Source: Solirubrobacteraceae bacterium
GTDB taxonomy: Bacteria > Actinomycetota > Thermoleophilia > Solirubrobacterales > Solirubrobacteraceae
DNA: 34,645 nt
NCBI GenBank assembly: GCA_017882455.1
Contig: JADGPL010000030.1
Coordinates: 1-34,645, forward strand
Direction: 5' to 3'
Within the stretch, counting starts at the first letter, position 1, and every line of letters begins with the position of its first letter. The notes beneath the pieces are model-generated. The model was not told the DNA's origin. It saw nothing but the letters and a program-made list of their open reading frames with translations, and searched no databases. The translations under genes were made by a program, and so were the position numbers. This document shows, in pieces, positions 1 to 34,645 of the stretch.

Positions 1-49
1 CCTCTCGATTCCAGCCCTCAGAAGCCGGAAACCCTAGGAGCAGAGCGGC

Positions 50-1888
50 ATGCGCGACGTTCAGGCGTTCACTTCACCCACGGGAAGAGCAGAAGCGCCG
101 CTTTTCGGAGGCGTCAGTGCCGAAGCCGCAGATCGAAACTTGCTGATCTGGGGCGACAACCGGCTGGTGATGAGCAGCTTGATGGAGCAGTATGCCGGCA
201 AGGTCAAGCTTGTCTATATCGACCCGCCGTTTGATACGGGAACCGACTTCTCGCATCGTGTTTCAGTCGGTGACGCGTCGATCATGAAGCAGCCATCCGT
301 TCTGGAGGAGCACGCGTACCGTGACACTTGGGGTCGAGGGCGGTCGTCGTACCTGGCGATGATGTACGAGCGCGTGGCTTTGATTCACGAACTACTAAGC
401 GAGGACGGCTCCCTCTATCTCCATTGTGCTCCTAACGTCAGCCACTACCTCAAGGTGCTATCGGACGAAATCTTCGGCGTGGACAGGTTTCGCGCCGAGA
501 TTGCGTGGAAGCGCGTATCGGGACATGGGGACGCGAAGAAGTGGTCGCCAGTACACGAGATAATTCTCCACTACTCAAAGGGCGCCTCCTATGTGTGGAA
601 TCCACCACGCGAACCTCTTGATGAGTCATACGTATCGAGCAAGTACAACCAAGATGACGGCGATGGGCGCGGCCCATATATGCTCGACAACCTCACGAGC
701 CCCAATCCCCGACCGAACATGACGTATGAGTGGGAAGGGTTTGCGCCACCCGCGAAGGGATGGCGGTACAGCAGCGGGACGATGAGGGAACTCGATGCGG
801 ACGGCCGAATCTACAAGCCGACCGATAGAACTAAACGCCCCCGGCTAAAGCGATACCTGGAGGAGAACGAGGGGCACCTCGTCGATGACGTATGGGACGA
901 CATCCCACCTGTCAATTCGCAGGCCCTCGAGCGGACCGGCTACGACACTCAAAAGCCTCCGGCGCTGCTTGAGCGCATCATCGAGGCATCCAGCAATCCT
1001 GGTGATCTGGTCGCGGATTTCTTTGTTGGCTCTGGCACCACTGCCGTTGCCGCCGAGAGATTGGGGCGCCAGTGGATCGCTTGCGATCTGGGTCGTTTCG
1101 CCATCCACACTAGCCGCAAGCGGCTTCTGAGTGTCCCCGACTGTCGTCCCTTCGAGATCCAGAACCTTGGTTCCTACGAGCGTCAGCGGTGGCAGGTCAA
1201 GACCGGAAACGGTGCCTTGCGGGCCTACCTGGACACCATACTCGCGTTCTACCGCGCGGAGCCAGTCGAGGGCTTCAGCTTGCTGCACGGACACAAGGCC
1301 GACCGGATGGTCCATGTGGGTGCGACGGACGCGCCGGTCACGATCGACGAGACCGAGGAAGTCATGGATGAGATGGCCGACAATGGCATCGAGGCATGTG
1401 ACTTGCTCGGGTGGGAGTGGGAGATGGGCCTCAACGACACCATCACTGAGCGAGCGCGACGCCGTGGCCTCGATCTGCGCCCGCGCCAGATTCCGCGCGA
1501 GGTGATGGAGCGCCACGTCTCCGAAGCCGACGCCGTGAGGTTCTTCGAGCTGGCCTTCGTCGATCTCGATGTCCGCCGCAAAGGGCATGAGGCTTGCGTG
1601 GTCCTCAAGGACTTTGCGATCCCGAGCGAGGACCTGATCCCACAAAAGGTGCGCGAGAGCATCAGCTCCTGGTCTGACCTCATCGACTACTGGTCTGTTG
1701 ACTTCGATTTCAGCGATGAGGTGTTTCACAACCAGTGGCAGGTGTACAGGACGCGCGAGGACCCGACGCTGGCAACTCATAGTGATTGGCACGAGTATCC
1801 GATGGCGGGCACCTATGCACTTGTCGTCAAGATCATCGACATCTTCGGCAACGACACGACGAAGCTGGCCGAGGTCCGCATCAAATGA
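50..1888 (+). CDS. mod: Type III restriction-modification DNA methyltransferase (Mod), N6-adenine class
   Basis: This is the modification and recognition subunit of a type III R-M system; it transfers a methyl group from S-adenosylmethionine to adenine in the recognition site and guides the Res subunit. The catalytic DPPF motif is at residues 58-61 and precedes the AdoMet-binding motif FFVGSGTT at about 324-331, the beta-class order typical of type III Mod and related methylases. Between them and in the C-terminal 240 residues lie the parts expected to recognise DNA and contact Res. At 612 aa it is of normal Mod length and looks intact. An AGGAG ribosome site at 36-40 supports the ATG at 50. 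Its stop overlaps the start of res (ATGA), so the two are translationally coupled. The base composition is lower in GC than the genes after 5.7 kb, which suggests acquired DNA (inference). The recognition sequence cannot be read from here. Confidence 0.93.
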   Translation: MRDVQAFTSPTGRAEAPLFGGVSAEAADRNLLIWGDNRLVMSSLMEQYAGKVKLVYIDPPFDTGTDFSHRVSVGDASIMKQPSVLEEHAYRDTWGRGRSSYLAMMYERVALIHELLSEDGSLYLHCAPNVSHYLKVLSDEIFGVDRFRAEIAWKRVSGHGDAKKWSPVHEIILHYSKGASYVWNPPREPLDESYVSSKYNQDDGDGRGPYMLDNLTSPNPRPNMTYEWEGFAPPAKGWRYSSGTMRELDADGRIYKPTDRTKRPRLKRYLEENEGHLVDDVWDDIPPVNSQALERTGYDTQKPPALLERIIEASSNPGDLVADFFVGSGTTAVAAERLGRQWIACDLGRFAIHTSRKRLLSVPDCRPFEIQNLGSYERQRWQVKTGNGALRAYLDTILAFYRAEPVEGFSLLHGHKADRMVHVGATDAPVTIDETEEVMDEMADNGIEACDLLGWEWEMGLNDTITERARRRGLDLRPRQIPREVMERHVSEADAVRFFELAFVDLDVRRKGHEACVVLKDFAIPSEDLIPQKVRESISSWSDLIDYWSVDFDFSDEVFHNQWQVYRTREDPTLATHSDWHEYPMAGTYALVVKIIDIFGNDTTKLAEVRIK

Positions 1889-4479
1889 CACCGGAGGAGC
1901 CGATAGCTCCCTCCGGTGATCCATACGCCGTCCCCGAGCGGCGCAAACCAAGCGAAGGCACCTACGCCGTCAAGGGCGTTCGCGCCCGGGTCGACGCTTG
2001 GCGTTCTCAGAGCTACAAGGGAGCATCTGCTACCTCGCGTCGTCTGTTGGGATTCTGGTTCGCCGATGAGCACCGTACGCAAGACGGCGGGCCGTTTCGG
2101 TTCTACTTCTGCCAGCGCGAGGCCGTCGAGACGTTCATCTACCTGAACGAGATCGAGCCAGTCCACGGGCTCAAGGATCTACTCGACTTCGCAGAGCACG
2201 GGATGCTGCTGCAGCCGGGAGAAACCAAGCGTCAGCGGCTGGCCATGAAGATGGCGACAGGCTCCGGGAAGACGATGGCGATGAGCCTGTGCGTCGTGTG
2301 GTCCTACTTCCACTCGCTGTATGAGCCCGGCTCGCCGATGGCGACATCGTTCCTGGTGATTGCACCGAACCTGATCGTGTTCGAGAGGCTGAAGACAGAC
2401 TTCGGCGACGCCATGACGTTTCGTCGTGACCCGATGGTCCCGCCCGAGTGGGCGCACGACTTCGACCTGGCCGTCCTGCTGCAAGACGACCCCGCACCGG
2501 TGACCGCCCGCGGGGTTCTGTACCTCACCAACATCCAGCGGCTCTACGAGCCGACCACCGGCCGCGGCAAGAGCAAGACGGCCCCCAACCCGGTCGAGGC
2601 GATGGTCGGTCCGCGCGTGAACCGCGACGTCGACGCGTCGTCGGCCGAGCGTCTCTTCGAGGGGATCGCTGAGCGCAGACGGGTCGTGGTCCTGAACGAC
2701 GAGGCGCACCATGTCCATGACGAGAAGCTCAAGTGGAACCAGACGATCGAGCGGCTGCACGACGAGCTGCGCAAACGCACACCCGATGACCCCGGCGCCG
2801 GAGTGGTCGCGCAGCTCGATTTCTCCGCCACGCCAAAGCACGAAAACGGTGAGCTGTTCAGGCACGTCGTGGTCGACTATCCGCTGGCGCAGGCCGTCGC
2901 CGACGGGATAGTCAAGACGCCCATCATCGGCGAGGTCACCGGGGCAGAGGTGGAGCTGGGCGACGGCTCATTCGAGCGCAGCCGTCAATGGCTCGACGTA
3001 GCCGTCGGACGCTGGCGCGAGTTCAACGAGACCCTCTCGCCTGCAGGCAAGCGGCCCGTGCTGTTCGTGATGTGCGAGAACACACGCGAGGCCGACAGAG
3101 CAGGCGACTATCTCCGCCAGATGCGGGAGTTCGCCGACGACCAGCTCCTCGTGATCCACACCAACACGCAGGGCGAAATCACCAAAGCCGATCTGGAGCT
3201 AGCCCGCAACGCAGCCCGGGAAGTCGATCAGCCCGACAGCCGCATCCGGTGCATCGTCAGCGTCCTGATGCTGCGAGAGGGCTGGGACGTGCGCAACGTC
3301 TGCGTCATCGTCACGCTCAGAGCGCTCAGCGCAGCCAACAAGATCCTTCCCGAGCAGGCGCTCGGACGCGGGCTCAGGCGAATGACACCGCCTGGCTCAG
3401 GTTTCGACGAGCGAGTCGTCGTGATCGAGCACGAAGCGTTCCGCAACCTCTGGAACGCAGAGCTGGACGGTGGTCTGATCGTGCAGCGAGAAGACGCGGA
3501 CAAGATCCAAGCGGGCGCCGTCACGATCTTCGTCGATGAGGCCAGGCTCAAATACGACATCGTGATCCCACAGCTCACACGGGCGCTTGCACGCTCCGAC
3601 AGCGCTCTCGCGCAGCTCCACCCAGCAGATGTGCCAGACCCCAAGACTGCGCTCATCGTCCCCGACATAGAGCCAGACGAGTACGTCCACTATCGGGGCC
3701 TGCACCTCATCGACAAGGACATCGTCGAGGAGTTCGACTTCCACGTCCCTTACGCCGAAGACCCGTCGGGCGTCATCACCTACTACACGCGCACGGTCGC
3801 ACGAGCAGGCGGCGTGGACCGCCTCTCCGGCGCGTTCGCCACGCTCGCCCCGATGGTCCGCGACTACCTCAAGGAGCGCGTCTTCGAGCAGGTGGTGGAT
3901 CTCCACGACAAGGTCGTGCTGCGTAGGCTGGCTGAGAACGACGCGCAGAAGCTCGTCGTCGACGCCTTCGCGACGGCCATTCGCGAGCTGGCGATCGTGG
4001 AGCGCGAACCGCAGATCACCGAGAGCGCCTTCCGGGTATCGCAGACGCCACCATTTCCGTGGTCGCGGAAAACCGTCGAGGGCAAGCGAACCGTCTTCAA
4101 CCTCACGCCCGTCGACAACAACCTGGAGGCCAGGTTCGCCGCGTTCCTCGACCGCGCAACCGACGTGGCCGCGTGGGCGAAGCTAACGATGAACAGCCGG
4201 TTCGCGCTCGAGTACATCTCCAAGGAGGGCGCTCTGCGCTACTACTACCCGGACTTCGTGATACGGCTTGCCGACGACAGTTGTCTGATCGTCGAGACCA
4301 AGGGCCAGGAAGACCCCGATGTCGCGCTCAAGGACCGCCGTGCGCGCCGCTGGTGCGAAGACGCAACGCGCCTGGCGGGCCGCGACTGGCACTACGAGAA
4401 GGTCGCCCAGCACGTCTTCGACGCCTACACTGGAGCAGACATCGACGGCCTCCGCAGAACCATCGCCGCAGGCAGCTAA
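1885..4479 (+). CDS. res: Type III restriction endonuclease subunit (Res), SF2 helicase-nuclease
   Basis: This is the ATP-dependent restriction subunit that works with Mod to cleave unmethylated DNA. Helicase motifs occur in order: Walker A ATGSGKT at residues 124-130, DEAH at 272-275, SAT at 314-316, an REGWDVRN segment of motif V near 470, and LGRGLRR (motif VI) at 493-499. The C-terminal nuclease is visible as PD at 789-790 followed by E-T-K at 804-806, a PD-x13-ExK site. All catalytic elements are present, so the enzyme is probably active. I use the ATG at 1885, which shares bases with the mod stop codon; a longer in-frame ATG at 1786 lies inside mod and would add 33 residues unlike the family. 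The product is 864 aa, in the usual range. Together with mod it forms a two-gene operon, probably extended by the small gene at 4545. Confidence 0.93.
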   Translation: MTPEEPIAPSGDPYAVPERRKPSEGTYAVKGVRARVDAWRSQSYKGASATSRRLLGFWFADEHRTQDGGPFRFYFCQREAVETFIYLNEIEPVHGLKDLLDFAEHGMLLQPGETKRQRLAMKMATGSGKTMAMSLCVVWSYFHSLYEPGSPMATSFLVIAPNLIVFERLKTDFGDAMTFRRDPMVPPEWAHDFDLAVLLQDDPAPVTARGVLYLTNIQRLYEPTTGRGKSKTAPNPVEAMVGPRVNRDVDASSAERLFEGIAERRRVVVLNDEAHHVHDEKLKWNQTIERLHDELRKRTPDDPGAGVVAQLDFSATPKHENGELFRHVVVDYPLAQAVADGIVKTPIIGEVTGAEVELGDGSFERSRQWLDVAVGRWREFNETLSPAGKRPVLFVMCENTREADRAGDYLRQMREFADDQLLVIHTNTQGEITKADLELARNAAREVDQPDSRIRCIVSVLMLREGWDVRNVCVIVTLRALSAANKILPEQALGRGLRRMTPPGSGFDERVVVIEHEAFRNLWNAELDGGLIVQREDADKIQAGAVTIFVDEARLKYDIVIPQLTRALARSDSALAQLHPADVPDPKTALIVPDIEPDEYVHYRGLHLIDKDIVEEFDFHVPYAEDPSGVITYYTRTVARAGGVDRLSGAFATLAPMVRDYLKERVFEQVVDLHDKVVLRRLAENDAQKLVVDAFATAIRELAIVEREPQITESAFRVSQTPPFPWSRKTVEGKRTVFNLTPVDNNLEARFAAFLDRATDVAAWAKLTMNSRFALEYISKEGALRYYYPDFVIRLADDSCLIVETKGQEDPDVALKDRRARRWCEDATRLAGRDWHYEKVAQHVFDAYTGADIDGLRRTIAAGS

Positions 4480-4544
4480 CCGGGGCCGAGCGAGAATACC
4501 GTCCCAGCCCAGTGGGAAGATGTGGCGATGGAGGGGCAGCATCC

Positions 4545-4850
4545 ATGACCCGAGCGACCGACACCCAAACCGACCTCTTCGCGTGGGCTCGCGATCTCGA
4601 GGCCGAGAACAAGCGGATCGCTGAGATCAACGCCGAGCGCGCTCGGCGGCGCGGCTACCTCGTATTCGCCACCGACCCCTCGAAGGGCGTCGACTCCCCC
4701 GACTACCAGCAGGTCTTCGCGACCGAGGCACGTACTCCCAACCAGGCGATCGCCAAGATCAGACCCCTCGCGGAGGGACGACGGCTGCAGGCATATCTGG
4801 CGACCGGGACCTACAAAGACGAGCTCGCCGACGCTCGCTGGGTCGCGTAG
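4545..4850 (+). CDS. Small unknown protein downstream of res
   Basis: I do not recognise this 101-aa protein. It begins 65 bases after res on the same strand, with a GAGGGG ribosome site about eight bases ahead of the ATG at 4545; no other in-frame ATG or GTG has similar support. Residues 5-40 are charged and alpha-helical in character (DLEAENKRIAEINAERARRR), and the rest is a compact mix with no membrane segment, signal peptide or cysteines. Codon use fits a real high-GC gene. Its position suggests an accessory of the R-M operon, for example a small Mod/Res-associated or control protein, but nothing in the sequence shows a function. Confidence 0.6.
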   Translation: MTRATDTQTDLFAWARDLEAENKRIAEINAERARRRGYLVFATDPSKGVDSPDYQQVFATEARTPNQAIAKIRPLAEGRRLQAYLATGTYKDELADARWVA

Positions 4851-4874
4851 CCATCTGAGGGCCGCGCGCGGTCT

Positions 4875-4988
4875 CTACCGCTGAGCGGCTTCAGCGCGGG
4901 CGAAGACGGTTGCCGGTGGCGTTTGGAGCGCTTCGGCGATCCTGATGATGTTTGTGAGCGAGACGTTGCGCTCGCCCCGCTCTCTACT
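4875..4988 (-). pseudogene. C-terminal remnant of an XRE-family HTH regulator
   Basis: Reading the minus strand from 4988 to the TAG at 4875-4877 gives about 37 residues including RGERNVSLTNIIRIAEALQ and then PPATVFARAE. This is the second half of a Cro/C1-type HTH domain: the ERG turn, the N-S-L-N-I/L-I/L helix and the A-E-A-L/P-x-x-F ending seen in many XRE and R-M controller proteins. The first half, with the recognition helix and a start codon, is missing; upstream the frame runs into the 3' end of the intact XRE gene at 5003. I read it as a deletion remnant, with the intact neighbour in a different frame. Confidence 0.6.
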
Positions 4989-5002
4989 GGGGCTTGACGC
5001 TC

Positions 5003-5299
5003 CTAGCGGTGCCCCCGTTTGTCGCGAAGCCTGTCGGTGAGCGCCATCAGCTCTCCGGGTCGGACGTGCAGGCCGCGGCAGAGCTTCAGCAGGTTGGTGT
5101 AGGTGGGGTTGCTCTGGCCTCTCACGAGGTTGCCGACCTGGCGCAGACTGAGACCGCCGTCGAAGGCCACCGTGTCCTGGGTCATCTCGGCGTCTTCGGC
5201 CATCAACAGTTCGATGGCCTGGCCCAGAGCGGCGTGGTCCGGGCTGCGCGGCTTGGATTTCCGTTGAGGGGGCATGCCCGGCAGCCTTGCGTATCGCAT
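5003..5299 (-). CDS. XRE-family HTH transcriptional regulator
   Basis: This 98-aa protein is a single Cro/C1-type helix-turn-helix domain with a short basic N-terminus. Residues from about 24 (LGQAIELL) through a helix-turn-helix around GLSLRQVGNLVRGQSNPTY to LCRGLHVRPGELM follow the fold's pattern, including the characteristic S-NPT-L turn. It has no second domain. It is transcribed away from the XRE gene at 5321, and the short gap holds an 18-bp imperfect palindrome that may be its operator. The position next to a type III R-M operon suggests a controller role, or regulation of the neighbouring XRE gene; both are inference. The ATG at 5299 is the start; a weak TAACGA lies six bases upstream of it, and no strong ribosome site is visible. 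Confidence 0.75.
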   Translation of the reverse strand: MRYARLPGMPPQRKSKPRSPDHAALGQAIELLMAEDAEMTQDTVAFDGGLSLRQVGNLVRGQSNPTYTNLLKLCRGLHVRPGELMALTDRLRDKRGHR

Positions 5300-5309
5300 G
5301 GAGCGTCGT

Positions 5310-5327
5310 TAGGCCATATATTGCCTA
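5310..5327. promoter_or_regulatory. Palindromic candidate operator between divergent XRE genes
   Basis: TAGGC at 5310-5314 and GCCTA at 5323-5327 are perfect inverted arms; over the full 18 bases only two symmetric positions fail to pair. The centre contains TATATT (5317-5322), which can serve as a -10 box for the plus strand. It lies eleven bases ahead of the ATG of the minus-strand XRE gene, so a bound dimer could repress both directions. Binding is inferred; the symmetry is seen directly. Confidence 0.5.
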
Positions 5328-5710
5328 TCAGGATTCAGACAACTGTATTCGCCGCAATTTGGGAGGTTTCCGTTTCCGAAGCCGAGCAGCGACGACGCGA
5401 TCTGCTTGCCCTGGGGGAGGCGATCGGCCAGATTAGAACGGAGCACGGCCTCAGCCAGGGCCAGCTGGCTGGCGCCTCGGGAGCCTCGCCTCAGAGCATC
5501 GTGCGGCTCGAGGCGGGGCGACTCGACCCGCGCTTCGAGATGCTGCTCGCGCTCGCCGATGCCATGGGCGTCAGGCCCTCGGCGTTCTTCCAGCGTGCCG
5601 AAGCGCTCCAGGGCGAGGAGCCGGAGACCTCTGAGGGAGCGGGCGCTTCTGGGGAGCCGGTGACTTCTGAGGAGCCGGGGACTCCGCTCAGCCGGCGGCG
5701 GGGGCGCTGA
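5321..5710 (+). CDS. XRE-family HTH regulator with Glu/Ser/Pro-rich tail, start uncertain
   Basis: The product carries a well-formed Cro/C1 HTH: EAIGQIRTEHGLSQGQLA, then GASPQSIVRLEAGRLDPRF and a helix ending ADAMGVRPSAFF. The last 35 residues are a low-complexity tail rich in E, G, S and P and contain no domain I recognise. The start is unclear. The first in-frame candidate is TTG at 5321, which lies inside the palindromic operator and overlaps the best -10 box. A good GGGAGG ribosome site at 5361-5366 is followed at the right distance by GTT, not a usual start; an in-frame ATT lies at 5357. The protein therefore has roughly 112-129 residues. Its 3' end overlaps the convergent GGDEF-EAL gene by 23 bases. 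It may control the R-M genes or the divergent XRE gene. Confidence 0.65.
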   Translation: MPIRIQTTVFAAIWEVSVSEAEQRRRDLLALGEAIGQIRTEHGLSQGQLAGASGASPQSIVRLEAGRLDPRFEMLLALADAMGVRPSAFFQRAEALQGEEPETSEGAGASGEPVTSEEPGTPLSRRRGR

Positions 5711-7532
5711 GGGGCAGCATGGGCGCGGATGTCTGCCAGCTGCATAGGAAGGCCTCGGCCGCATCGACTTCGAGCGGCTTGGCAAAGAGGTAGCCCTGGC
5801 CGCTGTCGCACTGCTCGCTGCGCAGCAGCGAGAGCTCATGCTCGCCCTCGATGCCCTCGGCCAGAGTCTCGATGGAGAGCGCCTTGCCGAGCTGCACGAG
5901 GGTGCGGATGAGCGTTTCGCCTTCTGGGTTCTCGGCGAGCTGGGAGATGAATGAGCGGTCGATCTTGAGAGCGTCCACGGGGAAGCGCTGGAGGTGGGCG
6001 AGCGAGGAGTAGCCGGTACCGAAGTCGTCAATCGCGATCCGCACGCCGAGGTCCTTGATCGAGCGCAGTCGCGCCGCTGTGTCCTCGGCGTTGCGCATGA
6101 GCGTGGTCTCAGTGATCTCGAGCGTGAGCGCGCCCGCCTCGAGCGAGCTCAGTGCGAGCGCATTCTCGACGTCGGCGACGAACTGGTCGGTGTCGAGCTG
6201 GCGTCCCGAGACGTTGACAGCCACGCTGATCGGATGCCCGTCCGCTCGCCACGCCGCTCCCTGACGGCAGGCCTCGTCGAGCACCCACTTGCCGACAGGG
6301 ACGATCAGGCCGGTCTCCTCGAGCAGGGGGATGAAGTCATTGGGCGCCACCACGCCTCGGCCCGGGCGCCTCCAGCGGATCAACGTCTCTACACCGGTGG
6401 GCGTCATGCCGCGCAGGTCGAAGGTGGGTTGGTAGACGAGGAAGAACTCCTCGTTCGCGAGTGCGCCGCGCAGGTCCATCTCGAGCTCCATTCGCTGCTG
6501 GACCACGTCCTGCATGCCCGCCTCGAAGAACACATAGCGGTTCTTGCCATCCCACTTGGCGCGGTGCATGGCAATGTCGGCGTCCCGCAGGAGATCCTCG
6601 GCCGCGGGGCGCTCTCCGCTGGCGATCCCGATGCTGGCAGTCACCGTCAGCGGCGTCTGGGCGACCGCGGCGAGCGTGAAGGGGGCGCTCAGGGCTTCGT
6701 GCAGGCGCTCTGCGATCAGCTCGGCGCCGGCAGCCAGCGAGACCTCTTCGGCGAGCACCACGAACTCGTCGCCCCCGAGGCGCCCGAGCGCGTCGGCGTC
6801 GCGCACCACGCCATCGAGGCGTGCGGCGATCGCCTGCAGCAGCTCATCCCCGGCTGCGTGACCGAGCGTGTCGTTGATGGCGGTGAAGTTGTCGAGGTTG
6901 ATGAACAGCGCGGCCACCGGCGTTTGCCGGCGCCGTGCACGGCCGAACATCTGCTCTGCGCGATCGAGGATCAGCGTGCGGTTGGGCAGCCCGGTGAGCT
7001 GGTCGTGCGTGGCCATGAACGCGAGCTCCTCCTGACGGCGCGAGAGCTCCTCGTCGGTGCGCGCACGCTCACTCTCGAACACCTCGCACATGCGCACGAG
7101 CGTCACGTCGAGCGTCACCTGGGTCATCGAAAAGGCCTGAGCGAGAACCTCCGGGCCGATGTTGGCCCTGGCTGCGACCTGGCGCAGCACAACGTGAACG
7201 CCTTCTCGCCAGCGCAGGCAGCGCTTGGTCACCTCGTGCAGGGGCGCCGCCCTGTGCGCGGCGAGCTGCCCGAAGATCTCCCATGCTTCGCGTCCGGCGT
7301 CGAGGCCGGCCTCGGGCCTGCCGCCGGCCATCCACTGAGCTACCGAGATCGTGGCCATCGCGCCAACTCGCTCGAAGCTCAAGCGCACTGCATCGTCGAG
7401 GTCTTTACCGGCGGCGTGGGTCAGCCGGCGGATCTCCTCGACCACGTCCTCGGAGCGGCCCCGCAGCTCCTTGCCGAGGCGGCGAAGCTCCGGGTCTGCG
7501 CTCCGTGCGATGAGGGGCGCCTGTGGGGTCAC
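5688..7532 (-). CDS. GGDEF-EAL c-di-GMP turnover protein
   Basis: This 614-aa protein joins a diguanylate cyclase and a c-di-GMP phosphodiesterase domain. Residues 1-170 form a helical N-terminal region without a recognised sensor; its last part, SERARTDEELSRRQEEL, looks like a coiled-coil signalling linker. GGDEF is intact, and the inhibitory I-site RDAD sits five residues before it. In the second half the EAL signature reads ETL, but the other phosphodiesterase elements are present: NVSGRQL, EITETTLM, the DDFGTGYSSL loop, K-IDRSFI and an E-E-near-QGYLF ending. Both activities are therefore possible, with the phosphodiesterase less certain. No membrane segment is seen, so it is probably cytosolic. 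The start is GTG at 7532 behind a GGGAGGG ribosome site. It may follow dprA in transcription, with a gap of 120 bases. Confidence 0.9.
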   Translation of the reverse strand: MTPQAPLIARSADPELRRLGKELRGRSEDVVEEIRRLTHAAGKDLDDAVRLSFERVGAMATISVAQWMAGGRPEAGLDAGREAWEIFGQLAAHRAAPLHEVTKRCLRWREGVHVVLRQVAARANIGPEVLAQAFSMTQVTLDVTLVRMCEVFESERARTDEELSRRQEELAFMATHDQLTGLPNRTLILDRAEQMFGRARRRQTPVAALFINLDNFTAINDTLGHAAGDELLQAIAARLDGVVRDADALGRLGGDEFVVLAEEVSLAAGAELIAERLHEALSAPFTLAAVAQTPLTVTASIGIASGERPAAEDLLRDADIAMHRAKWDGKNRYVFFEAGMQDVVQQRMELEMDLRGALANEEFFLVYQPTFDLRGMTPTGVETLIRWRRPGRGVVAPNDFIPLLEETGLIVPVGKWVLDEACRQGAAWRADGHPISVAVNVSGRQLDTDQFVADVENALALSSLEAGALTLEITETTLMRNAEDTAARLRSIKDLGVRIAIDDFGTGYSSLAHLQRFPVDALKIDRSFISQLAENPEGETLIRTLVQLGKALSIETLAEGIEGEHELSLLRSEQCDSGQGYLFAKPLEVDAAEAFLCSWQTSAPMLPLSAPAAG

Positions 7533-7652
7533 CGCGTCATCCCTCCCAGGCGTTGAGCTGATCCATCATCTCGGGCCAAGCTTCGGCCTCGGCGGCCCAC
7601 GACTTGAGAAACACCCGTATTCAGTAGGCGATTTACGTTTGGTTCAGCCGAA

Positions 7653-8852
7653 TCAGATGCCCTGTGTAGCGGCTGTGAGCGTGTCCGGCGCCGCATGAGT
7701 CCCCGCAGCGCCCTCGAGTGCCCAAGCGGGGTGACGCGGCACGTAGCGTCCGCCCGCCCCCCGGCCCAGCAGTCCCATCAGCTCCAGCTCGCTGAGGGCC
7801 AACAGCGCCTTGGCCGGGTCTTCTCCGGGCTCGATCAGCCTGTCCGGCGTGTCTCGTCCCGTCCCGACCAGCGCGAGGATCCTCGCCAGCATCGGCTCGA
7901 GCCCCGGGATCCCGGGCTCGGCGACAGCGCCCCTCGAGGACCTCCGCGCCGGCGCGAGAGGGTAAAGCAGATCGAGAACATCCTGGGCGCCGCGCACCAG
8001 CCTCGCGCCGTCGACGAGCAGGGCGTGGGTGCCGCTGGAGAGGGGAGAAGTGAGACGACCGGGCATCGCCGCCACCGTCTTTCCGCGCGCTCCTGCCGCG
8101 CGCGCAAGCGCCATCTCCTCGGGCTTCTCTTCGGCCTCCACCACGACCACGAGGCCAGCCAGGCGGGCGACGATGCGCTCGCCCGCCACCGCGCCCCAGC
8201 GTCGTCCCCGGCAGTCGTGAGGCAGCTCCGACAGGGCGCAGCCCGAGCGCAGCAGGGACGCGTACAGCGGGCGCTTTGTGGTGGGCCACCGCACACCCAG
8301 ACCGTTGCCCGGGAGCGCGAGCGCCGGCCCCCCGGCCTCGAGCGCCCCGGCGAGGGCCGCGGAGGCGATCCCGTCGGCCAGCTCGCAGATCACCGTCACT
8401 CCGCTCGCCGCCAGCCCTCGCGCGAGGGTGTGGGCCATCTCGACGCCATAATCGCTGGCGCGCCTGCTGCCCGTGATCGCCACCACCGGCGCGCCCGCCA
8501 GTAGGGCCAGTCGTCGTCGGCCACCAGCCACGTGCAGCATCCACGGGGAGGCGGGATCGTCGCGCAGCGCTCGTGGGTAGAGGCTGTGATGGCGGCACAC
8601 TGCCTCCACGCCCGGCGCCTCCGCGATCTGCTCCGTCGAGAGCGCCTCGTAGCGCGCGCTCAACTCGCTCTGGCGCCTGCCGCCGAGGGACCGCAGCAGG
8701 TCACGGTCATCCAGCGAGAGCAGCTCATCCAGCCGCGCGCGATCTTGCGCTCGGAAGTCCAGCAAGACGCTCAGGGCTGAAAGCAGCCAGCTGCGGCGCC
8801 GGCATCCCGCGCAGGCGCCAAGGGCTTCGTGGACCGTCCCGGAGCTGCTCAT
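7653..8852 (-). CDS. dprA: DNA-processing protein DprA/Smf, divergent
   Basis: DprA proteins bind incoming single-stranded DNA and load RecA during natural transformation. This 399-aa member has the Rossmann-like core starting AITGSRRASDYG (about residue 125), a VVVVEA strand, and the AAMPGRLTSPLSSGTHALL segment followed by a C-terminal winged-helix-like part. Several usual positions differ: the GID..AH stretch reads GIASAALAG, YP..N reads WPTTK, and the RNR-I-AGL segment reads GERIVARLAG. It is thus recognisable but unlike a canonical DprA in the DNA-binding half. The ATG at 8852 overlaps the comM stop (ATGA), which fixes the start and shows translational coupling; comM-dprA adjacency is a common arrangement. 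Whether this organism is competent cannot be told from here. Confidence 0.85.
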   Translation of the reverse strand: MSSSGTVHEALGACAGCRRRSWLLSALSVLLDFRAQDRARLDELLSLDDRDLLRSLGGRRQSELSARYEALSTEQIAEAPGVEAVCRHHSLYPRALRDDPASPWMLHVAGGRRRLALLAGAPVVAITGSRRASDYGVEMAHTLARGLAASGVTVICELADGIASAALAGALEAGGPALALPGNGLGVRWPTTKRPLYASLLRSGCALSELPHDCRGRRWGAVAGERIVARLAGLVVVVEAEEKPEEMALARAAGARGKTVAAMPGRLTSPLSSGTHALLVDGARLVRGAQDVLDLLYPLAPARRSSRGAVAEPGIPGLEPMLARILALVGTGRDTPDRLIEPGEDPAKALLALSELELMGLLGRGAGGRYVPRHPAWALEGAAGTHAAPDTLTAATQGI

Positions 8853-10381
8853 GCGACGCTTCGCTCCGTGTCGGTTGCGTACGGGCGCAGGGCCAGGGCG
8901 GCGCCGATGTCGCGGGTCCTCACTCGATCGACGCCATCGAGGTCGGCGATCGTGCGCGCGACACGCAGGAGGCGACTCTCGCCGCGCGCGCTGAGCAGCC
9001 CGCGCCGACGGGCTGCACTCACCATCGCCTCACCCCTCCCGTCGAGCCGAACGTGCTCACGCAGCGCGCCGGCGTCCATCTCTGCGTTGAGCCCGATCCC
9101 GTGGGCGCGGAGCCTGGAGCGCTGGCGCTCGCGGGCATCGAGAGCCCTTCGCCGTGCCTGCTCTGAGCTTTCGAGTGAACCCAACCTCCCCTCCGACGTG
9201 GTCTCGCGGTGAAGGTCCACGAGCAGGTCGAGGCGATCGAGCAGCGGGCCGCTCAGCCTGCGGCGGTGGCGCGCCAGCTCGGCTTCGCTGCACGAGCAGC
9301 GATCGCCGTCACCGGCGTGACCGCAGGGGCATGGGTTGGTGGCCGCGAGCAGCATGAACCGCGTGGGGTAGACCGCCGAGTGTCGAGCGCGAACGATCGA
9401 TACGCGACCGTCCTCCAAGGGCTGGCGAAGGGCCTCGAGCGTCGGACGGGCGAACTCCGAGAGCTCATCGAGGAACAGCACGCCGCGGTGGGCGAGCGCA
9501 GCCTCGCCCACCCAGCCGCGCTGTGCGCCGCCGATCAAGCCCGCCGCCGTGATCGAGTGATGTGGCGCCCGGAAGGGCCTGACGCTCGAGAGCGCTTCGA
9601 TCGGCTCGCCGGCGGCACTGTGAAGCTGTGCCACCTCGAGCGCCTCGTTGCGGCTGAGGGGCGGAAGGATCGAGGGCATCCGCTGGGCGAGCATGGTCTT
9701 GCCCGTGCCGGGAGGCCCGCTGAACAGGCAGTTATGTCCGCCGGCCGCGGAGATGACGAGCGCCCGCACCGCGTTGTGCTGGCCGCTGACTTCGCTCAAG
9801 TCCAGCAGCGATGGACGCTCACAGCCACGGGCCCTGAGGCGTGAGGCACGGCTCGGGGTCGGGTCAGGCTCTCCACCGCTCAGCACTCGCACGGCGCTTG
9901 TGAGGCTCTCGGCGACCGCCACGTGGAGCCCCGGGATCAGCTGTGCCTCGTGGACGCGGGTGCCCGCAAGGATGAGCTTGTCGAGGGCGGCCCGCCGCGT
10001 GGCACCAGCCACGGCGAGCGTGCCCTGCGAGGCCGTGATCGAGCCGTCGAGTCCCAGCTCGCCGAACAGCGCCGTGTCCTCCAACCCGACGGCTGGAATC
10101 TGCCCGCTGGCCGCGAGCACGGCGCACGCCAGCGCGAGATCCAGTCCCGGCCCCGCCTTGGGGAACCCACCGGGTGCCAGGTTGGCCGTTATCCGCCGAT
10201 TGGGGAACTCATATCCGGAGTTGCGGATCGCGGCATGGATGCGCTCCCGTGCCTCGCGTACTGCCGTGTCAGCGAGGCCAACGATGGCGAACGCGGGGAG
10301 TCCCGGCCGGACGTCGACCTCGACGTTCACGTGCCGCGTGCGCAGTCCGTCGATTGTAAATGCATGTGCCCGCGCGAGCAT
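8849..10381 (-). CDS. comM: YifB/ComM-family Mg-chelatase-like AAA+ ATPase
   Basis: ComM is an AAA+ helicase-like hexamer that promotes branch migration when transforming DNA recombines with the chromosome. The 510-aa protein has the complete architecture: an N-terminal ChlI-like/Lon-like domain beginning LARAHAFTIDGL, the Walker A SGPPGTGKTMLAQRMPSILP near residue 215, Walker B GVLFLDELSEF near 300, a cysteine-rich insert CPCGHAGDGDRCSCSE expected to bind a metal, and the C-terminal Mg-chelatase helical domain. The ATG at 10381 has an AGGAG site nine to ten bases upstream. It is the first gene of the comM-dprA unit and is preceded by about 220 bases containing the terminator of the next gene. 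Confidence 0.93.
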   Translation of the reverse strand: MLARAHAFTIDGLRTRHVNVEVDVRPGLPAFAIVGLADTAVREARERIHAAIRNSGYEFPNRRITANLAPGGFPKAGPGLDLALACAVLAASGQIPAVGLEDTALFGELGLDGSITASQGTLAVAGATRRAALDKLILAGTRVHEAQLIPGLHVAVAESLTSAVRVLSGGEPDPTPSRASRLRARGCERPSLLDLSEVSGQHNAVRALVISAAGGHNCLFSGPPGTGKTMLAQRMPSILPPLSRNEALEVAQLHSAAGEPIEALSSVRPFRAPHHSITAAGLIGGAQRGWVGEAALAHRGVLFLDELSEFARPTLEALRQPLEDGRVSIVRARHSAVYPTRFMLLAATNPCPCGHAGDGDRCSCSEAELARHRRRLSGPLLDRLDLLVDLHRETTSEGRLGSLESSEQARRRALDARERQRSRLRAHGIGLNAEMDAGALREHVRLDGRGEAMVSAARRRGLLSARGESRLLRVARTIADLDGVDRVRTRDIGAALALRPYATDTERSVA

Positions 10382-10533
10382 GTTCTGATCTCCTCTCGCC
10401 GCTCGTCAAGGACGGATCGAGGAGGCTAGGTCGTGCTTGGGACGGGACTCTCGGACGGTGGGCAGAGTGGCCGAGTCTGGCCCTCGGGGGGGCGGTGTAC
10501 GGAGGGCGGTGACCGGGGGCTTGCTGCTCGGAG

Positions 10534-10573
10534 CGCCGACTCGCGCGAGCGCGCGCACGCGCGCGAGTCGGCG
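10534..10573 (-). terminator. Strong hairpin after the peptidoglycan-binding protein gene
   Basis: Fourteen-base perfect inverted arms at 10534-10547 and 10560-10573 (CGCCGACTCGCGCG and its complement) enclose a 12-base loop. It lies 27 bases past the stop of the minus-strand gene at 10600. There is no T-run on that strand, as is usual for GC-rich actinobacterial terminators. The rest of the 10382-10533 gap holds nothing recognised besides the comM ribosome site. Confidence 0.65.
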
Positions 10574-10599
10574 TCTTGCGGGGGTGGACAGCCCCGGAG

Positions 10600-12225
10600 C
10601 TACAGGCCGGCGGGGTGGCGGGCGACGAAGCCCGCGGTGGAGGTCATGCTGTCCGACCAGCGCGAGCCGGTCTCGGCGAGCGCCACCGTGTCGAAGCGTT
10701 TGCCGTCGATCACCATGAAGGCGTGTTCGGAGTTGGCGTAGATCGTGATGTCCCTGCCCGGCCCCGCTTCGCCGTAGGACTCCAGCCCCGTGGAGTCCTC
10801 GGGGGAGCTGAGCAGGCCGGCGCCGTGCAGCGCATATGAGACTGAGCCTGAGCAGTCATAGCCTTCGGAGATGAACGAGCCGTGCCCACCGCCCCACACG
10901 TAGGGGCGCGTGGCGATTTCATCGCCGGCCGCGACCACGCGCGCGACCACGCTCGAGCCTTCGCCGCCACCCGCTGTGCTGGTTGTGGAGCCCCCGGATT
11001 CGCTCGTGGCTTCGCGTGCGGAGGGGGGAGGCGTGAGCGTGCCCTCGGTCTTCACTCCGAGGATTGCCCATGTGGACGGTCCCACGACCCCGTCGGGTGT
11101 CAGCCCGTGGCGTGCCTGCAGACGCCGGACGGCGGCCTCGGTGGCAGGGCCGAATTCGCCGTCGGGGGCGATCTTGAGGGCGTGCTGCAGGCGCGCCACG
11201 GCGCTGCCGGAGCCCGTGCTTTCTTCTGCGCCTTCGGCCGGTTCGGCCGCGGCGGCGCTGGCGACGGCCGCGTGGTGATGGTGGTGGACGGGAAGCGCGG
11301 AGGGGGGAGGGGTCAGCGTTTCGGCGCTGTGCACGCCGACGATGCTCCACGTGGCCGGGCCCACGACGCCGTCGACGGTAAGCCCGTGGCGGGCCTGCAG
11401 ACGCCTGACGGCGGCCTCGGTGGCGGGGCCGAATTCGCCGTCGGGAGTGAGCCTGAGGGCCTTCTGCAGACGGGCCACGGGGTTGCCCGCGCTGTGTTCG
11501 GCGGGTTCGCTCGAGCTTTCTTCGGCCGGTTCGCCCGAGGAGCTCGCCGTCGAGGCGGTGGCGGCGACGGTCTTGGTGGCGCTGCTCGTCGCGGGCGTTT
11601 CGAGGACCGCCGACTTGAAGCTGGCGGCGAAGGCCTTGCCTGAGCCACCGCGCAGCGCGGCGCTGGTCTGGGGGCCGACGATACCGTCCACGGTCAGCCC
11701 GTGGCTGGCCTGGAAGCTGCGCACCGCTTCTTCGGTTTCAGGGCCGAACACGCCGTCGACTTTGACGTTGCCGAGGGCCTGCTGGAGCAGCTGCACCTGA
11801 CGGCCTTCGGCGCCGCTCGAGAGCACGATCGAGTGTTCGGTCGTGGTCGCCGGTTCGGGGTTGGGAGCGGAGGAGTTGATGGTTTCCTGTCCGGTTGCGA
11901 TCGACGCGGTGGGGCCGACCGTGAAGGCGGCCAGCGCGCCCAGCGAGGCACGCTTGGCCCGCGAGCCGGCGGGCACGAAGCGCAGCTCGGCGGCCCGCCG
12001 GCGAGCGCGGGAGCGTCCCAGCGAGAGATGCCACGGCTCCTCGTCGGCGAGATCGCGCGACTGGCGCACGCCGGTACGGGCGTCGAGCAGCGCCGCGAGC
12101 GAGGGGTTGGTGGGCGAGGTGGGGCGCAGACGCCCTCGATTGGCCCTGGCGCGACGTGCTCGCGAGCGCTCGAGCGAAGCGTTCCAGACCTCATCAACTG
12201 CAAGATCGCGCGGGAATCCCGACAT
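10600..12225 (-). CDS. Peptidoglycan-binding protein with three PGB repeats and NlpC/P60-like C-terminus
   Basis: This is a probable wall-remodelling protein. From the ATG at 12225 (541 aa) it has an Arg-rich N-terminal 90 residues, a weak hydrophobic stretch near 92-110, three PG_binding_1 repeats (cores [16 protein letters not shown], then two copies of [16 protein letters not shown]) joined by Ser/Glu/Pro/His-rich linkers, and a C-terminal domain resembling NlpC/P60 enzymes. There [11 protein letters not shown] provides the candidate catalytic Cys at 458 and EHAFMVI a His at 501. The N-terminus contains a duplicated motif (residues 6-25 and 57-76). I prefer 12225 because AAGGA lies nine bases upstream; an ATG at 12246 adds seven residues. 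A c-di-AMP riboswitch occupies the leader, so expression should respond to c-di-AMP. Hydrolase activity is inferred, since the catalytic domain is divergent. Confidence 0.8.
11081..11479 (-). repeat. Near-identical 279-bp-period repeat within the peptidoglycan-binding gene
   Basis: The segments 11081-11200 and 11360-11479 are nearly the same at the DNA level and code for the second and third PGB repeats. The period is 279 bases (93 codons), so gain or loss of a unit keeps the reading frame. The first PGB repeat is more distant, so the duplication of these two is recent by comparison. Confidence 0.8.
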
Positions 12226-12256
12226 CCGAAGGCGTCCTTTCTCCATCTGCTTTGCA

Positions 12257-12395
12257 TGGCGCCTACGGGGTTAGCTGTCGGGCTCGCGTAACCGTCTACG
12301 CTACGCCACACGATTGTGGCGATTCGCCCCCGCAGTCTCTCGACTGCATTGGGTCCCCCGCTCCTCTACCCCTTGGGGTCGAGGACTCGGCACGA
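12257..12395 (-). promoter_or_regulatory. c-di-AMP riboswitch (ydaO/yuaA leader)
   Basis: On the minus strand the leader contains the characteristic blocks of the ydaO class in order: GAGCGGGGGACCC (12363-12351), GGGGGCGAATCGCC in place of the usual GGGGUGAAUCC, and CCCGACAGCTAACCCCG followed by TAGGCG (ending at 12260). A P1 stem is possible between GTGCC (12393-12389) and GGCGC (12263-12259). The hairpin CGCCACA-ATCG-TGTGGCG (12321-12304) is an internal stem. The element ends about 30 bases before the ATG at 12225. Members of this class bind c-di-AMP and in actinobacteria often precede wall-hydrolase and Rpf-like genes, which fits the gene here. I see no clear terminator or anti-terminator, so whether control is transcriptional or translational is open. 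Confidence 0.9.
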
Positions 12396-12497
12396 ACGAG
12401 CGGCAAGGTAACAGATCCAGTTGCAAGATGCATCACACATGAAGGACTGCAAGGTTTATTGCCGACGGGAGTGGGCACGCGCGCGGGCGTTCGTTGA

Positions 12498-12503
12498 TAG
12501 GTT
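12498..12503 (+). promoter_or_regulatory. -10 box of leaderless SCO1-like gene
   Basis: TAGGTT is followed by six bases and then the GTG at 12510, the spacing expected if transcription starts at the start codon. No ribosome site is present ahead of the GTG. No good -35 box is seen. Confidence 0.5.
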
Positions 12504-12509
12504 CGCCGG

Positions 12510-13154
12510 GTGATGCGCAAGCAGGGGATAGACCTCAAACTGCTGCTCTCGCTGCTCGTGCTGGTGCTGGTGGCCGGGGGGGTGGCCCTGCTCACCGTGG
12601 GCGGATCCTCGGGCAAACCCGCGGTCAAGGCCCAGGCCAAGTTCGACGCGGCCGGGTTGCTCGAACCGGTGCGTGCGGCCCCGCCGCTGGCGCTTCACAA
12701 CTACCTGGGCCAGCCGGTCAACATCGCCGCCTACAAAGGCAAAGCGGTGCTTGTGACCTTCCTCTATACGAACTGCCCGGACATCTGTCCGCTGATCACC
12801 TCGAACCTGCGTGTAGCGCAGAACCTGATGGGGAAGGCCACGTCCTCCAAAGCCGAGATCGTCGCGGTCTCGGTGGATCCGCGCGGGGACACGCGCAAGG
12901 CGGTGGCAGCGTTTCTGGCTCGCCATCAGATGACCGGCCGCATGCAGTACCTGGTGGGCTCTGCACGTGAACTGGCGGCCGTGTGGAAGGCATGGGGGGT
13001 GGGATCTGAACGCGACACCCAGCAGCCGCAGTTCGTCAATCACTCGGGTCTCGTGTACGGAATCACCGGGTCGGGCAAGCGACTCACCTATTACGCCGCG
13101 AGCTTCCAACCGAGCGAAATAGCCCACGACGTGCCGCTGCTGGCAGCGCGCTGA
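12510..13154 (+). CDS. SCO1/SenC/PrrC-family copper chaperone-like protein
   Basis: SCO proteins are membrane-anchored thioredoxin-fold proteins that deliver copper to, or keep reduced, the CuA site of cytochrome oxidase. This 214-aa protein has one N-terminal membrane anchor (residues 9-30, very hydrophobic), then a thioredoxin fold with the Cu-binding pair in TNCPDICP (C89 and C93) and the third ligand His178 in VNHSGLVYGI. The VSVDPRGDT segment is also typical. All three copper ligands are therefore in place. The GTG at 12510 follows a TANNNT box by six bases, consistent with a leaderless message; an ATG is the next codon. It is followed after 11 bases by a TlpA-like gene, probably in the same transcript. 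It diverges from the riboswitch-controlled gene. Confidence 0.9.
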   Translation: MMRKQGIDLKLLLSLLVLVLVAGGVALLTVGGSSGKPAVKAQAKFDAAGLLEPVRAAPPLALHNYLGQPVNIAAYKGKAVLVTFLYTNCPDICPLITSNLRVAQNLMGKATSSKAEIVAVSVDPRGDTRKAVAAFLARHQMTGRMQYLVGSARELAAVWKAWGVGSERDTQQPQFVNHSGLVYGITGSGKRLTYYAASFQPSEIAHDVPLLAAR

Positions 13155-13165
13155 GCTCCACGACG

Positions 13166-13696
13166 ATGGGGCGGCGGCTGCGAGCGCTCGGCATCACAGC
13201 GGCGATCTTCGCGGCGGTGGCGGCGGTGGCGGCGCTGGCGGTCTTCGGCCTGAAATCGAGCAGCTCGGCCGTGAGCGGGCGTCCCGCCCCGGCGCTGCCA
13301 CGCGAACACATCGGGGGCGCGCCCGCAACGCTCTCGAGTCTCCTGGCCGGCGCCAGCGGTCGCGCCTCGCTCGTGATCTTCTGGGCGAGCTGGTGCGGAC
13401 CTTGCGCGCAGGAGGCGCCGGCGCTCGAGCGCTTCTCGCAGGGCGCGGGACGCGGGCGGATGGTGGGGGTGGACTGGAGCGACGCGCTGTCGGGCGCGCG
13501 CTCGTTCATCCGTCGCTACGGGTGGACGTTCCCGCTGCTGCGTGACGGCGAAGGTCTGGTCGGCAACAGCTATAGCATGACCGACCTGCCCACCACGTTC
13601 GTGCTCGACTCCAAGGGGCGCATCCGGGCCGCGCTGCGGGGCCCTCAGAGCGTGAGCTCGCTCGAAGCGGCGCTGGTCAAGGTCGAACGCACCTGA
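13166..13696 (+). CDS. TlpA/ResA-like membrane-anchored thioredoxin
   Basis: This 176-aa extracytoplasmic thiol-disulfide oxidoreductase has an N-terminal anchor or uncleaved signal (residues 8-29, Ala/Val-rich) and a thioredoxin fold with WCGPC at 76-80. The cis-proline region is visible as TDLPTTFVLD. The ordering APALPREHIGG-ATLSSLL-F-ASWCGPC is typical of the TlpA/AhpC-TSA class used in cytochrome c maturation or for reducing the cysteines of SCO and CuA. It sits 11 bases behind the SCO1-like gene, so a role in reducing that copper chaperone is likely but inferred. An inverted repeat at 13705-13723 follows the stop. Confidence 0.88.
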   Translation: MGRRLRALGITAAIFAAVAAVAALAVFGLKSSSSAVSGRPAPALPREHIGGAPATLSSLLAGASGRASLVIFWASWCGPCAQEAPALERFSQGAGRGRMVGVDWSDALSGARSFIRRYGWTFPLLRDGEGLVGNSYSMTDLPTTFVLDSKGRIRAALRGPQSVSSLEAALVKVERT

Positions 13697-13704
13697 CGCC
13701 TCAT

Positions 13705-13723
13705 GTGAGTCGAGCGGACTCAC
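13705..13723 (+). terminator. Small hairpin after the SCO1/TlpA pair
   Basis: GTGAGTC at 13705-13711 and GACTCAC at 13717-13723 form a seven-base stem with a five-base loop, nine bases after the TlpA-like stop. It has no T-run. It may terminate the SCO1/TlpA transcript or act as an operator for the next gene; just after it lies an AT-richer stretch with two ATACGT copies that may hold that gene's promoter. Confidence 0.4.
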
Positions 13724-13820
13724 ATACGTCCCATATACGTAGATATCCCTGAGCAGAGCAGGGAAGATGGTGGGATCCTACACGGCGACTGTGCAAAACA
13801 CCCCGAAAGGATTGAATCAC

Positions 13821-14684
13821 ATGCCATTTAGCCGGACTCGTCGCACGCCAAGGATCGGCATCCCCATGGCCCTTGCGGCCAGCAGCGCTCTCGCCGTCCT
13901 GACCGCGCTGGCCGGATCCGGCTCTGCCCAGGCGGCGAGCCTTCCGACGCTCAACGTGTCGTTGACCGCATCCACGATCACGGTGAGCGGCTCGCCGGCG
14001 ACAGGTGCGGTCAACGTGATCACGACCGCCACCGGAGTCAAGGAAGCCTCGGCGATCCTGGTCAGGCTCAAGCCCGGCGTGACGCCGGCGGAAGTGTTTG
14101 CGTTCCTCTCCTCCAAGACCGCCCACGACCCGAACAACGCGAGCAAATTCGGCGCGATCGTGTTCGACTCCGAAGCCACGCCGGGCAAGGCGGTCGAAGC
14201 CCAGACGACGCTCGCGGCAGGCGAATACGTAGCTCTGGAGGCGGCCGGCGAAGGTCCGCCGAAGGCGCACGCGGTGTTCACGGTCGGCTCGAGCTCCACG
14301 CCGGTCGCGCTGCCCGCCGCGGCGGCGACCGAGCGAACGATCGAGTTCACCTTCAAGGGACCGAGCACGCTGCACGACGGCGAGCTCGTGCGCTTCGAAA
14401 ACGAAGGGTTCCTCGTGCACATGGACCTGGCATTCCCTGTCAAGAGCAGGGCGGCTGCCAAGCAGGCGGTGAAACTGCTGCTGAGCGGCAACGAAAAGCA
14501 GCTCGAAAAGCTTGTGGCGGGACCGCCCGTGGGATTCGCCGGACCGCTGTCAAGCGGCGGCTTCCAGCAGGAGACGATCACGGCCAAGCCCGGCTGGTAC
14601 GTGCAGGTGTGCTTCATGGACACCCAGGACGGACGCAGCCACACCCGTCTGGGCATGGAGCGGATCATCAAGATCGCCAAGTAG
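13821..14684 (+). CDS. Secreted cupredoxin-like protein
   Basis: The 287-aa product begins with a clear signal peptide (RTRR, then hydrophobic residues to AQA-A near 38), so it is exported. The middle is beta-rich with no recognised domain. The C-terminal 100 residues look like a blue-copper fold: VRFENEGFLVHMDL with His200, and WYVQVCFMDTQDGRSHTRLGM with Cys264, His274 and Met279. His...Cys-x-His-x-Met is the ligand order of type 1 copper sites, but the Cys-His spacing of nine residues is longer than in plastocyanins or azurins. GAAAGGA nine bases upstream supports the ATG at 13821; an in-frame ATG at 13767 would bury the signal peptide. It follows the SCO1/TlpA pair, so an electron-transfer or copper-holding role is plausible. 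Copper binding is inferred from residues only. Confidence 0.7.
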   Translation: MPFSRTRRTPRIGIPMALAASSALAVLTALAGSGSAQAASLPTLNVSLTASTITVSGSPATGAVNVITTATGVKEASAILVRLKPGVTPAEVFAFLSSKTAHDPNNASKFGAIVFDSEATPGKAVEAQTTLAAGEYVALEAAGEGPPKAHAVFTVGSSSTPVALPAAAATERTIEFTFKGPSTLHDGELVRFENEGFLVHMDLAFPVKSRAAAKQAVKLLLSGNEKQLEKLVAGPPVGFAGPLSSGGFQQETITAKPGWYVQVCFMDTQDGRSHTRLGMERIIKIAK

Positions 14685-14697
14685 GGACAACCGCGGC

Positions 14698-14728
14698 CGG
14701 CCCGTCTCGCAACGCGCGGGGCGGGCCG
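14698..14728 (+). terminator. GC-rich hairpin after the cupredoxin-like gene
   Basis: CGGCCCG at 14698-14704 pairs with CGGGCCG at 14722-14728 across a 17-base loop that can pair further (CGC with GCG). It starts 13 bases after the stop. No T-run follows. Confidence 0.45.
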
Positions 14729-14775
14729 CGCCGCAGCGCCGATCTTCACGTCTCAGGGGCGCGATCTCAGCCGGT

Positions 14776-14781
14776 TAGGCT
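14776..14781 (+). promoter_or_regulatory. -10 box of leaderless YjbR-family gene
   Basis: TAGGCT is followed by six bases and then the ATG at 14788. The same spacing occurs at five other starts in this window. A purine stretch (TTGGGGC) lies between box and ATG but is too close to act as a normal ribosome site. Confidence 0.5.
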
Positions 14782-14787
14782 TGGGGC

Positions 14788-15177
14788 ATGGCGAGCTGGG
14801 AGGACGTGCGGCGGATCGCGCTGGCGCTGCCCGAGACGAGCGAGCGGCTCTCGCGCGAGCGGCTGCAGTGGTGGGTGAAGGACAAGCTGTTCGTGTGGGA
14901 GCGCCCGCTGCGCCCCGGGGAAATCGAGGCGCTCGGAGGCGAGGCTCCCGACGGGCCGATCCTGGACGCCCGGGTCGAGCACCTGGTGGCCAAGGAGGCG
15001 CTGCTGGCCGACGGTGGCGGCGTCTTCTTCACCACGCCGCACTTCGATCGCTCCGCCGTGGTGCTGGCGCGCCTCGAGCGCCTCTCGATCGAGGATCTCG
15101 ACGAGCTTGTCACCGAGGCCTGGCTCGTGCGCGCTCGGCCGCGGTTGGCGGAGTCGTATCTGCAAAGGCGCGAGTGA
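14788..15177 (+). CDS. MmcQ/YjbR-family protein
   Basis: This 129-aa protein matches the MmcQ/YjbR (DUF419) family: an opening helix ASWEDVRRIALALPETSE, a W-VKDKLFVWERPL strand pair, a central FFTTPHFDRSAVVLARL and the ending LVTEAWLVRARPRLAESYL. The fold resembles CyaY and is described as DNA-binding-like, but no clear cellular role is known. It is cytosolic, has no cysteines and no membrane segment. The ATG at 14788 is preceded at six bases by a TANNNT box. The stop overlaps the GTG of the FUSC gene (GTGA), so the two are translationally coupled. Confidence 0.88.
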   Translation: MASWEDVRRIALALPETSERLSRERLQWWVKDKLFVWERPLRPGEIEALGGEAPDGPILDARVEHLVAKEALLADGGGVFFTTPHFDRSAVVLARLERLSIEDLDELVTEAWLVRARPRLAESYLQRRE

Positions 15178-17462
15178 GGCGCACGCGAAACGCGCGGGCA
15201 TTGCAGTGGCTCGCCACGCGCGATCGCGATCTTGCGGCGCTCCGCCGTGCGGGGCGCAGCGCGATCGTGATGCCGGCGATGTTCGCCCTCGGCGAGAAGG
15301 TGATCGGCGATCCCGTGCTGGCGATGTTCGCCGCGTTCGGCTCGTTCGCGATGCTGCTGCTGGTGGACTTCAGCGGGACCCTGCGCGAGCGTCTGCAGGC
15401 CCAGGCGGCGATCGGGCTGGCGGGCTGTGCGCTCGTGTGCCTGGGAACGCTCGCCTCGCAGCAGATCTGGCTCGCGGTGGCGGCCACGGCGATCGTCGGC
15501 TTCGCGGTGATCTTCGTGGGGGTCGTGAGCTCCGTGCTGGCCGGAGCCACCACCTCGCTGCTGCTGGCGTTCATCCTGCCCGTGACGCTCGCCGGAGGGC
15601 CCTCGGCGGTGGGGATGCGCGTGGAGGGCTGGGCGATGGCCGCAGCGGCCTCACTGGTCGCCGTGGGCCTGCTGTGGCCCACACCCACCCGCGGCCCGCT
15701 GCGCTCGGCCGCCGCGGTCGCGTGCAGAGCGCTCGCGGGGAGACTGCGCGCGGAGGTCGCTCACGTGCTCAGCCACGAGGACGCCGAGCTCGCGCTGCAG
15801 CGCGATGAGGCCGTCGCGCGGGCCGAGGAGGCGGTGGCGGCGCTTCACCGCGGGTTCCTCGCCACGCCCTACCGTCCCACCGGCCTCAGCACCGCCACAC
15901 GGACGATCGTGCGCCTGGTCGACGAGCTGAACTGGCTGAACACGATCGTGATCGCATCCGTCTCGCACGTGCAGGACGGCGCTGGCCACCACGCGGCCTG
16001 CGCGGTAAGGGCGGCCGCTGCCGGTGTGCTCGAGGCGGGAGCCGACCTGCTCGAGGTAACGGGCGGGGACTGCGCCTCGCTGCACGGCGCCCTCGCCGGG
16101 CTGCGTACAGCGGTCGCGGCGATGGAGGAGAGCGCCATCGCCGAGCTGCCCGTCGGACGCGTCACGGACGGATCCGCCGCGAAGGGCGAGCAGAGCGTCA
16201 GCGAGCTCGTCACCTCGCTCGACCCGAGCTTCCGGGCGCAGGAGCTCGCGTACGCGGTTTCCCTGATCGGCGGAAACATCGATCTGACTGCGGCTGCCGA
16301 GCGCCGCAGCTGGCTGGAGCGCCTGCTGGGGCGCCAGCCGCAGGGACTCGCGGGAACGCTCTCGGCGGCCGAGCAGCGCGCGGGCGCCCACGTGGATCGA
16401 AACTCGGTGTGGCTGCACAACAGCGTGCGGGGCGCCGTGGGTCTCGCGCTGGCCGTGCTGGTGGCGAGCGAGACCGGGGTGCAGCATTCCTTCTGGGTGG
16501 TGCTGGGCACCCTCTCGGTGCTGCGCTCCAACGCTCTCAATACAGGGCAGAACGTGCTGCGCGGGCTGCTGGGCACTGTGGCCGGATCCGTCATCGGCGC
16601 TTTGCTGCTCGCTGCGATCGGCACCAACGCGACGCTGCTGTGGCTGCTGCTGCCGCCCGTGATCCTGCTCGCCGGCATCGCACCGGCTGCGATCTCCTTC
16701 GCGGCTGGACAGGCCGCGTTCACGCTCACGCTCGTGATCCTCTTCAACATCATCCAGCCCGTGGGCTGGCGGATCGGGCTGCTGCGCGTGGAGGACATCG
16801 CGCTGGGCTGCGGCGTCAGCCTGGTAGTGGGGCTGCTGTTCTGGCCGCGGGGCGCCGCCGCGGCGCTGCGGCGGGCGCTGGCCGACGCCTACGTGCAGAG
16901 CGCCGAGTATCTGGCAAGGGCGGTCGACTACGGGATGCTGTGCTGCGACTTCAGCGCCGGCGCTCCCGCCGCCCCGGCACAAGATGCGGCGCGCGCGGCC
17001 GCGGCCTCGCGCCGCCTGGATGACACCTTTCGCAGCTATCTTGCCGAGCGTGGTGCCAAGCCGGTGCCGCTGGCGGGGGTCACGAGCCTCGTGACCGGGG
17101 TCGGCGGACTGCGCCTCGTGGCCGACGCGATCCTCGACCTGTGGAGCCATGAGGATGCTCCCGCCGCGGGCGACCGCACGACGGCACGCCAGGAGCTGCT
17201 GCAGGCGAGCGAGGTCGTGAGGGCGTGGTTCGAGGACCTGGCCCGGAGCCTGCTCGACGGCAGCGAGCCTCCCGCTCCGCTCGCCCACGACAGGGTCGCC
17301 GACGGGCGCCTGGTGGAGGCCGTGCGCCACGACCTCAGCGAACGCGACGGCAGGGCGAGCGCGACCGCCGTGCGCATGATCTGGACGGGCGATCATCTCG
17401 ATGCGGTGCGCCGGCTGCAGCAGGTCATCGCGGGCACGGCGAGCGCTGCGAGCGGCCGCTGA
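15174..17462 (+). CDS. FUSC-family (aromatic-acid-exporter-like) inner-membrane protein
   Basis: This 762-aa membrane protein has the two-half plan of the FUSC/ArAE family. Six hydrophobic segments lie in residues 30-180 (from VMPAMFALGEKV to AMAAAASLVAVGLLWP), followed by a soluble helical region of about 230 residues, a second group of membrane segments in about 410-570 (LHNSVRGAVGLALAVLVA, FWVVLGTLSVLRSN, then a run to SLVVGLLFWP), and a helical C-terminal domain. The FWVVLGTLSVLRSN stretch is the family hallmark. Relatives export aromatic acids and similar compounds; the substrate here cannot be named. The start GTG at 15174 shares bases with the upstream stop; no earlier ATG or GTG in the frame fits. 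There is no obvious efflux partner nearby. Confidence 0.85.
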   Translation: MRRTRNARALQWLATRDRDLAALRRAGRSAIVMPAMFALGEKVIGDPVLAMFAAFGSFAMLLLVDFSGTLRERLQAQAAIGLAGCALVCLGTLASQQIWLAVAATAIVGFAVIFVGVVSSVLAGATTSLLLAFILPVTLAGGPSAVGMRVEGWAMAAAASLVAVGLLWPTPTRGPLRSAAAVACRALAGRLRAEVAHVLSHEDAELALQRDEAVARAEEAVAALHRGFLATPYRPTGLSTATRTIVRLVDELNWLNTIVIASVSHVQDGAGHHAACAVRAAAAGVLEAGADLLEVTGGDCASLHGALAGLRTAVAAMEESAIAELPVGRVTDGSAAKGEQSVSELVTSLDPSFRAQELAYAVSLIGGNIDLTAAAERRSWLERLLGRQPQGLAGTLSAAEQRAGAHVDRNSVWLHNSVRGAVGLALAVLVASETGVQHSFWVVLGTLSVLRSNALNTGQNVLRGLLGTVAGSVIGALLLAAIGTNATLLWLLLPPVILLAGIAPAAISFAAGQAAFTLTLVILFNIIQPVGWRIGLLRVEDIALGCGVSLVVGLLFWPRGAAAALRRALADAYVQSAEYLARAVDYGMLCCDFSAGAPAAPAQDAARAAAASRRLDDTFRSYLAERGAKPVPLAGVTSLVTGVGGLRLVADAILDLWSHEDAPAAGDRTTARQELLQASEVVRAWFEDLARSLLDGSEPPAPLAHDRVADGRLVEAVRHDLSERDGRASATAVRMIWTGDHLDAVRRLQQVIAGTASAASGR

Positions 17463-17520
17463 CCCGGACGGCCGCAGCGACGGCGGTCACAGATCTGGCC
17501 GAAGCGCGAATGTGTTGTAG

Positions 17521-17814
17521 ATGGCTGAACGCGAGCACGAGGAGGAGGCGCGCCTGCTGGCCGCCATCGCCCAGGGCGATGGCGTGGCCTTCGGGGTGAT
17601 CTACAGGCGCTACCTGCCGATCGTGGTGCGCTGGTGCTGGGTGCAGACCGGTGACCGCGAGCTCGCGGCGGACCTCTCGGCCGAGGTGTTCGCGGCGGCG
17701 CTGCAGTCCGCTGGGCGCTACCGGCCGGAGAAGGGACCGCCGATCGCGTGGCTTGGGCACGCATGCGAGGCCTTGGCGGCGTCCGAGCGAGCGGAGATGA
17801 TCGGGATACTCTGA
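17521..17814 (+). CDS. Sigma-70 region 2-only protein (truncated ECF-like)
   Basis: The 97-aa product matches region 2 of ECF sigma factors: AIAQGDGVAFGVIYRRYLP, then GDRELAADLSAEVFAAAL and the PEKGPPIAWLGHACEALA ending, which in complete factors leads into region 4. Here it stops after ASERAEMIGIL; region 4, which binds the -35 box, is absent, and no continuation is found in the other frames before the P-type ATPase gene. It could be a decayed sigma factor, or a small protein that uses region 2 to contact RNA polymerase. It begins 58 bases after the FUSC stop, without a clear ribosome site. The coding frame is clean and codon use is normal, so recent decay is not obvious. Confidence 0.65.
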   Translation: MAEREHEEEARLLAAIAQGDGVAFGVIYRRYLPIVVRWCWVQTGDRELAADLSAEVFAAALQSAGRYRPEKGPPIAWLGHACEALAASERAEMIGIL

Positions 17815-17853
17815 GCGTGCGAACCTCTGTTGAACGACAGCTCCGATCCAGCC

Positions 17854-20259
17854 ATGCGTATCAGAGCTGAGCGAGGGGCCGCAGTTGAGGCGCAGGCAGC
17901 GGGCGTGAGGGGTGAGCGCGGTGATCTCACCGGGCTGAGCGGGGAAGAGGCCCGCCGTCGCCTGGCGGCGCGCGGCGATCCCCCCAGGCAGCGCTCGAGT
18001 CGCTCCTACGCGAGCATCGTCCGCGCGAACGTGTTGACGGTCTTCAACACGATCCTTGCGGGCTTTGGCGTGTTGACACTGGCCTTCGGCGATTGGCGCG
18101 ATGCGCTGTTTCTGGGTGTGATCGTCGCGAACTCCGGGATCGGGATCACACAGGAGGTGCGAGCGAAGCGCGCGCTGGATCGCCTTTCGCTGCTTGTCGC
18201 TCCGCGTGCGAGGGTGCTGCGCGACGCGGTCGCAAGGACGGTGGAGGTCGAGGAGGTTCTCGTCGGCGACGTCGCGCTTCTGGAGCCGGGCGACCAGGTC
18301 ACGGCGGATGGACGTCTGCTGGTCGCGAGCGATCTGCGGCTCGACGAGTCGATCCTCACGGGCGAGTCTGAATCAGCTGCACGCGGCGTCGGCGATGAGG
18401 TTCGATCGGGCGCGTTCGTCGTCGAGGGCACCGGTGCATACGAGGTGAGCGCCGTGGGTGCAGACAGCTTCGCCGTTCGCGTGACCGGCGAGGCGCGCTC
18501 TTTTCGCCATCCGCGCTCACCGCTGGAGCGCTCGGTGAATCGGCTCCTCTACGCCCTCGTCCTGCTCGTGATCGGCTTGGGGGCGCTGCTGGCCTTCTCG
18601 CTTCATCACCGCCACGTGCACCTGCACACTGCTGTCGCCACCGCCACGGCGGGTGTGGTCAGCATGATTCCCGAGGGGCTGATGGTGCTCGTCAGCCTCA
18701 CCTACGCTGCTGGTGCGGTGCGGATGTCAAGGCGTGGCGTGCTCGCGCAGCAGCTCAACGCGATCGAGTCCCTGGCCTCGGTCGACACGATCTGCGTCGA
18801 CAAGACCGGGACTCTCACCGACGCGGCGCTCCGAGTCGTAGAGGTGATCCCTGCGCCGGGAGTCTCCGCGGAGGGTCTGCGGGCGATGTTGGGCGAGATC
18901 GCGGCGAGTGCCTCCGCGCGCAACATCACTCTGCAGGCGATCGCCCAGGCCTTTCCCGCGGAGGCGGGCCCGGCCCTTGGCGAGGTCCCGTTTTCCAGCA
19001 GGCGGCGCTGGAGCGCCGTTGCGTTGGCGGATGGCTGCCTATACCTCGGTGCGCCCGGGCGCATCCCGGTGGGCGCTCTCGCGCAGGCGGCTGAGGCGCA
19101 CCAGCATGAGGGGCGGCGGGTGCTTGCGCTTGCGCGTGGCGCGAGCCCGCTTCCCGATACGGCCGGCGAGCAGCCACCGGCGGATCTGTTGCCCCAGGGG
19201 CTGGTGGTGTTGGCGGAGGAGCTGCGTCCCGGGATTCGGGAGACGATCGCGTTCCTGGAGCGCGAGGGCGTGGAGCTCAAGGTGCTCTCGGGTGACGCAC
19301 CACAGACCGTGGCTGCGATCGCGCGCGACGTGGGCATCGAGGTGACGGGCGTGAGTGAGGGCGAGGCAATACCCGACGATGCGCAGGAGCGGCGCAACTT
19401 CGCGATCGACACGACCGTGATCGGTCGCATCTCTCCCGATGGCAAGCGCGAGATCATCGAGGCGTTGCGTGAAGAGGGTCGCTATGTGGCGATGGTCGGC
19501 GACGGTGTCAACGACGTGCCCGCGCTGAAGAGCTCGCGGCTGGCGATCGCGCAGGGCAGTGGCACGCAGATGGCGCGCAGCGTGTCAGACCTGGTGCTGA
19601 TCTCCGGCGACTTTGCCGCTGTGCCGGCGCTCGTTGCCGAGGGTCGCCGTGCGCTTCGCAACCTCCAGCGCGTCAGCAGGCTGTACCTGACCAAGTCCGC
19701 GTTTGCCGCCTTCCTGATTCTCACGATCGGGATCGGCTCTGAGACCTATCCGCTGTTGCCGCGGCACCTCACGTTGGCTGCGAGCGTGACGATCGGGATC
19801 CCGACGTTCTTCTTGGCGCTCGCTCCCAGCAGCGGCCCCTGGAGGACCGCGCATTTCGCGCGACGGGCAGCCCGCTTCGCGGTTCCGGCGGGCGCGCTGC
19901 TGGGCGCGGGGGTGGTGGCCGGCTACATCTTCGCGCTGCACGACCTCGACCTGTCGCTGGCCGATGCGCGCACAGTCGCGGTCACGATCCTGATCGTGGG
20001 TGGCCTGTATCTGGTGATGGCGCTGGAGTCTGAAGGCTCCAGGCGGCGCTCGGCGCTCGTGGCCACGATGTGCGCCGTCCTCGCAGGTGTCTATGTGGCG
20101 GCCCTCCTGATCGGGGCCGCGCGTCGCTTCTTCGATCTGACCTTGCCCGACGCGGGGATGATCGCGACGTCGCTGGTGGCCGCCACGGTGACGATCGCGG
20201 CGCTCGCGCTGTGCGGGTTCTCGATCAGGGTTGCGGATACCACCTCCGCCGAGCAGTGA
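17854..20259 (+). CDS. ctpE: CtpE-like cation-transporting P-type ATPase
   Basis: This roughly 800-aa ATPase pumps cations using an aspartyl-phosphate intermediate. Motifs seen: the actuator loop LTGESE, the M4 metal-site segment SMIPEGLMVLVSL, the phosphorylation site DKTGTLTD, and the hinge VGDGVNDVPALKSS. The early ANVLTVFNTIL and NSGIGITQEVRAKRALDRL stretches and the PEGL (not CPC) M4 motif match mycobacterial CtpE, linked in that genus to calcium uptake. It lacks N-terminal heavy-metal domains. The C-terminal part has six hydrophobic segments. I use the ATG at 17854; a TTG at 17830 would add eight residues, and neither has a good ribosome site. The gene starts about 40 bases after the sigma-like gene and ends ahead of a hairpin. 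Substrate is inferred from the family. Confidence 0.85.
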   Translation: MRIRAERGAAVEAQAAGVRGERGDLTGLSGEEARRRLAARGDPPRQRSSRSYASIVRANVLTVFNTILAGFGVLTLAFGDWRDALFLGVIVANSGIGITQEVRAKRALDRLSLLVAPRARVLRDAVARTVEVEEVLVGDVALLEPGDQVTADGRLLVASDLRLDESILTGESESAARGVGDEVRSGAFVVEGTGAYEVSAVGADSFAVRVTGEARSFRHPRSPLERSVNRLLYALVLLVIGLGALLAFSLHHRHVHLHTAVATATAGVVSMIPEGLMVLVSLTYAAGAVRMSRRGVLAQQLNAIESLASVDTICVDKTGTLTDAALRVVEVIPAPGVSAEGLRAMLGEIAASASARNITLQAIAQAFPAEAGPALGEVPFSSRRRWSAVALADGCLYLGAPGRIPVGALAQAAEAHQHEGRRVLALARGASPLPDTAGEQPPADLLPQGLVVLAEELRPGIRETIAFLEREGVELKVLSGDAPQTVAAIARDVGIEVTGVSEGEAIPDDAQERRNFAIDTTVIGRISPDGKREIIEALREEGRYVAMVGDGVNDVPALKSSRLAIAQGSGTQMARSVSDLVLISGDFAAVPALVAEGRRALRNLQRVSRLYLTKSAFAAFLILTIGIGSETYPLLPRHLTLAASVTIGIPTFFLALAPSSGPWRTAHFARRAARFAVPAGALLGAGVVAGYIFALHDLDLSLADARTVAVTILIVGGLYLVMALESEGSRRRSALVATMCAVLAGVYVAALLIGAARRFFDLTLPDAGMIATSLVAATVTIAALALCGFSIRVADTTSAEQ

Positions 20260-20264
20260 TCGCC

Positions 20265-20291
20265 GGCTCGCAGGGAGTCTTTTCGCGAGCC
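20265..20291 (+). terminator. Hairpin after the CtpE-like gene
   Basis: GGCTCGC at 20265-20271 and GCGAGCC at 20285-20291 form a seven-base stem with a 13-base loop ending TCTTTTC. It starts five bases after the stop codon. The rest of the gap to 20461 contains only the AGGAG ribosome site of the next gene. Confidence 0.55.
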
Positions 20292-20461
20292 TGATGGGAG
20301 CTGTCTCACGAGCTCGTTAGGTCGGACATAGGCGTGCTCGTTGGACTGTCGGCGTCCAGTGCTTCCGGAGCGGTCTCGACGCGTCGCGTCCTGGCTCTCC
20401 GTCTCGCCAGGGAGCACACCCTCATACCCGGCCCCACGGCCAGAGTCAGGAGCACAATTCG

Positions 20462-21031
20462 ATGCACCTCATAACCCGATCGGCGATCACGATCGCTGCC
20501 ATGCTCGCCACCGGCGCTGCGCTCACGGCCTGCGGCAGCAGCTCGAGCGCGACAGCCGGAACGGTCGCCTTGGCGAAGACCGCTACGACGTCGCCAGCCG
20601 CCGCCACGTCGACGTCGGGCGGTAACGCGACGCAGTCCTCCAGCACAGACGTGAGCGTGATCGGCACGAACCACACTCAGGACGGCACGCTGATCGCTGG
20701 CATCGACGGGCGGACCGTGTACTACTTCCAACCCGACAAGAAGTCCAGCGCCGGTCACGCGAAGTCGAGTACGTGTTACACCGCGTGCGCAACGGTGTGG
20801 CCGCCCGTGCTGGCGACGGCGACCCCGTCGGCGGGCGGGTCTGCGAAAGCCTCGCTGATTGCGCTCACGAAGCGCACGGATGGCACGATGCAGGTGACCT
20901 ACGACGGCCTGCCTCTGTACTACTACGCCGCGGACCTGAAGGCCGGCCAGGTGACCGGCAACCACCTCCATGACGGGTTCGGGTTCTGGGGCGCCCTGCT
21001 GGCGAGCGGGCAGGACACTCCCTCGAGCTGA
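20462..21031 (+). CDS. Lipoprotein with PF03640-type secreted repeats
   Basis: The 189-aa protein is an exported lipoprotein: a hydrophobic signal (ITIAAMLATGAALTAC) ends in the lipobox Cys near residue 24, followed by a Ser/Thr/Ala-rich linker of about 40 residues. It then has two copies of the repeat with motif Y-x-[FWY]-x-x-D (COG4315 type): GRTVYYFQPDKK with the adjacent CYTACATVWPPVL, and YDGLPLYYYAADLKAGQ followed by GFGFWGAL. The function of this family is unknown; members are common in actinobacteria and proteobacteria. Two Cys (CYTAC) may form a disulfide or bind a metal. AGGAG eight to nine bases upstream supports the ATG. It stands between two cation transporters, which may point to an envelope role in metal handling. 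Confidence 0.88.
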   Translation: MHLITRSAITIAAMLATGAALTACGSSSSATAGTVALAKTATTSPAAATSTSGGNATQSSSTDVSVIGTNHTQDGTLIAGIDGRTVYYFQPDKKSSAGHAKSSTCYTACATVWPPVLATATPSAGGSAKASLIALTKRTDGTMQVTYDGLPLYYYAADLKAGQVTGNHLHDGFGFWGALLASGQDTPSS

Positions 21032-21043
21032 GCCTCGGTTCGG

Positions 21044-21078
21044 TCCCGCTCCAGCAGCCGCACTCGGCTGGAGCGGGA
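21044..21078 (+). terminator. Strong hairpin after the lipoprotein gene
   Basis: A perfect 12-base stem, TCCCGCTCCAGC at 21044-21055 and its complement at 21067-21078, encloses an 11-base loop. It begins 12 bases after the lipoprotein stop codon and separates this gene from the VIT-type gene. Confidence 0.65.
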
Positions 21079-21197
21079 TCTCACGCGCAGTTGCTTTGAG
21101 CTCCGTGCTCAACCTGCCGGCGGCTGGTATGGAAACCCCTGGGACCCGCGTATTGATTACGGATGCGACCGTTCCATCGGGCTACCACGATGTCCCC

Positions 21198-21950
21198 ATG
21201 GGGTCGATCAGCGCGGCCAAGCGCGAGGAGGCTCGTGCGCACATCCGCGAGCACGCGTTGGGCGAGGCCGCCCGGATCGGGCGTCTTTCGCGGATTCGCG
21301 AGTTCGTGCTGGGCGCTCAGGACGGGTTGCTCGTTCCCCTCGGCGTGGTCACCGGCATGGCGGCGGCGAATCCTGGGAAGGCTGCGATCCTGGTCGCCGG
21401 GCTTGCCGAGGCCGTCGCCGGCTCGATCGCCATGGGTGGAGGGTCCTACCTCGCCAGCGAGGCCGAGGAGGGTCTCTACCTGGCGGAGATCCGTGACGAG
21501 GGCCGTGAGGTCGAACAGGAGCCCGAGCGCGAGATCGCCGAGCTTGCGCTTGTGCTCGAGGAGGAAGGGCTGGATCGAGCGGCCGCCGAGGAGGTGGCCC
21601 ACGGTCTCGCGGCGAACCCGAACGTCTTCCTGCGCACGAAGGTTCAGAAGGAGCTCGGGCTGGCCCCCGATGCCGGCGGAGCGGCGGCAGGCGACGCCGT
21701 CGTCGTGGGCGCCACCTACTTGGGAGCCGCCGTGATCCCGCTGTGGCCCTACTTTCTCTTTCCCGTGGGCGTCGCGCTGCCCATCAGTCTCGGCTGCACG
21801 CTGCTGGCGCTCTTTGCGCTCGGCATCATCAAGGGCTCGGTTGCCCGACAGCGACTGGTCAGGGCCGGTCTACAGGTCCTTCTGATCGGCGGCGTCAGCG
21901 CGGGAGTCGGCTGGGTCATTGGGCATGTCGTCACCAAAATCGTCGGCTGA
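21198..21950 (+). CDS. VIT1/CCC1-family iron/manganese transporter
   Basis: This 250-aa membrane protein belongs to the vacuolar iron transporter family, which moves Fe(II) or Mn(II) out of the cytosol. The hallmark segments are present: REFVLGAQDGLLVPLGVVTG in the first membrane helix, and LAEAVAGSIAMGGGSYLASEAE in the second. A glutamate-rich cytosolic region follows (REVEQEPEREIAELALVLEEE and EEVAHGLAANP), equivalent to the metal-binding domain of plant VIT1. Three further helices end the protein. I use the ATG at 21198; an in-frame ATG at 21129 would add 23 residues not typical of the family. Neither has a strong ribosome site. The last 26 bases overlap the next ATPase gene, so the two are probably co-transcribed. 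Confidence 0.88.
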   Translation: MGSISAAKREEARAHIREHALGEAARIGRLSRIREFVLGAQDGLLVPLGVVTGMAAANPGKAAILVAGLAEAVAGSIAMGGGSYLASEAEEGLYLAEIRDEGREVEQEPEREIAELALVLEEEGLDRAAAEEVAHGLAANPNVFLRTKVQKELGLAPDAGGAAAGDAVVVGATYLGAAVIPLWPYFLFPVGVALPISLGCTLLALFALGIIKGSVARQRLVRAGLQVLLIGGVSAGVGWVIGHVVTKIVG

Positions 21951-23889
21951 ACACCCGCCGCCCGGCGCTCCAAAGGCCTTCCCGAGGCCGGACTTGGCGC
22001 GGGGCGAAGGCGAGACCCGAGAGCGCCGCTGGGGGCTCGCCGGCATCGTCGAGCATCGCGCGCTGCTCCTGGCCGCTTTGGCTGTGCTCGCGATCGTGGG
22101 CGGAGGCCTGGCGCACCTCGCCGGCGAGGGAGCCGCCGGCGATGAGATCTGGCGGGCCGCTGTTGCGCTGCTTGCGCTCGAGCTCGCCTTCGAGGTCGCT
22201 CGCACGGTCGTCGTCGATCGCCACCTGGGTGTCGACACGATCGCGCTGGTTGCGATGGTCGGCTCGCTGGCGCTCGAACAGGAGCTTGCCGGCGTGATCG
22301 TGGGCTTGATGTTCTCGGGTGGAGCGGCGCTCGAGGACATCGCCTCTACGCGTGCGCGCAGGGAGCTGACAGCGCTCATCCAGCGAGCTCCCAAGGTTGC
22401 CCAGCGGCGAGTGGGCGAGCGGATCGAGCAGGTGCCGGTGAGCGAGGTGCGCGCCGGGGACGTCGTGGTCGTGAGGACGGGCGAGGTCGTGCCGGTGGAC
22501 GGCCTGCTCGTGGCCGGTGAGGCCGTCGTGGACACCAGCACTCTGAGTGGAGAGCCGCTGCCCGTGACGATCGCGAGCGGCATGCCGGTGATGAGCGGCA
22601 CGGCCAACGCCGGCTCTCCGTTCGAGGTGCGCGCAGATCGAGCGGCGGCCGAGAGCGCCTATGCCGCCCTGGTGAGGCTGGTCGAGCAGGCGCAGGCGCA
22701 CCGTGCGCCGTTCGTGCGCATGGCGGACCGCTACGCCGGGTTCTTTCTGCCGGCGACGCTCGTGATGGCCGGCGCGGCCTGGGCGCTCAGCGGAGACGCG
22801 ATCCGAGCCCTGGCGGTCGTCGTGGTCGCCACGCCGTGCCCGCTCATCCTCGCGGCGCCGATCGCTCTGGTGTCAGGACTCTCGCGGGCCGCTCGGGCAG
22901 GGGTGATCGTCAAGGGCGCCGGTGCCATCGAGACGCTTGGGCAGGCTCGCACCGTGCTGTTCGACAAGACCGGCACGCTCACGGTCGGCACCCCTGAGGT
23001 GCGGGAGGTCCTGTGCTGTGACGGTTTCGCGCCCGGGGAGCTGCTGCGGCTTGCAGCGTCGATAGACCAGATGTCGGCGCACGTCCTCGGCAAGGCTCTC
23101 GCCTGCGCCGCAGCCGAGGATGGGGTCAGCCTCTCAACGGCGAGCGATGTGCATGAGGAGCCCGGCCAGGGCATCCAGGGCACGGTCGACGGGCAGCGTG
23201 TGACGGTTGGAAGCCGAGCATATCTCCGCAATGCAGGTGTGCCCGAGGCCGAGGTTGCCTCCGCGGCCGTCATGACGGGTAGAGGCTCCGGCGAGGCGCA
23301 CGTGCTGGTCGGGGTCGACGGTCACGTCGGTGGCGTGATCGTGATGGAAGACGAGCTGCGCGCCGAGGCCGACCGCATCGTCGAGCGACTGCGCGCGGAG
23401 GGAGTTCGTCACGTCGCGATGGTGTCAGGCGATCGCCGCTCCGTCGCCGAGCGAATCGGACGGGATCTGCGAGTCGATCGTGTCTACTCCGAACAGTCCC
23501 CCGAGCAGAAGCTCGAGGTCGTCAGGCGCCTGCAGGACGACCCCGACCTGCGGCCGGTGATCATGGTCGGCGATGGCGTCAACGACGCCCCCGCCCTCGC
23601 GTTGGCGGATCTCGGCATCGCGATGGGAGCGGCCGGCGCCACCGTCTCCTCGGAGACCGCCGATGCCGTGATCACCGTCGACCGCATAGACCGAGTCGCA
23701 GACGCCGTGCACACCGGGCACCGGGCGGTCCGCATCGCGCGCCAGAGCGTTCTCGCCGGCATGGGCCTGAGCCTCGCAGCGATGCTCATAGCGGCGCTCG
23801 GCTACCTGCCACCAGTCGCCGGAGCCCTGATCCAAGAGGCAATCGACCTGGCCGTCATCCTCAACGCGCTGCGCGCCCTGCGTGGGTAG
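21925..23889 (+). CDS. CPC-motif heavy-metal P1B-type ATPase
   Basis: This 654-aa heavy-metal exporter or importer has the P1B signature ATPCPLILAAP in M6, the actuator LSGEPLP, the phosphorylation site DKTGTLTVG and GDGVNDAPALALADLGIAMG. It begins directly with membrane segments; there is no N-terminal CxxC or His-rich metal-binding domain. The usual HP pair of the nucleotide-binding domain reads SAHVLGKAL, with Val in place of Pro. The last helix carries QEAIDLAVILNALRAL, a type I cannot assign to Cu or Zn with confidence. ATG 21925 overlaps the VIT-type gene by 26 bases; a TTG six bases earlier is also in frame. The context (VIT, CDF, permease, CsoR) supports transition-metal transport. 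Confidence 0.88.
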   Translation: MSSPKSSAEHPPPGAPKAFPRPDLARGEGETRERRWGLAGIVEHRALLLAALAVLAIVGGGLAHLAGEGAAGDEIWRAAVALLALELAFEVARTVVVDRHLGVDTIALVAMVGSLALEQELAGVIVGLMFSGGAALEDIASTRARRELTALIQRAPKVAQRRVGERIEQVPVSEVRAGDVVVVRTGEVVPVDGLLVAGEAVVDTSTLSGEPLPVTIASGMPVMSGTANAGSPFEVRADRAAAESAYAALVRLVEQAQAHRAPFVRMADRYAGFFLPATLVMAGAAWALSGDAIRALAVVVVATPCPLILAAPIALVSGLSRAARAGVIVKGAGAIETLGQARTVLFDKTGTLTVGTPEVREVLCCDGFAPGELLRLAASIDQMSAHVLGKALACAAAEDGVSLSTASDVHEEPGQGIQGTVDGQRVTVGSRAYLRNAGVPEAEVASAAVMTGRGSGEAHVLVGVDGHVGGVIVMEDELRAEADRIVERLRAEGVRHVAMVSGDRRSVAERIGRDLRVDRVYSEQSPEQKLEVVRRLQDDPDLRPVIMVGDGVNDAPALALADLGIAMGAAGATVSSETADAVITVDRIDRVADAVHTGHRAVRIARQSVLAGMGLSLAAMLIAALGYLPPVAGALIQEAIDLAVILNALRALRG

Positions 23890-23943
23890 CCCAAGGGGGC
23901 AACCGATGTCAGGATGTGCGCCTGAGGGCGGGGGTCGTGAGCG

Positions 23944-24696
23944 CTAGTGGTGGTGGGAGTGTCCGCGCACCGTTCGCAAGCTTTCGCGGGTGATGCGCAG
24001 GATGACGGCGGTCATCGCCAGGCCGATGATGGGATCGAGGACCGGGGCGCCCGCGGCGATCGCGAGGGCGCTTGCGATCACGGCGAGCGAGACGTATGCG
24101 TCAACGCGGGCATGCTCGCCGTCTGCGGTCAGCGCTGGACTGTCCAGCTCGTGTCCTGCATGGGTGCGTACCAGCGCAGCGAGCCAGTTGCCCGCGAACC
24201 CGATCGCACCGGCGAGCGCGAGGATCAGGAGGTGGCCGGGCGTGGATGGGTGGATCAGGCGCAGGATCGCCTCATAGGCGGCCACGCAGGCGGAGGTGAA
24301 GATGGCCGCCACGACCGCGAGTCCCGCTAGACGCTCGGCGCGGGGGGAGCGCAGCGCGAAGGCGATGCCGAGAGGGATCGCGGTCAGCGCGTCGCCGCCG
24401 TTGTGGATCAGGTCGGCCAGGAGGGCGAGGCTGCCGCTGAGAGCGAACACGAGCGCCTGTACCGCGGCGGTGCTCCCGAGGATGGCGAGCGCGAGCGCGA
24501 CGGCTCGGACGCCCTCGCGCGAGCGCTTGATGCTCTCATCCACGAGCCCGTGAGAGTGACCGTGCGCGTCCACGTCGCGGTCGCGATCGGCGTGCTCAGA
24601 CCGGTGCTCGTGTGGTCCGGTGTGCGGGTGAGCGTGGCGCAGGCGGCCGTGGCGGTGCAGGTCGCCTTCGACGGGCTCGTAGGTGGCTGAGGGCAC
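23944..24696 (-). CDS. Cation diffusion facilitator (CDF) metal exporter with His-rich ends
   Basis: This 250-aa CDF transporter exchanges protons for divalent metals such as Zn or Co. After a His-rich cytosolic N-terminus (12 His in the first 50 residues, including AHGHSHG), five to six hydrophobic helices carry the metal-site pairs: LADLIHNGGDAL in helix 2 (H-x3-D) and DGEHARVDAYVSL in helix 5 (H-x3-D). The protein ends right after helix 6 with RGHSHHH, so the usual C-terminal metallochaperone-like domain is missing. The start is GTG at 24696, 11 bases after the permease-YHS stop, so both are probably one transcript. The gene converges on the P1B ATPase with a gap of 54 bases. Which metal is exported is not shown by the sequence. 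Confidence 0.88.
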   Translation of the reverse strand: MPSATYEPVEGDLHRHGRLRHAHPHTGPHEHRSEHADRDRDVDAHGHSHGLVDESIKRSREGVRAVALALAILGSTAAVQALVFALSGSLALLADLIHNGGDALTAIPLGIAFALRSPRAERLAGLAVVAAIFTSACVAAYEAILRLIHPSTPGHLLILALAGAIGFAGNWLAALVRTHAGHELDSPALTADGEHARVDAYVSLAVIASALAIAAGAPVLDPIIGLAMTAVILRITRESLRTVRGHSHHH

Positions 24697-24707
24697 GGTC
24701 TTCGAGG

Positions 24708-25973
24708 TCAGTGGTGGTGCCTGTGGTGGTGCGAGCCCGTGGCCTGCCGCTCGGTTTCAGGGACTGTGGGGTTGGCCTCGAAGGCGTGCAGGCAATGCTC
24801 TGAGCAGAAGTAGAACCTCTCCCCGGCGAAGTCCATCTGGATCGCCTTGGCCTTGTCGACCTTCATGCCACACACGGGGTCGGTGACGCCGCGTCGCATG
24901 GTCAGGGAGAAGAGGGCGCCGAAGACAGCCACGCCGAGGAGGTTGGTGAAGAGCTTGTAGTCGAGCCTGATCTGGCCGAAGATGTCAGCCCGCGTGGGCC
25001 TCGTGTGGGGGATGAGCCCTACGCCGCTGAACAGGCCGTCCACGATCAGCGCCGCGAGCACCATCGTCACGAACATCAGCGCGACGATTCGCAGGGCGTA
25101 GGCGTTGCCGTAGTACTTGCGATAGATCTGGACGATCGGCAGGACGATCAGGTCGGCGAAGATGAAGGCGATCACACCGGCGAAGCTGATCCCGCCCGAC
25201 CACAGCACTGCGGCGAGCGGCACGTTGCCGACCGAGCAGACGAAGCTGAAGATCGCGATGAGCGGCCCGACGATCGCGTTCTCGATCAGCTTCAACCCTG
25301 CCGGCGCGCTCGTGATGAAGAGGCTGTTGAAGAAGCTGTTGGGGAGCTGGCCGACGAAGCCCGCGAGCAGAAAGCCGATCAGGATCTCCTTCCACACCAT
25401 CGACCAGTCGTTGCGGAAGTTGTGCGCGACGTCCGACCAGGCGCTCGCGCTCGTCAGGCGCCGGCGGATCGTCATGTGCTCGCCGGCGCTGTGGTGTTGG
25501 TGGCCGGTGTCGGCCTCCTGTGCGTGCTCGCGTGCCTGCTCCTCCAGGCGCCTTGACACGAACAGGCGCAGGAGCACGGTCATGATCGCGATCAGGACGA
25601 GCCCGCCGACGAACTCCGCGAGCGTGAACTGCCAACCGATCAGAACCCACATGACGATCCCCAGCTCGACCACGAGGTTGGTCGAGCTGAACTGGAAGGC
25701 AAGCGCAGAAGCCGCCGAGGCGCCCTTCTGAAAGAGGCTCTTGGCGATCGCGATCGCGGCATAGCTGCACGAGGAGGAGGCGGCGCCCAGCCCGGTTGCC
25801 AGTGCGACTGGGCGAAAGCCCGAGCCGCCGAGGGCATCTTGGATGCGCTCGCGGGGGACCCACGCCTGGACCACCGCGGAGATCGCGAAGCCGAGGACCA
25901 GCGCCCACCAGACCTCCCACGCCATCAGGAACGCGTCCTTGAAGCCGTCGCCGATGGTCGTCAGTACACCCAC
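24708..25973 (-). CDS. Permease (UPF0718/DUF318) fused to a YHS metal-binding domain
   Basis: This 421-aa protein has eight or more membrane segments in two halves, separated by a charged His-containing loop (about residues 145-200). Each half has a conserved Cys in a helix: SSSCSYAAIAIAKS and FVCSVGNVPLAAV, the signature of the UPF0718/ArsP-like permeases. After the last helix comes a YHS domain, DPVCGMKVDKAKA with FYFCSEHCLHAF, which offers four Cys/His ligands, and then a tail HHHRHHH. I use the GTG at 25973: TATTCT lies six bases ahead, so the message would be leaderless, and an earlier ATG at 26081 would run through the csoR gene. It is divergent from csoR and shares its operator, and is followed by the CDF gene. 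A metal or metalloid efflux role is likely; copper is suggested by CsoR. Confidence 0.82.
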   Translation of the reverse strand: MGVLTTIGDGFKDAFLMAWEVWWALVLGFAISAVVQAWVPRERIQDALGGSGFRPVALATGLGAASSSCSYAAIAIAKSLFQKGASAASALAFQFSSTNLVVELGIVMWVLIGWQFTLAEFVGGLVLIAIMTVLLRLFVSRRLEEQAREHAQEADTGHQHHSAGEHMTIRRRLTSASAWSDVAHNFRNDWSMVWKEILIGFLLAGFVGQLPNSFFNSLFITSAPAGLKLIENAIVGPLIAIFSFVCSVGNVPLAAVLWSGGISFAGVIAFIFADLIVLPIVQIYRKYYGNAYALRIVALMFVTMVLAALIVDGLFSGVGLIPHTRPTRADIFGQIRLDYKLFTNLLGVAVFGALFSLTMRRGVTDPVCGMKVDKAKAIQMDFAGERFYFCSEHCLHAFEANPTVPETERQATGSHHHRHHH

Positions 25974-25979
25974 ACCGCT

Positions 25980-25985
25980 AGAATA
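25980..25985 (-). promoter_or_regulatory. -10 box of leaderless permease-YHS gene
   Basis: On the minus strand TATTCT is followed by six bases (AGCGGT) and the GTG at 25973. It overlaps the left arm of the CsoR-type operator. Confidence 0.6.
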
Positions 25986-26000
25986 CCCCCACCCCGTATT
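25982..26000. promoter_or_regulatory. CsoR-type operator between csoR and the permease gene
   Basis: AATAC at 25982-25986 and GTATT at 25996-26000 are perfect inverted arms around a nine-base C-rich centre CCCCACCCC. The pattern ATAC plus C-run plus GTAT is that of operators bound by CsoR/RcnR-family repressors. It overlaps the minus-strand -10 box and ends two bases before the plus-strand one, so a bound repressor would block both genes. Confidence 0.7.
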
Positions 26001-26002
26001 GG

Positions 26003-26008
26003 TATCCT
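26003..26008 (+). promoter_or_regulatory. -10 box of leaderless csoR
   Basis: TATCCT is followed by six bases (GGCGCG) and the ATG at 26015, with no ribosome site between. The mirror arrangement on the other strand uses the same spacing. Confidence 0.6.
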
Positions 26009-26014
26009 GGCGCG

Positions 26015-26317
26015 ATGGCGACCGCCCATGCAACGCCCGCTGGAAGGGGTTATCAGGCAAGCAAGGACCAACTCCTCGCACGACTTGGACGCATCAAGGG
26101 CCAGGTCTCCGGCATCGAGCGCATGATCGAGCAGGACCGCTACTGCATCGACGTCCTCACCCAGATATCAGCGATCCAGGCCGCACTGGACAAGGTCGCG
26201 CTCGGGTTGTTGGACGGACACGCCCGCACCTGTGTCCTCGATGCTGAGGCCGAGCATCAAGAGGAGCGCGCCGTCGAGCTGATGGCCGCCGTCGGGCGAC
26301 TCATGCGCCGCGGATGA
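26015..26317 (+). CDS. csoR: CsoR-family metal-sensing transcriptional repressor
   Basis: CsoR is a DUF156 helical repressor that leaves DNA when it binds Cu(I). This 100-aa protein has the family core: LLARLGRIKGQVSGIERMIE (helix 1), then Cys44 in RYCIDVLTQI, and His69 and Cys73 in DGHARTCV. The C-H-C set is the Cu(I) triad of mycobacterial CsoR, so copper is the best guess for the signal; nickel and formaldehyde sensors of the family use other ligands. The ATG at 26015 lies six bases after a -10 box. It is transcribed away from the permease-YHS and CDF genes, with a CsoR-type operator between, so autoregulation and control of that efflux unit are likely. Confidence 0.92.
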   Translation: MATAHATPAGRGYQASKDQLLARLGRIKGQVSGIERMIEQDRYCIDVLTQISAIQAALDKVALGLLDGHARTCVLDAEAEHQEERAVELMAAVGRLMRRG

Positions 26318-26420
26318 CTCTGAGCGCCGCGGCGGATCGACGATCAACGGGGCGGGGAAGGGGGGCGAGTCGCTCTGTTCTCCTCCCGCCTGCAGCACGT
26401 GACGTGGGCGGTACTTTGCC

Positions 26421-26449
26421 GCATCCGAGTCGTCGCTGGCTACGGATGC
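26421..26449. other. Inverted repeat between csoR and the slipin gene
   Basis: GCATCCG (26421-26427) and CGGATGC (26443-26449) form a seven-base stem with a 15-base loop, about 100 bases after csoR and 34 before the slipin ATG. It could end the csoR message or be a leader structure; no T-run follows. Confidence 0.35.
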
Positions 26450-26483
26450 GCGGAATCCTCGGCGATGTGAGTGTTGCTGTGCG

Positions 26484-27281
26484 ATGTCCACAGCAATGGT
26501 CGTAGTCATAGTCTTGGCTGGGCTTGCGCTGCTTCTCTTGGCGAGCGCAATTCGGATCGTGCGGGAGTATCAGCGCGTGGTGGTGTTTCGTCTCGGACGT
26601 TTGCGCGGGGCGCGCGGGCCGGGCCTGGTGTTGATCATCCCGTTCATCGAGCGCACTCGGTGGGTGAACCTCCAGATCGACACTGCCGACATCCCGCCGC
26701 AGGACGTCATCACGAAGGACAACGTGACCGTGCGGGTCGAGGCGGCCGTGTTCTACCGTGTCGTGGATCCGGTGAAGGCGGTCGTGGCGATCCGCGACTA
26801 CGAACACGGTGTGCTCCGCATTGCCCAGACGACTCTGCGGGCCACGCTTGGTCAGCATGAACTCGACGACCTGCTCGCCAACCAGGCTGCGATCAACGAG
26901 TTGCTCAAGCAGATCATCGACTCCGCGACGGAGCCGTGGGGCGTCAATGTGGTGAAGGTGGAGACCAAGGACGTGGATCTGCCGGACACGATGAAGCGCG
27001 CGATGGCGCGTCAGGCAGAGGCCGAGCGCGAGCGTCGCGCGAAGGTGATCGCTGCCGAGGGCGAGTATCAGGCGGCGGAGCGTCTCTCCCAGGCCGCTGG
27101 AGTGATCGCCCGAGAGCCCGGAACGCTGACGCTGCGCACGTTGCAGACGCTCGCCGAGGTCGCTACCGAGCACAACTCGACGATTGTGCTGCCAATACCG
27201 CTTGACATCCTCGATGCGGTGCGCCAGCGCGCACGGCCGGCGCCGTCGAGCCACGGGCATACCGAGGCCCCCGCCGCCTAG
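26484..27281 (+). CDS. Slipin/stomatin-like SPFH (band 7) membrane protein
   Basis: This 265-aa protein is a bacterial slipin, a scaffold thought to organise membrane microdomains and often paired with an NfeD protease. One N-terminal membrane helix (MVVVIVLAGLALLLLA) is followed by the SPFH domain: REYQRVVVFRLGRLRGARGPG, PFIERTRWVNLQIDTADIPPQ, then VTVRVEAAVFYRVVDP. A charged helix AEAERERRAKVIAAEGEYQAAERL leads to oligomerisation helices, ending with a short polar tail. No NfeD gene is adjacent. The ATG at 26484 is chosen because it opens the frame; an ATG four codons later is also possible, and no ribosome site is clear. It meets the next gene tail to tail at a shared hairpin. Confidence 0.92.
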   Translation: MSTAMVVVIVLAGLALLLLASAIRIVREYQRVVVFRLGRLRGARGPGLVLIIPFIERTRWVNLQIDTADIPPQDVITKDNVTVRVEAAVFYRVVDPVKAVVAIRDYEHGVLRIAQTTLRATLGQHELDDLLANQAAINELLKQIIDSATEPWGVNVVKVETKDVDLPDTMKRAMARQAEAERERRAKVIAAEGEYQAAERLSQAAGVIAREPGTLTLRTLQTLAEVATEHNSTIVLPIPLDILDAVRQRARPAPSSHGHTEAPAA

Positions 27282-27300
27282 AAGGCCAGCGGCCTTCTAG
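27278..27300. terminator. Bidirectional terminator containing both stop codons
   Basis: A perfect 10-base stem, CTAGAAGGCC at 27278-27287 and GGCCTTCTAG at 27291-27300, has a three-base loop. The TAG stop of the slipin gene (27279-27281) lies in the left arm and the TAG stop of the convergent gene (27299-27297) in the right arm. It is followed by no T-run in either direction. Confidence 0.75.
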
Positions 27301-28445
27301 TACCGCAGGAGGGCCGCAATCGAGCCCCGTTGGGCGAGGGCGTCCGGATGGTGGCGCACGGCCAGGACCTCGGCGGACTGCCTGAGCGCGAGCTCGATCG
27401 CTCGCTCGATCACGTCCTCCACCGGTTCTGGCGTGGTGCCATCAGCCGGGCATGCGAGCGCGCCGACGGACAGGCGGCCGCACTGCGGGCAGGCGAACCC
27501 GGGCGCGGTGAATCCATGCGCGAATAGGAGCGTCTGCACGCGGGCCTCGGCGAGCAGCCCGAGCACCTCGTCCAGGCCGGTGGCACCGTGCCCGTTCGGG
27601 GCGAGGCCCTCCTCCAGCCGATCGAGCGTCTCGCGCTCGCGGCGGCTCTCGTCGGCTTCGATCACAGGGAGCGCGCGGGTCCGGATCTCCTCGGCGCTGG
27701 CGCGCTCGACGTCGATCTCGAAGTGGCCGGCCAGCCTCTGGCTGAGATCGGGGTGCAACTCGTGCTCGACGCGGTGGCGAAGCTCGCTCGGGCTCGCGAT
27801 GAGCAGCCGCTCGAACCGCGCCCCCTTGAACCGCTCATACAGGTTCGAGCAGGCGCTGCGGATGTGCTCGTCGACTTCGGTCTCGATCCCGCGCTGGTAG
27901 CGCCCCTGCGAGCGCCCGCCCTGCGAGTGGCGACCGCGAACGTCGTCGAGCACGCTGTCCACCTCCACGAGGTGCTCGCGCGCGCCGCGCAGGATGCGGC
28001 TCGTGCGACGGCTTATCGCCAGCACACACCAGCGCTCGGGAGCGGCGAGCTCCACGAGCGGCTCGATGAACGGACGGGCGTCGAGCACCGCCGCATCCGG
28101 GACTCCTCGCGGCAGGCTCACCACGTCGAAGAGCTCGATCGGCGTTGAGCAGAAGATCGCGAGGCCCCGTGCGGAGGGCACCGCGAGCTCGGCGTCTGTG
28201 AAGAACTCTCGCACCCGCTCGATGCCTCCGCGCAGCGCGAGGCGCTCGGCGTGCGATCCCTGCTCCTCGGCCGCGTGGCTGCGCTCGAGCTCGTCGAGCA
28301 AAGCGTCGAGCTCCATGTGGCGCTCGCGCAGGTTCGGGAAGTCGGACGGGTCGAGGCTCAGATAGAGGCTCAGGACGCGATGACCGTCCGTCTCCAGCCG
28401 AGTCAGGCGGTCGATGGCCTCGCCCAGGTTGCTGGTCCTGTTCAC
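27297..28445 (-). CDS. Vms1/Ankzf1-like (bacterial eRF1-type) peptidyl-tRNA hydrolase
   Basis: The 382-aa protein resembles the bacterial release-factor-1-like family related to eukaryotic Vms1/ANKZF1, which cuts nascent chains from tRNA on stalled ribosomes. Visible elements: an N-terminal domain from LTRLETDGHRVLSLYLSLDP, a central eRF1-like segment with the catalytic-loop pattern SQGGRSQGRYQRGIE (Gln-containing, as in Vms1), a domain with LLIASPSELRHRVEHELHP, and a C-terminal part containing a possible zinc site CPQCGRLSVGALACPADG. It is cytosolic. The GTG at 28445 shares bases with the upstream stop (GTGA), fixing the start; a longer frame to 28733 lies over the upstream gene. It converges on the slipin gene at a shared terminator. 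A direct role in ribosome rescue is inferred from the family. Confidence 0.8.
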   Translation of the reverse strand: MNRTSNLGEAIDRLTRLETDGHRVLSLYLSLDPSDFPNLRERHMELDALLDELERSHAAEEQGSHAERLALRGGIERVREFFTDAELAVPSARGLAIFCSTPIELFDVVSLPRGVPDAAVLDARPFIEPLVELAAPERWCVLAISRRTSRILRGAREHLVEVDSVLDDVRGRHSQGGRSQGRYQRGIETEVDEHIRSACSNLYERFKGARFERLLIASPSELRHRVEHELHPDLSQRLAGHFEIDVERASAEEIRTRALPVIEADESRRERETLDRLEEGLAPNGHGATGLDEVLGLLAEARVQTLLFAHGFTAPGFACPQCGRLSVGALACPADGTTPEPVEDVIERAIELALRQSAEVLAVRHHPDALAQRGSIAALLRY

Positions 28446-28684
28446 TGGTCGACCGTGACATCGACGGGGCGCAGGCTCATCGCACCGAGCTCGCCCGGCG
28501 TGTACGGCTGGACCTCGAGCGTCAGGCAGTCCTCGAGCGACGCGAACGGCTGTCGCTGGGTGGTACTGAACTGTGAGACGACACGAAAGAGGCGCCGGCC
28601 GTCGGTCAGATAGCTCTCGGAGTCCAACCGCCGCTCCCTGGGGGCGCGCAGACCCGAGCGAGGACGAAACAGGGTGATCGACAT
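28442..28684 (-). CDS. Small unknown protein coupled to the Vms1-like gene
   Basis: I do not recognise this 80-aa protein. It starts at the ATG at 28684, with GGAG five to eight bases ahead, and its stop overlaps the GTG of the Vms1-like gene, so the pair is translationally coupled. Seen in the sequence: a basic N-terminus (LFRPRSGLRAPRERR), a beta-rich stretch SYLTDGRRLFRVVSQFST, then EDCLTLEVQPYTPGEL with one Cys, and a C-terminus of alternating hydrophobic residues. No membrane segment is present. An ATG at 28720 would add 12 residues. Coupling suggests a joint function in translation quality control, but this is inference. Confidence 0.65.
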   Translation of the reverse strand: MSITLFRPRSGLRAPRERRLDSESYLTDGRRLFRVVSQFSTTQRQPFASLEDCLTLEVQPYTPGELGAMSLRPVDVTVDQ

Positions 28685-28773
28685 GCTCCGATGCTCCCGC
28701 TTCGGGTCCGGTGCGCGCATCCGCAGGCGCCACGGCTATCGCGGGGGAGGACTACGTAGAACAGGCCCGCATC

Positions 28774-29862
28774 TCACTCCGCAGAGCTCACGTCGCCCGC
28801 GAGGGGCGGGGCATCGGGGGGAACGCTCGAGTCTTCGCCCGGCGCCGGGCCCTCGACGCGTTCGACTCCGGGCGTCGGGAGCAGGTGATCGCGGCGCGAG
28901 GGATCCCTGAGCGTGGCCGGGCTCGACCCCCCACCGCGAGGGCTCCGCTGTAGCGGCTCTGGGCCGCCCTGCTCGTGTCTCTCGGTGAAGACGGCGCGTA
29001 CGCGGTCGAGTGCGAAGGCCGCCCGTACGGGCACGGCACTGTGTCCGCCGTGCCCGCTGCTCGGCTCCCAGCGAAATGCGATCAGGGCGAACGCGCCCGC
29101 GAGCAGGCCCCAGACGGCCAGCAGCTCGAGATGACCCAGCTGCAGGGTGTGGGTTCCGTTGACGGGGTTGAAGGCCGCCTCGAGGTCATCCGCGAAGGGG
29201 CGCAATGGGAATGACGAGGCGAGGTCGCGTAGCCAGCGCGGAGCGCCGTCGATCGGGATGAACACGTCCGAGACGAAGCACAGCGGCAGGATCGTGCCCC
29301 AGGCCACCGGGAAGGCGGAGTCCGCGCGCGGCACCAGGACGGTCACCGCAAGTGCCACCGAGCAGAAACAGAAGATGGCGAGCGCGAGCACCACCAGGAC
29401 CGCCGGCACAGCGGCCCAGATCATCTGAAAGCCGTAGACCCAGGAGCCGACCGCCACGACGACGATCGCTGAGAGGAGAGCCACGATGCTCGCTGCGCCG
29501 ATACGCCCCGCCATGTAGATCCAGGACGGCAGGGGAGTGGAGCGGATGCGCTTCAGGATCCCTTCGTCGCGCGCGAGCGTGATCTGCGAGATCACGCTCA
29601 TGTAGCACGCGTTCGCCACCGCGAAGGCGATCATCGCCGGTGTGAAGAACTGCACGAAGGGGATGTTGCCGCGGCTTTCCACGCGGGTGCCTTTGTAGAG
29701 GAGGTTGACCGCGAGCAGCACCATCAGGGGCACGATCAGGGTCGCGAAGGAGCTCAGCGGTGAGCGCACCAGCACGCGCATCTGGTAGCCGATCTGAGTC
29801 GAGAGCAGCCGTGCGCTCGACCGTCGCCGGCGGGAGCGGTCCGGTTGCTCAGCCGCGGCCAT
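28774..29862 (-). CDS. ABC-2 type transporter permease
   Basis: This 362-aa protein has six membrane segments of the ABC-2 type, beginning QMRVLVRSPLSSFATLIVPLMVLLAV and including the region VPRADSAFPVAWGTILPLCFVSDVFIP that is typical of the drug-export permeases. It pairs with the ATPase at 29849, whose 3' end overlaps this gene by 14 bases. After the last helix (LLAGAFALIAFRWEP) an unusual tail of about 85 residues rich in Pro, Gly, Glu and Arg follows, longer than in most relatives. Substrate is unknown; such pairs export drugs, lipids or polysaccharides. The reading frame starts at the ATG at 29862. Confidence 0.88.
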   Translation of the reverse strand: MAAAEQPDRSRRRRSSARLLSTQIGYQMRVLVRSPLSSFATLIVPLMVLLAVNLLYKGTRVESRGNIPFVQFFTPAMIAFAVANACYMSVISQITLARDEGILKRIRSTPLPSWIYMAGRIGAASIVALLSAIVVVAVGSWVYGFQMIWAAVPAVLVVLALAIFCFCSVALAVTVLVPRADSAFPVAWGTILPLCFVSDVFIPIDGAPRWLRDLASSFPLRPFADDLEAAFNPVNGTHTLQLGHLELLAVWGLLAGAFALIAFRWEPSSGHGGHSAVPVRAAFALDRVRAVFTERHEQGGPEPLQRSPRGGGSSPATLRDPSRRDHLLPTPGVERVEGPAPGEDSSVPPDAPPLAGDVSSAE

Positions 29863-30766
29863 TGTCGTCCTCGGAGGTGAGCTGCAAGTAGACCTCCTCC
29901 AACGAGGGGCCGCTCACGGTCAGATGGGAGAGCTCGATCCCGCCCTGGACCGCCCACGCGCACAGCCCGAGCAGCACTGGGGTCGGCTGTACGGTCCGCA
30001 GCTCGAGCGCGCCTCGGCGGGGACGTGCGATCACGCGCAGATCCTGCGGCAAGGCATCGATCCAGAGTCCCGCTGGGAGGCCAAAGCAGATTGACGTCTC
30101 CTGCGCGCCCGCGTTGCCGAGGGCCTCGGGGGGCCCCTCGGCGACGATGCGCCCGGCCGCGAGCACGATCGCTCGGTCGGCGAGCTGCTGCACCTCATCC
30201 ATGTAATGGGAGGTGAGGACGATCGTGCGCCCCAGGCCGCGCAGGCTTCTGATCAACTCCCACGCTCCATGTCTTGCCGCCGGGTCAAAGCCCGTGGTTG
30301 GCTCGTCGAGAAAGATCAGATCGGGGTCGCCGACGAGTGCGAGCGCGAGGTCGAGCCGCCTGCGCTGGCCTCCTGAAAGTGTCTTCGCTCGTGCACCGCG
30401 CTTGTCGGCCAGCCCGACCATCGCGATCAGCTCATCCACGGGCAGGGCCGCCGGGTAGCAGCCGGCGTACAGCGAGAGCACCTCGTGGACCGACAGCTCT
30501 CCGTCGATGCCGGCCGACTGCAGGACGATGCCCACGCGCTCGCGAAGCGCGCGTCCTCCGTGCTGAGGATCCGAGCCGAGGACCCGGACCTGGCCGCCGC
30601 TACGGCGGCGGTGGCCCTCGAGGATCTCGAGCGTGGTGGTCTTGCCTGCGCCGTTGGGCCCGAGCAGGGCGAACACTTCGCCCTCCTCGACGCGGAACGA
30701 CACGCCGCGGACGGCGTCGACGGATCCGTAGCTCTTGAACAGATCCTCGACCTCGATCACCGTCAT
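29849..30766 (-). CDS. ABC transporter ATP-binding protein
   Basis: This 305-aa ATPase energises the ABC-2 permease next to it. It has Walker A GPNGAGKTTTLEIL, the Q-loop VGIVLQSAG, the signature LSGGQRRRLDLALAL, Walker B LIFLDEPTTGFDP and the H-loop LTSHYMDE, so it should be active. The C-terminal 80 residues follow the usual DrrA-like extension. The ATG at 30766 is preceded by TAGATT and six bases, the same leaderless pattern seen elsewhere in this window. The last 14 bases overlap the permease gene. The 131 bases between it and tRNA-Cys hold only this promoter and nothing else I recognise. Confidence 0.93.
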   Translation of the reverse strand: MTVIEVEDLFKSYGSVDAVRGVSFRVEEGEVFALLGPNGAGKTTTLEILEGHRRRSGGQVRVLGSDPQHGGRALRERVGIVLQSAGIDGELSVHEVLSLYAGCYPAALPVDELIAMVGLADKRGARAKTLSGGQRRRLDLALALVGDPDLIFLDEPTTGFDPAARHGAWELIRSLRGLGRTIVLTSHYMDEVQQLADRAIVLAAGRIVAEGPPEALGNAGAQETSICFGLPAGLWIDALPQDLRVIARPRRGALELRTVQPTPVLLGLCAWAVQGGIELSHLTVSGPSLEEVYLQLTSEDDNGRG

Positions 30767-30772
30767 CGCCCG

Positions 30773-30778
30773 AATCTA
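30773..30778 (-). promoter_or_regulatory. -10 box of leaderless ABC ATPase gene
   Basis: TAGATT on the minus strand is followed by six bases (CGGGCG) and the ATG at 30766. No ribosome site lies between. Confidence 0.5.
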
Positions 30779-30897
30779 TGTCGCGGCGTAGAGCCTGAGA
30801 TCGTGACTATCCCGCACCAGCTAGGCGAAATCTACGTAGGAGCTAACGCCTCGGCCGGCTCTCAAGCCACGCTAGAAGGAGGCGCCTCAAGAGAGAG

Positions 30898-30968
30898 AGG
30901 CGACGACCGGAATCGAACCGGTGTAGACGGCTTTGCAGGCCGCTGCGTAGCCACTCCGCCACGTCGCC
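30898..30968 (-). tRNA. tRNA-Cys (GCA)
   Basis: The minus strand folds as a full cloverleaf: acceptor GGCGACG/CGTCGCC, anticodon loop CTGCAAA with anticodon GCA and U at position 33, T-arm with GGTTCGATTCC, and discriminator U, which is usual for tRNA-Cys. It is 71 bases without an encoded CCA. Confidence 0.95.
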
Positions 30969-31108
30969 AGGAAGGAGCTTCAAGCGTACCGGGCGTCGGC
31001 GGCCTTGGGAGGTCTGCCGGCAGCGAGACATGAAGCTCGGTCGTAACTCCGCGTGATCCTGCGGATGACGAGGGGCTCTCGCCCGTTGATACCCTTGGCA
31101 TCTTCCCA

Positions 31109-31181
31109 GGGCGATTAGCTCAGCTGGGAGAGCGCCGCCTCGACAAGGCGGAGGTCACTGGTTCGAGCCCAGTATCGCCCA
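31109..31181 (+). tRNA. tRNA-Val (GAC), with C at position 33
   Basis: All four stems pair: acceptor GGGCGAT/ATCGCCC, D-arm GCTC/GAGC, anticodon stem CCGCC/GGCGG and T-arm ACTGG/CCAGT. The anticodon loop is TCGACAA, which places GAC at 34-36 and C, not the near-universal U, at 33. No CCA is encoded. The discriminator is A. The accessory region begins just after it. Confidence 0.9.
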
Positions 31182-31231
31182 TCGGCAGATTTGGCTCTGG
31201 TGCAAGGATTATCCGGCTCCTGAGAGCGGGC

Positions 31232-31253
31232 TTGGTAGCAATTTGGTAGCAAT
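31232..31253. repeat. Tandem 11-bp direct repeat next to tRNA-Val
   Basis: TTGGTAGCAAT occurs twice head to tail, at 31232-31242 and 31243-31253, 51 bases after the tRNA. The second copy begins with TTGGTA, 16 bases ahead of the TAGGAT box at 31265, so it may double as a -35 element. Such repeats can be integrase or regulator binding sites; neither is shown here. Confidence 0.5.
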
Positions 31254-31264
31254 GCTCGGAGCCG

Positions 31265-31270
31265 TAGGAT
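31265..31270 (+). promoter_or_regulatory. -10 box of leaderless HARE-HTH-like gene
   Basis: TAGGAT is followed by six bases (GTGCCG) and the ATG at 31277. A TTGGTA 16 bases upstream, inside the tandem repeat, is a possible -35 box. Confidence 0.55.
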
Positions 31271-31276
31271 GTGCCG

Positions 31277-31489
31277 ATGAAGCTGCACGAAGCCATCGAC
31301 GCCGTGCTAGCTGACAGGCCCGCTGGTATGAGCACGCGTGAACTGGCTGACGAGATCGAGCGGAGAGGGCTCTACCTCAAAGGTGACGGTAAGCCTGCCT
31401 CGCCTGGACAGGTCAACGCTCGGGTCGGCAACGAGACGTACAGGGATCGCTACCGCAAAGACCACCTGGGTCGCATCTGCCTCGCGTAG
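31277..31489 (+). CDS. Small HARE-HTH-like winged-helix protein
   Basis: This 70-aa protein resembles a free HARE-HTH (HB1-ASXL-restriction endonuclease) domain: LHEAIDAVLADRPAGMSTRE, then LADEIERRGLYLKGDGK and a region PGQVNARVGNETYRDRYRK ending HLGRICLA. This fold is a winged helix found alone or fused to restriction enzymes and RNA polymerase delta subunits. The protein is basic. The ATG at 31277 is six bases after a -10 box; a GTG at 31271 is two codons earlier. It is the first gene of the region after tRNA-Val, together with the DUF2188-type gene. A DNA-binding or regulatory role is likely; the target is unknown. Confidence 0.6.
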   Translation: MKLHEAIDAVLADRPAGMSTRELADEIERRGLYLKGDGKPASPGQVNARVGNETYRDRYRKDHLGRICLA

Positions 31490-31549
31490 CTGCGCCGGTG
31501 GAGCGGGTATCGTTTGCCACGTACATACGTTCGATCTCTTGGAGGACTG

Positions 31550-31795
31550 ATGCCAGGACAACGAAGGCACGTCACGCAGAGGCCAGACGGCCAGTGGGCG
31601 GACAAAGCTGAGGGGGCGGAGCGTGCGGGTGGCCTGTACAACACGCAGGCTGAGGCCCAGGCAGCCGCTACCCAGCACCTTCAGAACCGTCCAGGTGGCG
31701 GCGAGGTCGTGATCCACCGAGCTGACGGCCAGATCCGCAACTCAAACACGATCAACAGGCCCGACCCAGATCCACCACGCGACACGCGTCACTGA
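31550..31795 (+). CDS. DUF2188-family small protein
   Basis: The 81-aa product matches the DUF2188 pattern: VTQRPDGQWADKAEGAERAG, then the helix TQAEAQAAATQHLQNR and the strand GGEVVIHRADGQIRNSNTI. The family has no known function; members are short cytosolic proteins frequent on plasmids and genomic islands. A GGAGG ribosome site at 31541-31545 fixes the ATG at 31550. It lies 60 bases after the HARE-HTH-like gene. The 157 bases after its stop up to 31952 hold nothing I recognise. Confidence 0.75.
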   Translation: MPGQRRHVTQRPDGQWADKAEGAERAGGLYNTQAEAQAAATQHLQNRPGGGEVVIHRADGQIRNSNTINRPDPDPPRDTRH

Positions 31796-31952
31796 TCGTG
31801 GCGGCGCGGAGCCGGTGACGTGATCCGAGTCCGCTATTCAGGGCCTATTCGGGGCGCGCACATGTTGTCGCGGCAGCTTTCTGACGGTGGCTTCGAAGCG
31901 GAGTTCCCTGCCTATGGAGCAGCGCGAAGTCGGACAGGATGTGGTCCATTGG

Positions 31953-32645
31953 CTACTCGGCTACCTGCGGCGGAGCCGTGGGGTTCCGCTGATCGGTTAC
32001 GCGAAGCTCGTCGGGGACCGTAACATTAGTAGCCGGTGTCGTGAGTCGACCGGCGCTGGCGTCCTCAGGCGAACAAAGGACTTGTAGCGAGCGACGACGT
32101 TGAGCTAGAGTCGATGAAGGCGAGAAGGCCACGATCCCCATCGCGACTCGACGCTGATCGAGTGAGTCGTATCCCCACTTTGCGAGCAAGCGGGCCTCAT
32201 AATCAAGCGCCACAAGTTTGAGCTCGATGGCCTCCTGACGCACAAACGAGTCGGTCAGCGAGACCGCAAGCTCGAAACAATCCGGCCCCAGTCTGCTGGG
32301 GTCGGGCGATTCGAGACGTCGCGCGATGGCCTGGTAGCCGATCCGCAACTCGCGCACGAAGTTGAACGCAGGTGCGTCAGGGTCGTGGTCCTCCAGCCAC
32401 GGGCCGACTGGCCTCACGTCGAGGTAACGAAACGTGTGAGCGAGGCCATGTGCACGTGATCGGTCGAGGCCGCCCCTGATGAGTTCTGCCGTTGCGAGCT
32501 CTATGTCACCAAAGAGGAGGCCGTCGCGGCTGCCGTCATCGTGTTGCCACCACATCTCGTAGCGATACCTTGCTAGTTCCACGACGATCCCGTGTAGATC
32601 TTCAAGGTACTCCTGCTCTGATGGTGGAACGACTAGTTGGTCCAC
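31953..32645 (-). CDS. Unknown protein encoded after the RHH-type gene
   Basis: I do not recognise this 230-aa protein. The GTG at 32645 has a GGGGAGG ribosome site six bases upstream, which supports a real gene, and it follows the RHH-type gene by 27 bases, so both are probably one operon. The first 150 residues look like a helical soluble domain (SEQEYLEDLHGIVVELARYRYEMWW, then FGDIELATAELIRG and FVRELRIGYQAIARRL); the C-terminal 60 residues are less structured, rich in Ser, Thr and Pro, and could be non-coding read-through past a lost stop. It has no membrane segment and few Cys. A toxin partner of an RHH antitoxin is one possibility, without sequence support. Confidence 0.55.
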   Translation of the reverse strand: MDQLVVPPSEQEYLEDLHGIVVELARYRYEMWWQHDDGSRDGLLFGDIELATAELIRGGLDRSRAHGLAHTFRYLDVRPVGPWLEDHDPDAPAFNFVRELRIGYQAIARRLESPDPSRLGPDCFELAVSLTDSFVRQEAIELKLVALDYEARLLAKWGYDSLDQRRVAMGIVAFSPSSTLAQRRRSLQVLCSPEDASAGRLTTPATNVTVPDELRVTDQRNPTAPPQVAE

Positions 32646-32672
32646 GACCGACCTCCCCTCGCGTTTATCTGG

Positions 32673-33188
32673 CTATAGCTCCCGCAACTCGTCGAGCACC
32701 TGAACGACGGGGCGCTTCGACGGAGTCGCGCGAGTTGCGTCGTCATACGTCACGAATCCGTGACGAAGTCTGGTTGGTGCACGTGCGGGCACGATCTGGC
32801 GCACAGCCGCCAGGCCGAGAGCCCGCCGAACCACATCTGAGTAGCCGACTTTTTCGCGTTTCGCAAGGACATCCACCTCCTCAGAGATATCCGCGTCGAG
32901 TACGTAGCTAACTTGCACCGGCCACTGGGCCGCCGGCCCGCGGCTCCCGCGTCGGTCTTTGTCCTCGATGCCATCGAGGTCGATCGCTGGCAAGTTGCCC
33001 GTCCGAGCTGCCTGGACATACTGAGTGATTGCCTGACGAATGACCCGCCCGAGGGGTAGGGCCTCGTCTTCCGCTCGATGCTCCAAGGCGGCTACAAGCC
33101 GACTCGACAGATTCGCCGTCTTTCGGATCGTCTTCGTCGCGGGTCTTTCGCGGCGGTCTCGAGTTATTAGCTCAGTCTTTCCCATCAT
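32673..33188 (-). CDS. DNA-binding protein with two ribbon-helix-helix-like segments
   Basis: This 171-aa protein contains two RHH-like units. The first, KTIRKTANLSSRLVAALEHR to GRVIRQAITQYVQA, has the strand-helix-helix order of MetJ/Arc-type domains; the second, VQVSYVLDADISEEVDVLAK to YSDVVRRALGLAAV, repeats it about 60 residues later. A Gly/Arg-rich linker and a C-terminal region (VTYDDATRATPSKRPVVQVL) complete it. AAGGAG five bases upstream supports the ATG at 33188 (a second ATG follows at once). It is divergent from the oxidase gene, with a 13-bp palindrome in the 73-base gap, and is followed by an unknown 230-aa protein. It probably regulates itself and perhaps the oxidase gene. Confidence 0.7.
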   Translation of the reverse strand: MMGKTELITRDRRERPATKTIRKTANLSSRLVAALEHRAEDEALPLGRVIRQAITQYVQAARTGNLPAIDLDGIEDKDRRGSRGPAAQWPVQVSYVLDADISEEVDVLAKREKVGYSDVVRRALGLAAVRQIVPARAPTRLRHGFVTYDDATRATPSKRPVVQVLDELREL

Positions 33189-33220
33189 CTTGCTCCTTTT
33201 CAGTTGGAAGTACGTTCGCT

Positions 33221-33233
33221 AGTATGGCATACT
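33221..33233. promoter_or_regulatory. Perfect 13-bp palindrome between RHH-type and oxidase genes
   Basis: AGTATG at 33221-33226 and CATACT at 33228-33233 pair perfectly around one central base. Related half-sites (GTAC at 33210, GTAA at 33239) flank it at intervals. It is 33 bases ahead of the RHH-type start and 29 ahead of the oxidase start, where an operator for either would be expected. Confidence 0.5.
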
Positions 33234-33261
33234 CCCATGTAAATCCCAGGGGAGTTTTCTC

Positions 33262-34365
33262 ATGACCAGACCTATAGTCAGGCACACAGATGGTGCGCTC
33301 GCTGGAAGGCGGGTACTGGTAGTTGGCACGGGCCCTCTCGGGCTGATGACGTGCCTGGCGCTGACCGCAAATGGCGCAGAGGTGACCCTGCTGTCGGACA
33401 CCCACATGTCGCAAAGCACAGGCTTCGCGCACGCTGCCGGGCTTATGGAGCCAGTGGCGACCAGTGACCCGCGGGCCCCACAGTGGTTCAAGCGCACTGT
33501 CGAGTTCTGTGCCGCGGCAGCCAACGACCCCGATTGGGGCATCGAGCCAAGATCGGTGCTCTTCCTAAGCGACCATACGTCCACACACGAACAAGATTGG
33601 TTCTCGCAGGTACCAAAGCGAGCAGCGGAGCAAGCGGACCTGCGAGGGGGCCGCAGTCAAGGGACGTGGTTCGACACCTATGTCCTTCAGCCGGATATTG
33701 CCAGCCGGGCATTCCAGCGGGAACTCGTGACCGCCGGGATCGAGTTTCGCGCGAGGAACTGTCGGAAGATGCTCTCCATAGAAGCAATTGCCAGCACGGC
33801 AGTGGAGAAGCGAATGGATGCATTCGTACTCGCGGCCGGCCTGGGACTCGCTGCTCTCCAGGACATCGATACCGTCATTGGACGTGATGCAGGACTTACG
33901 GCAGGGCTTGGACTTACGATTCGCATGCCGCTTGCCGAGCTGCCGCTAGACCATGTCCTGATGGACGCCGATGATTTCACCTACCTGATCCCCCAGCGCA
34001 ACCAGGTCGTGTGCGGAGGCACCAACATCCCGACTCCCCATGATGATGAGCTGGTCGAGGGCAAGTCGGCAGTCGCTAAAAGGCTGCGAGCCGAATGGGA
34101 GGACGATGTACGACGCCGCGTGCGGCGGCTTTACCCTGAGGTCGGACCGTTCACTGGGGGCGATGTGCGCGTAGGCGCTCGACCGCTGCGTCACGAAGTC
34201 CTGACTGCCCTAACGGAGCGCTTCGGCATTCCTGGCCTGATCCTAGGCGGGGCCGGAGGCTCGGGCTGGACCTTCTCTGTTGGGATCGCGGACGACGCAT
34301 GCACATTTCTTAGTGAGCACCTGGATGCATCAGCACCCGGACAACTTCGACTGCAGGCAGCATAA
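33262..34365 (+). CDS. D-amino-acid-oxidase-like FAD-dependent oxidoreductase
   Basis: This 367-aa flavoprotein belongs to the DAAO/ThiO group, which oxidises amines or D-amino acids with FAD and oxygen. The FAD-binding motif is VVGTGPLGLMTCLALTANGAEVTLLSD, followed by STGFAHAAGLMEP. In the second half come YLIPQRNQVVCGGT and the DAAO-like ending RVGARPLRHE with GGAGGSGWTFSVGIADD, which in relatives contacts substrate and cofactor. No signal peptide is seen, and the length is normal. GGGGAG eight bases upstream supports the ATG at 33262. It is divergent from the RHH-type gene and lies in the lower-GC region after tRNA-Val. Substrate is unknown; glycine or a D-amino acid is a guess. Confidence 0.82.
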   Translation: MTRPIVRHTDGALAGRRVLVVGTGPLGLMTCLALTANGAEVTLLSDTHMSQSTGFAHAAGLMEPVATSDPRAPQWFKRTVEFCAAAANDPDWGIEPRSVLFLSDHTSTHEQDWFSQVPKRAAEQADLRGGRSQGTWFDTYVLQPDIASRAFQRELVTAGIEFRARNCRKMLSIEAIASTAVEKRMDAFVLAAGLGLAALQDIDTVIGRDAGLTAGLGLTIRMPLAELPLDHVLMDADDFTYLIPQRNQVVCGGTNIPTPHDDELVEGKSAVAKRLRAEWEDDVRRRVRRLYPEVGPFTGGDVRVGARPLRHEVLTALTERFGIPGLILGGAGGSGWTFSVGIADDACTFLSEHLDASAPGQLRLQAA

Positions 34366-34645
34366 CCACGATCCGAGCACGATCTCGGCAGAGCCGGGCA
34401 CTCTGTTGACGGACCCCGCTCCTCCTTACGGCTGATAGGAGGCGTATCGACCGGCGGTAGCAAGACGCTCGCCTTGGACGAGAAGCGACGTTCCAGCGAC
34501 CTATCGCCAACGCCGCGAAGCGATGAGTCCCTTCGGGAACACTGCACTAGTGGACGTGTCCGCAAGTGTTGCGGTGTATTGGAAGGGATGATGGGCGGCA
34601 CGCAGAATTATGTGTTGTGCCCAGGTCCAGCACCCAGGTGATCGA
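34366..34645. other. Non-coding tail without a recognised gene
   Basis: These 280 bases after the oxidase gene contain no frame with family features or a supported start. The short open frames on the minus strand overlap the oxidase gene and have no codon bias of their own. The window ends here, so a gene starting further on could have its promoter in this stretch. Confidence 0.5.

What the first reader, a model, noticed from the sequence alone, without database searches (positions are those of the whole stretch)
25973..26015. Divergent csoR and permease-YHS genes, both leaderless, share one CsoR operator
In 42 bases two -10 boxes (TATTCT minus, TATCCT plus) each lie exactly six bases before a start codon (GTG 25973 and ATG 26015), and an AATAC-N9-GTATT operator with a C-run sits between them. 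A single bound repressor would shut both promoters, and neither message would have a 5' leader. The permease is followed by a CDF exporter, so copper sensing would control a permease-YHS/CDF pair and not only a CopA-type ATPase.
Basis: partly seen in the sequence, partly recalled or inferred. Interest (0 to 1): 0.65.

Follow-up and report, generated by a model that had tools for sequence, protein, structure and literature searches.

The report
Leaderless copper-sensor divergon lacking CopA pump
A copper-sensing repressor and a membrane exporter are read in opposite directions from a 41-base gap that holds one repressor site and two promoters set directly against the start codons, and in related bacteria the genomes with this arrangement lack the usual copper-pumping ATPase, so the exporter probably does that job.

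Summary
csoR (+, ATG 26015) and an ArsP_1-YHS permease (-, GTG 25973) are divergent; each has a TANNNT -10 exactly 6 nt before its start; one TAC-N9-GTA site (25984-25998) lies between. In relatives with the same divergon the -10 sits 6-8 nt before csoR in 22 of 24 (0.6 expected) and before the permease in 13 of 24. The genome itself shows a -10 peak at 6 nt. Leaderlessness of both arms is well supported, by sequence only. The operator is the only one of its kind in the genome; unusually, both G-tracts lie on one strand. The CsoR has the copper Cys-His-Cys ligands. The CDF partnership is local (2 of about 58 loci). New here: genomes with the csoR-permease divergon have no CopA ATPase (0 of 18), and across the order permease and CopA are almost mutually exclusive (CopA in 6/44 against 123/157). 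Elsewhere in the order csoR faces copA itself. The permease is most likely the copper exporter that took CopA's place. The kind is known (Bradyrhizobium csoR-cueA divergon with leaderless csoR; mycobacterial RicR controlling permease Rv2963); this is a new variant.

The parts
26015..26317 (+). csoR, Cu-type CsoR/RcnR-family repressor (100 aa), leaderless start
   Evidence: Pfam PF02583 99.1 bits; aligns to CsoR structures 4adz, 4m1p, 2hh7 with the Cys-His-Cys ligands; only family member in the genome
24708..25973 (-). ArsP_1 permease with C-terminal YHS domain, proposed Cu(I) exporter, leaderless GTG start
   Evidence: PF03773 218.6 bits and PF04945 51.4 bits; invariant C69 and C246; ion-transporter-superfamily fold, best Z 15.4, rmsd 4.0, 297 aligned
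25984..25998 (.). CsoR operator TAC-CCCCACCCC-GTA (within AATAC-N9-GTATT 25982-26000); both G-tracts on the minus strand
   Evidence: TAC-X9-GTA rule from PMC3902906; identical sequence upstream of csoR in L223 and L224
26003..26008 (+). -10 element TATCCT of csoR, 6 nt before ATG
25980..25985 (-). -10 element TATTCT of the permease, 6 nt before GTG; overlaps the operator by 2 bases
23944..24696 (-). CDF cation exporter, start 11 nt after the permease stop; probably in the same transcript, not conserved in this position
   Evidence: PF01545, TIGR01297; adjacency check

Best explanation
This is a compact copper-responsive divergon. Without copper, CsoR sits on the single TAC-N9-GTA operator and blocks RNA polymerase at both -10 elements. 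Copper bound by the Cys-His-Cys site releases it, and both genes are transcribed from their start codons without 5' leaders, so CsoR limits its own level while the permease (and, here, the CDF behind it) is made. The permease is most likely the cell's copper exporter, standing in for the CopA ATPase that csoR faces in most of the order. Shown by sequence: gene identities, geometry, conservation of operator and -10 positions, ligand residues, CopA absence. Inferred: CsoR binding, copper sensing, absence of leaders in real transcripts, copper as the permease substrate.
For: Conserved -10 positions on both arms in relatives and a genome-wide leaderless signature. Operator conserved across the order and unique in this genome. 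C-H-C ligands with a Tyr (Trp in one) before the first Cys in all 101 CsoRs examined and alignment to solved Cu-CsoRs including the Gln needed for operator binding. CopA (TIGR01511) in 0 of 18 divergon genomes, 6 of 44 permease genomes against 123 of 157 others (p 5e-15); within the window's genus 0 of 15 against 6 of 9 (p 6e-4). In five phylogenetically independent pairs CopA goes the opposite way in nearly all. csoR is divergent from copA in at least 29 other loci. Palindromic CsoR/RicR-type sites also precede the permease in Mycobacterium and Streptomyces, and RicR controls the permease Rv2963 in M. tuberculosis (PMC10961391). A csoR-exporter divergon with one box over both -10s and a leaderless csoR has been mapped by 5'-RACE in Bradyrhizobium (PMC5057107).
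Against: No expression or binding data. The window's operator departs from the C4..G4 inverted form used by most relatives. About 11 of 24 relatives lack a -10 close to the chosen permease start, so leaderlessness of that arm is less conserved. The independent-pair test alone gives p 0.0625. Most genomes are incomplete MAGs. CopA counts were transcribed by hand; 143 genomes were counted as CopA-bearing against the tool's 146. ArsP_1 permeases of other branches move organoarsenicals or other metals (own knowledge).
Confidence: 0.75

Rival explanations
1. The divergon is CsoR-controlled, but the permease exports something other than copper (for example zinc, cadmium or a trivalent arsenical) and CopA's absence is coincidental.
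For: ArsP_1 is named for an arsenical permease; the nearest NCBIfam models are the Cu/Zn transporter SO_0444 (69.5 bits, cut-off 300) and SaoE (61.5, cut-off 325), neither reached. Bradyrhizobium csoR-cueA also responds to Zn and Cd (PMC5057107).
Against: Mutual exclusion with CopA; CsoR/RicR-type operators upstream of the permease in several lineages; RicR regulation of Rv2963 by copper.
Confidence: 0.2
2. The same-strand G-tract operator is a decayed site that CsoR no longer binds, so both genes are unregulated in this species.
For: Most relatives keep the C4..G4 inverted form (55 perfect sites against 22 same-strand).
Against: Same-strand sites recur (22 against about 0.03 expected), keep TAC/GTA and spacing exactly, and two loci carry the identical 15-mer. 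Three of four members of the window's CsoR clade have this form.
Confidence: 0.08
3. Transcripts have short or longer leaders from other start sites, and the -10-like boxes are chance.
For: Only sequence is available; some relatives (L003, L011, L013, L016) have no -10 close to the permease start.
Against: 22 of 24 relatives keep TANNNT 6-8 nt before csoR and the genome-wide peak is at 6 nt.
Confidence: 0.07

Closest known systems
csoR-cueA divergon of Bradyrhizobium liaoningense (PMC5057107)
   Same: csoR divergent from a metal exporter, one CsoR box over both -10 elements, csoR mRNA leaderless by 5'-RACE
   Different: Exporter is a CopA-type ATPase with a 42-nt leader; here it is an ArsP_1-YHS permease whose own start also looks leaderless, and the tracts are on one strand
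RicR regulon of M. tuberculosis (permease Rv2963; PMC10961391)
   Same: CsoR-family copper repressor controls a permease of what appears to be the same family; mycobacterial relatives L068 and L075 are 47-48% identical and carry CsoR-type sites
   Different: RicR controls several scattered promoters; here one self-contained divergon and only one site in the genome. NCBIfam RicR cut-off not reached. Identity of Rv2963 to these permeases was not tested directly
S. lividans CsoR with type 2 operators (PMC3902906)
   Same: TAC-X9-GTA, two G/C tracts, C-H-C ligands, conserved Gln
   Different: There the tracts are inverted (C4..G4); here both G-tracts are on one strand, as in type 1 sites but with type 2 spacing
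nreAXY operon of Mesorhizobium (PMC12724321)
   Same: CsoR/RcnR-family repressor, operator between promoter elements, leaderless transcript
   Different: Nickel sensor, not divergent, type 1 operator with one G7 tract

Membership tests
CsoR (copper-sensing) | Trns_repr_metal (DUF156) family | tested here: met
   PF02583, 99.1 bits against cut-off 22.8
CsoR (copper-sensing) | Cys-His-Cys Cu(I) ligands, with Tyr before the first Cys | tested here: met
   aligned to 2hh7, 4adz and 4m1p; motif in all 101 relatives
CsoR (copper-sensing) | RLXR motif and conserved Gln used for DNA contact in S. lividans CsoR | tested here: met
   window has RLGR and YCIDVLTQ, aligned to S. lividans RLRR and YCIDILTQ
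CsoR (copper-sensing) | Cu(I) binding that releases DNA | not testable with these tools
   needs purified protein
RicR (NCBIfam NF052430) | score over curated cut-off 175 | tested here: not met
   95.8 bits
Type 2 CsoR operator | TAC-X9-GTA dyad | tested here: met
   25984-25998
Type 2 CsoR operator | two G/C tracts arranged as an inverted pair | tested here: not met
   CCCCACCCC: both tracts on one strand
Leaderless promoter | -10 element 6-8 nt before the start codon, conserved in relatives | tested here: met
   strong for csoR (22/24), moderate for the permease (13/24)
Leaderless promoter | mapped 5' end at the start codon | not testable with these tools
   no RNA data
SO_0444 Cu/Zn efflux transporter (NF033936) | score over curated cut-off 300 | tested here: not met
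   69.5 bits; shares only the Pfam family ArsP_1
CopA (TIGR01511), for the neighbouring P1B ATPase 21919-23889 | score over cut-off 397 and a CPC motif | tested here: not met
   334.6 bits and TPC instead of CPC

The most novel reading that the evidence does not exclude
In Solirubrobacterales an ArsP_1-YHS permease with an ion-transporter-superfamily (elevator-type) fold has repeatedly replaced the CopA ATPase as the copper exporter opposite csoR. This would be a carrier, not an ATPase, as the sole CsoR-controlled copper exporter, with its substrate site at two invariant cysteines lying in helix breaks of the two halves. It is driven by a bidirectional promoter without leaders on either side and with a CsoR operator of free G-tract polarity.
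Probability: 0.5. Interest if true: 0.7.

Novelty: new variant of a known kind. Interest (0 to 1): 0.5.

Why it matters
CopA is usually treated as the standard bacterial Cu(I) exporter. A CsoR-controlled permease that is nearly mutually exclusive with CopA gives a concrete, testable candidate for a different copper exporter, and a function for the uncharacterised Rv2963-type permeases of the RicR regulon. The operators also bear on how CsoR reads DNA: TAC/GTA stays fixed while tract polarity flips, which fits the proposed shape readout. The promoter is a minimal 41-bp bidirectional switch.

Tried and rejected
CDF as a conserved partner: rejected, only one other locus has a close CDF directly behind the permease. 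A wider CsoR regulon in this genome: no further operator with uniform tracts. The TACCCC-N6-GTA count alone is not enriched over the reversed-pattern control, so the operator claim rests on position and conservation. P1B ATPase 21919-23889 as CopA: rejected, below the Cu cut-off and TPC motif. A solved homologue by sequence: none. Foldseek alone gave no match under E 0.001; the VIA-align second look gave a consistent ion-transporter-superfamily set with a sharp drop after it (Z 15.4 down to 8.2, then 4.9). A search for papers with CsoR, DUF318 and YHS found nothing relevant, nor did YHS domain with copper, permease and CopA.

Full report
What is there. Two genes diverge from a 41-bp gap (25974-26014). 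To the right csoR (26015-26317, +; PF02583); to the left a permease with ArsP_1 and YHS domains (24708-25973, -), followed after 11 nt by a CDF exporter (23944-24696, -). csoR is the only gene of its family in the 3.3 Mb, 95% complete genome.

Leaderless starts. In 428 kb of the same genome TANNNT peaks at 6 nt before start codons (13 of 912 candidates, about nine times the level of other positions), which is the spacing of both boxes here. In 24 other divergent csoR-permease loci, mostly Solirubrobacterales, TANNNT ends 6-8 nt before csoR in 22 and before the conservatively chosen permease start in 13; shuffles give 0.6 and 0.7. Box sequences vary (TAGGAT, TAAGCT, TACACT, TATAAT) while the distance holds, which is what selection on position looks like. 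The csoR side is strong, the permease side moderate: some relatives (L003, L013, L016) have longer gaps there. Only RNA data can settle it.

Operator. The element fits TAC-X9-GTA, the rule found for S. lividans CsoR (PMC3902906). Upstream of 101 csoR genes there are 77 perfect sites with C/G tracts: 55 inverted (C..G), 22 with both tracts on one strand (17 GG, 5 CC), none in the G..C order; fewer than 0.1 expected. The window's site is of the one-strand kind, as are those of close relatives L005 and L166, and the same 15-mer (reverse complement) occurs in L223 and L224. In many csoR-copA regions a one-strand site lies about 34-39 bp from an inverted one. So the window's form is unusual but recurrent. 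In the window it overlaps the permease -10 by two bases and ends 4 bp before the csoR -10, so occupancy should block both. The window genome holds no other such site.

Sensor. The protein aligns with solved copper CsoRs and keeps the Cys-His-Cys ligands, the preceding Tyr, the RLXR motif and the Gln needed for DNA contact. Copper is the expected inducer, but this is inference; a related divergon also answers to Zn and Cd (PMC5057107).

Exporter. The genome has four P-type ATPases: KdpB, two that give no match to the copper-ATPase model at E 1e-60, and one P1B with a TPC motif that misses the CopA cut-off. Testing the order: CopA over cut-off (with 7 borderline cases counted in) occurs in 6 of 44 genomes with a close permease and 123 of 157 without (Fisher p 5e-15), in 0 of 15 against 6 of 9 inside the window's genus (p 6e-4), and in 0 of 18 genomes with the csoR-permease divergon. 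The six genomes with both are not among those with the divergon. In five phylogenetically independent pairs CopA goes against the permease in nearly all; five pairs cannot reach p 0.05. Elsewhere csoR is divergent from copA in at least 29 loci, and on the CsoR tree the permease label needs at least four changes. The simplest reading is that the permease took CopA's place more than once. CsoR-type sites also precede the permease in Mycobacterium and Streptomyces, matching reported RicR control of Rv2963 (PMC10961391).

How the permease may work. C69 and C246 are invariant in 29 sequences down to 42% identity, with M17 and D274. The AlphaFold2 model (mean pLDDT 79) puts both cysteines in breaks between helices (53-65/70-82 and 225-243/247-260). 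It aligns with ion-transporter-superfamily carriers (NaCT, VcINDY, YdaH, MtrF, TRAP; Z 15.4 down to 8.2, next unrelated row 4.9). A two-cysteine Cu(I) site in an elevator-type carrier is plausible; it is not shown, and no solved relative exists by sequence.

CDF. Only one other locus of about 58 has a close CDF directly behind the permease (L013/L099); in L012/L148 it lies beyond csoR. It is a local addition.

Verdict. Observation confirmed; interpretation right on the shared operator and leaderless starts, wrong in giving weight to the CDF. The architecture has a close precedent in Bradyrhizobium. The new content is the exporter identity and its exclusion of CopA, the second leaderless arm, and the one-strand operator. 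CopA/permease counts were copied by hand from tool tables (143 CopA genomes counted against the tool's 146) and most genomes are MAGs.

Noticed in passing
L166 (G002:C114:6200-9600): Second csoR in a genome of the same genus, with its own operator (TACCCCTCCCCGGTA), facing only a remnant of the permease (residues 335-380) and an intact CDF 82% identical to the window's: a decaying copy of this divergon.
   Followed up: partly
L146, L155, L160, L192, L206, L219, L223 upstream of csoR: csoR regions with two operators about 34-39 bp apart, the csoR-distal one of form TACGGGNNGGGGGTA with both G-tracts on one strand.
   Followed up: partly
window 20970-24696: Metal-transport cluster beside the divergon: an ORF resembling a VIT1/CCC1-type iron/manganese transporter (by eye), a P1B ATPase with a TPC motif, and the CDF.
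   Followed up: no
window 26484-27281: SPFH/Band-7 (stomatin/HflK-like) gene about 170 bp behind csoR on the same strand; possible read-through from the csoR promoter.
   Followed up: no
window 27297-28733: Minus-strand gene matching baeRF family 10 and, below cut-off, the MSMEG_1130 ribosome hibernation factor family.
   Followed up: no
L022-L025, L027, L041 in front of the permease: Close permeases without csoR nearby; the stretch in front of the permease start shares a similar sequence (GCAGGCGTCGTTGGT...TCTTGAAGCTGTT), suggesting another conserved neighbour gene.
   Followed up: no
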